Virus record (IMG/VR): IMGVR_UViG_3300013126_000068
Location: 1-43,730 of that record
DNA length: 43,730 bases
DNA from: a virus
Strand: one strand, 5' to 3'
This document shows, piece after piece, positions 1 through 43,730 of this stretch. The notes below the pieces were generated by a model, which saw only the letters and a list, made by a program, of their open reading frames with translations, made no database searches and had not been told where the DNA came from. The translations under genes and the position numbers were made by a program. The first letter of the stretch is position 1. The number at the start of each line of letters is the position of its first letter.

Positions 1-428
1 CCACCGCCACCCGATGCACTTAATGTTGTGCCCGTTAATGATAAACCTGAACCAATTGTAATTTCTTCAACGTCGCCTGCGCCTGCACTAGCCCTACCAA
101 GCAAGCGAGATGCCGCGCTAACATTCTGAATCTTTGCATAGGTTACTGCATCATTATCAATTGTCCAAGTAGCACCAGAACCAGTTACAGTTATATCGCC
201 TTTGTCTCCGTCAGATACACCACCACCACCTCCGCCACCTAATACATAAGAAGCAGTTGTAGCAAATGATGCAGATAAAGATTGGATAGCATAACTTGCA
301 CTACCTTGTAAAGAACCGGTGATTGATGTTGCTTGTAGTGATCCAGATATTATAGATCCATTTGATGCCGTTACAGACGCAAGGTGTGCCTGACTTCCAC
401 TAACAATTATTTTTTTCCAATTAGACAA
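1..428 (-). CDS. Tail fibre protein, N-terminal part (runs off the left edge)
   Basis: About 142 codons are present and the 3' end lies outside the window. The product begins (M)[18 protein letters not shown], matching the start of the fibre gene at 4975-6258 (MATWKKLIVSGSVAELAAV), so both probably share the tail-attachment end of a fibre. It then has Ser/Gly/Thr-rich text, a glycine run, and a segment reading [20 protein letters not shown], a repeat type I know from many phage tail fibres. The start is TTG at 426-428, with GGAG seven bases upstream (436-439); no in-frame ATG fits. It lies 46 bases after the heptosyltransferase-like gene and is probably co-transcribed or driven by the AT motif at 460-468. 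The fibre assignment is strong; the receptor-binding end cannot be seen. Confidence 0.8.
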
Positions 429-459
429 CAGGAAACTCCATGATTTATATGAATACTGC

Positions 460-468
460 TATAAATAT
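460..468 (-). promoter_or_regulatory. Candidate promoter motif ATATTTATA
   Basis: The coding strand reads ATATTTATA 32-40 bases upstream of the TTG start at 428, in a 46-base gap between genes. The same or nearly the same motif lies at a similar distance before the genes starting at 6258, 7826, 25078 and 33879. Its reverse complement, TATAAATA, is the T4 late promoter consensus, so the orientation is opposite to T4 expectation. Function is inferred only from recurrence and position. Confidence 0.35.
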
Positions 469-474
469 ATGGTT

Positions 475-1623
475 TTATGATTTCAATAACTTTTCTATGT
501 GAGGTTTTACCATATCAAATGTTATTGATTTTGTGCATTCAAACTGTCTTTGAGTTCCCTTGTGTTCTGGACACCAGTTCCAATCTCCTCTATCGAAAAG
601 ATGTTTAGCAAAACAACCATGACATACATCTTCATTTATTATACGAATAATATCAGATTTCATTTCTTGCCATGATTCAGAAAACCCACTTATTAGTATA
701 GTTGGAACATTTAGAGCCCAAGAATACCAACTCAATCCACTTCCCAATCCAACAAAAAATTTTGCACCTTGCAATATAGAACCAACTTCTTCAAGTGTTT
801 TATCTTTTATTTTTATTACACCATCTGGTTGTTTGTTACCCATATACCCATCGGGTTCTTTTGACAATAAATAAACATCATATCCTTTTGATTTCACATA
901 ATCAACCAATTCTTGCCATCCAGTTGTATTATTCCAATACTTTGCCTGTGCGGTTGAATTGGTTGCAATACAAATATGTGGCACATCATTTTGATGTTCG
1001 GTTACATTTTTTATTTTTGGTTTAATTTCAACAAAATCCAATCCCAATATATCGGATGCAGTTTGTTGCAGTGGTATTTTTCTGAAATCTGTTTTGTTAA
1101 GATTCTTATTAAAAGTATCACCGTCATAATACCAACCAATCCTATATGATGCATATAAATCATTGACAATTGTTCCAGGATTAACAAATTCAATTTCAGG
1201 ATATACGTCTTCAAATAAATGATTCAAAAATGTTGAAACTACAACTTTACAATTCCATTTTTTTCTAAATTCCTCTGCATATGGAATCCATGCAACAGTA
1301 TCTCCAAGTGATTTTGAATCAATTATTATGTAAACTTTTTTGCCACTTGCATCGTATTTATGTTCATATATCAATTCTTCTCTTTCAAAAACTCTACAAA
1401 TATATTCTTCAAAGTATTTTTTTGAAGTTTTAGACCAGGTATTTGAATTTACAAATGAAGTATATTCTATTTTACCTTCAGAATTTACAAATTCAACTCT
1501 GTAATTTGCATTCATAATTGAATTTATTTCCAAGTAAGCACCATCAACAAAATTATTTATTATATTTGATGTTTTTCCTTTACGAATTATTTTTTCATTT
1601 TTTATTAAATTATCATATATCAT
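475..1623 (-). CDS. BAHT/TibC-like protein O-heptosyltransferase (GT9-type glycosyltransferase)
   Basis: A 382-residue protein. Its layout matches bacterial autotransporter heptosyltransferases, which move heptose from ADP-heptose onto serines of surface autotransporters: an N-terminal beta-rich domain (about 1-90), then a GT-B core with SLGDT at 105-109 (the family's catalytic Asp region), a donor-site-like GLGSGLSWYSWAL near 292-304, and a C-terminal four-cysteine cluster C334, C337, C351, C363 within CHGC, DWNWCPEHKG and QFECT. In TibC such cysteines hold an iron ion (the 'iron finger'). All four are present, so the enzyme looks intact. It starts with ATG ten bases after the upstream glycosyltransferase gene and precedes a fibre gene. 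The likely substrates are the phage's own Ser-rich fibres, which is inference; modifying host surface glycans is the alternative. Confidence 0.82.
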   Translation of the reverse strand: MIYDNLIKNEKIIRKGKTSNIINNFVDGAYLEINSIMNANYRVEFVNSEGKIEYTSFVNSNTWSKTSKKYFEEYICRVFEREELIYEHKYDASGKKVYIIIDSKSLGDTVAWIPYAEEFRKKWNCKVVVSTFLNHLFEDVYPEIEFVNPGTIVNDLYASYRIGWYYDGDTFNKNLNKTDFRKIPLQQTASDILGLDFVEIKPKIKNVTEHQNDVPHICIATNSTAQAKYWNNTTGWQELVDYVKSKGYDVYLLSKEPDGYMGNKQPDGVIKIKDKTLEEVGSILQGAKFFVGLGSGLSWYSWALNVPTILISGFSESWQEMKSDIIRIINEDVCHGCFAKHLFDRGDWNWCPEHKGTQRQFECTKSITFDMVKPHIEKLLKS

Positions 1624-1633
1624 AATTCACCGA

Positions 1634-3922
1634 TTAAAGAAAATTTTGAAATCTATATTGTTTATTTATCAATTCATCTTTTGATTTCTTATGTATAACG
1701 ATACAATTTGGGTAGTAAGATATTGAACGTATGAATAAATCATTTTTATTATTACTATAATCACTGTTTACGGAATGATTTAACTTATTAAAATAATCAA
1801 CTATGTTTAAGTGTCCAGTTTCATATCCATAAATCAATGTCTCTGGTCGCCAATAACTACATTCAATATCTTCTATTACATATACCCCACCCCAATCTAA
1901 AAGATTTTGAAAAAGATAATAAAATGATTTCAATTGATGACTTGCAACGTGACTACCATCATCAACTATTATTTGACATTTTGGTATTCGTTTTACTATG
2001 TTAGTTAAATCGTTTATATTATTTTGATCACCAATAAATGTTTCCCCTCTTTTTGATTTATTTTTTTTAGTTACACCCATTCTGTGTATTTTAGCGAGAG
2101 GCAAAAAATTTTCCCAAACAGATAAAGAATTTTCATCATCCAAACCTATTTCAAATAAATTTACGTCTTTTGCTTTATATTTGGATAATACGGTTTCATA
2201 AATTTTGTGATATTCATGGGAAATTCCTTTATCACAATTAAAGGTTTTGCATAATTCTTGAAAAGATAGTTTTTCATATTTTTCAGATTTAGATAAATCT
2301 AACATCCCTTCTCTATTTAATTTATTATTTTTTTTGAGAACATTTATTGATTGTGTAAAAATTCTGCAATAACTATTTTCATAATGTTTTTGTATTTTTC
2401 TCTCTAATATATTGAAACCACTACCATCAGAATAGTATTCGTCTATATTTTTATATTTTTCAAAAAATGATTGTAGTGTATTTATATTTCCCGAAAAAAA
2501 TCCAGTATTATATGATACATCAGAGTATGCACTATCAGTCTGTTCATAAAATACAACGTCATATTCTTCTATCAAATTATCGTGTTTTTTTATAGTTATA
2601 TCATCAATAACATAATCGTAATTTACAATATGAACATTGTGTTTTCCTAAATTTTTTGCATATCGTAATGCATTTTGAATTAAAGTGTATACTGCATACC
2701 CATGTTCATAATCAAATTGTTTATAGTGTTTTTTTCTATTATCATCAATCCACCAATAATTGTATTCTAATCCATATTTTTCAAAATCACTGTTAAATAA
2801 TAGTGGATTGTTTTTCGTATAAAGAACATGGTCACACATCGGTTGAATGTCCACATCTACCATATAATTTGTGGATAATAATTTTTCACCATCAATTGAA
2901 TTTATACAATCCATTAAAAGTTTTTTTCTATAAATCGTATCTGCATGTGCAAGTATTATGGTTAAAACATCCGATTTATTTTCCATTGATAACGATGTTT
3001 TTATTTTTTTAATATCATCATCTATATTACCGGATATGTAATTTACAATACCATCATATTCATCACCATATGATTCCAACTTTTTCATAAAAACAGGAAG
3101 TCCATATGACAATGCCTCTTTCACAACCAAAGGATTTAATTCAAAATTTGATGGAAAATAAAATATGTCAGCCGCTTTGTAAAACAAATCAACATCTTCT
3201 CGTTCACCGTGCCAAATACAATTATCTGGAAAATTTCGCATTATTGGATCCCAATAATCTCTAAAATTTTGCGCCTGATTTCCAACAAAATGAAACTTAA
3301 TTTTTTCATCTTTCATTTTTCTAGCAATATCAATCAATTCTTTTTGATTTTTTCCAGAAGTAAATAATCCAACATTTAGCACATGCAAATACGAAGAATC
3401 AAAATTCAATTCTTTCTTAGCATCATCTTTATTGTAAGAAACTGATGTTATTGGATATTCCCATATATCACACATTTCTTCACCAAAAACATCAACAAAT
3501 TTGGTTTTACTCCAAGATGATACCAATATGAATTTATCCGCAGTGTAAATAATATCGTTTGGATTTGTAGTTGAGGAATGTGTTGTTACAACTATATTAT
3601 ATCTTCTATTATCGGAATATATTTTTTCCAAATCTTCGTGTGTAATGAAAGTTTCAGGTATCTCTTGAAAATGAATTACATCTGGATCTATAGATGAAAT
3701 TATTGCATGAATGTCATTGGATGAATTGGATAAACTATAAAATTTTTCACCAAGTAGATTCGATATTCTATTTCTTTGAACTGTCAGTATTCCACCTGTA
3801 ATATCTTTGTGTTCTAAACAATACACATCGTAATCATTTTTCAAACTGTCAATTAGTTTGAAAGTATATTGTGGCAAACCACCCGTGGAAAGATGTGGCA
3901 CCACAAACAAAACTTTTTTCAC
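1634..3922 (-). CDS. Three-domain glycosyltransferase / GT-A-like / sugar O-methyltransferase
   Basis: A 762-residue protein. Residues 1-312 look like a GT4 (group 1) glycosyltransferase: an N-terminal Rossmann start with HLSTGGLPQYTF, VGLFTSGKNQKE near 185-196, and the EX7E pair E261/E269 in ELNPLVVKE. Residues about 315-540 form a second region starting VLTIILAHAD that looks like a GT-A fold sugar transferase; this assignment is weaker. Residues about 555-762 resemble MycE/CmcI-type SAM-dependent methyltransferases: EIG 591-593, GDQ 631-633, VDDGSH 653-658, GGVYVIED 678-685. It probably extends and methylates a glycan, either on tail fibres with the enzyme encoded next to it or on a host polymer. 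The start is GTG at 3920-3922 with AGGTGG just upstream. It is 25 bases downstream of the LamG gene. Confidence 0.75.
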   Translation of the reverse strand: MKKVLFVVPHLSTGGLPQYTFKLIDSLKNDYDVYCLEHKDITGGILTVQRNRISNLLGEKFYSLSNSSNDIHAIISSIDPDVIHFQEIPETFITHEDLEKIYSDNRRYNIVVTTHSSTTNPNDIIYTADKFILVSSWSKTKFVDVFGEEMCDIWEYPITSVSYNKDDAKKELNFDSSYLHVLNVGLFTSGKNQKELIDIARKMKDEKIKFHFVGNQAQNFRDYWDPIMRNFPDNCIWHGEREDVDLFYKAADIFYFPSNFELNPLVVKEALSYGLPVFMKKLESYGDEYDGIVNYISGNIDDDIKKIKTSLSMENKSDVLTIILAHADTIYRKKLLMDCINSIDGEKLLSTNYMVDVDIQPMCDHVLYTKNNPLLFNSDFEKYGLEYNYWWIDDNRKKHYKQFDYEHGYAVYTLIQNALRYAKNLGKHNVHIVNYDYVIDDITIKKHDNLIEEYDVVFYEQTDSAYSDVSYNTGFFSGNINTLQSFFEKYKNIDEYYSDGSGFNILERKIQKHYENSYCRIFTQSINVLKKNNKLNREGMLDLSKSEKYEKLSFQELCKTFNCDKGISHEYHKIYETVLSKYKAKDVNLFEIGLDDENSLSVWENFLPLAKIHRMGVTKKNKSKRGETFIGDQNNINDLTNIVKRIPKCQIIVDDGSHVASHQLKSFYYLFQNLLDWGGVYVIEDIECSYWRPETLIYGYETGHLNIVDYFNKLNHSVNSDYSNNKNDLFIRSISYYPNCIVIHKKSKDELINKQYRFQNFL

Positions 3923-3947
3923 GAAACCACCTTTTTGAAATTAAAAC

Positions 3948-4760
3948 CTATAATCCATATCTATTTTTTATTACATCAAAATTTTGTTGAACTTCGATTG
4001 AAGACAAAATCTTATTATACATTCGGAATATACTCATCTTTCCATCAAAACCAAAAATTCCACTATTGTTCGGGTTTATATCACCTATAATCAAATTAGC
4101 AGCAGTATTTATATTACCAAAATTTCCAACATATGTGGGACTGTCTTGAACTTCAATACCATTTCTATAAACTTTACTACCACTACTACCAACCGTGATA
4201 ACTATTTGTTGCCATGAGTCAGTTGTTGGCGATGTTACCCAACTTAATTGTGTTGGTGAGGTTGTTCCAATTCGGAATGTATATGAACTGTTTGTAAAAA
4301 ATCCAACATAACCATTTGAATTTATGGACCTTTTTGAGAATAACATATTAGGTGAACCAACTCCTTGTATAGTTTCAATTCTAATCCACATTTCTATTGA
4401 TATGGCACTCATATCATCCAATGTTGAATTATCCGATATTGAAAAACTATCAACTTGTCCAGTTAATGTTATGCTACCACCATTTAGATCAAAAGAACCA
4501 CTTTCATTTGTAGAAAATGTTGGTGTCTGAACAAGGGTTGCATCATTTGAATTATCGGTAAGGTCTAACCAATTACCACTACCAATATATGAATACGCAT
4601 CTAAATTAAGAACTAATGAACCAGTTGAATAACTTTGAGTGGTTTCTGAACCAGTTTGTTCTGTTGGTATAGATTGAGTTAGTATAAATGAACCAACACC
4701 ACCGGTGTTTTGTATAGTTAAACCACCATTACCGCCAGTATTGATTATTTTCAAACTCAT
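3948..4760 (-). CDS. LamG/concanavalin-like lectin protein, probable tail adhesin
   Basis: A 270-residue protein. The N-terminal 60 residues are Gly/Ser/Thr-rich (MSLKIINTGGNGGLTIQNTG), typical of a fibre attachment segment. Residues about 62-265 carry the pattern of a LamG/jelly-roll domain: FDLNGGSITL, then SIEMWIRI, then DSWQQIVITVGSSGSKVYRNG, then IGDINPNN, and DGKMSIFRMYNKILSSIEVQQNF at the end. Such domains bind sugars and are common at phage tail tips. Its ATG overlaps the stop of the 58-residue gene as ATGA (4757-4760), so translation is probably coupled. It is likely a small receptor-binding or fibre-tip protein. No catalytic residues are evident. Confidence 0.75.
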   Translation of the reverse strand: MSLKIINTGGNGGLTIQNTGGVGSFILTQSIPTEQTGSETTQSYSTGSLVLNLDAYSYIGSGNWLDLTDNSNDATLVQTPTFSTNESGSFDLNGGSITLTGQVDSFSISDNSTLDDMSAISIEMWIRIETIQGVGSPNMLFSKRSINSNGYVGFFTNSSYTFRIGTTSPTQLSWVTSPTTDSWQQIVITVGSSGSKVYRNGIEVQDSPTYVGNFGNINTAANLIIGDINPNNSGIFGFDGKMSIFRMYNKILSSIEVQQNFDVIKNRYGL

Positions 4761-4933
4761 TTTACATATAACTGTTGAAGTTTGTAAACAAGGTCATACA
4801 CAACTTGCACTTCTTTCCCTTGGAAAGTGCATTCCGAAATGAGTTTCAATAAAAACTCCAACTCCCCCTTTGAAAAAGGAGGAATTGGAGGTATCGGACT
4901 ATTTTCGTTATTTTCTTTTTTAATCAATGCCAT
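4757..4933 (-). CDS. Small conserved-type phage protein, function unknown
   Basis: A 58-residue protein starting MALIKKENNENS and ending KLQQLYVK. I chose ATG 4931-4933 because AAGAG lies about seven bases upstream; a longer reading from TTG at 4990 would overlap the fibre gene ending at 4975 and has no ribosome site. The C-terminal half (ELEFLLKLISE to VVYDLVYKLQQLY) is helical and resembles small proteins found next to fibre and capsid genes in marine-type phages, of no known function. The middle, SPIPPIPPFSKGE, is encoded over a short palindrome (4864-4882) that looks like a bacterial interspersed repeat. It overlaps the LamG gene by four bases, so the two may work together. Confidence 0.6.
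   Translation of the reverse strand: MALIKKENNENSPIPPIPPFSKGELEFLLKLISECTFQGKEVQVVYDLVYKLQQLYVK
4864..4882. repeat. Short palindrome CCCCCTTT-GAA-AAAGGAGG inside the 58-residue gene
   Basis: Arms 4864-4871 and 4875-4882 pair over eight positions with one mismatch and a three-base loop. Its minus-strand translation gives PPFSKGE and its plus-strand reading gives FEKGG, both familiar from small interspersed palindromes of bacterial chromosomes. It is more GC-rich than its surroundings. It may have come from a bacterial genome; that origin is inference. Confidence 0.5.
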
Positions 4934-4974
4934 AATAAAACTCTTTATTTTTTTCATAACAAATATACAAAATT

Positions 4975-6258
4975 TTATGAATATATCCAAATGTTTCCTG
5001 AATTACTATCAACAAAAATTGTTCCGTATCCAGTAGCACCACCATAAACAGGATTAGAAGCAGGATTTGCATTTCCTTCTTGTATCACACCCATATAAGC
5101 ATCCGGTGCAATAGCAGAGCCAGTTGGAGATAAATTATTTTGAAGTGCCCAACGGTCTGCACTGGCATCAACACCGAGAGCATATCCTGTTGTTGCACCT
5201 TGTTGAACAATTATACCACCATCGGTATTTCCATCAGAACCAGATGCAAATAATGCAAATTGGTCTTCAACTGTTAAGTTTGTTGTATCTACTGTTGTTG
5301 TTGAACCATTTACAACCAAATCACCACTAACAACAAGTTTATTATTTACAGTTGTTGTTGAAGCACCACCACCTATATTAACCGAAGTTGCACCAGTTGT
5401 TCCAACATTGATAGTTGTTGCAGTTGAAGTTGCAATGTTAAATGTAGTTGATGTTGTTGTAATATCACCACCGTTTACAGCCAAATCATCATTCAATGTT
5501 AATGAAGAAAATGTTGGACTGTCTGTTTGTTCTAATCCCAAATCAACAGTCGAACCTGCAACTCCATTTGTTGTGAGAACAACCGTACCTTGTGATGATG
5601 ATCCAAGTGATGAACCACTAACTGTTCCGGTTGGTAAAGCAGACTTTACACCATTTGTAAATGTTGCAGAGTTTACATCAAGAGTAATGTTTGGTGTACT
5701 ACCTTCACCACTTGTTGCAGATGATACTAAAGCACCGGAAGCAGATACAGATTGAACATAATCACCTGTTGTATCTGTTCCAAGAGCAACAGAATTGGCT
5801 TGTATAGTTGCAACACCTGTTGTTGGATTAACTAACACATCACCACTAATACCGGCATATGATGATGAATTGAAGAATGTTTGCATTGATGCAGAATTAA
5901 CATTTAGTGTTTCACCACCAACTGCGGATAAACCATCACCCGCAATATCAGTTAATAAATTTGATAATGTAATTTTCTTATTACCACTTGTTGCATCACC
6001 GGCATCATCATTTACAAAAAATTTGTCTGAACCTGCAAGTGTTGTTTTTGCAGTTGTTGGGAATGATGGTGTTGCTGTTACACCGACCAATCCACTACCA
6101 TCGCCTGTGAATGAACCCGTGAAAGAACCAGTCAATCGGGTATCAGCTTGTGTTGGTTGAATTTGTTGATTAGTACCGACTAACACACCAACCGAAGCGC
6201 TAACCGCTGCTAATTCGGCTACACTACCCGATACTATAAGTTTTTTCCACGTTGCCAT
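4975..6258 (-). CDS. Tail fibre protein with 'WKK.IVSGS' N-terminus
   Basis: A 427-residue protein almost wholly made of Ser, Thr, Gly, Val, Asn and Ala, typical of trimeric beta-structured phage fibres. It begins MATWKKLIVSGSVAELAAV, matching the fibre gene running off the left edge. Later parts hold fibre motifs: GSFTGDGSGLVGV near 47-59, DSPTFSSLTLNDDLAVNG, TINVGTTGATSVNIGG and VVSGDLVVNGSTTTVDT. The C-terminus ends in a compact tip, GTIFVDSNSGNIWIYS. The ATG start has GGAG about seven bases upstream and an AT promoter-like motif at 6289-6297. It is probably a distal fibre or fibre-like adhesin; no enzymatic domain is seen. The high Ser/Thr content makes it a candidate target for the nearby glycosyltransferase. 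Confidence 0.85.
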   Translation of the reverse strand: MATWKKLIVSGSVAELAAVSASVGVLVGTNQQIQPTQADTRLTGSFTGSFTGDGSGLVGVTATPSFPTTAKTTLAGSDKFFVNDDAGDATSGNKKITLSNLLTDIAGDGLSAVGGETLNVNSASMQTFFNSSSYAGISGDVLVNPTTGVATIQANSVALGTDTTGDYVQSVSASGALVSSATSGEGSTPNITLDVNSATFTNGVKSALPTGTVSGSSLGSSSQGTVVLTTNGVAGSTVDLGLEQTDSPTFSSLTLNDDLAVNGGDITTTSTTFNIATSTATTINVGTTGATSVNIGGGASTTTVNNKLVVSGDLVVNGSTTTVDTTNLTVEDQFALFASGSDGNTDGGIIVQQGATTGYALGVDASADRWALQNNLSPTGSAIAPDAYMGVIQEGNANPASNPVYGGATGYGTIFVDSNSGNIWIYS

Positions 6259-6281
6259 TTAATTCTCCAAAATTGAGTTGT

Positions 6282-7826
6282 TTATATGAATAAATATAGA
6301 TTACTTCCTGAAATCACTAAACTACCAGTTGAACTTATCATCGGTAATTGATTGGTAGATGGTAAGACAAAGTTACCTTCAACAGCAAGACTTCCTGTTA
6401 TATTAGCAGAACCAGTAAATACTAATGTATCTGCATCAAAAAATGAGCTACCAGTAACAGACAATGATCCAGTAAATTGATGTGTGTCATCGAGAGTATC
6501 ACCAAACTTTGATGATCCAGATGCATAAAGAGTTTGTATATTTACCACCGAAGATGAAACCACATAAGTTCTTGCAGTTATAGTTCCACCTACTAAAAGA
6601 TTTCCGTCAAAATTTGCATTGGTTGCATAAAGTGTATTAAATCTTGGTGAGTCACTTTCGGCTAAACCCAATACACCCCTCTGTCCAGATCCAGATACTA
6701 TGTTTGTTCCGAATAAATGTGATAGTGTTTGTATAGAAGATGAAACCAAACCACTCGGTTTGTTTAATATATTATTCCAATAAACACTACCACTTAATTC
6801 ACCTTCGGTTACAAATCCCAAATCTTGAATTTGTTGTGAAGATGAAATAACACCACCACCGAATATACCACTAAAAAGCGGAGCAGTAACAGTTCCTTCC
6901 GATGTTAGTGATCCACTTAAAAATAATGAACCGGTAAATTGGTGAATATCATCTATTGTATCACCAAATGCAGTTGATCCAGATGCCTTTATAGATTGTA
7001 TATCAACAACTGATGATGATATTATGTATGTTCTTGCTGTAAGTGTTCCGTTAATAAAAGCATTCCCACTTAATGTCAAACCACTAGCAGATACAGTTCC
7101 AAAAATAACATCATCTGATATTCCTATCCCAATAGAGCTTCTTTGATTTGATGAAGATATTATACCGGTGTTTTCTAAAATTTGAATGGAACTTGATACG
7201 ATTCCATATGGTTTATTAACAATGGTTTCCCAAACACTTGAAGTTATGAATCCAAAGTTTTGTATTTGTTGCGATGATGATATTGTTCCCTCGGCAACAA
7301 GATTCGTCAAACCACTACCGTCACCAACAAATCTACCGTATACTGATCCAGATACAAATACGGATCCGGTAAATTGGTGTGTATCAAATATATCGTCACC
7401 AAATATGTTTGAACCACTACTAAATGATTGGGTTACATTTATTACGGATGATGAAATAATCAATTGTCTAGCAGTTAAATCACCAGTAAGAGTTAGGTTA
7501 TTAAATGTTGGTGAATCGGTTGTAGCAAGACCAAGAACTCCTCTTTGGGTAGAACTCGATATTACATTTGTTCCAACAAGATGTGAAATGGTTTGAACGG
7601 ATGATGATACTACACCATTCGGTAATGATGCCGCGCCGATATTGGTTAATTGTGAACCATCACCCTTAAAATAAAAGGCATCAACAGTTCCAGATACGGC
7701 CAATAAAGTAACAAGAGATCCAGTTCCGTCAAGTAATGTTGAATCATCAACAGGATCTGTTTGAAGTAATCTATAATACGACTCGGAAACAAATAGATTG
7801 GTTAGGTCTCTTTGTGTACTTGGCAA
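6282..7826 (-). CDS. Tail fibre protein with three tandem ~140-150-residue repeats
   Basis: A 514-residue Ser/Gly/Thr-rich fibre. After an N-terminal segment (MPSTQRDLTNLFVSESYYRL) it holds three copies of one unit starting near residues 68, 205 and 356. Each has VSSS(V/I)Q, then (S/G)xxQR, then TAR..(I/V)(I/V)SSSV, then FGD.(I/L)(D/F)D.HQFTGS. The C-terminus is a short tip, SGSNLYLFI. The start is TTG at 7824-7826: an in-frame TAA lies directly before it and no ATG fits, while GAGAG sits seven or more bases upstream. The gene follows the collagen-like fibre by 44 bases, with an AT motif at 7850-7858 between. It is probably a fibre shaft whose length is set by repeat number. Confidence 0.82.
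   Translation of the reverse strand: MPSTQRDLTNLFVSESYYRLLQTDPVDDSTLLDGTGSLVTLLAVSGTVDAFYFKGDGSQLTNIGAASLPNGVVSSSVQTISHLVGTNVISSSTQRGVLGLATTDSPTFNNLTLTGDLTARQLIISSSVINVTQSFSSGSNIFGDDIFDTHQFTGSVFVSGSVYGRFVGDGSGLTNLVAEGTISSSQQIQNFGFITSSVWETIVNKPYGIVSSSIQILENTGIISSSNQRSSIGIGISDDVIFGTVSASGLTLSGNAFINGTLTARTYIISSSVVDIQSIKASGSTAFGDTIDDIHQFTGSLFLSGSLTSEGTVTAPLFSGIFGGGVISSSQQIQDLGFVTEGELSGSVYWNNILNKPSGLVSSSIQTLSHLFGTNIVSGSGQRGVLGLAESDSPRFNTLYATNANFDGNLLVGGTITARTYVVSSSVVNIQTLYASGSSKFGDTLDDTHQFTGSLSVTGSSFFDADTLVFTGSANITGSLAVEGNFVLPSTNQLPMISSTGSLVISGSNLYLFI
6289..6297 (-). promoter_or_regulatory. Candidate promoter motif ATATTTATT
   Basis: The coding strand reads ATATTTATT 31-39 bases upstream of the ATG at 6258, overlapping the last codons of the upstream fibre gene. 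It is one of a set of similar motifs at matching distances. Functional status is inferred from recurrence. Confidence 0.3.
6417..7625 (-). repeat. Three tandem coding repeats in a tail fibre gene
   Basis: Units begin near 7625, 7214 and 6761 and encode copies of 137-151 residues (the last is shorter). The signature FGD..(D).HQFTGS and SSSV recur once per unit. Units have diverged, so this is an old duplication and not an assembly artefact. Such repeats usually lengthen a fibre shaft. Confidence 0.75.
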
Positions 7827-7849
7827 TTATTCTCTCTCATTAGTTCCAA

Positions 7850-7858
7850 TATAAATAT
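7850..7858 (-). promoter_or_regulatory. Candidate promoter motif ATATTTATA
   Basis: The coding strand reads ATATTTATA 24-32 bases upstream of the TTG start at 7826, in the 44-base gap between two fibre genes. It is identical to the motifs at 460-468 and 25112-25120. Confidence 0.35.
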
Positions 7859-7870
7859 GGAAAAGATTTT

Positions 7871-10687
7871 TTATCCAATAACTATTACCCAAAACTGAAA
7901 ACTATCAGGAGCAGAGTTAAATCCTAATGTTACATTATCATCATCATCAACTGTAACTACATATTGTTTTTGAGTATCTGCAGTATTAGCATAAGGATAT
8001 ATTAAATCACCAGTTAATTCCTCCCTCAAGTGTACCGAAACATTGGAATCATTGAGATTGTGTGTAACTTGAAATACTGTATTTAATCCATCACCAATTC
8101 TAACACTATATTTTGCTGCACCAGATGCACCAGAAGTTCCACTAGTTCCAGATGATCCAGGTAATCCAGTAAAACCAGAAGATCCTGAAGAACCACTTGT
8201 TCCGAATGTTGTTCCTGATGATCCCGAACTTCCACTAGTTCCATCGGAACCAGATGTTCCACTTGTTCCAGTTGTTCCTGATGTACCACTTGTTCCATTA
8301 GTTCCAGATGTTCCGGATGTTCCAGTAGTTCCAGATGTACCAGATGATCCTGATGTTCCGTTTATACCGGATGTTCCCGGTAAACCACTTGTACCAGATG
8401 ATCCATTAGCTCCACTTGTACCACTAACACCGGATGTACCACTTGTACCAGATGATCCCAATCCACCAGTTCCAAATGTTCCACCATCTATTATAGCATT
8501 CTTTATTGTAACTTTACAACCATCCCATTTAATATAAGATTCACCACACGTTCCAGCACAACTTCCAGTTCCATATGAACCTGATCCAAATGTTGGGTTG
8601 TATGACCCACTCCATCCTAATAAAAAATTAGATGATTGACCTAAAATAGACATATTGAAATTTGGGGGCGTTGCACCAAAATTAAATAGAGATCCACACT
8701 CATTTATCATGTTTATACTTGCATTAGAAAATGAACCACTTGATTGATTATATGGATTACCGGTATTCATTCCCCAACCAAAATTGCTTGATACATTTGG
8801 GTATAATAATGCCTGGTTTATTCCACCGTAACCAAAAGATTGTATTGCCGAGCCAGATGTTTGTGTTGATCCACTTTGTTGTATATTTGCAAATAATTGA
8901 ACACCACTGGCACTATAAGCAGAAAGAAATGTTGAACCAGTTATTATATTATCATTACCGTATATGTAATAGTTTCCACCTTCAACAAAAATGTTTGAAT
9001 CTATTGATGATAAATTTGATTCTTTTAATGTATCATTGAAGTATTGAACTTGAAAATCCCAGTATTCTAATTTATGTTTCTGTTCAAACGGTATGTAAAG
9101 CTTTACTCGATTTGGTGTAAATCCTGGATCTAAAACTTCTTTTATTTTTATGTTTTGTAATACGGTGCCATCTTGTATGAAAAATCGCAATATGCCGTTA
9201 CCGTCTCTATCTGGTTCTATTTGTATTTGATGTTTAGATTTATATCCAGGATTTTCATTGTTAGTTACATCAATATATCCAAGTTTTTTGCCATAGTCAT
9301 CTGTGTTTACAAATGCACTTCCTGATAAATATATTTCAAGTCTTGGTGATTCTTTTTGATATAAATTATCTTTCATTAGATAATCAAATTCCAATACATA
9401 AGTTGTATCTCTATAAAAAGAAGAAGTTGTTTCAATTTTTTGTTGTAAGATTGTTTTTTTATTTGGATCTAAAATTTTATCAGATGGTAAAATAGAAATA
9501 CCATTTAATGTATTGGTTGTTGTATTGAAAATAACACTTGATGTTGGAGCGCCGTTTATTGGTATAGTTTCCCAATAGTTTATAGCCGATACTGATTTTG
9601 ATCCAGATAAACCGGCATTTCTTAAAATAATAGGTTCTTCAAATGTTCCAATTTCTACATTTAGAAAATCACCATCGTCTTTCACTAAAACATTCTTTGG
9701 TGGAACATTTCCATCATATAATAGTTTGTAATCTGATCCAGGTTCAAGTGCACTTTTGCCAAAAACCTTTACACGTGAAACAACTCCAGATGATGGATCC
9801 AACCCATCAATGTTCAATTCAACATAATTGTTTATATTTTGTGTTATATTCTTTTGTGATGCATTTGCAGGATATTCAATGGTATATGGTTGTAAATTTG
9901 AATCTAATATGGATTGAAATTCACCATTTGTTCCAAATAAAAAAAGTTCATCATTTAGTCTCAAAGTTGATGAACCGATTACATCAACAACGCTTGAAGT
10001 ATATGATAAACTTGCAGTTTGGAATGATACTTTTGGTGTATAACTTTCATTTATATTTGGAAAATATATTATTGATCCAACAATTTTATCATTAAATGAT
10101 CCATTAGATACGAACAATAGAGGTTTTCCATTGTAATGGGAATATAACCCAACTCCAGATTCCGTAATAATTCTATTTGATGTGAATTTTTCTTCTATAA
10201 TAGAATACTTTTTTTCTCTTGCAGTTATTTTTGGGTTTTCTAAAAATATAATAGGTGAGTCGTTTCTGTATCTTGCATTTATAGAGTAGTTGTGGACATA
10301 CTTTATATTGTTTTCAACTATATCAGAATCTCTTAACGGGTTTAACGAGGTATCTACCCTAGATGTTCCCATGAATGTTATTGTGCAATTTCCAACTGCA
10401 ACGTCACGGTATACATGAACTGCAATAAATAATTTGTTATTATCATCTTGATAATTGATAAATTCATGGAATACTGCCTCTCCGTCAGAATCAAGAACTT
10501 CTATTAGAATTGGTCTTGATTTTACAAGATTTTTATAGTTAGGTTGTATATTAAATAGATTTTTTCCGGATGTAAAGTATTCTGGCAAACTTAATATGTT
10601 GAAAAAATTTGGAGAATTTTCCTGCGTATCAACATATGCAGTTTGTTTGTTTATTAAATCGCGTTTAATCCGTCTGTAATAATTCAT
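7871..10687 (-). CDS. Large tail fibre/adhesin with collagen-like repeat
   Basis: A 938-residue protein. The N-terminal third starts MNYYRRIKRDLINKQ and includes Ig-like beta text such as LFIAVHVYRDVAVGNCTITFMG near 90-110, similar in style to baseplate-attached structural proteins. The middle (about 370-570) looks like a jelly-roll or carbohydrate-binding segment. Residues about 740-857 are a collagen-like run of Gly-Thr-Ser/Gly-Ser-Ser triplets with rare breaks such as GTTFG. The last 80 residues (SVRIGDGLNTVFQVTHNL to FQFWVIVIG) form a C-terminal domain commonly found at ends of phage fibres. It starts with ATG one base after the stop of the recombination gene. It is probably a receptor-binding fibre; the repeat is a plausible Ser/Thr glycosylation target. 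Confidence 0.8.
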   Translation of the reverse strand: MNYYRRIKRDLINKQTAYVDTQENSPNFFNILSLPEYFTSGKNLFNIQPNYKNLVKSRPILIEVLDSDGEAVFHEFINYQDDNNKLFIAVHVYRDVAVGNCTITFMGTSRVDTSLNPLRDSDIVENNIKYVHNYSINARYRNDSPIIFLENPKITAREKKYSIIEEKFTSNRIITESGVGLYSHYNGKPLLFVSNGSFNDKIVGSIIYFPNINESYTPKVSFQTASLSYTSSVVDVIGSSTLRLNDELFLFGTNGEFQSILDSNLQPYTIEYPANASQKNITQNINNYVELNIDGLDPSSGVVSRVKVFGKSALEPGSDYKLLYDGNVPPKNVLVKDDGDFLNVEIGTFEEPIILRNAGLSGSKSVSAINYWETIPINGAPTSSVIFNTTTNTLNGISILPSDKILDPNKKTILQQKIETTSSFYRDTTYVLEFDYLMKDNLYQKESPRLEIYLSGSAFVNTDDYGKKLGYIDVTNNENPGYKSKHQIQIEPDRDGNGILRFFIQDGTVLQNIKIKEVLDPGFTPNRVKLYIPFEQKHKLEYWDFQVQYFNDTLKESNLSSIDSNIFVEGGNYYIYGNDNIITGSTFLSAYSASGVQLFANIQQSGSTQTSGSAIQSFGYGGINQALLYPNVSSNFGWGMNTGNPYNQSSGSFSNASINMINECGSLFNFGATPPNFNMSILGQSSNFLLGWSGSYNPTFGSGSYGTGSCAGTCGESYIKWDGCKVTIKNAIIDGGTFGTGGLGSSGTSGTSGVSGTSGANGSSGTSGLPGTSGINGTSGSSGTSGTTGTSGTSGTNGTSGTSGTTGTSGTSGSDGTSGSSGSSGTTFGTSGSSGSSGFTGLPGSSGTSGTSGASGAAKYSVRIGDGLNTVFQVTHNLNDSNVSVHLREELTGDLIYPYANTADTQKQYVVTVDDDDNVTLGFNSAPDSFQFWVIVIG
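8117..8470 (-). repeat. Collagen-like Gly-X-Y triplet repeat
   Basis: Degenerate nine-base units encode about 118 residues of Gly-(Thr/Ser)-Ser type triplets, with occasional GLPG and GING. Collagen-like repeats form trimeric stalks in phage fibres. Proline is scarce and Ser/Thr dominates, unlike animal collagen. Units vary in sequence, so the tract may have changed in length by recombination. Confidence 0.85.
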
Positions 10688-10688
10688 C

Positions 10689-13600
10689 CTATGTCTCTAT
10701 TTTAGAAAAACCATTTTCTTTTTTAATCTCAATGTGATTATCAACCATGTCACGAACACTATCTATGTGTGATATAAGTATGACAAACTCAAATTGTGTT
10801 TTCAAATACTCCATGAACAGAGAGAAGTTTGCCATAACTGTTGGATCAAGAACACCCAATCCTTCATCTATTGCAATAAAGTTTGGTCTTGGTAAAGACG
10901 AAACTTGTATCAATGCTGTTCTTATGGCAAGTGATGAAATAAATTTTTCCATACCACTTGACAATTCTAAATTCCAAAAACGGTCATCGTCATATACTAT
11001 GTATGTATTGATACTCTTTCCGTCTGTATCAAATAGAACTTGGAAATCAACCACATTTGCCAATATATTATTTGTTTCTTCCTGAATACTTGGCAAAGCA
11101 TTACTTATCAATTCATACGGAACACCGTTTCTATTTACTGCTTTCAAATAATAATCGTATGCCTCATATTCTTTTTCAAGGTCTTTCAACTTTCGTATAG
11201 ATACTTCACATTCGTCTATTACTTTCTCACTAACCTTTACATTGCCATTATACTCTAAAATACTTCCATCAATCTTCTTCAATTCAATTTTTGATAGATT
11301 ATTTTTTTCATTTTCTAATTCATCAATTTCTTTTTGAATTTTATTATTCTGATTGATTGCGTCCTCATTTTCTTTATACTTTTCAATCTGAATATCTATG
11401 TTACTTATTTCATCCGTTATCTTTTTCTGTTCTTCTTTTGCAGAAAATATCTGTTTTTCTATCGAATATATCTGTTTTTCGTATTTGAAAGCACTATTTT
11501 CAATAGAGTGTAATTTTTCCAATTCAGAATAAACGGATGAATTTTTTGTAAATTCTGTGTTCAAATCATTTAATTCAAAATCTAATTCATCTCTGTCTTG
11601 TTGAAATCCCCAAATCTGTGATTTTGCTCTTTCTGCATCCTTAACAAATACATTATTTACACAAAACTCACAGTTTGGATCATACTCATGGTCTTTCAAA
11701 TTATCAATTTTATCTTGACAATGTTGAACTTTCAACTTTACACTACGCAAATCAGCTTCAAGTTCAGTTATTCTGTTACGAACAATGTCAATTCTTTCTT
11801 TTCTTAACATCAGAGTTTCTTTATCAAACTCTTTCGATAAACCAAGATACTTTGAGTGTGATGTCTTAGCATCATCTAATTCATCTTCTAATGATTTTAT
11901 TTCATTTATTAAATCATTATACTTTCTATCTAATAAATATCTCTTATCCAATAATGATTGGACAGATTTGGAAGAAAAATTGTCTCCAATCGGAATTAGT
12001 TTTTTATTCAATTCTGAAATGGAAACCGTTAATTTTTCTATTTTTTTCTCAATATAACCCTTTTGGTCAGTTGTTTCTTCCAAAAGTATTTTATTTGCCT
12101 TATGAATACCAATGGCATCTGATAATCTCGTTGAATGGTCTTGTTTCTTAAACTCCTTGACTAATGCCTGCAGCCCCTTTACTTCATCCGTAGCAATACT
12201 GTTTAATTCCTCGAATAAATTTAAGTCAAAGAATTGTGCCAACAAATCCTTTCTGTCCTTTTGTGCCTTATCCACAAAGTTTGTATTATTACCTTGTAGT
12301 GACATTGCAGTTAGGACAAAATCATCATAAGTTCCAATATACTTCCGTATGGCGTAATTAGTTCCGTCACGGTCTTCGCCGTTGAGTGATACCAAGTCAC
12401 CGTTTTCTTCACACCAAAAATCTACATTAACTTTTACATTCCCTTTCTTTTCTTTTGTGGCAACTCTCTTTATGTAAAAGTTTTTCTCACCAATCATAAA
12501 ATGTAATTTACATTGAAAGTTATCTTTCTTATTATTTAGAACTTGTGCTGCCTTGAATGTTCTTGAGCATTTGTCAAATAGACAAAACATAATTGCATCA
12601 AGAACAGAAGACTTACCACTTGCATTTGGGGCAAACAATCCGTATATCCCATTCATTCCATCGAATTGTATTCTGTTACCCTTTCCATATGAAAACATAT
12701 TTTCAAATTCAAATGAAATTGGTTTCCATATAAGGTTACGGACAACATCACTTTCTGATAATTTAGTGTTTACATTTCTGTTTATACCTCTAATCTTTTC
12801 AAGTATATCGTCTGTTACTGTAAACTTATCATTTACATAATTCGTAATAAGTTTGTTTTGATATTCAACATCACGAATTTTACCAATTGGATTTACTTTT
12901 GTTTGAACATTGCCATTACTTGAACCAACAAGATGTTGTGTTCTAATATCTATAACATTCGTCAATGACTTTAATTCAGTCATTATTTGATTTACTTCGG
13001 AATGTGGTGTGTTGGTTATACGCAAACGAATTGAATTATTCTTTGTCCACTTTGTTGGCAACTTTTTAATCTTACCGTTTTCAACATCAATCGTATGATA
13101 AGACCAATCATTTTCAATTTCAATAAACTTTGATTTCTTATTCTTAATATCCCATTCAATAATACCGTGAACTAAACCTTCACCGTAGTTTTGTTGTATG
13201 AGTGAACCTGCATAAGCAAACTTACCATCAACATCAAGATATTGAAACTTGTGAATATCCCCAAACATACCATAGTCGAACCCATCAAACATTTCAATCT
13301 TTACATCATTGTGTTTCATAAGAACACCAGTATCGGTTGATGCCCTATCAACCGGTCCGTGATATAATACTATTTTTGCTCTATCACTTTGAACATCATT
13401 TGATAAAATAAAGTCTTTTGGATTTTCGTAAACAGAATTAAGAACAAAATCAACATTCTCCAATGAGTATACACCACTTTGTTTTAGATAAAATAATTCA
13501 TTCATTTCACCATTTATCAATGAAACAATAGGTGAAAGTGCATCCATTCTACTCATGTTATTTAAGTTACAATCGTGATTACCTGCAATCAAAATGGTTG

Positions 13601-13868
13601 GTGCAATTCTGGAAAGTGTATCAAGAAAATCAGTTACCATATCAACCAGTTCTGGCGTCATGTCTGTTTTTGCATGAACAATGTCACCTGCAAGATATAT
13701 GATAGTATTTTTATTTTCTTTTACTTTATTTTCACAAATATCATAAAGTTTTTTGAACACACTTCTATATTCATCATGTCTTTTTAGATTACGAATGTGA
13801 ACATCAGCAATATGTAGTATGGTATCAACACGGGAAAGTCCGCCTGCCCATAATGTTTCTTTAAGCAT
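10689..13868 (-). CDS. Fused Mre11/SbcD-like nuclease and Rad50/SbcC-like ATPase (gp47-gp46 fusion)
   Basis: A 1059-residue protein combining two proteins that are separate in T4. The N-terminal ~345 residues are a metallophosphoesterase: HIADVH (D22, H24), AGDIVH (D62), AGNHD (96-99), LYHGP near 168 and GDIHKF near 203. From about 380 it is an SMC-like ATPase: Walker A in FAPNASGKSS near 410, long coiled coils, a zinc hook CEFC near 735, the ABC signature region LSSGMEKF near 970, Walker B FIAIDEGLGVLD near 1000 and a switch His in ISHID. It should process DNA ends for recombination-dependent replication. All key motifs are present. Its ATG overlaps the primase gene by eight bases. The single-chain arrangement fixes 1:1 stoichiometry. 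Confidence 0.93.
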   Translation of the reverse strand: MLKETLWAGGLSRVDTILHIADVHIRNLKRHDEYRSVFKKLYDICENKVKENKNTIIYLAGDIVHAKTDMTPELVDMVTDFLDTLSRIAPTILIAGNHDCNLNNMSRMDALSPIVSLINGEMNELFYLKQSGVYSLENVDFVLNSVYENPKDFILSNDVQSDRAKIVLYHGPVDRASTDTGVLMKHNDVKIEMFDGFDYGMFGDIHKFQYLDVDGKFAYAGSLIQQNYGEGLVHGIIEWDIKNKKSKFIEIENDWSYHTIDVENGKIKKLPTKWTKNNSIRLRITNTPHSEVNQIMTELKSLTNVIDIRTQHLVGSSNGNVQTKVNPIGKIRDVEYQNKLITNYVNDKFTVTDDILEKIRGINRNVNTKLSESDVVRNLIWKPISFEFENMFSYGKGNRIQFDGMNGIYGLFAPNASGKSSVLDAIMFCLFDKCSRTFKAAQVLNNKKDNFQCKLHFMIGEKNFYIKRVATKEKKGNVKVNVDFWCEENGDLVSLNGEDRDGTNYAIRKYIGTYDDFVLTAMSLQGNNTNFVDKAQKDRKDLLAQFFDLNLFEELNSIATDEVKGLQALVKEFKKQDHSTRLSDAIGIHKANKILLEETTDQKGYIEKKIEKLTVSISELNKKLIPIGDNFSSKSVQSLLDKRYLLDRKYNDLINEIKSLEDELDDAKTSHSKYLGLSKEFDKETLMLRKERIDIVRNRITELEADLRSVKLKVQHCQDKIDNLKDHEYDPNCEFCVNNVFVKDAERAKSQIWGFQQDRDELDFELNDLNTEFTKNSSVYSELEKLHSIENSAFKYEKQIYSIEKQIFSAKEEQKKITDEISNIDIQIEKYKENEDAINQNNKIQKEIDELENEKNNLSKIELKKIDGSILEYNGNVKVSEKVIDECEVSIRKLKDLEKEYEAYDYYLKAVNRNGVPYELISNALPSIQEETNNILANVVDFQVLFDTDGKSINTYIVYDDDRFWNLELSSGMEKFISSLAIRTALIQVSSLPRPNFIAIDEGLGVLDPTVMANFSLFMEYLKTQFEFVILISHIDSVRDMVDNHIEIKKENGFSKIET

Positions 13869-14814
13869 ACAATATCCTCTGTTTAATTATATCATAACTG
13901 TCTGTTGGTGGTGTAACTGATTTCAAACTTGAAAAATCCTTGAAACCCATTTCATTTATATCTTTACTTTGCATTTGAACTATTGATACATTTATACCTT
14001 CCGATAGAATTGACGAAGATATTTTTATAGCATCCGAATAAGCATCATTATCAAGTGCAACAATTATTTTTGGTGGTTTGCGAAGTAAAATTCTTTCTCG
14101 AAGTTTTGGTTGAATTATTTTGCCAAAGAGTGGAACTACATTATATCTGGCAGTAATTGCATCAAATACACCTTCAACCAATGTTACTGGTTCATCCCAA
14201 TCAATAAAACAATCAAATCCAATAACATCTTTACTCCACTTTGGATTTTTATATTTCAACATATCTTCTTCAAATATAGAACGAGAAACAAAAAAGTTTA
14301 GATTGAAATTTTCATCATAGGATGGAACAATAATTCTGCCAGAGTAATTACCATTAGGACAATATCCAATACCATAACGCAATATATCTGTTCTACCAAT
14401 TCCTCTTGATTTCAAGTAACCCAATGCCTGTTTCATTTGCATCTTTACTTGAATATCCTTTATTCTTGGATATTCATATAAACGAATAAACTCTTTTGGT
14501 AAAACTAATTCTTCTTTTGTTTCGGTCTTATTATTGATGTATAAATTTTTGGTTTTAAGGATTTTGTTAAGGTCATCTAGGTATTGTTTACCAGCTTTTA
14601 ATTTTTTGAATAGTGAAACTATACTTCTACCTTTAGCATTACTAACCCAACAATGCCATGGATTTTCACCGTTATTGTTTACGGTTAAATCAATTTCAAG
14701 TTTTGGTTTGTAATGACTGATAAAAGGTGAGAAGAACGAATAATTGTTGCCAGATGTCTTTCTACCTTTACCGAGAACTTTCTCAACAAGAGATAACAAA
14801 TCGTAGTTTATCAT
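13861..14814 (-). CDS. DnaG-like primase with TOPRIM domain and degenerate zinc site
   Basis: About 317 residues from ATG 14812-14814; a GTG at 14820 would add two residues, and neither start has a strong ribosome site. Residues about 20-70 align in style with the primase zinc ribbon (SPFISHYKPKL to NPWHCWVSNAKGRSIVSLF), but of the usual ligands only HC remains, so zinc binding is probably lost. The central part includes LKSRGIGRTDILRYGIGYC and SGRIIVPSYDENFNLNFFVSR. The TOPRIM acidic motifs are LVEGVFDAI near 210-220 and IVALDNDAY near 250. It should make RNA primers for lagging-strand synthesis with a helicase not in this window. It overlaps the Mre11-Rad50 gene by eight bases and lies downstream of a perfect inverted repeat. 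Confidence 0.85.
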   Translation of the reverse strand: MINYDLLSLVEKVLGKGRKTSGNNYSFFSPFISHYKPKLEIDLTVNNNGENPWHCWVSNAKGRSIVSLFKKLKAGKQYLDDLNKILKTKNLYINNKTETKEELVLPKEFIRLYEYPRIKDIQVKMQMKQALGYLKSRGIGRTDILRYGIGYCPNGNYSGRIIVPSYDENFNLNFFVSRSIFEEDMLKYKNPKWSKDVIGFDCFIDWDEPVTLVEGVFDAITARYNVVPLFGKIIQPKLRERILLRKPPKIIVALDNDAYSDAIKISSSILSEGINVSIVQMQSKDINEMGFKDFSSLKSVTPPTDSYDIIKQRILYA

Positions 14815-14839
14815 AACCACACTTTACGGAAAATAATAC

Positions 14840-14870
14840 TTGTAACAAATATAATAAAAATTTGTTACAA
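14840..14870. promoter_or_regulatory. Perfect 11-bp inverted repeat between resolvase and primase genes
   Basis: TTGTAACAAAT (14840-14850) and ATTTGTTACAA (14860-14870) are exact reverse complements around a nine-base AT loop. It fills most of the 50-base gap between the resolvase stop (14871) and the primase start. The stem has only two G:C pairs per arm and no T-run follows on the coding strand, so a classical terminator is unlikely. A dimeric repressor operator or an RNA hairpin affecting primase translation or processing fits better. Confidence 0.6.
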
Positions 14871-15278
14871 TTACAAGCATTCTTTTAACCATTCCTCTGG
14901 TATTTCTTTCTTTGCCCAATGCCACCCTTTCTTATCACAGTATTGAGCATAGGTTGTTTTACTACCCTTGTATAATTTAGCATTTGGATTTTGGAACACA
15001 AACCGAATGTCTATATCAGGATATTGTTGAAATATCAAATCAAATTTTAATCTGTCTGTTTTTACCCATCTGCCCTTTGTTTCAATATACATTTTGTTTC
15101 CATCCATTTTGTTTAGAACAAAATCTGGTGTATAATTGTGTTTGGTTTCTGGTTGTATGTAGGATATTTTTTCACTTTCGTAACTGAATGATTTGTTGTG
15201 TTCTTTCAACATATCGTTTACATTATCTTCCAAACCACTACGAAAACCATGTTTAATTGCAACTTGATTTCTACGCAT
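14871..15278 (-). CDS. T7 endonuclease I-like Holliday-junction resolvase
   Basis: A 135-residue protein of the phage endonuclease I family (T7 gp3), which cuts branched DNA. The PD-(D/E)XK catalytic set is visible: E17 in SGLED, D52 in YTPDFVL, and E66/K68 in YIETKGRW, with spacing close to T7 (E20, D55, E65, K67). The C-terminal YCDKKGWHWAKKEIPEEW is also typical. Length is near the T7 protein (149). It probably resolves recombination and replication junctions before packaging and would cooperate with the Mre11-Rad50 fusion downstream. Its ATG overlaps the preceding structural gene's stop as TAATG at 15276-15280, so it is translated from a tail-gene transcript. No odd residues are seen. Confidence 0.9.
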   Translation of the reverse strand: MRRNQVAIKHGFRSGLEDNVNDMLKEHNKSFSYESEKISYIQPETKHNYTPDFVLNKMDGNKMYIETKGRWVKTDRLKFDLIFQQYPDIDIRFVFQNPNAKLYKGSKTTYAQYCDKKGWHWAKKEIPEEWLKECL

Positions 15279-17017
15279 TACATATCAAACCTTACAATAA
15301 CATTCATATCAACATCGTCTCGTTTTTTTATAGCATTTGCTAATTTTGCAACAGCAACCAAATCATTTTCTCTACTATACAAACCAATAGTCGTTATGTA
15401 TGGTGTAAATGCAGAACCTGTAACATAATCATCCATAAAAACCGTGTTAATATCTTTGTCTCTCCTAACAGATGGATTCATTGTATAATTAAACTCATTC
15501 TTCTTTATTTTGCATATAATCTCATATTGATAGAAAGTAGCTGATCCTCTAAAACTACCAATAAATCCATCGGATGTTCCATTGTAATCGAAGTTGCCAT
15601 TCTGACCTAATAAAGCATTTTTATATTTTGGTCTTGGATCAGAAACAGTTACTATACCATTTTTGTAAAATATATTACCAACCCGCGATGTTCCATATGC
15701 ATATCCACTATTGTAATCATTATTTGCCAAATGTTCTATTTGATCCTGTGTTAATGCATTTGAATATATCCGTATTTCATCCAATGATCCAGAAAAATTG
15801 TGATTATCCAAACCATTACCGCTGATATAAAAATTGTTTTCGTTTTGAACCGTAAATTCCATTGTTTTTTGAATACTTGAATCTAATACACCGTTTAACC
15901 AAATTTGAAAATTACTACCAGATTTTTGGCAAACAACATGATACCAGGTATTTGGTGTTAATGTTGATGATTTTACTTCTGCTATTTCTATACCAGAACT
16001 TTGTTGGAAAGAAATTTTATGAATATCTGGTGATGAATTGTTATGTAAGAAAATATCAAATGGATATTGATTTGATTTTCTTAAAAAACTACCTGCAATA
16101 TAATCAAGAGTCGATTCATTTAATGTATCAACTCTACGCATTGTATTTTTGTTGAACAATGAATTGTAAGAAGAAGTTGGATTATATTGCTGATTGGGTA
16201 TTTTTATCCAAAAACTAAAAGCAAAATTTTTATTTTTGTGAAAATTAAATCTATTGTAATTTTTTACCTCAAAATATCCACCTTCCATTAACGCACATAC
16301 TCCGGTTGATTCGGATGTGTCTGTTGTTGGTATACCAGGAGCATAATTTATTAAATCATTATTTACAATTTTAATATAATCATGCGATGGTGAACTATCC
16401 ATTACATAGTTTGTTCTTTTATTTACAAAATTATATTCACGATATTTTTCATTAAATCCAGTGTATAATAATAAATTATTTATAGATGGAAATTTTGTAT
16501 CATCAAATGCGGTATCTCTTAAATTACCAAAAGAATCATCCACTAATGTATAGGTATAAGAAGATGAAACGGAGTTGTAATTTGTAACTCTAAATGAAGT
16601 TCCACGTATACCTTCACCAAACATATTTAGTGGAATTATCATAAGAGAACTTGATTCTGCCAAGTATGTTATTGTATTATCGTCAGTTGCTTCCACTGGT
16701 ATTTTATCTATAAAATAATCTGTGTAAAAATTATGATCAAGATAATACCACAAAACTTTTGGATCTAAACTCTGTGTTGTAAATACCCTTTCATAATTTG
16801 AAGATGATATAGTTGCTATATTACCAAAGTATTTATGATTTTCAGGATACAATACTCTATAAGTTTGCATTTTCAAATCTGAATAATTTTGTAATGGAAT
16901 TTCATGATCTGTTCTAAATTCCCATAACTTAAATGCTTGAAATGGTGATATTGTATAATCACCATGTTTCAATTGTTTGTAACACAAACTTAAAGTATTT
17001 CCAACTTGAAATGACAT
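15278..17017 (-). CDS. Structural/adhesin protein: shared module with inserted LamG domain
   Basis: A 579-residue protein. The C-terminal ~75 residues match the module shared by four neighbours: FNYTMNPSV, then PYITTIGLYSRENDLVAVAKLANAIKK, ending VIVRFDM. The N-terminal part (KLWEFRTDHEIP to YFIDKIPVEA) has no clear match to me. Residues about 242-427 look like a LamG domain: GYFEVKNYNRFNF, then FAFSFWIKIP, then NTWYHVVCQKSGSNFQIWLNG, then SGSLDEIRIYSNALTQDQIEHL. The LamG therefore sits inside the shared architecture. It ends overlapping the resolvase start by one base and follows the next paralogue by one base. It is probably a baseplate-attached receptor-binding protein. Confidence 0.7.
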   Translation of the reverse strand: MSFQVGNTLSLCYKQLKHGDYTISPFQAFKLWEFRTDHEIPLQNYSDLKMQTYRVLYPENHKYFGNIATISSSNYERVFTTQSLDPKVLWYYLDHNFYTDYFIDKIPVEATDDNTITYLAESSSLMIIPLNMFGEGIRGTSFRVTNYNSVSSSYTYTLVDDSFGNLRDTAFDDTKFPSINNLLLYTGFNEKYREYNFVNKRTNYVMDSSPSHDYIKIVNNDLINYAPGIPTTDTSESTGVCALMEGGYFEVKNYNRFNFHKNKNFAFSFWIKIPNQQYNPTSSYNSLFNKNTMRRVDTLNESTLDYIAGSFLRKSNQYPFDIFLHNNSSPDIHKISFQQSSGIEIAEVKSSTLTPNTWYHVVCQKSGSNFQIWLNGVLDSSIQKTMEFTVQNENNFYISGNGLDNHNFSGSLDEIRIYSNALTQDQIEHLANNDYNSGYAYGTSRVGNIFYKNGIVTVSDPRPKYKNALLGQNGNFDYNGTSDGFIGSFRGSATFYQYEIICKIKKNEFNYTMNPSVRRDKDINTVFMDDYVTGSAFTPYITTIGLYSRENDLVAVAKLANAIKKRDDVDMNVIVRFDM

Positions 17018-17018
17018 T

Positions 17019-18311
17019 TTAATTTAACCTTACTTTTACTTGAAACACATATTCTTCGGTGTCTTTTTTTAATATAGGATTTTTTAATTTTCCAATTGCA
17101 ACTAATTCTCTCCTATCGTTGTAAAGACCAATACTTGATACATAAACTTTTGGTTCTTCATAAAACCTTGAATATCTAATTATGTTGTTACTACCACTAC
17201 GATATGTAATGTTATTTGAATAGTTAAAATCATCTCTAGATACTCTACAAAAATATGTTTCACTTATTGTTTCTTCGGCAGAACGAGCATACCAAGAGCC
17301 AGGATTAACTCTATATGTAGTTGGGACTGCAGAAGAACTAATTGAAACAAATAACTTTCGTATATTATCACCATCAATGGATGATGTAACCGTATTGAAA
17401 GAACATGATTGATCCAAAACAACACCGTCTAAAATAATTATGCCTTTTCTTGGAAAGATTACACCCCAAGCATTATCTTTACTTTTACCATGAACGCCCT
17501 GATTTAATGATCCAGAAACTAAATAATAATAGTCTTTTGTATCTTCATGTTCGGAGTAGAAATTATCACCATCACCACTATCATCTATCAAAGAATAAAC
17601 TACACTAGATGAATCATTTGCATAAAAATTACTTCCGGTGTTTATTGATTGACTTGGGTTAGATATAATCGGTGATAAATGTATTTGTATATTTCCAGGA
17701 TCTATTCTGTCCTTAAACAATTCTTGATTAAAATGTATTGCATAAAAATAATCACCGTTTATTCCATTCTTAAATGGAAATTTTCCAGTATCTCTATCCA
17801 AACATTCTAACATATATTTTTTATACATTGATTTTGCTGGATAAGCGTTTGTATATTGATCCAACATATATGATGAACCTGAACCTGATATGTGCGCATA
17901 TGAAATATCAAATTGATAATATGCGCCGGATTCTCCTTCTATTGCATTCAATATGGGGATATAATACTTCGAGTGTAGACTATTTGTAGATCCAGTATGA
18001 AATGTTGTTAATCTCTCATTATCACACTTAAACAATGGTTTAGTATTATACCTAAACATTGGACCTGCGTAATCATCTGGTTTAATTATACGCTTATATG
18101 CAAAACTTTGTCTATTAAATTCATTTGGCAAAACATCTGGTGATGATGTTATCACTTGCGGAGGAACTACAAAAAAAGTAGGATTACCATTGTTTATGAC
18201 AATACTTATTCTATCTCTTGACGGAAATCCACTTGATATTTGAAATAAAATGTATCTTTTAATATATTCCAATACAAGCCAATTTATCTCCATACTTAAT
18301 TTGGATGACAT
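17019..18311 (-). CDS. Structural protein of the five-copy module family
   Basis: A 430-residue protein. From about residue 115 it follows the family order: IPILNAIEG, then FDISYAHISGSGSS, then AKSMYKKYMLECLD, then YFYAIHFNQELFKDRIDPGNIQIHL, then YSLIDDSGDGDNF, then GIIILDGVVLDQSCSFNTVTSS, then YFCRVSRDDFNYSNN, then VYVSSIGLYNDRRELVAIGKL, ending VKVRLN. The first ~110 residues are unique. GGAGG lies about eight bases upstream of the ATG at 18311. It has no catalytic motif I recognise; role in the distal baseplate or as fibre adaptor is inferred from neighbours and repetition. Confidence 0.7.
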   Translation of the reverse strand: MSSKLSMEINWLVLEYIKRYILFQISSGFPSRDRISIVINNGNPTFFVVPPQVITSSPDVLPNEFNRQSFAYKRIIKPDDYAGPMFRYNTKPLFKCDNERLTTFHTGSTNSLHSKYYIPILNAIEGESGAYYQFDISYAHISGSGSSYMLDQYTNAYPAKSMYKKYMLECLDRDTGKFPFKNGINGDYFYAIHFNQELFKDRIDPGNIQIHLSPIISNPSQSINTGSNFYANDSSSVVYSLIDDSGDGDNFYSEHEDTKDYYYLVSGSLNQGVHGKSKDNAWGVIFPRKGIIILDGVVLDQSCSFNTVTSSIDGDNIRKLFVSISSSAVPTTYRVNPGSWYARSAEETISETYFCRVSRDDFNYSNNITYRSGSNNIIRYSRFYEEPKVYVSSIGLYNDRRELVAIGKLKNPILKKDTEEYVFQVKVRLN

Positions 18312-18314
18312 ATA

Positions 18315-18746
18315 TTATCCTCCAAAAAAACTATAAGCAATGATTGGCAATTCTACACCGTATAATTCAAATATCTCCTCAATTCTGCCTCTCTCTTTTA
18401 ATATAACAGATCGTTGGTATGGATCTTCAGTAAATGTATACGGATCCAAAATTACTGGTAGTTTTTTCACCCGTGTTGGTAAATCCACATCAATATATTG
18501 TCTTATTTTTTGTAAATTTGTTTCAATATAATTTCTAGCATAATAATTTGCAAGTGTAAGTGGTTCATCAACTTGACTAACATTGAATAGTTCATTTGGT
18601 GTTGAACTAGAACTTGTAATACCCATTATTTGTAAAAATAATTTTATAGCAGCATCATTTATATCATTTGAATTTATTATTATAGGATAATCTGCTAAAA
18701 ATGATCCAGTTAATGCATTAAGTATTTCGGTTTCAGATCTTATCAT
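18315..18746 (-). CDS. Small structural protein, function unknown
   Basis: A 143-residue protein starting MIRSETEILNALTGSFLADYP and ending ELPIIAYSFFGG. It has mixed helical text and a Ser run (TSSSSTPNEL) near 45-54, no membrane segment and no signal peptide. It sits one base after a 1149-residue paralogue and three bases before the next, so it belongs to the same structural operon. I do not recognise it. Its tight placement suggests a small baseplate component or an assembly partner for one of the module proteins, which is inference. Confidence 0.6.
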   Translation of the reverse strand: MIRSETEILNALTGSFLADYPIIINSNDINDAAIKLFLQIMGITSSSSTPNELFNVSQVDEPLTLANYYARNYIETNLQKIRQYIDVDLPTRVKKLPVILDPYTFTEDPYQRSVILKERGRIEEIFELYGVELPIIAYSFFGG

Positions 18747-18747
18747 A

Positions 18748-21700
18748 TTACCAATTCAATCTAATTTTTATCAAAATATCATTTGCTCTTGTTTTTTTAA
18801 TAGGTTTACTCAATTTAGCAATAGCAAGTAATTCTCTGTCATTATTGTAAAGACCAACTGTTGTTATGTATGTCATTGGATCATTATAGAAACAATGATT
18901 TTTTATTCTACCTTTTTCATCTTGGTTATCTTTAACGTATGTTGGGTTGTTACTATAATTTGCATCATTAGATTTTACTCTTACAAAATAATGATTTGTA
19001 GTTTTTTCTTTTACATTTCTTGCCTTCATTGGGTGATTAAAATTATTTGCACCACTTATTGCAGTAAAGAATTTGTAAGAATTATCACCATTTATATTGC
19101 TACCAGTTACAGTATTAAAATTCAAATAATTATTTAGTTTAGACGCATCAAGAACAATAAACCCGAGATTTGGATATACTTGACCATAGGTTGTTGCCAT
19201 TTTATTATTTAGATTTATACTACCGGTTCCACTAATATGTGTTCCATCATTCAAACTTCCACTAACAATATCATATGTGTAAAAAGGATCATCTGCACAA
19301 GTTTCTGGATTATCAACTTCATTTGAATTATCAATCAATCTTAAAATTTTTTGTGATGATGATACGGCAACATTACTTCCGGTGTATACATTATTTAGAT
19401 ACGATGTTCCATTTAATTCTGCAAGATTTATTTCAAAATTACCAATATCAAGTTTATCACTCAATCCATCGGAATAAAAATTTATCACATAAACATCATT
19501 TGAGTATGATGCAGTCCCATCGGTATAACTAACAAATTGTTTTTGATCACCGTCAAGTGAGAGTAATCTATATTGAGAGTATATTGCCTTTGAAGGACTA
19601 TCACTTGCCTCATATCCACTTGCCAATGATCCTGAACCCTGCCAGTGCCCATATGTTACTGCAAAATATGGTGAACGATTACACACATCACAGTCTGTTA
19701 CTTGATAGTAATACTCTTTTGATTCTGCAGATTGAGCGGAACTTGTATGATAACATTCAAGTGATTGTGAATAATTAAATAATCCATAGATTGTGTTTTT
19801 CTTTACACCAGTCAATACATCTGCACCAAATAAGAACGGATGTAAAGTTTTTTCTGGTTCGGAAACACAATCTGGTTTTTGTCTAACATTTGTTCCAACA
19901 GATTGACCAGCTCTCAAATTATATCTATTTGTTGCAGGTGGTGGTTCTGGATAATCAATGGCATTTAATTCTTTAACAGGAGCAAATTCAGTAACCATGG
20001 CACCACCATTTATTGTCATAAATGGGTGAGCATATTCTTGACCAGGATATACCAAATAATTATTAAAAATTTCTGCCTCTTGACATCCACATGGATTTGT
20101 TAAATCCAATCTCCATGCCAAAAATTCACTAATTTTTTCAGGAAGACAAGATGTATTTGTTTTATCATATGATACATTATCATATGCCTTAAATCTTCCA
20201 GTTGATGCGTCTATTATTGGTATTTTTTCAGCTTGAACTGTGTAAAAATATCCATCTGGTGTTCTTGCAAATTTATCAACTTGGTTTTCATCTTTAATAT
20301 ATGATAAATTAAATGCACCAGCACCGTTGTATAATCCGTCTCCCAAATCAACCCAAACTACATCTGGCGCCTTCGGTGCAGTGGTATTTTCTACTAATTT
20401 TCTTCTTAAAAACTGATAAGCTTTTGATGAAGGTGATTTGTAATCAATTTCAACAATTTGACTTTGTAATTGTCCATTTAGACCAGCAATTAGTTGGCTA
20501 CATACTATTTTAATTTTATATTTACGAAGTCTTGTGACACGCAATTGATAATTTTTTTCCAATCCTCGAAGACAACTTTGTCCAGGAATTATTACAGGAT
20601 TTACTGGATCTAAATTTGCCAGTGGAATATAATCTACATTATTATTCTGAGCATAGACGGAATTATACCAACCCTTTTCTCTAATATCATCATATACAAC
20701 AGATTTACCAGTAGAATCTCTAATAAATTCTGCACCAGGAGAACCTGATATTTTTGTTACTTTACCTTTTAATATGGGATAATCCAAATATGCCATATCA
20801 TTATCTGGTTCCATTTTTTCTAAAATGATACTCCAGTTAAATTCATCCTCACATGGTCCAGTTGGTCCAGGTTTTGGTCCAGATGGACAATTTGTTATAG
20901 TCCCGGCACATCCGTTTAATCCCAAACCAACAAATCGTTTATCCAAATCTTGATTATGTGGACCAACATATCCGGTCAAATCACTTGATGTGCTACTTTT
21001 TATACTAGAACCCTCAACCAAATAATTTTTCAAACTTTGGAAGATGTGTTCTGCAATATGCATTGGGGTTTTTATTTGATAATCAATAAAAGGTGTATAA
21101 TTTTTACCCTTAATTGTTAATGCACGCGATTTTATACTATCCGATAATGATGGTAAAACAGAAATACCAAAATCTGATTTTTTCATTTGCACAGGACCAT
21201 TGCACAAATCTTCATATCTTTCTACAAATATAGGCCGTCCACTATTCAGTAAATTTGTTAATTCATCTAACACAATTATTGGATTTAATGGATCACTACC
21301 AGGAACAGCAGCAGATGCATTTTTTTCATAAAATTCTTTTATTATAGCATCAATATCAAAATAATGTTTGTATGTAAGTTTTCCAACACCAGAACTCAAT
21401 GATCCGTCAGGACATGGTTCCACCTTCCATGAGGTATCTGCCCAAATTGGTGTTGATGATAATTGAGTTACAGTTTTATTATCACAACATCTAAAAACAG
21501 CAAGTGACATTCTACAAGGCGTAACTTGAAAGTTATTTACATTCTTTTTAGCCCAAGATGGATCATAATCGTATGCAATTTTAATGTGATATTTACAATC
21601 ATTTCTTATTGGATCTATATTTGTTGTTGGTGCAGGTGCAGGGGGTGGTGCAGGTGATGGTGCCGCCAATCCTGAACTAGAACCTGGTTGAGAATTTGCA

Positions 21701-22197
21701 GCACCAAGCATTTTTTGTAAAAAATTATGAGGATATAGTGGAATTGACGGTTCTGGATCCCTACCTTTCATTTCTTGAAATACTTGATCAAAAATTTGTC
21801 CCCATGTTCCAGTATATTGTTTATTGTCAAAAAATATAGCAGATTTATTTTTTTGATCATCCATCCAATTTCTAAATGAAATACCTCGTTGCCATGCATT
21901 AGATGGAAAATACTCGTTTACATACAAACCTGCAAGAAATGTTATAGGTCTATAACCCCAATCTGGTTTTATGAAATATGTAAAAACGTCATTAGGATCA
22001 CTATCAAACCTTACCTCTACGTCATACCCATCAAAGTAAAAAAGATTATCTTCCGCTCTTTTAGCACCTGGAAAGTAAATGTCTTTATATGCAGTTAATG
22101 CAGCTTCAAGTCTTGTAAGGTTTGGTGATTGCATATTTACAATTATAGTAGCCAAACCTTGTTCGGTGCTATTCTCGAAAAAAGTATAATCTGTCAT
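18748..22197 (-). CDS. Large structural protein, unique N-terminus plus shared C-terminal module
   Basis: An 1149-residue protein. The first ~780 residues are unique: an N-terminal domain (MTDYTFFENSTEQGLATIIV to MKGRDPEPSIPLYPHNFL), a Pro/Ala linker (AAPSPAPPPAPAPTT) near 183-197, and Cys-rich stretches such as NGCAGTITNCPSG, NPCGCQEAEIF and CDVCNRS. The last ~370 residues match the whole of the 349- and 363-residue neighbours: FAVTYGHWQGSGS, KAIYSQYRLLSLDG, DKLDIGNFEINLAEL, IVLDASKLNNYLNFNTVTGS, TYITTVGLYNNDRELLAIAKLSKPIKK. It is probably a fusion of a baseplate-binding part to the repeated module. It may bind the particle and display an adhesin; function is not proven. Confidence 0.7.
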   Translation of the reverse strand: MTDYTFFENSTEQGLATIIVNMQSPNLTRLEAALTAYKDIYFPGAKRAEDNLFYFDGYDVEVRFDSDPNDVFTYFIKPDWGYRPITFLAGLYVNEYFPSNAWQRGISFRNWMDDQKNKSAIFFDNKQYTGTWGQIFDQVFQEMKGRDPEPSIPLYPHNFLQKMLGAANSQPGSSSGLAAPSPAPPPAPAPTTNIDPIRNDCKYHIKIAYDYDPSWAKKNVNNFQVTPCRMSLAVFRCCDNKTVTQLSSTPIWADTSWKVEPCPDGSLSSGVGKLTYKHYFDIDAIIKEFYEKNASAAVPGSDPLNPIIVLDELTNLLNSGRPIFVERYEDLCNGPVQMKKSDFGISVLPSLSDSIKSRALTIKGKNYTPFIDYQIKTPMHIAEHIFQSLKNYLVEGSSIKSSTSSDLTGYVGPHNQDLDKRFVGLGLNGCAGTITNCPSGPKPGPTGPCEDEFNWSIILEKMEPDNDMAYLDYPILKGKVTKISGSPGAEFIRDSTGKSVVYDDIREKGWYNSVYAQNNNVDYIPLANLDPVNPVIIPGQSCLRGLEKNYQLRVTRLRKYKIKIVCSQLIAGLNGQLQSQIVEIDYKSPSSKAYQFLRRKLVENTTAPKAPDVVWVDLGDGLYNGAGAFNLSYIKDENQVDKFARTPDGYFYTVQAEKIPIIDASTGRFKAYDNVSYDKTNTSCLPEKISEFLAWRLDLTNPCGCQEAEIFNNYLVYPGQEYAHPFMTINGGAMVTEFAPVKELNAIDYPEPPPATNRYNLRAGQSVGTNVRQKPDCVSEPEKTLHPFLFGADVLTGVKKNTIYGLFNYSQSLECYHTSSAQSAESKEYYYQVTDCDVCNRSPYFAVTYGHWQGSGSLASGYEASDSPSKAIYSQYRLLSLDGDQKQFVSYTDGTASYSNDVYVINFYSDGLSDKLDIGNFEINLAELNGTSYLNNVYTGSNVAVSSSQKILRLIDNSNEVDNPETCADDPFYTYDIVSGSLNDGTHISGTGSINLNNKMATTYGQVYPNLGFIVLDASKLNNYLNFNTVTGSNINGDNSYKFFTAISGANNFNHPMKARNVKEKTTNHYFVRVKSNDANYSNNPTYVKDNQDEKGRIKNHCFYNDPMTYITTVGLYNNDRELLAIAKLSKPIKKTRANDILIKIRLNW

Positions 22198-22205
22198 ATT
22201 TTACC

Positions 22206-23255
22206 TTAATAATCTAATTTTATTTTAACAACAATTTCACGATCAAATGTTTTTTTAATAGGTTTACTCAATTTTGCAACGGCCAATAATTCGTTATTGT
22301 TATCATACATACCAATAGTTGTTATGTATGTGGTTGGATCCTGAACAAAATATCTCTTTATTGCGTTTGAACTTGTTACGAAACTTTTATTATTTGAATA
22401 ATTAAATTCTTCCGAGTACATTCTTGCAAAATAATAAGTTGATGAAACTACCTCACTTGTTCTACCTTGAAAACCAAATGAAGATGTAACTGCCATAGCA
22501 CCACTTATTGATGTAAATAATTTATACGCAGAATTATCACCCAAAAATGAAGATGTAGGATTAACAAAACTTCTTGATGATGTAAAAGATGCGGAAGCAT
22601 CTAATGCTTTTCCATTTAATACAATTATGCCATTATCTGGATAATATATTCCCCATGGAGTTGTATCACTTGTATAAATCCCGTCTGTTAAACTTCCACT
22701 TCTAATATAGTATGTTCTTCCACCTTGTTGTGCTAAATCCGTTGTTGCCGTTCCTGAATCATCTATAAGCTTTATTATTCTATTTGAAGAAGATGTTTCT
22801 CCAGATGCACTCATTTCAACTAAACATAGTTGCCATGTATTTGTGTCCATTCTATCTTTATACCGTGAACGATTTATGTTTATCACATAAATATGTTCGG
22901 ATGTTTCGTCATTTGCAAATGTAAATTCGTTTACTCCAATTGGCAAAAGCATCTGTTTATATTGTGAGTATATTGCCTTTGTTGGATAATCATAATCGTC
23001 TGCAATGGAACCAGTTGAAGATCCACTACCTTTGGAATCACCATATGCAATACTAAATTGAACTTGTGCATTTTGTGCAGTAGATTCACTATTGTAAACT
23101 TCATAATAATATCGTTTAGTGGCAATAGTTTGTTGCGAACTTGTAAAAATTTTTGTTAAAACAGTTGCAGAATCAGACCATAATGGTGCACTAACCAATT
23201 CTTTATTTGAACTTATGGCGTTAGACTCAAATCTTTTGTATACACTATCTGCCAT
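22206..23255 (-). CDS. Structural protein, short form of the five-copy module family
   Basis: A 349-residue protein that is nearly all module: SIAYGDSKGSGSS, KAIYSQYKQMLLP, HIYVININRSRYKDRMD, LIDDSG, GIIVLNGKALDASASF, YKLFTSISGA, YFARMYSEEFNYSNNKSFV, TYITTIGMYDNNNELLAVAKLSKPIKK and a VVKIKLDY end. It is close in length and order to the next paralogue (23261-24352), with a five-base gap, so it looks like a tandem duplication. No enzyme motif is visible. It probably forms part of the tail tip or fibre set. Confidence 0.7.
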   Translation of the reverse strand: MADSVYKRFESNAISSNKELVSAPLWSDSATVLTKIFTSSQQTIATKRYYYEVYNSESTAQNAQVQFSIAYGDSKGSGSSTGSIADDYDYPTKAIYSQYKQMLLPIGVNEFTFANDETSEHIYVININRSRYKDRMDTNTWQLCLVEMSASGETSSSNRIIKLIDDSGTATTDLAQQGGRTYYIRSGSLTDGIYTSDTTPWGIYYPDNGIIVLNGKALDASASFTSSRSFVNPTSSFLGDNSAYKLFTSISGAMAVTSSFGFQGRTSEVVSSTYYFARMYSEEFNYSNNKSFVTSSNAIKRYFVQDPTTYITTIGMYDNNNELLAVAKLSKPIKKTFDREIVVKIKLDY

Positions 23256-23260
23256 AATTT

Positions 23261-24352
23261 TTAATACTCCAATTTAACGGTAATTGATAACTCACTATTG
23301 AAAGATTTTTGTATCGGTTTACTTAATTTTGCAATAGCAAGTAAAACTGAATTTCCTGTTTCGTCTGGTCCATACAATCCAATAGATGTAATATAAACTT
23401 TTGGATCATTTTTCCATTTAGTATTTTTTATTTCACCTTTACTAATTAAATCTTGTTTTACAAATGTTGGATTATTACTATAATTTGCACTTGCATTATT
23501 AACACGGATAAAATAGAAAAGTTCGTTTTTAGTTTGAACCCCTCTTGCAGTAAATCCAGATGAATGATTTGTATAACCACCACTTATTGCTGTAAATAAT
23601 TTTAATGAATTTTGACCATTAAGATTACTTCCGGTAACGGTATTGAATGAAGAACTTAAATTTAATTTATCAGCATCTATTAGTATTATACCCTGACTTG
23701 GATATACTTTACCATAAGCATGTGGTTCACTTGGATTGTAAATACCATTCGTCAAGCTTCCACTAACTAAATTTCTTGTAACTGATGTATCTACTGCATC
23801 TTCATTCGTATCATTTCCATCTCCAGAATCGTCTATCAAAGTTATTACAGTTCCATTTGATTTTACTTGCACATTGCTTCCGGTGTGAACATTATTTACC
23901 TTACCACTTCCGCTCAATTCTGCAATACTAAATTCAAAATTACCTGGATCCAATTTATCTCCGAACTTTGAACGATTTATGTTTATGGCATAAAAATGTG
24001 TAATTGGTGTAGTTGATCCCGATAGATAAAAATTACCTTCATCACCATCAAGACATAGTAATTTATATTGAGAGTAAATTGCTCTTGATGGGGTATCATC
24101 CAAATCACCACCAACATTCAATGAACCGGATCCACTAACATGACCATATGCAACAGAAAACATTTTTTCATCATTACATGAAAGAGATGCAGATCCCCAA
24201 ATTTCATAATAGTATTCTTGTGATGCAGTATTTTGAGTAGAACTGGTAAAAAATGTAGTTAATGTAGCAGTATTTGGGTTCCAAAGACCATACGCATAAC
24301 CTTTCGGTTTTCCTTTTAATGAAGACCCAATTAGATATTTTATTTCTGCCAT
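23261..24352 (-). CDS. Structural protein, short form of the five-copy module family
   Basis: A 363-residue protein, paralogous along its full length to 22206-23255: SVAYGHVSGSGS, RAIYSQYKLLCLDG, FYAININRSKFGDKLDPGNFEF, VITLIDDSGDGND, GIILIDADKLNLSSSFNTVTGS, LKLFTAISGGYT, YFIRVNNASANYSNNPTFV, VYITSIGLYG, then LLAIAKLSKPIQK and TVKLEY. Several Ser/Gly loops vary between copies while the C-terminal strand set is kept. It starts 42 bases after the 227-residue gene ends. Role in tail structure is inferred from context and repetition. Confidence 0.7.
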   Translation of the reverse strand: MAEIKYLIGSSLKGKPKGYAYGLWNPNTATLTTFFTSSTQNTASQEYYYEIWGSASLSCNDEKMFSVAYGHVSGSGSLNVGGDLDDTPSRAIYSQYKLLCLDGDEGNFYLSGSTTPITHFYAININRSKFGDKLDPGNFEFSIAELSGSGKVNNVHTGSNVQVKSNGTVITLIDDSGDGNDTNEDAVDTSVTRNLVSGSLTNGIYNPSEPHAYGKVYPSQGIILIDADKLNLSSSFNTVTGSNLNGQNSLKLFTAISGGYTNHSSGFTARGVQTKNELFYFIRVNNASANYSNNPTFVKQDLISKGEIKNTKWKNDPKVYITSIGLYGPDETGNSVLLAIAKLSKPIQKSFNSELSITVKLEY

Positions 24353-24394
24353 AATTGTTATCCAAATTATTTATTAAAACTTTTTATTCTTAAA

Positions 24395-25078
24395 TTATGT
24401 TCCCGATACTATGGTTACTGGTATAACATAACGAGAACCGTAAGTATTATTTGTAATGATAATTTTTGTAGATTTTCCAATAAGAGTAGTTGCATTTGAT
24501 GGATTAGCAAATACACCGGTGATAACACCAACAGAAAAATCTGCAGAGGTTTCTGCACTAACATGATTTGGATATGTAATCGATTTACCAGACATACTCA
24601 TTTGGTTTCGATTTACAATCTTTTCTAAAAAGAAATATGTTGCATCCAATAAAGTAATCGTATAACTTTGGTTACGTTTTCCGTCATCAATACCATCCAG
24701 TAACCATTGTTTTGTTTTTAATGGTATAACTTTTGTGGATTGAGTTCCCAATTCATTTTGCTTAAACTCAACTGCAGTAGTTCCTTGAGTATCAATATAT
24801 GGAATACTTTGTGATCCAGCGTCAAGAGTAAGTAACTTATATTTCATAGATTGTGTTTCATCCGGAACCGGTTCCGTGATTGGTAAGTTTTCTATAACTA
24901 TACCCATTTTTGCTTCACCAAATGGATGATTTTGATTCCATAAATCATAATCAATTTCATCATCTGCAAGAGCAAATTGTGTTATATTGAAAGCATTATT
25001 TCCTTTTGCTAAAAGCTCTCTACCTTTTTTAGTAAGAATTGCTTCAACCGTAACAACTGAATTGTCTAAATATCCCAT
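24395..25078 (-). CDS. Structural protein of a large-phage family, function unknown
   Basis: A 227-residue protein starting MGYLDNSVVTVEAILTKKGR and including ELLAKGNNAFNITQFALADDEIDYDLW. Proteins with this opening (first-person recall of many marine and large phage genomes) lie among tail genes and are usually listed as structural, of unknown role. It has mixed beta text with two FAN/VTIVSGT-like strands at the end and no catalytic motif. The ATG has AAGGAG about eight bases upstream and an AT motif at 25112-25120 in the 89-base gap before it, so it may open a transcript that covers the paralogue array. Confidence 0.65.
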   Translation of the reverse strand: MGYLDNSVVTVEAILTKKGRELLAKGNNAFNITQFALADDEIDYDLWNQNHPFGEAKMGIVIENLPITEPVPDETQSMKYKLLTLDAGSQSIPYIDTQGTTAVEFKQNELGTQSTKVIPLKTKQWLLDGIDDGKRNQSYTITLLDATYFFLEKIVNRNQMSMSGKSITYPNHVSAETSADFSVGVITGVFANPSNATTLIGKSTKIIITNNTYGSRYVIPVTIVSGT

Positions 25079-25111
25079 TGTAAAACTCCTTAAAAAACTA
25101 TTTGTATTAAC

Positions 25112-25120
25112 TATAAATAT
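25112..25120 (-). promoter_or_regulatory. Candidate promoter motif ATATTTATA
   Basis: The coding strand reads ATATTTATA 34-42 bases upstream of the ATG at 25078. It lies in the longest gap between genes in the window (25079-25167), a natural place for a promoter. Identical motifs are at 460-468 and 7850-7858. Confidence 0.4.
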
Positions 25121-25167
25121 GTATCTTTCTATAAAATATGTCTAGTAAACAACCAAAATTCTATGAT

Positions 25168-28100
25168 TTACAGAACTGAATCGGTAGGTATATCATAAAT
25201 AATAATTGGGTTTGAATCATTTTGTTCATCATATGAGTTGTATGTTGCAATTGTTTTTATGTATGTTATACCACCACTATTTTTACAACCCTCATATTGT
25301 TGCCTTCTTTTTCCAGAATTATGATTATGTGGATTGGTCAAACTGGATGTAACATACTGAAAAGAACTATATGTATATTTTTCATAATTGTCACCAGAGT
25401 AGTAAAACTTAAATCCACTATAATAAGTATCAGTAGAATACTTTTCTATTTGTTGAAAAAGTGCCTCTGTTTTTTCAACTGCATTATCTGTGTAATACCA
25501 TTTTCCATAATTTATAGTGTTAGGATTGATTCCAAATTTTATATTTCTTCTTGCATAAGTATTTGTAAAATCTCTTTTTAATTCAGCATAATCAATATCA
25601 AGTGGTTTATTAAAATACCCAAACATTGTTTGTAAATTTGATATTTTAGTATCATACGATGTAATTATACCTTCAACCAATCTATTTGATGCAGAAATTA
25701 TTGCATCCTTTTTTTCAAAAATTCCACCAATACTTCCAGTTATAGGTATTGTCATATTTTGAAGTTGTGGTGTGACAATAAATTTTGTTACAAAATCCAT
25801 ATCATCTTCAAGATTTTGAGTGTCAGCTTCCATTTCTGTTACAATTTGTGTGTCTGATTCAAATTCATCTGCTTCACTTGGTATTTCTTCATCAAACCCA
25901 ATAAATACTGTTCCATTTATTTGATTTAATTCTGTTGTTACAATACCTAATTTTGACAATTCACTAACATCTTTTACAAATTTTGTTGGCGGTTCAGCGT
26001 AAAAATCTTTTGCTATTTTTACCTTTGATCGTTCAAGCACATTTGGTTCTATAACCAAACCTAAAATTTCATTTACACGAGCAGGAAGAGTTTGTCTAAT
26101 TTGATCAAAAACGCCAAAATCAAATTTTGATATTAAACTAATATATGCATTAAAATCATTTCTATTATTATACTTTTGCCAATACTCACGAGCAAACCAT
26201 TTTAATCTTGTATATTCTTCAGCATCAACATTTGAGTAATCACCAAAATAATCATCTATCCACGTAGAACCTATTGCCTCATATATGTCTTCATTTATTA
26301 TGTGTTGTGGTGAAAATGCAACCATCAACTTATTTGAGTCTTGTGAATACCTATCGAATGCCGTTAGTGTAAAAGTTTCATCTTTTGATAGAGGACCTAT
26401 AAGTGAAGCTGAATCTATACGGACTTTTTCTGCGAATGGTGTATCTATACCAACTGATGCAACTTCCATGTTATAGGTTTCGGTTATTGATTCAAACGAA
26501 CTTGATGTAAAACCATATAGATATGCATTTTTTGATGATGTTTGAAATGTATTTTTATTTTGATTTGGGTGTGAACTAAAAAGACTCGTTGTTACTGCCG
26601 TATCAAATTTTTGCCAAAACTTCCATTGTCCTTGTAAATCATAGTAAGATGAAGTTGCAGTATTTCCATTATATGATCTAGGTGCAATTACATGGTTATC
26701 AAATGATGCAGAATTTAATTGTCTTGTCCAATATCTTAATTCAAAAATAGATCCAGAAAGTATTTTATCAGTTTGTGGATTTGATCCAGAACCTATGTAT
26801 AAATCACCATTTGATGCCCAAGCATTGTTGTAACTAGAGCTTATACTTCCAGTAACAACAATACTTGCACTTCTTTCAACCGCAATTTTTCCATATTTAG
26901 CAGTTTTTAATATAAAATCATATTTTTGATTTACAGATATTGAATCATTTGAAGTGCTTCTTTGGATCATTATATTCAACGGAACATCGTCAAATAGATA
27001 TTCGTCTGTTATAGATGCAGTTGCATAATTTGTTCCATTGCTTAAATAAAAATTAAGACTTCCTTTTTCAATATCAGTTCCGTCTTTATGGATAGTAACA
27101 AACCAATCCAATCTACTACCAGTAACTTTTTGTAAAACGGTTTGTATAGGATCATTAGTATATGAATAAAGATCCTCAGGTTCCATTTTCCATCTAAATG
27201 TTAGAGTATCTGGATATTGCCAATTGCCATCAGAATTATTTACTTTTTCCCAAGGAACACTAACATAATGTTGATTTGTTGGTAGTGGGTAACTACCTCT
27301 AAAATTCAAATAATATGTATGTTTTTCCCATTCTGCTCTTGGTTTAATTCCCAAATCTGCATTATCTGGTCCACCAAATTCTCTAATAGTAAGTATTGTT
27401 TGTGGGATACCGTATGCTGCTAACAACGCCTTTACTGAACGAGCGGTTCCTTTTGTTTTATAGATATATGGCAGATTGTTAAATATACGTCTCCATACTT
27501 CTTTTGTTCTTTCTTCATCACTCTTTGAATGTTCTTTACTTACAGTAGTTCTTCCTGTCCATATTGGTTCACCACTTCCACTTAATCCTAAAGCATATTC
27601 CCACAATTCTTTTGAAGTAGATCCTTGTGATAAAGTCCATCCTAAATTTTTTGTTGCCTCATATATCAAATCTTGTGATAACCCGTCTCTTGGATTTTCA
27701 GTTCTCAAATTTTTCTTTAATATATGATCAGCATAATAGTAAAGAATGTCAAAATGTTGTCCGATCATTCTAACAAATGTAATGAATTGTTCATTATCTT
27801 TATTTTCAAAAATATGTTCTGGAATTGATTTATCAAGTGAATTGTAATTAGACATATCATAATCAGTTGCAATGTCTAATATATTATTATACCAATCTTC
27901 AACTGCACTAGATGTTGTGCTATGAAGATTAAACTTACCCTCTTTTGTTAAAAGATGATATACGCTAGATGTTACTTCATATTTTGGAAAAGGTTGTATT
28001 GGTGCTGATGACTGTGTTGTATAATAAAAACTTGATGTTGTTTCATAATATAAAAACTTCTCAAAATCATCAAATCCAGAAACAACTTTTTCTCTCAACA

Positions 28101-29142
28101 ATTTTATATTAGTCTTATTAGTGTCAAGTGAACCAGTATAAGTTTCAAGCAATGATAATTGTGAATTGTAATTTTCTATTAACTGAATTTTGTAATAAAA
28201 ATTTTCAACTCTTTCTTCTGCAGATGAATAAAATATAAAATTTTTGAAATCTGTAAAATCAAGGTTTAGTTTTACAATTGATCCAGAATCAAGAATATAT
28301 TTGTTTAATAATTCCTGTGATGTTTGAACATTTGTTTGTAATAAATCATTCCAAGATCTATAATCGGTTTCAGTAGACACCCAATGTGCAGTATCAACTT
28401 CATAATTTGGTCCAGAAATATAAGATGGTTTTAGACTTTCTTCTTCACGATAAAGTAAAACATTATCAATGTATGGTTTCATTATTTGACTTGATAACCA
28501 ACATTCATAAAACAAATCAACATCAGCAGGTAGAGGTTCATATAGTCTTACAAAAAAACTATCTATTTCACCATTTGATGTAACATTTATCACATCAACT
28601 ATATTATTTTCACCAAAATTTAGAACAATTGGTAATAAAAATTTTGATCCACGCAAATACTGCAATACAAAATCGCTTAATTCACCTTGAGCAAATTCAT
28701 CGTTTGGTTTTGTTAATGATAATTGCAATTCTCGTCTATCTAATGATATATCGGATATAAATAATCTACTATCATTACTATTACTACCAATTAAATTTCG
28801 GAAAAAATTGTAAACAACTTTGTAAGGACCTGGTATTATTTTTGTTTGTTCTAAATGATCATGAACATCTAAAATAACATACTTAAATGTTTCGTTATTT
28901 TCATCTCTAATATCAACACCATATTCTACTGAATATAGGGTATCAACATATGCGCCATTTGGCAGGAACACATGAAATTCTATATTGGTTGATGGTGTTG
29001 TTGGATCTTCAGGATTTACAACAGAATCAAATCTTGGAACTATTATGTTTCTTCCAAGTTTATTTTGAACTATACGAACACCACGAATTGGATCTCGTGT
29101 TGTAAATATCTCATTTAGATTTTTGTATAAAAAATTTGGCAT
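25168..29142 (-). CDS. Large baseplate/tail protein with tail-protein-I-like and LamG-like segments
   Basis: A 1324-residue protein. The N-terminus (MPNFLYKNLNEIFTTRDPIR) and residues 1-150 are beta-rich. Residues about 450-600 include RMIGQHFDILYYYADHI and NNLPYIYKTKGTARSVKALL with AAYGIPQTILTIREFGG after it, which resembles the KGT segment of phage tail protein I families. Residues about 600-820 look like a LamG/jelly-roll domain (LTFRWKMEPEDLY, KYGKIAV, LYIGSGS, FELRYWTRQLNSASFDNHV). The C-terminal 400 residues include an acidic patch near 1115-1140 and end in a beta-rich part. It lies downstream of gp25 and gp6, matching the W-J-I order of P2-like baseplates. A baseplate-to-fibre connector is likely; the exact family is uncertain. 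Confidence 0.7.
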   Translation of the reverse strand: MPNFLYKNLNEIFTTRDPIRGVRIVQNKLGRNIIVPRFDSVVNPEDPTTPSTNIEFHVFLPNGAYVDTLYSVEYGVDIRDENNETFKYVILDVHDHLEQTKIIPGPYKVVYNFFRNLIGSNSNDSRLFISDISLDRRELQLSLTKPNDEFAQGELSDFVLQYLRGSKFLLPIVLNFGENNIVDVINVTSNGEIDSFFVRLYEPLPADVDLFYECWLSSQIMKPYIDNVLLYREEESLKPSYISGPNYEVDTAHWVSTETDYRSWNDLLQTNVQTSQELLNKYILDSGSIVKLNLDFTDFKNFIFYSSAEERVENFYYKIQLIENYNSQLSLLETYTGSLDTNKTNIKLLREKVVSGFDDFEKFLYYETTSSFYYTTQSSAPIQPFPKYEVTSSVYHLLTKEGKFNLHSTTSSAVEDWYNNILDIATDYDMSNYNSLDKSIPEHIFENKDNEQFITFVRMIGQHFDILYYYADHILKKNLRTENPRDGLSQDLIYEATKNLGWTLSQGSTSKELWEYALGLSGSGEPIWTGRTTVSKEHSKSDEERTKEVWRRIFNNLPYIYKTKGTARSVKALLAAYGIPQTILTIREFGGPDNADLGIKPRAEWEKHTYYLNFRGSYPLPTNQHYVSVPWEKVNNSDGNWQYPDTLTFRWKMEPEDLYSYTNDPIQTVLQKVTGSRLDWFVTIHKDGTDIEKGSLNFYLSNGTNYATASITDEYLFDDVPLNIMIQRSTSNDSISVNQKYDFILKTAKYGKIAVERSASIVVTGSISSSYNNAWASNGDLYIGSGSNPQTDKILSGSIFELRYWTRQLNSASFDNHVIAPRSYNGNTATSSYYDLQGQWKFWQKFDTAVTTSLFSSHPNQNKNTFQTSSKNAYLYGFTSSSFESITETYNMEVASVGIDTPFAEKVRIDSASLIGPLSKDETFTLTAFDRYSQDSNKLMVAFSPQHIINEDIYEAIGSTWIDDYFGDYSNVDAEEYTRLKWFAREYWQKYNNRNDFNAYISLISKFDFGVFDQIRQTLPARVNEILGLVIEPNVLERSKVKIAKDFYAEPPTKFVKDVSELSKLGIVTTELNQINGTVFIGFDEEIPSEADEFESDTQIVTEMEADTQNLEDDMDFVTKFIVTPQLQNMTIPITGSIGGIFEKKDAIISASNRLVEGIITSYDTKISNLQTMFGYFNKPLDIDYAELKRDFTNTYARRNIKFGINPNTINYGKWYYTDNAVEKTEALFQQIEKYSTDTYYSGFKFYYSGDNYEKYTYSSFQYVTSSLTNPHNHNSGKRRQQYEGCKNSGGITYIKTIATYNSYDEQNDSNPIIIYDIPTDSVL

Positions 29143-29167
29143 ACAACTATTTCATATTTAATGTAAA

Positions 29168-29893
29168 TTAACCACCTTCATCATAATCAGCGTCTATTAT
29201 ACCATTTAAGTCTGGTAAATTTCCTATATTCCGTAATTCATCAACTTGTTTTGCTAACAAATCATATCCTTCTTGATTCTTAACGTATATGTTACTCAAT
29301 GATGCAGAAACAAAAACTTGTTGGCTTTCTACTCTTGCAGACATTAAATCTATACTATTTTCTTGTTGTCTTTGTAGTTCTCTGTTTATATTCTCAAGAT
29401 AAGATATTCTAGTCATCATTCTTGAATTTTCTTGTGTAGCATATTCCAAATGATCATTCCATCTTCTATTTGTATTACCAAGAGTATCTATTAAATCAGA
29501 ACTGTTATTTAATGCGGTTTCCAAATCAGAAATCTTTTTACGAAGTGAAGCAACTGAATTTTGATTTTGATTTGCAAGATTTGTTAATTCGGATAACAGT
29601 TGATTTTTTGCAACCTCTTTTACCAACTGCATTCCTTCTTTTAGATCAGCAGGTAATCCGGCTTCAAATAATATAGTTCTTTCAGATTCTTCCAATTTTC
29701 TAAATATAATAGATTCTGCTTCAACTGCAGACGGTAATGATCTAAATTCTGATTTGACAATATACTTAAAATTTTCTGATAAGAACCTTTCATCTAAAAC
29801 AGGAACTTCTATTGTTCCTTCATTTTTAATAGAACTTTCATCCGTATAACTTATTATTCTATTGGTATCAATGTCACGAACTAATCCACTCAT
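29168..29893 (-). CDS. Coiled-coil structural protein, function unknown
   Basis: A 241-residue protein. The first ~90 residues include VPVLDERFLSENFKYIVKSEF and FRKLEESERTILFEAG. Residues about 95-215 read as a long helix with heptad-like spacing (SVASLRKKISDLETALNN, RISYLENINRELQRQQ), probably a coiled coil. The C-terminus is acidic (DADYDEGG). Its ATG overlaps the stop of the DNRLRE-type gene by four bases, and the 1324-residue gene follows 25 bases later. It may bridge baseplate and fibre parts or act as a chaperone; I do not recognise a family. Confidence 0.6.
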   Translation of the reverse strand: MSGLVRDIDTNRIISYTDESSIKNEGTIEVPVLDERFLSENFKYIVKSEFRSLPSAVEAESIIFRKLEESERTILFEAGLPADLKEGMQLVKEVAKNQLLSELTNLANQNQNSVASLRKKISDLETALNNSSDLIDTLGNTNRRWNDHLEYATQENSRMMTRISYLENINRELQRQQENSIDLMSARVESQQVFVSASLSNIYVKNQEGYDLLAKQVDELRNIGNLPDLNGIIDADYDEGG

Positions 29894-31062
29894 CTAGTTA
29901 CCTTAAAGTAATAATTGTTATCAAATAATTGAACTCTATCACCACCTTCTGTTTCAATTTTAATCACAACTCTATAAAATCTTTCTGGTTGAAATGAGTT
30001 CATCCACAAATTAAAATAACTACTTGTTCCGTCACAACTAATTTTTGAACCAGTATAATCAAATGGTAGTATTATTTCATCGGTATGAGCATCTCTAATT
30101 TCATAGTAAGATGATGATGGTAAATGGTAATTTACAGTATAATACGATTGAGTTGTATATGATTTTTGTGGGTATTTTTGATTAGCATAAATTCTAATTT
30201 TTGCCTTTTCAGATTCTGCATAAAATTTTTTCAATTTTATGTTTATATTCAAATTATCTTCTGATGCTTTAGCAAGACTTCCAGTAACAAAGTTTGAATC
30301 ATCCCAAACTACATTTAATCTTGGAACATAAATGGTATTACTGTCTGTTCCAAAAAATTTCAATCCTGTTAAAAATTCAATAGATGATTCTATTTCATCA
30401 CTAAATTTTAATATAAAACCATCATTATCAAATCTACCAGATCCAGTTATCCATTTTTTAACGATATTGGTAACATCCATATAAATATCGGATGATTGAT
30501 ATGAAAATGATTGCGTGCATTCCAAATTATCATAATTCCACCATGTTCCCCCACCTTCATTTGTTTTATATGATGATGTTACATTTGCAACTATACCACC
30601 ACCCCACATACCATCGTATTCAATCCATGTCAATGAAACATCATCCCATCTTAAAGTTGAAACTGTTGGTGGAATATCCCACTCTGTTCCAACCGTTTTT
30701 GATGATCTAAATTTCCAAGAAACACCATCTGTTGTAACAGGATTATTGCCAAATCTTCCGGTTCCATTTGTCCAAGATGAACTCAAAGGATAAGCATATA
30801 CAATATATTCTAATGGCAGTTCTCTAACATCTGCAGTTGCAAGTGATAAATAATACTTTGCATTATTTGATATTTTTCCGGAATTTACTCGTTCTTCTAT
30901 TTCACTCACATCGAATTTCATCAATACTCTTGCATTGTATATTGATGATCCAGAACCAGCTGCTTCATGTGAAATTTCCAATAGTGAATCCAATCCAGTG
31001 TTCATTTCTATTGATTTTTCATATATTGTAGCATCTTTTTGTGCAAAAATAGAATATATCAT
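29890..31062 (-). CDS. DNRLRE-type structural protein of the baseplate region
   Basis: A 390-residue protein starting MIYSIFAQKDATIYEKS with NTGLDSLLEI and ARVLMKFDVSEIEERV near 20-56. This opening (a strand with DATIYE, NTG, then a 'LMKFD' strand) is the pattern of DNRLRE domains, which form jelly-roll folds in surface and phage structural proteins. Trp-rich text follows (WDDVSLTWIEYDGMWGGG, GGTWWNYDNLE), then WITGSGRFDNDGFILKFSDEIE. The end (YNLW.. to FDNNYYFKVTR) is beta-rich. It overlaps gp6 by four bases and the next gene by four, so production is tightly coupled. The domain call is moderate; its place in the particle is inferred. Confidence 0.65.
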   Translation of the reverse strand: MIYSIFAQKDATIYEKSIEMNTGLDSLLEISHEAAGSGSSIYNARVLMKFDVSEIEERVNSGKISNNAKYYLSLATADVRELPLEYIVYAYPLSSSWTNGTGRFGNNPVTTDGVSWKFRSSKTVGTEWDIPPTVSTLRWDDVSLTWIEYDGMWGGGIVANVTSSYKTNEGGGTWWNYDNLECTQSFSYQSSDIYMDVTNIVKKWITGSGRFDNDGFILKFSDEIESSIEFLTGLKFFGTDSNTIYVPRLNVVWDDSNFVTGSLAKASEDNLNINIKLKKFYAESEKAKIRIYANQKYPQKSYTTQSYYTVNYHLPSSSYYEIRDAHTDEIILPFDYTGSKISCDGTSSYFNLWMNSFQPERFYRVVIKIETEGGDRVQLFDNNYYFKVTR

Positions 31063-32951
31063 CCGAATGCCCTCACTTTACCCATAATATCGTTATCTGG
31101 ATATTTTACTTCAAATATAGAAGGATCCAATGATGGGAACAAAATGCCATCTTTTATTGATTGATCTATGTTGTATGCATGTGGTGAATATCCAAGTGTT
31201 TGATCGTATAGATTTCTAAACTTTACCTGAACAACAGTTTGGACACCTGCAACTTTATCTAATTCAGTATAAACATTACTAATAACAATTGGTTGATTTA
31301 TTTGCCATTTTTTTATGTCAAAGTATTGTTTCAATCTATCAATACAACGAAGTAAAACTTTATTACCATTTTCATCTGGCATTATTATTACATCAAATTC
31401 TATTCCTATGTTAATAATATATGCATCTCTTATGTTTATTGCATCAGTTAGTATTCTATGATGGTTGAGATATGTTTTCAAATTTTCTTTTGTTGCATTG
31501 TTTGCTGTAACAAGTTTATTTGTTCCATCATATGCCAATACATAAAAATTTAATGCAAGTTGATTTTGTATTCTTTCTGTATTAAAAATAGCATCTCTTG
31601 TTAATTGTGTATCTTTTGTGATATACGCCTTAGCAATTGATCCATATTTGGATGGAAGACTATATGCACGAATTATGTAGTCTTCTTTTGTAACAGCACG
31701 ATTTTGTGATGCAAAAGAAGCAAGAGCATTTTGTCTAACTTCATTTGTATCTTCTGCATTTTTACCGCCTGTTGCTGGGGTTGGGTTTGTTACGGCAAGA
31801 CTACCAACAACTTGTCTTAACAAAACAGAATCTAATCCCGTTTCATCTATTAAAACATTTCTGCTTCTTACCGCAGTTATCACATCACTAGGAACATTGT
31901 CCAATACACCATTTCCAACAGTATAATATAATGTTAATGTAGTATTGTTTGGTGCAAGACCATATGTTTTTGTATAGAGAAAATTTGAAGGATCTATATC
32001 GGGAGAACTATTGAAAACATTTTGGGGTAATGAATTTCCAACTAAATCTGGATTTGGTATAAGTAGTTCATCATCCAATTCTGAAATACCAGCTCCAAAC
32101 ATTATTTCAAATTCACCATTAGATCTTTGTCTTGCAGTAAATCTTCTTGCAACTTTTCTCAATTTTAACAAATATGGTGTTTCATTTCTATAATAACTTA
32201 ATTGTCTATCATTTCTTGGTATATTTGCAGTTGGTTCAAAAATAGTATCTTGTGCTAAAAATGGAACATGATGCCATCTATTTCCATCGGAATCTATTGC
32301 ATACAAAATTTCTATTAAATTTTCCGCTTCTAATGTTATTTTGTCATATGGTTTTGGATCATCAAAAGTATATTCTTTTGTTTGTATTTTTCCAGAAACA
32401 ACATTTACTTGTTTCTTTAATAACCAAAATAAAACTTCTCCTGTATTTTCATCTGCCTCATACGGTGTAATTTCAGTTGAATCAAAACTACTACTAAATT
32501 TGAAATCAACATAGTCTGTTGTTCTAAATTCAATATCGCTTGCATTTGTTGTTGCTATTACCATTCCATCTTCTATTGCAAATGCATAATCAAAATCAGG
32601 AACTATTTGTCCAGAAATTTGTTTTGACGGTATTATTTGAAAAACATCTAATTTTGTATTAGATGCAATTCTATTTTTTGGCATATATCCAAGAGACTGT
32701 GCAATGTTTATTATGTTTTGTCTTTCAGATGCATGATTTATCATAGATTCTTGTAAAGTAACATCAGTATAATATGACAACACATCACCAACATAAGCAG
32801 CCATTTCCAAAAACATCATACCAGGCGATGCTTCGTTAAAGTCTTGATATGTATTTGGAAAATAATTTTTTGTAAAATCAATAAGATTTTGTTTTAATGA
32901 TCCAAAATCTCTTGATAAATAACGAATATCTTTATTGACTAAATTAGCCAT
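31059..32951 (-). CDS. Baseplate wedge protein, gp6-like (baseplate J family)
   Basis: A 630-residue protein close in length to T4 gp6 (660). The start NKDIRYLSRDFGSLKQNLIDF, then FNEASPGMMFLEMAAYVGDV and LSYYTDVTLQESMINHA are hallmarks of T4-like gp6. Later it holds FGAGISELDDELL, the NPTPATGGKNAEDTNEVRQN segment and ALASFASQNRAVTKEDYIIRA, which are the conserved core of baseplate J-like proteins. Six or more dimers of such proteins form the ring that opens on contraction. It overlaps gp25 by eight bases, the same pair order as W-J in other contractile phages. Nothing unusual is seen. Confidence 0.92.
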   Translation of the reverse strand: MANLVNKDIRYLSRDFGSLKQNLIDFTKNYFPNTYQDFNEASPGMMFLEMAAYVGDVLSYYTDVTLQESMINHASERQNIINIAQSLGYMPKNRIASNTKLDVFQIIPSKQISGQIVPDFDYAFAIEDGMVIATTNASDIEFRTTDYVDFKFSSSFDSTEITPYEADENTGEVLFWLLKKQVNVVSGKIQTKEYTFDDPKPYDKITLEAENLIEILYAIDSDGNRWHHVPFLAQDTIFEPTANIPRNDRQLSYYRNETPYLLKLRKVARRFTARQRSNGEFEIMFGAGISELDDELLIPNPDLVGNSLPQNVFNSSPDIDPSNFLYTKTYGLAPNNTTLTLYYTVGNGVLDNVPSDVITAVRSRNVLIDETGLDSVLLRQVVGSLAVTNPTPATGGKNAEDTNEVRQNALASFASQNRAVTKEDYIIRAYSLPSKYGSIAKAYITKDTQLTRDAIFNTERIQNQLALNFYVLAYDGTNKLVTANNATKENLKTYLNHHRILTDAINIRDAYIINIGIEFDVIIMPDENGNKVLLRCIDRLKQYFDIKKWQINQPIVISNVYTELDKVAGVQTVVQVKFRNLYDQTLGYSPHAYNIDQSIKDGILFPSLDPSIFEVKYPDNDIMGKVRAFG

Positions 32952-33447
32952 TGTATATTGCCTCTGTTAATGTCAAGTTACCTGTTGTAGATATAAGTAT
33001 CTGAATAGGTAAATATATGTTAGTTCCTTGAATTTGCACAACCAATTTGATACCAACTGCGTGTGATGGTTCCAAAACTCTACCATCTTCTGACATATTT
33101 AATTCAACATCTAATTGATTTATATTCAAAAATGGCATCCATGTTCTTATTGCAGATGATATTTCTTTTTTAATATCATTTACAAAAGATTCCTCACTTG
33201 ATATATTTTCAAAAAGTATTAAACGAATTTCCGTTCCAAATTCCGGTAACATATATCTTTCACCTTTTGCGGTTAATAATAAATTACGCAAATTTGATAA
33301 AACTTGTGAAACATTTGTTACACTTTGATTAAAAATCCCATTTGGATTATTAAAAGGTAAAGTAACACCTATATTTTTTATCTTATCATCTTTTGATGGT
33401 GATAATTCAGGATAGTGAACAGGTTGTTTTCGTCTAAAACTTCTCAC
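32944..33447 (-). CDS. Baseplate wedge protein, gp25-like
   Basis: A 167-residue protein of the gp25/gpW family. The core NVSQVLSNLRNLLLTAKGER, YMLPEFGTEIRLILFEN and the DIKKEISSAIRTWMPFL helix are the family's pattern, including the conserved EFG(S/T) turn. The family links the baseplate ring to the sheath and is found in all contractile systems. The first ~30 residues (MRSFRRKQPVHYPELSPSKD) are a basic and Pro-rich extension. It is followed directly by gp6 with an eight-base overlap and preceded by the small charged protein with a three-base gap. Confidence 0.92.
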   Translation of the reverse strand: MRSFRRKQPVHYPELSPSKDDKIKNIGVTLPFNNPNGIFNQSVTNVSQVLSNLRNLLLTAKGERYMLPEFGTEIRLILFENISSEESFVNDIKKEISSAIRTWMPFLNINQLDVELNMSEDGRVLEPSHAVGIKLVVQIQGTNIYLPIQILISTTGNLTLTEAIYNG

Positions 33448-33450
33448 ATA

Positions 33451-33879
33451 TTATCTCCCTTTTTTTTCTTCAATTTTTTTCATCAATGCAGAATAATCTT
33501 TTGTAAGTGCAGACATTACTTCGGATGGTATTTCTTGTTTAGAAAACCCCTGTGGAATTGCTGCACCCTTTCTTTCATAACCAAAACCCTCCGCCATATC
33601 CGCATTAAAACTAAATTCATTTTCAACATCATAACTTTCTTCTAAACTTCTTCTTGTTTCTTCAAGTAGTTCTTTGATGTTATTAAAGTCTGTTTTTTGT
33701 GTTTTTGGTTTTGCAACTTTTTTATTTGATTGTGATTCGTTATACATAGAAATACCATGTTTAATGGTAGACATATCATCTTTTTTAGTTTTCTTTTCAG
33801 ATAACTTCTTTGTAAGAGCATAATCAATTTCTTCTCTTATTATTGAACGTATTTCTTGTAAAAACTTTTTAGTGTCCAT
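33451..33879 (-). CDS. Small charged protein upstream of gp25, function unknown
   Basis: A 142-residue, Lys/Glu-rich protein starting MDTKKFLQEIRSIIREEIDY, with a basic stretch (KKLSEKKTKKDD) and a helix KELLEETRRSLEESYDVE. The C-terminal motif ALTKDYSALMKKIEEKK looks like a conserved end seen in large-phage proteins. The first and last parts are helical with a likely disordered middle. AAGGTG lies five bases upstream of the ATG, and an AT motif is at 33913-33921 in the 59-base gap. It sits next to gp25, so an assembly or chaperone role in the baseplate is possible; no family is recognised. Confidence 0.65.
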   Translation of the reverse strand: MDTKKFLQEIRSIIREEIDYALTKKLSEKKTKKDDMSTIKHGISMYNESQSNKKVAKPKTQKTDFNNIKELLEETRRSLEESYDVENEFSFNADMAEGFGYERKGAAIPQGFSKQEIPSEVMSALTKDYSALMKKIEEKKGR

Positions 33880-33912
33880 TTTATCACCTTTTTTCTATAA
33901 AAACTTATCTAT

Positions 33913-33921
33913 AATAAATAT
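33913..33921 (-). promoter_or_regulatory. Candidate promoter motif ATATTTATT
   Basis: The coding strand reads ATATTTATT 34-42 bases upstream of the ATG at 33879, in a 59-base gap between genes. A promoter here would drive gp25, gp6 and their followers. Its distance from the start matches that at 25112-25120. Confidence 0.35.
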
Positions 33922-33938
33922 CAATTTTATGTATTTAA

Positions 33939-36140
33939 TCATATTTGACATATTTCTTTTAACACTTGGTAGTAAGTTGGAGTTGATAATCCTTCCGGCT
34001 GTCTTTTACCCATTAAATTTTTATCAGATCCTGCTTCTACTTTTGCAATATAATCTTTTATCATTGGAGTAGATTTATACTTTGCACCCAAACCTTTTGA
34101 AATTTTTTTACTTGTTTTGTGTGTTAATTTTGAAATAATTACTGTGCCATTTTCTCTCCCTGCAAAACTTGCTGCGGTAAATATCTGTATTTTTCTTACT
34201 GCAAATGATCCACCATCATTTGTAAAACCATCATCTAGCTTACCTGGAGTAAATGATGGAGATGTATTTCCTGCCATTACTATTGCCTCTCCAGTTGCAC
34301 TATATGGAGATGCCCAAATTACTGTTTCAACGTGATGTAAGTTGTAAACAAAAGCAACATCCCAGTCAAGTGCAGTTGTAATGGTAGACCATAGTGTTTT
34401 TCCTTGAGCGGTAAGTGATCCATTGGCAAAATGAAAACCTCGCACAAAAACAGCAACTGAACCACCATAATTTAGTGATGATCCATACACCGGACCAGGT
34501 GTAAACCATGGTTGTATTATTGGTGTTGGAGTTGTTCTGTTTTGCATAAGCCATGATGAAGAATATGCATTATCTTTTTGATTGTTGTCAAGATGGTAAG
34601 GACCAAGAACTACATTTGATTTTAATGTATTATCCCATGCAACAGGATATTGAACAAAACCATTATTTATAGTTTTTCCAGAAACATATTTTTTATCTGG
34701 AAAAGCAGATTTTGTTGCAGTTGCTGCTCTTTTCATTGCAACTGCAGTTATAGTTGGAACGCCGGTTGGATCACCATGTGGCATTGAATATCCACCATTT
34801 TCTGTATAGTATTCTGATCCAGCACCACACCACCATTGATTTTCATTCCATGATGATTTTGGTCCACCTGTTGGACTAGGGTTAGTTCCTTTACCAATAG
34901 CCCAACCACCTTTATTATACCATGATGCCGGTAATCTACCCTCATGTATTATACCAAGTTGTTCAGTCGGCCATCTTCCACCTGCTCCGGATGCCATGTA
35001 AGGTATAGCTTTGTTGTAAACACCAACACTGGGAAAATTTAACAACAATGGGATATCGAGGATGGATTGCGCACCCCCAGCAATTGGAGCACCTGCTTCT
35101 AATTTTTTTTGATTCATACCAACGTAATACTGAACCGAACCCAATACAGGTCCAACACTCAAATCTTTTTCTTGTTTTGCAGCATCTTTTGTTGGATGCG
35201 ATGGTTTTCTTCTCACTAACCAAAAACGCTTATCATATGTTAATGCATCATTATCTATCATTTTTTTTGTATTATCTGTGGATTCCATGTAATCAAAAAC
35301 AAACCACCCTTCACCCTTTGCAGTGCTTTGAAATGCAGATTGTTGAATTTCTTTTGCTTTATCTTCCGTTAAAGCATTACTAGTATCTACAACTGCAGGT
35401 GCTGTTTGTGGACTTTCTGCCTGTTTTTCTTTAACTTCTTCTTTTTTCTCAACATCTTGTTTAATAACAACCGCAGTTGGTTTACTTGATTCGGGTGCTG
35501 GTTGTTTTTTTTCTTCATCAACAGGACAAACATCATCACCAATATATTCATATTCACTTTTTTCATTAGATGAGTTAAATTGACCTTTGATGTATTTACC
35601 ATACAAACTTTTTCTATCATCGGTCATGGCATCATCGAAAAACATTTCTGGCGTATATTTTACTTGATCAGCTAAAATTCTTGCTCGTTTTCTTTGATTA
35701 GTTACAGTATTTGGATTATCACCAGAACATTTTATATGGGTATATTCTTTATTAAAAACATATCCATTTTTTTCTGCAGTTTTAGCATAAGGACCATAAT
35801 CATTCATTGTAATTTTGTAACTACCAGATGGTTCTTCTCCTGGTTTCAAAAATTTTTCGTTTAATACATTGGCATTTGTATTTGTGCTTGAAGGTGGAAT
35901 AGTTCCATTTACTTTATTTGGATCGGTTACACTGGTTTCTGTTGCAGTTGTTGCAGTATTTTGTGTTGATCCAGTTGGTTCTCCAGAAGGAATAGATATG
36001 GTTCTATTATTATCAACTTGGTCTTGAACTCTTGTTCTTCTTAAACTGTTATCATCCGCTCTATATTCTATTAACTTTGATATTAAAGATACCGAAGCAT
36101 TTGGATTTTCCCTTTCAACATCATTTAATGTTCTTGCCAT
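33939..36140 (-). CDS. Probable baseplate-region protein carrying the YIGDDVCP Cys module
   Basis: A 733-residue protein I do not recognise. Residues 1-107 are Ser/Thr/Asn-rich and probably flexible. Residues about 108-206 share a module with the C-terminus of the upstream 1603-residue gene: Y.F then YTHIKCSG (C138), QRKRAR, MFFDD and EYIGDDVCP (C205). A Lys/Glu/Pro/Ala linker covers about 207-270. The rest is a globular part rich in Trp, Gly and Tyr (PYMASGAGGRWPTEQ, WWCGAGSEYYTENGGYSMPHG, VVLGPYHLDNN, GGSVAVFVRGFHFANG, AFVYNLHHVETVIWASP). No known catalytic set is evident; a peptidoglycan or polysaccharide-acting domain is possible but unproven. It lies between the 1603-residue protein and gp25 genes. 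Confidence 0.6.
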   Translation of the reverse strand: MARTLNDVERENPNASVSLISKLIEYRADDNSLRRTRVQDQVDNNRTISIPSGEPTGSTQNTATTATETSVTDPNKVNGTIPPSSTNTNANVLNEKFLKPGEEPSGSYKITMNDYGPYAKTAEKNGYVFNKEYTHIKCSGDNPNTVTNQRKRARILADQVKYTPEMFFDDAMTDDRKSLYGKYIKGQFNSSNEKSEYEYIGDDVCPVDEEKKQPAPESSKPTAVVIKQDVEKKEEVKEKQAESPQTAPAVVDTSNALTEDKAKEIQQSAFQSTAKGEGWFVFDYMESTDNTKKMIDNDALTYDKRFWLVRRKPSHPTKDAAKQEKDLSVGPVLGSVQYYVGMNQKKLEAGAPIAGGAQSILDIPLLLNFPSVGVYNKAIPYMASGAGGRWPTEQLGIIHEGRLPASWYNKGGWAIGKGTNPSPTGGPKSSWNENQWWCGAGSEYYTENGGYSMPHGDPTGVPTITAVAMKRAATATKSAFPDKKYVSGKTINNGFVQYPVAWDNTLKSNVVLGPYHLDNNQKDNAYSSSWLMQNRTTPTPIIQPWFTPGPVYGSSLNYGGSVAVFVRGFHFANGSLTAQGKTLWSTITTALDWDVAFVYNLHHVETVIWASPYSATGEAIVMAGNTSPSFTPGKLDDGFTNDGGSFAVRKIQIFTAASFAGRENGTVIISKLTHKTSKKISKGLGAKYKSTPMIKDYIAKVEAGSDKNLMGKRQPEGLSTPTYYQVLKEICQI
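35523..35819 (-). other. Cys module copy B (shared with neighbouring gene)
   Basis: It encodes residues 108-206 of the 733-residue protein. Shared landmarks with the copy at 36165-36377 are a Tyr-rich strand, (I)xCSG, a basic (R)xxAR helix, a MF pair and YIGDDVCP. The two cysteines are 67 residues apart here and 48 in the other copy. Confidence 0.6.
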
Positions 36141-36152
36141 TTATTTTCTCAA

Positions 36153-39100
36153 TTATTTTGATTTAGGACAAACATCATCACCAATATAAATATATCCCAA
36201 ACTGGGTTCACTTGCATCAATTGGTTCTAAAAACATCATATTATCAATATACCAATGTTTTTCTCTTGCATCTTTTCTACATCTGCCTTGATCCTTTCTA
36301 CCCATTCCACTACACCAAATGTATGTATAAGTTTGACCTTCCGATGTGTATTGATAAGATTTTGTTTGTGTTTCTTCTTCAGATGGAAACATCCTATCTG
36401 CATATTCAGATGTATCTGTTTTTGCAACTTTTATAGAACATCTACGACTTGTTGTTGTTTCTCTACCATTTGGAGTAAATCTATTTTTACCCAAATCACT
36501 ATCATTTAATCCTTTACCCCTGTTTCCTGTAACATTTAATACACCATTAACTTCAATCGGTATAAATGATAAATCAACAAATTCATTATTGCTTATATTA
36601 AAGTTTTCACATCTCATTGATGTAAATAACCCATCAGGCAACTGTTTTATCTTATTGTTTGAGGCATCATATGATCCGTAATTTGATAAAGAATCTTTTA
36701 CAATTGTAGGAGATTTTTCAAGTGATGTTAATAAATTATTTGAACAATTAAAATTAGTTACTGATTGTATATTTGCATTTATATTACTTGAAAATAAAGT
36801 TTCAATTTTATTGTTAGAACAATCTATTCCACCAAGACCAAAATTTGTAATGTCATTTAATGCGTCCAATGATGTAATTGCACAATTAGAACAATTTATT
36901 AACATTTCTTTTGATTCTGGAATTAAAACAGTTTTATCAAAATTTCTACCCTTTATTATCTTTGGTAAACCAACTAGTGAATTTAATCCAGAATTACCAC
37001 TACAATCAAAAGTAAAAACTTCTTCTGGAGAATTAGTTAGTGATGTTAATAAATTATTTGAACAATTAAATTCACCATTAACTATTTTTGGAGAATTTTC
37101 AAGTGATGTTAATTTTGCATTATTACATATAAAATTACCTTTTATTAAATTAAATTTTACAGGAAGTTTTCCATTTTCTATCGCTTTTTCTGTAATTTGA
37201 ACATTATCATTCCAATCTATACTTCCATCAGAATTAAATGATACTTGGTTATTATCAGATATAATTGCTTTTTCATCTACCAATTTTTTTAACTTTTCAA
37301 CTAATGTTGTTGGTATTGGAACTGATGGATTTTCTATAACATCAAGTGTAACACTTTTTCCTTGATGTGGCAAAGGATCAAGAGAATTTATCTCTGGTAT
37401 ATCCATTTTTTGTCTCCATCCTGGATCACCACCAAGAACAGAAGGTATATTATCCATAAAATCTGCATAAGGATCTGCCACTATTTCGGATGTTGAGTCA
37501 TATAAATTTCCTAAAAGTCCAGGTGTTAATTCTAAATCATTTCCCAAACTTTCAATCATTTCAGGATTACCCTTTCCACCCAACTTATCAAATTGTTCTT
37601 TTCTAGCAATAATTGAATTTTTTATTGTAATAGCGTCCTTTACGCTTCTTTCAAAATTAACAGCTCGTCTAATAACTCTTTGTGCCTTCACTACATGACT
37701 TCCTTTGTCATCTGGTTTGAATCCTAAACATATAGCAATAGTAGATTGTAATTTTGGATCCAATCTTTCAAAATCTCTCCAAGAAGATGCACCTGGTGCA
37801 AATTTTTCCAAAAATGTATCTCTAAATCTTAAAAATCCTTTATCCAATAGTCCAACCAAATTATCACTACTTTTTCCTTGGGCAAGTAATGATATATCTG
37901 CACCAAATTTTATAGCATCTCCTGCCCATTCTTCGTCAATTCCAAATTTTTTAGCAAACCATGCTTTATTTTCAGGAGACATTTCGTCCCATGCATCTGG
38001 ACCAAGTTTACCTATCTCGTATAAATTTTTACCAACTGAAATTAACTCCCATGATTTTGATATATCCGAAGGCGATACTCCAACATATTCGCCTATTCCA
38101 TTTAGAATACTTTTAACTGGCTGTGGTAATCTACCATAATCAATTTCTTGAAATATATCCATAAATTGCATTTTTAGATATTTGTCAAGACACGGTGTTA
38201 ATCCACTTGAATCTTCTGAAACCGGAGGTTCTTCATAACCTAATTCTTTATTTTCTTCACTAATTTTTAATATATCGCTTTCAAGTAATTGTAATTCTGC
38301 ACGTAATTCTTTTAATATATCATTATTTTCTTTTATGCCTTTTGCTATAATTTCAGGAGTCCAATATGGTTCAGATGGTTTTGCTTCTCTTAATTTTTTT
38401 ATTGCATCATTTACTTCTTCTATTTTTTTTAATATATCTTCTCTTTTATTCTTTAATCCATCCAATTTACTGTTATTATTTTTAATTCTCTCTTCGGTAT
38501 TTATTTTATCTTTGTATTCATCTCTAATTTTTCTTTTATTTTCAAGATTTTTTTGAACTTCTGCCAATCTTCTTTCAAGATTTATTGATTGTTGTATTAT
38601 AGTTGGATCGTTATCACCACCTATTTCACCCAATTCTCTTACTATTAAATCTTCTTCTATAACAAGAGATTCTATTTCTTGTAATAATGAATTATACTCA
38701 TTTTCAGTTAATTTTTCAGCTGCACTAATATATGAAACTTTACCGTCTCCACTTACAGTAAAATAACCATTTTCTCTACCATAATCAAAACCTAATTCTA
38801 TCAATTTTAATCTATATGATTTTGATATACCTATTAAATCACTTAAAGGACTTAATCCTATATCAAGTTTTGGTTTAATTTCTGTTACCTTTACTCTATT
38901 ACCAAGCACAATATCTATTATATTTTGTCTTGTATATTTGTTATTTATCTGCCTAATAGAAACTACTTTTTGTATATTACGAGCTATGTATTCTTTTGAG
39001 GTATCAATATCTGTTGTATCTATTGCATCTTCTAACCTTTCAAATATGGTTGAAACAGATTCCGCTGACAAACCGTTCATTATGTTTATATTTATTGTAA

Positions 39101-40964
39101 GCCAACCAGGATTTTTAGGATCAGCAGAAATGATTTTATTTTCCACCAAAAAATCATATCGTTCACTAAATGCCAATATAATATCATTTTCAGCATTTCT
39201 ATCTGTAATAAATGCATTAGTTACGTCATCTTTTAGAATCGGTGTTCGTAATGATTTTGTAAATTTATCATATGGACTTCCGTCTGGATATCGTATATCT
39301 AATGATCCTCTTTTTGGCAATGGCTTTCCAAACAAATCTGTTGGTGATTGGTCGTAGTTTTCTACCAAACGGCCTCTACTGTAATCAATTGCATCTATTT
39401 GGTGTAAAATTCCAGCAGGAATCCAAACCTTTCTTACACCTGTTTCATTTAAGTCTGAATCGTATTTTCCGGAACCAATTTCTAATTCACGTGAAGGTGC
39501 AGCATGTGCAGCAAAGGCAAGGATTTCTTTGTCTGTATATTCTCGTATAAATATATTTGGATATACTTCTGCAAATGTTGGTGTTTGTGATTCATCCAAA
39601 TTTGGCGTCCAATCATTGTCTAATGTTTTTGCCCATGGATGTTTTACAATATCTCTGTATCTTTTATCTGATTGAAGATATGCCCAAGTTCCAATAAAAA
39701 ATACAAGTTGTTTATCTAATTTTGGAAAAATTACAGGAAACCTTAATTCAGGCATTGGCGTATTTTTACTACTTATAGGTATAGATTTTGAAATAGACTC
39801 AAATCTCAATTTACTTATGAATTGTAAAAGAATAGTATCAAGTTGTGCATTTACTACTTTTTTAACATTTTCAGGTGACATATCGCCGTCAAAAATGCCA
39901 GATGGAACCCATTTTGTTTTATCTATTGTATCTAATGTTTCATTTACACTTTTCTCTTTTCTTGCAACATTTATTGCCAATTTTTCAACAACCAATTCAT
40001 TTACAACACATTTTAGATCAGGTGACAAATCTTCTAATGTTGGTGCACCAAAATGGTCCAATAAACCACTCAATAATGATCCATAATCTGGATTATCACC
40101 AACTATCAATTTTTCAACTAAATCGGGAATTACACGAAGTTTTCTCATTGTTTTTGCGATGTTTTCTAATGTTGAAACTTCAGTTTTTAATATCTTAGCA
40201 ATTCTTAATTTTTTAGCAGGAGGAAATCTATCATAATCCGCAATACTTCTAATCGAAGAAATTATTTGTGCCTCCATGTATAAATTTTGACCACTGATAT
40301 ATGCAAGATATATTTTTAATCCAGTTGTTAATAATGGAATTAAATCAGCTGATGGCAACCCTATTAACTTAGCAAATAAATCTTTTTCCGCATCTTCTTC
40401 TCTTTGTTTTAATTTTTCTTTATCTTCATCCGATAACTTACTATCATCTATTCCAAGTTTTTCTTGTATAAATTGTGATCCTGAAAATATCTGTCTTCCT
40501 GCCCATTCTGCACCGGTTCCAATATATCCACCGACTGTTTTTAGTGCATCCGATACATATTTTTCAACAGAATCTATTGCAGGTGTTAATACACCATCTG
40601 GTCCAAAAAATGAATCAGTTTTTACATCAACACTTACGGTTAAATTAGTTTGTTGTGGTGCAACCGCTCTCTTACTTGTTATTATTAAAGTTGCATTTCC
40701 AATTAAAACACCAGTTAATTCTCCAATATCGGAAACATTAGCAGTTGTTCCACCACCTTGTATTTCATACTTGAAAATGTCTTTAATTATATCAGCGGCA
40801 GACCTACCATTCGCCTGTAATTCTTCGTATCTCTGATTTTCTGCACCAGAAAGAACTTGAAATAATGGAAGTTTTAAGGTTTCACCTTGACGAATAGTAA
40901 CAGAATATGATTTCCCGTCAGCATTTAACTTTATTTGATCCGTTTGTCTTAATGAAAATCCCAT
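36153..40964 (-). CDS. Giant baseplate-region protein with coiled coil, leucine-rich repeats and C-terminal Cys module
   Basis: A 1603-residue protein, the largest in the window. Residues 1-130 look like a small beta domain (SLRQTDQIKLNADGKSYSVT) followed by an Ig-like stretch. Residues about 750-905 are strongly charged and helical (RRLAEVQKNLENKRKIRDEY, LKNKREDILKKIEEVNDAI), a likely coiled coil. Residues about 1270-1483 hold leucine-rich repeats with the phage-style unit FNCSNNLLTSL. Residues about 1536-1600 carry the YTYIWCSG to YIGDDVCP module (C1551, C1599) also found in the next gene. It lies two bases after the spike gene and 12 bases before the 733-residue gene. It may be a hub or wedge-linked scaffold that binds a host or particle partner through the repeats. 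No family known to me covers the full protein. Confidence 0.65.
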   Translation of the reverse strand: MGFSLRQTDQIKLNADGKSYSVTIRQGETLKLPLFQVLSGAENQRYEELQANGRSAADIIKDIFKYEIQGGGTTANVSDIGELTGVLIGNATLIITSKRAVAPQQTNLTVSVDVKTDSFFGPDGVLTPAIDSVEKYVSDALKTVGGYIGTGAEWAGRQIFSGSQFIQEKLGIDDSKLSDEDKEKLKQREEDAEKDLFAKLIGLPSADLIPLLTTGLKIYLAYISGQNLYMEAQIISSIRSIADYDRFPPAKKLRIAKILKTEVSTLENIAKTMRKLRVIPDLVEKLIVGDNPDYGSLLSGLLDHFGAPTLEDLSPDLKCVVNELVVEKLAINVARKEKSVNETLDTIDKTKWVPSGIFDGDMSPENVKKVVNAQLDTILLQFISKLRFESISKSIPISSKNTPMPELRFPVIFPKLDKQLVFFIGTWAYLQSDKRYRDIVKHPWAKTLDNDWTPNLDESQTPTFAEVYPNIFIREYTDKEILAFAAHAAPSRELEIGSGKYDSDLNETGVRKVWIPAGILHQIDAIDYSRGRLVENYDQSPTDLFGKPLPKRGSLDIRYPDGSPYDKFTKSLRTPILKDDVTNAFITDRNAENDIILAFSERYDFLVENKIISADPKNPGWLTININIMNGLSAESVSTIFERLEDAIDTTDIDTSKEYIARNIQKVVSIRQINNKYTRQNIIDIVLGNRVKVTEIKPKLDIGLSPLSDLIGISKSYRLKLIELGFDYGRENGYFTVSGDGKVSYISAAEKLTENEYNSLLQEIESLVIEEDLIVRELGEIGGDNDPTIIQQSINLERRLAEVQKNLENKRKIRDEYKDKINTEERIKNNNSKLDGLKNKREDILKKIEEVNDAIKKLREAKPSEPYWTPEIIAKGIKENNDILKELRAELQLLESDILKISEENKELGYEEPPVSEDSSGLTPCLDKYLKMQFMDIFQEIDYGRLPQPVKSILNGIGEYVGVSPSDISKSWELISVGKNLYEIGKLGPDAWDEMSPENKAWFAKKFGIDEEWAGDAIKFGADISLLAQGKSSDNLVGLLDKGFLRFRDTFLEKFAPGASSWRDFERLDPKLQSTIAICLGFKPDDKGSHVVKAQRVIRRAVNFERSVKDAITIKNSIIARKEQFDKLGGKGNPEMIESLGNDLELTPGLLGNLYDSTSEIVADPYADFMDNIPSVLGGDPGWRQKMDIPEINSLDPLPHQGKSVTLDVIENPSVPIPTTLVEKLKKLVDEKAIISDNNQVSFNSDGSIDWNDNVQITEKAIENGKLPVKFNLIKGNFICNNAKLTSLENSPKIVNGEFNCSNNLLTSLTNSPEEVFTFDCSGNSGLNSLVGLPKIIKGRNFDKTVLIPESKEMLINCSNCAITSLDALNDITNFGLGGIDCSNNKIETLFSSNINANIQSVTNFNCSNNLLTSLEKSPTIVKDSLSNYGSYDASNNKIKQLPDGLFTSMRCENFNISNNEFVDLSFIPIEVNGVLNVTGNRGKGLNDSDLGKNRFTPNGRETTTSRRCSIKVAKTDTSEYADRMFPSEEETQTKSYQYTSEGQTYTYIWCSGMGRKDQGRCRKDAREKHWYIDNMMFLEPIDASEPSLGYIYIGDDVCPKSK
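36165..36377 (-). other. Cys module copy A at the C-terminus of the 1603-residue protein
   Basis: It encodes roughly residues 1530-1600, ending three residues before the stop. It contains YTYIWCSG, a basic DQGRCRKDAREKHWY helix, MMFLEP and YIYIGDDVCP. The copy in the next gene is longer and lies in that protein's N-terminal third. Confidence 0.6.
36516..37157 (-). repeat. Leucine-rich repeat array
   Basis: Roughly eight repeats of about 20-24 residues with a core such as (F/I)(N/D)CSNN.(L/I)(T)SL followed by (E)NSP(K)IV. The Cys-Ser/Asn-Asn ladder is regular, as in leucine-rich repeats of other phages and gut bacteria. Some units are irregular (KTVLIPESKEML, GLGGIDCSNNKIETL). The array encodes residues about 1270-1483. 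Confidence 0.8.
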
Positions 40965-40966
40965 GA

Positions 40967-42496
40967 TTACCCGCCTGTGTTAAATGGTGGAGATAATGTA
41001 TTATTTGGATCAGATCCTTCAACATTATTGAATAATCTTCTTGCATCCAATTTATCTTCTGATGGTGGGTTTTCTATTGAATCCAATATATCTGATTGTA
41101 TTTCTGCCAGATGTCCCAGCTCACCAACACCCTGTCCTATGTCAAATTGTGAATTTGGTATTAGTGAAACAGAAAATGTGTTTGGAGAATCACCCATATT
41201 TTTATTTTGTCTATCTTTAATGTAACTAGTATTTCTTTTTTGTTTAGCTTCCTGTTTTTCTTCTTCCGATGGACCACCCGGTTTTTCATTTAGAAATACC
41301 AATCTACTAGCAAGTGTATTCAATTCAGATTTTAGACTTGCAATATCAGATTTAATTGTTGCAAACTCAGCAACATTTATTGGAACACCAGACGGTCCTG
41401 TTCCAGTTGGGTGAGTTTGTTGAGCTATAGCAGCGCAAATATCCATTATATTATCGGATAATCTTGCCAACCAATCTATCGCTCTATCTCCTAATAATGC
41501 AGGTGATAACGCATCAATACCTAAACTTATTTTTTTTGATTCAATTTCTACTACTTGTGCACCATCGAGTGATATTCCCTTTTCAGATGAAAAACCAATA
41601 CCCTCTTTACTAAAACCAATTATTTCTTGTTTTTTTGCATTAAAAATTATTCTATCAGAAGTTAAAAATATCTGGTTTCCACCAAATTTATTCTTCATAA
41701 AAAGATCTATTGATTTTGAAGATATTGATGGTGTTGTTTTTGATGCTGGTGTAAATTTAATATATTGTCCAGATGTAAGCCAAATACCAGAATCATCATT
41801 ATCTGGATCTTCTATTACAAATTGATTAAATGCTTTACCTTTTGGATTAGTTCCATTTGAAATAATTGTTATTGGATTTCCGGTTTCACCCAATCCTTTT
41901 TTCCATAGTGGAGGTTGTGGGTATATTCTTCTTTCATCAACTGTTGATCCAAATCTAATAGATTGCCCCCATCTACCTTCAAATAAAATATCACCAGAAT
42001 AAACTTGTAATGGGTAAACATCTTTTCTTTCAGGAAATGTTGGATCAATAGTTTTATTTACTTGTAATCGGCTTTTAACTGCATTCATAACACCAACTTC
42101 GGCATTATTTCTTGCACCAACACTTCCAATTTGGTTTTTTGTTAAAAAGTCTGTTACTCCTGGAAGTCCATTGTGATGAACAGAACTTTGAACAGGAATT
42201 GGGTTTGTATAATAATACTCTTGTGCTGTTGCTCTGGCACTATTGTAAGATGTTGGACCCTTTCTTACAAATACAAGTTCGCCCTTTATAGGAATGTTTT
42301 TTATATTTGAATCTATTGGTCTAGCTTCAATAATATCACTAGGTGTTTGTGAACCATGAGCACCCATGATTTTACAATACACCTTAAATAATTTTTCTTT
42401 GTTTTCACCAAAAAAATCTACTCTTTCAATAACGGCAGGAACAAACTCATAGTTTATCCCGTTTATCGTTATCTGCTGTGGATCTTGTATCGGCAT
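40967..42496 (-). CDS. gp5-like central spike/baseplate hub protein (no lysozyme domain)
   Basis: About 509 residues from ATG 42494-42496, with GAGGA five to six bases upstream; a longer start at 42559 would overlap the previous gene by 113 bases. The N-terminal part (FVPAVIERVDFFGENKEKLF) and the OB-fold-like GDILFEGRWGQSIRFGSTV and GNPITIISNG resemble gp5-type spike proteins of marine T4-like phages. Residues about 260-345 have beta-helix text (IFLTSDRIIFNAKK, GFSKEGIGFSSEKGISLDG, VVEIESKKISLG). The T4 lysozyme domain is absent. The C-terminal ~150 residues are helical then polar. It overlaps the small acidic gene by 50 bases and precedes the 1603-residue gene by two bases. Confidence 0.8.
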   Translation of the reverse strand: MPIQDPQQITINGINYEFVPAVIERVDFFGENKEKLFKVYCKIMGAHGSQTPSDIIEARPIDSNIKNIPIKGELVFVRKGPTSYNSARATAQEYYYTNPIPVQSSVHHNGLPGVTDFLTKNQIGSVGARNNAEVGVMNAVKSRLQVNKTIDPTFPERKDVYPLQVYSGDILFEGRWGQSIRFGSTVDERRIYPQPPLWKKGLGETGNPITIISNGTNPKGKAFNQFVIEDPDNDDSGIWLTSGQYIKFTPASKTTPSISSKSIDLFMKNKFGGNQIFLTSDRIIFNAKKQEIIGFSKEGIGFSSEKGISLDGAQVVEIESKKISLGIDALSPALLGDRAIDWLARLSDNIMDICAAIAQQTHPTGTGPSGVPINVAEFATIKSDIASLKSELNTLASRLVFLNEKPGGPSEEEKQEAKQKRNTSYIKDRQNKNMGDSPNTFSVSLIPNSQFDIGQGVGELGHLAEIQSDILDSIENPPSEDKLDARRLFNNVEGSDPNNTLSPPFNTGG

Positions 42497-42836
42497 CTTC
42501 TTCCTCTTGTTCTTGTTGGATTTCTTGAATACTCTGTAAGAGTGCTTCTTTTTCTTCATCAGTCAAGAACGAAGAAGTTTCTTCATTTTTGTTTGACATA
42601 GCACGTTGAACAACAGCGGCTAATTTAACCAAATGTTCATCGTTCTTAACTGAAACCTCTATAAAATCTTTTATTGCGGGAACTAAAATAGCAGCATCAC
42701 TTATATTGTTAAGCATAGGTTTTAGGTCAGCAATAAGTAAATTTATCTGACGGTCTTTTTTCTTCTGATTATCATAAATGTCTTTTAACAAATCAGAAAA
42801 TTTTTTATTTCCAAATAATTCTTGGTCAAAATTCAT
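42447..42836 (-). CDS. Small acidic helical protein, function unknown
   Basis: About 129 residues from ATG 42834-42836 (MNFDQELFGNKKFSDLLKDI); a longer start at 42878 would overlap the sigma gene by 29 bases, and neither has a clear ribosome site. It is mostly helical: IYDNQKKKDRQINLLIADLK, DAAILVPAIKDFIEV and HLVKLAAVVQRAMSN. The last ~35 residues are acidic (EIQQEQEEEDADTRS). It follows the sigma gene by 13 bases and overlaps the spike gene by 50. A partner of the sigma factor, like the acidic gp33, can be imagined from position, but I see no sequence support for it. Confidence 0.55.
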   Translation of the reverse strand: MNFDQELFGNKKFSDLLKDIYDNQKKKDRQINLLIADLKPMLNNISDAAILVPAIKDFIEVSVKNDEHLVKLAAVVQRAMSNKNEETSSFLTDEEKEALLQSIQEIQQEQEEEDADTRSTADNDKRDKL

Positions 42837-42849
42837 ATCAATAAATATA

Positions 42850-43584
42850 TCATTTGTTAATAATATCTTGAAAATCATACCAATTTAGGTTTTCTATTAT
42901 TATCCCATTTCGATAACTTTCATATAATTTTGCATACATAATTTTTATTTTACTTATTACATTCGTTATGTATTGAGAACTAACACCAGTTCTTTCTCTT
43001 ATCAGAATGTATATCGCCTTTTTATTATAGTTTTCAATGTTTTCTCTTGACTTAAAAAGATATAAAATAGAGTCTGCAACCTGCATATCTCTCTGTTTTG
43101 AAAAAATTAAAGGCAAATAATTTTCAATAGTTTTTACAAATTGATCTATAAAATCAGATTTTTCTTCTATTAAATCTTTTCTTATTTTTTCATTTACAAT
43201 GTTTCTTTCCAAATCAATTGCATCAATATCTTGACTTCGTTTGAAGTGATAGTAATTTTTATTGTTTTCTGCAATTAAATAGTTCTTAGCAACAATAGAA
43301 AAATATGAAAATGCTTTACCGTTTTCAGCTTTATATTTGTTTATTTTTTCGTGAAGAAACGCAATAACTTCGTGTTTTACATCTTCATGTGATACATCAA
43401 AATTGTAAAACTTAAAACGATGTATCATAATTTCTGCTAATTTGTAAAATGCGGGATGTATCTTTTGTGTGTATAGTATATTTTTTTGTATGTCATCTTC
43501 TAATGAATTATACAATACTATTGCATCTTCCGTTTCTTGTGTAAAGTAAATATTAGGTTTTTTAGGACTTCGTTTTTGTTTCAT
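42850..43584 (-). CDS. gp55-like late sigma factor
   Basis: A 244-residue protein. Residues about 60-115 carry the sigma region 2 pattern in T4 gp55 style: VSHEDVKHEVIAFLHEKINK, then NGKAFSYFSIVAKNYLIAENN, with the conserved aromatic/Asn positions, followed by a basic KNYYHFKRSQ. A C-terminal helical part (YILIRERTGVSSQYITNVIS) looks like a helix-turn-helix. Such sigma factors, with gp33 and the gp45 clamp, direct host RNA polymerase to late promoters. Size compares with T4 gp55 (185). Its ATG overlaps the preceding gene's stop as ATGA with AAGGA upstream. It sits at the head of the structural block, which it probably activates. Confidence 0.82.
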   Translation of the reverse strand: MKQKRSPKKPNIYFTQETEDAIVLYNSLEDDIQKNILYTQKIHPAFYKLAEIMIHRFKFYNFDVSHEDVKHEVIAFLHEKINKYKAENGKAFSYFSIVAKNYLIAENNKNYYHFKRSQDIDAIDLERNIVNEKIRKDLIEEKSDFIDQFVKTIENYLPLIFSKQRDMQVADSILYLFKSRENIENYNKKAIYILIRERTGVSSQYITNVISKIKIMYAKLYESYRNGIIIENLNWYDFQDIINK

Positions 43585-43730
43585 AAATAATCCTTTTCAA
43601 ATTTTGCATCAAATTTTGGTTTTTCAAGAACAGAACTTCTTTGGTCATCCAACGGTGCTTCACCAAAATAAACTGCAATATCATTTACAATATCTTTCAT
43701 TTCTTTGAAAAAATATCCTGTTTCATCATC
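43581..43730 (-). CDS. C-terminal end of an unknown gene (runs off the right edge)
   Basis: The last 49 residues are visible, beginning DDETGYFFKEMKDIVNDIAV and ending KFDAKFEKDYL; the stop TGA at 43581-43583 overlaps the sigma gene's ATG. The composition is acidic and helical. The 5' part is outside the window, so I cannot name it. The four-base overlap implies translational coupling to the sigma factor. Confidence 0.6.
   Translation of the reverse strand, partial: DDETGYFFKEMKDIVNDIAVYFGEAPLDDQRSSVLEKPKFDAKFEKDYL

Follow-up and report, generated by a model that had tools for sequence, protein, structure and literature searches.

Predicted O-glycosylation of phage tail fibers at collagen-like Gly-Thr-Ser repeats by a gene cassette with a BAHT-family enzyme

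We predict that a gene cassette in the window, that is, the whole 43.7-kb IMG/VR virus record analyzed here, encodes a cytoplasmic O-glycosylation system acting on the phage's own tail fibers at collagen-like Gly-Thr-Ser (GTS) repeats; we put the probability of this reading at about 0.7. It is based on the enzyme families and their catalytic residues, purifying selection, gene order, the fusion of the enzymes in Microcystis phage Mel-JY01, and a strong tendency to co-occur with GTS repeats, in bacteria as well as in phages. Self-glycosylation of the fibers had been proposed in an earlier, sequence-only reading of this DNA, and in the modified form given here, with the GTS repeats as the target, it is well supported because the BAHT enzyme of the cassette tracks these repeats in both phages and methanotrophs.

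The phage is probably contractile-tailed, since baseplate wedge genes are present; its nearest isolate among the matches listed is Mel-JY01, whose baseplate wedge shares 70% identity with that of the window along its entire length. Photosystem genes, considered as a host clue, were found in none of 16 relatives. All main genes of the window lie on the minus strand, in the transcription order fibD, fibC, fibB, a small ORF (also on the minus strand), LamG, GT4-GT-A-MT, BAHT, fibA, and the genes of the cassette region are separated by gaps of 10-47 bp or overlap. The fibD gene (7871-10687) encodes a tail fiber of 938 aa (PHROG tail fiber, 5.5e-16), and fibC (6282-7826) contains ten SSS motifs. 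Immediately upstream of the fiber genes, at 10689-14820 and surrounded by structural genes, are genes for SbcC-like (1059 aa) and primase-like proteins. As the sequence-only reading noted, the cassette region is flanked by two fiber genes with a common WKK motif. In other phages, too, the cassette lies between these two fibers. The upstream one, fibB (4975-6258, 427 aa), starts with MATWKKLIVSGS, carries the motif WKKLIVSGS and is free of collagen-like repeats. The downstream one, fibA (3-428), carries WKKIIVSGS and is represented by its N-terminus only, being truncated at the contig end; its start codon is TTG, preceded by GGAG, and TTG seems to be the start in all relatives examined (L002, L007, L008, L014, L092, and L101).

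The predicted protein O-glycosyltransferase of the BAHT (TibC/AAH-like) family is encoded at 475-1623 (382 aa). Its earlier assignment as BAHT-like holds, with a score of 294.8 bits against the NCBIfam model TIGR04414 (curated cut-off 200), and the protein is homologous over nearly its full length to TibC/AAH (PDB 4rap/4rb4), with 1.5e-63 for TibC (4rap). When the residue roles described for TibC (PMC4358343) are mapped onto it, the catalytic Asp108 (Asp110 of TibC), the phosphate- and sugar-contacting Thr224, Lys228, and Trp299, and all four iron-finger cysteines (334, 337, 351, and 363) are retained. The same positions are conserved in 73 phage-type relatives: Asp, Lys, and Trp in every one, Thr in 69, and the iron-finger cysteines in 72. 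In contrast, Arg286 of TibC, which contacts adenine, is replaced by Val280 in the window and is Arg in only 5/73 phage-type relatives. The phage type further differs from TibC/AAH in often being fused to glycosyltransferase or methyltransferase domains, in its partner, which is an autotransporter for TibC/AAH and a collagen-like GTS-repeat fiber for the phage type, and in its phylogenetic position. In a quick, midpoint-rooted tree, of which we rely on the classical-BAHT clade only, the classical BAHTs are set apart as a clade with full support, and the GTS-type sequences of methanotrophs fall among the phage sequences. The product of 475-1623 is thus best described as a BAHT homolog from a separate clade, an assignment from sequence that does not imply heptosyltransferase activity.

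The second enzyme gene (1634-3922) encodes a protein of 762 aa with three domains recognized by Pfam, phmmer, and structure comparison. The GT4 domain (about 2975-3922) scores above the cut-off for PF00534, with a structural Z of 26 to HepE (4xsu). The methyltransferase domain (about 1637-2287) is similar to MycE (3ssm; phmmer 2e-13) and SpnK (8ia9; 3e-8), with Z of about 24 and 24% identity, and its substrate is inferred to be a sugar. The middle domain (2288-2977) was described by the sequence-only reading as GT-A along with the other two; it matches no Pfam family, and its predicted structure (pLDDT 90) has a GT-A-like fold that matches GT-A glycosyltransferases and nucleotidyltransferases equally (Z 14-15), so that the GT4 and methyltransferase assignments stand and the GT-A one applies to the fold alone. 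Judging from dN/dS of about 0.14 between the window and L002 (0.14 for 475-1623 and 0.135 for 1634-3922), both enzyme genes are under purifying selection and thus maintained.

The two enzymes appear to belong together. Among the matches listed, GT4 is fused to BAHT or lies at most 66 bp away in 36 of 51 BAHT clusters, and in Mel-JY01 the GT4, middle, methyltransferase, and BAHT domains are fused, in the same order as in the window, within one ORF of 1226 aa (WWT39291.1, L082:4750-8430, annotated only as "methyltransferase FkbM"). As a block flanked by the two WKK fibers, the cassette is conserved in L002, L003, L004, L006, L007, L008, L010, and L014, with BAHT as its last gene and the other modules variable: GT4-GT-A-MT in L002, as in the window; GT4 with an FkbM methyltransferase in L003, L006, L007, and L010; two methyltransferase domains in L008; and GT4-GT25 plus FkbM in L014. 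The same fibers occur free of the enzymes in L092, L094, L095, L096, L101, and L102, and fibB of the cassette-negative L092 is 86% identical to that of the window. A search with the GT4-GT-A-MT protein alone yielded eight loci among the matches listed, so the association rests mainly on the BAHT-, fibB-, and repeat-based searches.

The sequence-only reading saw a single functional unit that also included a lectin, and proposed checking whether all four gene types recur next to fibers in other phages. For the enzymes, linked to fiber genes, a unit is supported by the fusions and by their recurrence between the same WKK fibers. The LamG gene is present as described (3948-4760, 270 aa; Laminin_G_3, 57.7 bits, Pfam cut-off 27.6), but was ruled out as a cassette member by its independent gain and loss: it is found without the enzymes in the siblings L092, L094, and L095, and the enzymes without it in L002, L003, and L006. 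Similarly, the small conserved ORF following fibB (4757-4990, 77 aa from a TTG start or 58 aa from an internal Met), which the sequence-only reading did not mention, lies outside the cassette, since it occurs in relatives both with and without it; the window's copy contains a PPIPPFSKGE motif.

The likely acceptor was missing from the sequence-only reading; it resides in a fiber outside the coordinates considered there. Close to its C-terminus, the fibD product has a collagen-like Gly-X-Y array (8114-8458, minus strand; Pfam Collagen, 5.6e-14) of 28 + 10 triplets, in which Gly-Thr-Ser and Gly-Ser-Ser predominate. Cassette-positive phages have long (Gly-Thr/Ser-Ser)n arrays of up to 167 triplets in fibA and/or fibD; for instance, the fibA orthologs of L003, L004, L008, L009, L010, and L014 carry 50-167 triplets. 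Such arrays were found in every cassette-positive sibling contig that retains fibD or a full fibA and in none of seven cassette-negative siblings. The cassette-positive L002 (identical to L106) has no array; its contig is a fragment that stops short of fibD. More broadly, among the matches listed, collagen-like runs occur near BAHT in 39/51 clusters, scored within the sequence on each contig, many of which are fragments, compared with 10/69 other loci, three of those ten being truncated contigs of the cassette type. About a quarter of the BAHT clusters thus have no array in the sequence at hand, and fragmentation applies to some of them; of the near-copies L035 and L036, arrays are seen in the larger contig of L036 and not in that of L035, and the strict GTS pattern is absent from the 88-kb contig L079.

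The association was also seen in the reverse direction. Among the contigs listed, BAHT was found in 22/79 of those chosen solely by a (GTS)3G DNA pattern, compared with 1/50 chosen by the collagen pattern (GPQ)3GP and 0/38 with neither pattern, the last set excluding Mel-JY01, which had been included on purpose and was the sole positive there. The corresponding Fisher p values are about 9e-5 and 8e-5; the contig sets are non-random and phylogenetically non-independent, which bears on both the co-occurrence counts and p, and part of the co-occurrence could come from a common phage lineage or habitat. The sole GPQ contig with BAHT also has 89 matches to the GTS pattern. At X and Y, the repeats of BAHT loci have a median of 76% Ser/Thr and no proline, a composition that is informative for these loci only, as the GPQ set was selected for proline. 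Because BAHT associates with the repeats, we infer that the acceptor is probably Ser/Thr of the collagen-like (Gly-Thr-Ser)n repeats, located in the window at 8114-8458. Neither the BAHT and GTS-repeat pairing nor a paper combining heptosyltransferase, collagen-like, and bacteriophage was found in the literature searched.

The pairing extends to bacterial chromosomes. A scan of bacterial genomes showed, among the matches listed, that Methylobacter and other members of the Methylococcaceae encode close relatives of BAHT; in this family, BAHT scored above the cut-off in 12/201 genomes, in two kinds. The phage-like kind (303-327 bits) adjoins a small GTS-repeat protein in seven of eight loci (L439, L440, L442, L444, L489, L491, and L492); this protein has a signal-peptide-like N-terminus and is found in both tandem and convergent arrangements with BAHT. 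At the eighth locus, L490, the neighbor is a homolog with poly-Ser. The classical kind (about 655 bits) adjoins large autotransporter-like repeat proteins in 5/5 cases. Thus the kind of BAHT predicts the kind of partner, a GTS or poly-Ser protein for the phage-like enzymes and an autotransporter-like one for the classical enzymes.

The usual reading of glycosyltransferases encoded in phage fiber regions is that they act against the host surface. Accordingly, the enzymes might alter a host surface polysaccharide (LPS or O-antigen) against superinfection, their proximity to fibers reflecting a common role at the host surface, as was proposed for glycosyltransferases in the fiber region of pelagimyophages (PMC7029224); GT4, FkbM, and MycE-like enzymes are indeed known also from polysaccharide or natural-product synthesis. 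However, the constant member of the cassette is BAHT, whose characterized representatives modify proteins and not lipopolysaccharide (PMC4358343), and BAHT tracks GTS repeats and adjoins a secreted GTS-repeat protein on methanotroph chromosomes, which makes this explanation unlikely. We give similarly little weight to a protein target other than the collagen-like fibers, either another virion or host protein with Ser/Thr-rich repeats, or those beta-rich regions of the WKK fibers that are not collagen-like and contain SSS motifs, the collagen-like fibers being merely correlated. Classical BAHTs do act on strand-loop-strand repeats and not on collagen, fibC of the window has its ten SSS motifs, and one methanotroph partner is poly-Ser rather than Gly-Thr-Ser; however, SSS motifs are equally present in the cassette-negative siblings, which have no GTS arrays, and the autotransporter repeat model TIGR04415 matches none of the fibers examined. 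Finally, that these are passenger genes unconnected to virion proteins, as might be expected from the hypervariability and frequent gene gain of phage host-recognition regions (general knowledge; PMC7029224), is very improbable given the purifying selection, the intact catalytic residues, and the fusions and shared gene order that recur across diverse phages.

Under self-glycosylation of the fibers, we propose that in the host cytoplasm BAHT would transfer the first sugar, heptose or a related one, from a nucleotide donor onto Ser/Thr of the Gly-Thr-Ser repeats, the targets being the fibD array at 8114-8458 and probably also the truncated distal portion of fibA. Extension of the sugar chain would then fall to the GT4 and GT-A domains of 1634-3922, and the MycE-like domain of the same protein would O-methylate one of the sugars; this order of steps is suggested by enzyme type. 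A possible benefit would be stiffening or protection of the nearly proline-free collagen-like shaft, shielding, or altered adhesion.

The donor, suggested by the enzyme family, is less certain than the acceptor and may not be ADP-heptose, since TibC Arg286 corresponds to Val280 here and is Arg in so few relatives. Synthesis of ADP-heptose by these phages themselves was rejected: among the phage contigs, a gmhA-like gene was found only in L041 and L042, near-identical jumbo contigs (343-373 kb) with BAHT, where it scores 188 bits (cut-off 209), and rfaE-like matches there, including a weak rfaE-domain-II-like gene, and elsewhere are far below the cut-off. A heptose supply of their own is possible for these two contigs. 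Neither gmhA nor rfaE domain II was found in Mel-JY01 or the window, and the "cytidylyltransferase like protein" of Mel-JY01 is not HldE-like; with gmhA-like genes absent from both, the donor would have to come from the host.

Glycosylation of phage virions as such is not new, since O-glycosylation of capsid or tail by phage glycosyltransferases is known in mycobacteriophages (Freeman et al. 2023, as cited in PMC11256854 and PMC11652166); the new element, judged by the literature searched, is the likely pairing of BAHT with GTS repeats. Mycobacterial prophages such as McProf encode a methyltransferase distantly homologous to that of 1634-3922 and adjoining a glycosyltransferase, and no BAHT match was found in those mycobacteriophage and prophage records. 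MycE and SpnK function in macrolide biosynthesis, whereas the homologous domain of the window is part of a glycosyltransferase polypeptide. In BclA of Bacillus spores, O-glycans that include a methylated sugar are attached to Thr of collagen-like triplets; that system differs in its glycosyltransferases, in having Pro-Thr rather than Thr-Ser triplets, and in belonging to a spore and not a phage.

BAHT and the GTS repeats represent a testable enzyme-substrate pair that points to the phage's own fiber, predicts which proteins and residues bear sugars, and suggests a role for an almost proline-free type of repeat common in environmental phages. We lean towards the view that a distinct BAHT clade, found in environmental phages and some methanotrophs, is specialized for O-glycosylating collagen-like Gly-Thr/Ser-Ser repeats, and that phages add interchangeable glycosyltransferase and methyltransferase modules to produce diverse glycans on proline-poor collagen-like tail fibers. 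The BAHT family would then gain a second kind of acceptor, for which the methanotroph gene pair would be a simple bench model.

Follow-up and report, generated by a model that had tools for sequence, protein, structure and literature searches.

We propose, with a probability of about 0.6, that a soluble phage relative of the bacterial autotransporter heptosyltransferases (BAHTs) attaches a sugar, most likely heptose, to serine and threonine residues of the phage's own fibers, chiefly their Gly-Thr-Ser collagen-like stalks. The enzyme is encoded in the window, the whole 43,730-base IMG/VR virus record analyzed here, which probably represents part of a larger phage with a contractile tail. The enzyme belongs to a large phage-type clade whose members are often fused to GT4 glycosyltransferase and methyltransferase domains.

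Family assignment and predicted fold

Bacterial counterparts of this enzyme put heptose sugars on bacterial adhesins. The phage gene occupies exactly positions 475–1623 on the minus strand, a strand left unstated in the earlier note, and encodes 382 amino acids. A chance open frame was rejected, given that the opposite, plus strand of this interval is full of stops and the product matches TIGR04414 (autotransporter strand-loop-strand O-heptosyltransferase). In a profile search this model scored 294.8 bits against a cut-off of 200 (E = 8.6e-88), with protein residues 18–378 covering model positions 9–373 of 374, the full length. The second-best model, LPS heptosyltransferase I (GT9, TIGR02193), reached 30.1 bits against a cut-off of 185.3, and all LPS heptosyltransferase models gave about 30 bits or less, far under their cut-offs. 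The best relative with a solved structure was Escherichia coli TibC (PDB 4rap, 4rb4; E = 1.5e-63).

An AlphaFold2 model of the protein, built on 58 aligned sequences, has a pLDDT of 93.4 and a pTM of 0.90. TibC superposes on residues 18–382 of this model (Z 41.6, rmsd 2.1, 357 residues aligned), whereas GT9 LPS enzymes of the WaaC/WaaF type, which have the GT-B catalytic core in common with the phage enzyme, align only from residue 88–95 onward (Z at most 20.6) and leave the beta domain unmatched. The additional domain at the N-terminus is therefore the one found in TibC; it comprises seven predicted strands over residues 20–89 (1357–1566, minus strand). Model scores and fold together rule out a plain LPS heptosyltransferase. 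The profile search and TibC overlay, both proposed as checks in the earlier note, thus uphold its assignment of the gene as BAHT/TibC-like, along with its descriptions of an N-terminal beta domain, a GT-B core with SLGD, and all four cysteines.

Residue conservation was assessed over 58 rows (44 phage, 8 phage-type bacterial, and 6 classical), with roles taken from the TibC study (PMC4358343). The SLGD aspartate D108 (codon 1300–1302, minus strand) aligns with the TibC catalytic-base candidate D110 and is invariant in 58/58 rows, as are C334, C337, C351, and C363, the equivalents of TibC C339, C342, C358, and C370. These cysteines delimit the four-cysteine finger (535–624, minus strand), for which that study describes an iron role in TibC. 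Hallmarks of the BAHT family also include bound iron, a dodecameric ring, and heptose transfer to serine. Among the donor contacts, the equivalents of T226 and K230, which contact phosphate, and of W305, which contacts heptose, are T224 (56/58, Ser in the other two), K228 (58/58), and W299 (58/58). The hydrophobic pair at the thumb tip is kept, with Y260 and M261 aligned to TibC F265 and V266.

Overall, the phage enzyme is 35% identical to TibC and differs from it at defined points. Its thumb loop is three residues shorter, and TibC P300, which the same study reports to set D,D-heptose selectivity, is replaced by glycine. At the position of TibC R286 the phage enzyme has V280 (codon 784–786, minus strand); arginine is present in 6/6 classical rows and in 0/44 phage and 0/8 phage-type bacterial rows. 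In TibC, R286 contacts adenine; PMC4358343 describes this arginine as highly conserved across the family and reports that replacing it with alanine costs the enzyme most or all of its activity. TibC is bacterial and lies beside an autotransporter, whereas the neighbors of the phage enzyme are fiber and virion proteins by Pfam and PHROG matches, with no autotransporter partner among them. Because both the adenine-contacting arginine and the autotransporter partner are lacking, we file the phage enzyme as a sister clade of BAHT, short of strict BAHT membership.

Gene neighborhood

All features described here lie on the minus strand. Ten bases upstream of the enzyme gene is a 762-residue protein (1634–3922) with GT4 glycosyltransferase and methyltransferase-like matches in Pfam and PHROG, followed by a LamG/concanavalin-like lectin-fold virion protein (3948–4760; PF13385, phrog_8510) and a small gene in the same run (4757–4990) without a family match, relatives of which occur in 3/52 loci including the window. 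Two Ser/Thr-rich proteins come next, both presumably structural and both alternative acceptors: 4975–6258 (Ser plus Thr 28%; relatives in 9/52 loci including the window) and 6282–7826 (27%; 14/52 including the window). Beyond them lies a 938-residue collagen-like tail fiber (7871–10687; PF01391, tail-fiber PHROGs), which contains our proposed acceptor stretch at 8114–8473, 120 residues that are mostly Gly-X-Y, with 36 Ser, 26 Thr, and 2 Pro. Further upstream are baseplate genes, and the baseplate-wedge, tail, and tail-fiber PHROG matches run in one direction throughout, the same as that of the enzyme gene, consistent with the tail-fiber block described earlier for this region. On the other side of the enzyme, the start of the next gene (3–428) is cut by the contig end; its relative in locus L007 continues into Gly-Thr-Ser repeats.

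Distribution, fusions, and phylogeny

Relatives of the enzyme are encoded in 321 IMG/VR stretches and in 4 of 50,697 phage records. One of the four is Microcystis phage Mel-JY01; the others are records of huge uncultured phages, and two of these are equal in length and probably represent a single phage. For locus comparisons we combined the best 80 of the 321 IMG/VR stretches, the window, and three phage records, giving 84 sequences that form 52 groups at 90% identity. Within this set, drawn from the best 80 of 321, 34/52 loci have a BAHT-bearing frame longer than 450 residues, and the long frames scanned fuse BAHT to GT4, FkbM, and other methyltransferase domains. In Mel-JY01, a single protein joins the BAHT domain to a relative of residues 320–762 of the window neighbor at 1634–3922 (41% identical); BLASTP gave no alignment between the GT4 parts of the Mel-JY01 protein and that neighbor. 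The UniProt entry A0A6J5SVC1, 'Glycosyltransferase Aah/TibC' from an uncultured Caudovirales phage, is 924 residues long and 45% identical.

A quick maximum-likelihood tree with an arbitrary root was built from 87 rows, taken from 40/80 bacterial loci and 47/84 phage sequences. A branch of length 0.79 with support 100 splits off 28 classical bacterial rows; the 47 phage rows fall on its other side together with 12 bacterial rows, the placement of L117, L003, and L004 being unsure. Seven of these 12, from Methylococcales and Polaromonas, cluster together with support 100. The tree does not support an isolated, recent capture from a host, since the phage and close bacterial sequences stand together apart from the 28 classical rows.

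Fused BAHT proteins also occur on three contigs assigned to Rickettsiaceae, Bacteroidetes, and Pacearchaeota (L105, at 1056–2171; L114; L117), which may be phage contigs placed in the wrong bins; L105 and L114 branch with phages in the tree and resemble phage contigs, and L117 does not branch in this way. A huge-phage record of 436,265 bases (G148) has two BAHT genes, at 160218–161354 and 278601–279659, in frames of 402 and 771 residues.

Association with Gly-Thr-Ser repeats

A Gly-X-Y open reading frame lies within 10 kb of the enzyme in 38 of the 52 non-redundant loci, again drawn from the best 80 of 321. None was found within this distance in the other 14, of which some have flanks cut by a contig end and seven have at least 8 kb of flank on both sides. 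Repeats were also present in 10 of 14 newly fetched BAHT neighborhoods and absent from G107, G109, G113, and G148 (one of the two G148 copies read). Among seven large phage records, with G016 covered to 140,000 of 143,336 bases and G030 to 120,000 of 120,084, the nearest Gly-X-Y cluster is at most 8 kb from the gene in six and 47 kb away in the exception, G018. The combined p of 0.001 for these records is soft, because the looser motif behind it was picked after the outcome with a strict motif, which detected nothing in W01 and a single cluster in G010, 66 kb away.

The association extends to bacteria. Bacterial members of the phage-type clade have a Gly-X-Y open reading frame in 7/9 loci, mostly adjacent to the enzyme, a count that leaves out the fused proteins of L105, L114, and L117 and keeps L111, where an opposite-strand gene separates the repeat gene from the enzyme; classical enzymes have one in 0/68 loci. 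Several of these bacterial repeat proteins carry an apparent signal peptide. Genome-wide, all matches to a Gly-X-Y DNA pattern fall in the gene by the enzyme for L115 (24/24) and L108 (7/7), and only 3/23 do so for L106. This pattern failed to pick up the repeat genes in L107 and L112, gave high values in the backwards control for the genomes of L111 and L112, and also matches 7/27 genomes with classical enzymes. In the Methylococcales loci L106 (6980–7843), L107, L112, and L115, short and apparently secreted Gly-Thr-Ser/Gly-Thr-Ala proteins adjoin the phage-type BAHT.

Sampling in the opposite direction, from repeat to enzyme, gave a similar picture. Contigs of at least 25 kb were chosen by a (GTS)4 coding pattern alone (44 of 80 loci, among the matches listed) and set against a (GPA)4 control sample (42 of 80, among the matches listed), which probably differs from the former in base composition and hosts. 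The enzyme is present in 16/44 (GTS)4 contigs, 15 of them over the cut-off, vs 0/42 (GPA)4 contigs (Fisher p = 6e-6, or 3e-5 minus two already-known contigs), all among the matches listed. It was not found in the other 28/44 listed contigs, which are fragments. Sister phages found via the recombination nuclease gene served as a further control: the enzyme was found in none of 12 distant records, several of them near-alike, and ten of these had no collagen match. Two near-alike controls of 168 and 105 kb (G087 and G094) carry short Gly-Thr-Ser runs and lack the enzyme. Absence is weak evidence either way in both the sister-phage and (GTS)4 sets, because these records are fragments.

The repeats share a distinctive composition. 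In phage loci, X is Thr in 55% and Ser in 30%, Y is Ser in 67%, and Pro does not exceed about 2% at either position; in bacterial loci, X is Thr in 73% and Ser in 20%, and Y is Ser in 63%. The (GPA)4 set, whose selection motif contains proline, has 49% Pro at X. We conclude that the Gly-Thr-Ser collagen-like repeats are the likely acceptor. The earlier suggestion that the phage sugar-coats its own particle survives in that an own-protein acceptor is the best reading, and it can be narrowed to this repeat as the best candidate.

Donor sugar

Genes related to ADP-heptose synthesis accompany the enzyme in some relatives. HldE-C-like matches occur in 15/50 records and GmhA matches in 5/50, one of which, in a 636-kb phage, is over its cut-off; a profile search for GmhB gave 0/51. 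HldE-N matches 13/51 enzyme records vs 0/23 control records, all but one of them enzyme-free. The HldE-like matches are all under curated cut-offs, and HldE models were the best match in the six scanned. An HldE-C-like (adenylyltransferase) gene lies close downstream of the enzyme in 8/52 loci and an HldE-N-like (kinase) gene in 9/52, mostly as the next two genes. Because of this placement, some phages of the clade probably make their own ADP-heptose. Together with the HldE-N contrast between enzyme and control records, the proximity of these genes makes ADP-heptose our best guess for the donor, the main doubt being the lost arginine.

Profile searches of Mel-JY01 matched neither HldE nor GmhA. 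The two families run against the 43,730-base window record, HldE-N and GmhB, gave no match, so that the earlier statement that no gene here makes ADP-heptose stands for these two. Its corollary, a donor left to a Gram-negative host, is not required, as genes for HldE-like or GmhA-like enzymes are present in several relatives, in some of them directly following the BAHT gene.

In 7/52 loci (L058, 6828–7766, and relatives), another glycosyltransferase of the GT9 type lies near the enzyme. It more closely resembles LPS heptosyltransferases I and II and is a candidate for adding a second heptose.

Discussion

We envisage that the enzyme would act during infection, in the cytoplasm, before or during particle assembly, transferring a first sugar, most likely heptose from ADP-heptose, onto Ser/Thr side chains of fiber proteins. 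The Gly-Thr-Ser collagen-like stalks would be its chief targets, and the neighboring GT4 and methyltransferase domains, fused in many relatives, may extend the sugar and then cap it with methyl groups.

The acceptor could instead be another fiber or virion protein, such as the products of 4975–6258 or 6282–7826 or the LamG protein, with Gly-Thr-Ser repeats merely marking the same tail-fiber island. The Ser/Thr-rich proteins lie near the gene, some loci have no nearby Gly-X-Y frame, and, according to PMC4358343, the acceptors known for BAHT are beta-helical and TibC acts on beta-structured passengers, not collagen-like ones. We nonetheless consider this unlikely, as it leaves unexplained both the bacterial clade members, which lie outside phage islands beside Gly-Thr-Ser proteins of similar X/Y make-up, and the presence of the enzyme in 16 of the 44 listed contigs picked by repeat. 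An equally minor share of our confidence goes to the same acceptor with another donor, in which loss of the arginine changed nucleotide specificity and ADP-heptose is not the source. The distribution of that arginine, confined to classical rows, and the mutant data for TibC R286 (PMC4358343) speak for such a change; the retained equivalents of TibC T226, K230, W305, and D110, and the HldE-like adenylyltransferase and heptose-7-phosphate kinase genes that follow the enzyme in several loci, speak against it.

Modification of host lipopolysaccharide or surface polysaccharide, leading to a superinfection block, appears less probable still. Pelagimyophage glycosyltransferases and rfaE are read in this way in PMC7029224, and PMC10747093 takes a huge-phage heptosyltransferase I as an LPS gene. 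Here, by comparison, LPS heptosyltransferase models score far under their cut-offs, the beta domain and finger absent from LPS enzymes are kept, and the enzyme tracks fiber repeats in phages and bacteria alike. Glycosylation of phage DNA, which PMC7029224 and PMC12619734 ascribe to some phage glycosyltransferases, is highly improbable, as family, predicted fold, finger, and gene context all favor a protein. Glycosylation of the phage's own Gly-Thr-Ser fibers accordingly remains our preferred reading.

A BAHT-type enzyme in phages is already on record, because A0A6J5SVC1, the same enzyme type, bears the name Aah/TibC; this name looks automatic, and no study of the entry was found in the open-license literature. 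Nor did searches of that literature bring up work that describes a BAHT from a phage or names Gly-Thr-Ser repeats as the target of one. Mycobacteriophage virion glycosylation (Freeman et al. 2023, via PMC12619734) is likewise a case of a phage sugaring its own particle; as described in PMC12619734, the sites are capsid and tail-tube C-termini, unlike the fibers proposed here. In the literature found, island glycosyltransferases of aquatic phages are assigned to host LPS or DNA, and PMC7029224 reads them, with rfaE, as LPS tools. For the large group described here, it is now possible to name an acceptor among the phage proteins, a donor pathway, and a repeat motif. If our proposal is correct, many large aquatic phages would have sugar-coated fibers, which would matter for how particles adsorb, how stable they are, and how they are recognized; phage genomes would then also supply systems for O-glycosylating proteins at a simple repeat sequence.

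In ordinary collagen, proline and hydroxyproline usually fill the role that such sugars might take over, and threonine glycosylation bears on collagen stability. More tentatively, and with less confidence than we hold in fiber glycosylation itself, the clade may be a dedicated system for proline-poor Gly-Thr-Ser rods in phages and some methane-oxidizing or related bacteria. The sugars could then replace proline/hydroxyproline or form a mucin-like brush, and the fusions could form a TibC-like ring working as an assembly line for a first sugar, a second sugar, and a methyl cap.

Other features of the window and its relatives

Adjoining the collagen-like fiber gene, positions 10689–13868 encode a single 1059-residue protein that combines a calcineurin-like nuclease domain with an SMC/Rad50-like ATPase domain, and relatives of this fusion of about equal length are present in other phages. 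In T4, the nuclease and the ATPase are two separate proteins, gp47 and gp46. In L005, the closest relative, a 2841-residue repeat frame (8335–16857) lies two genes downstream of the enzyme; we take its repeats to be RCC1-like.
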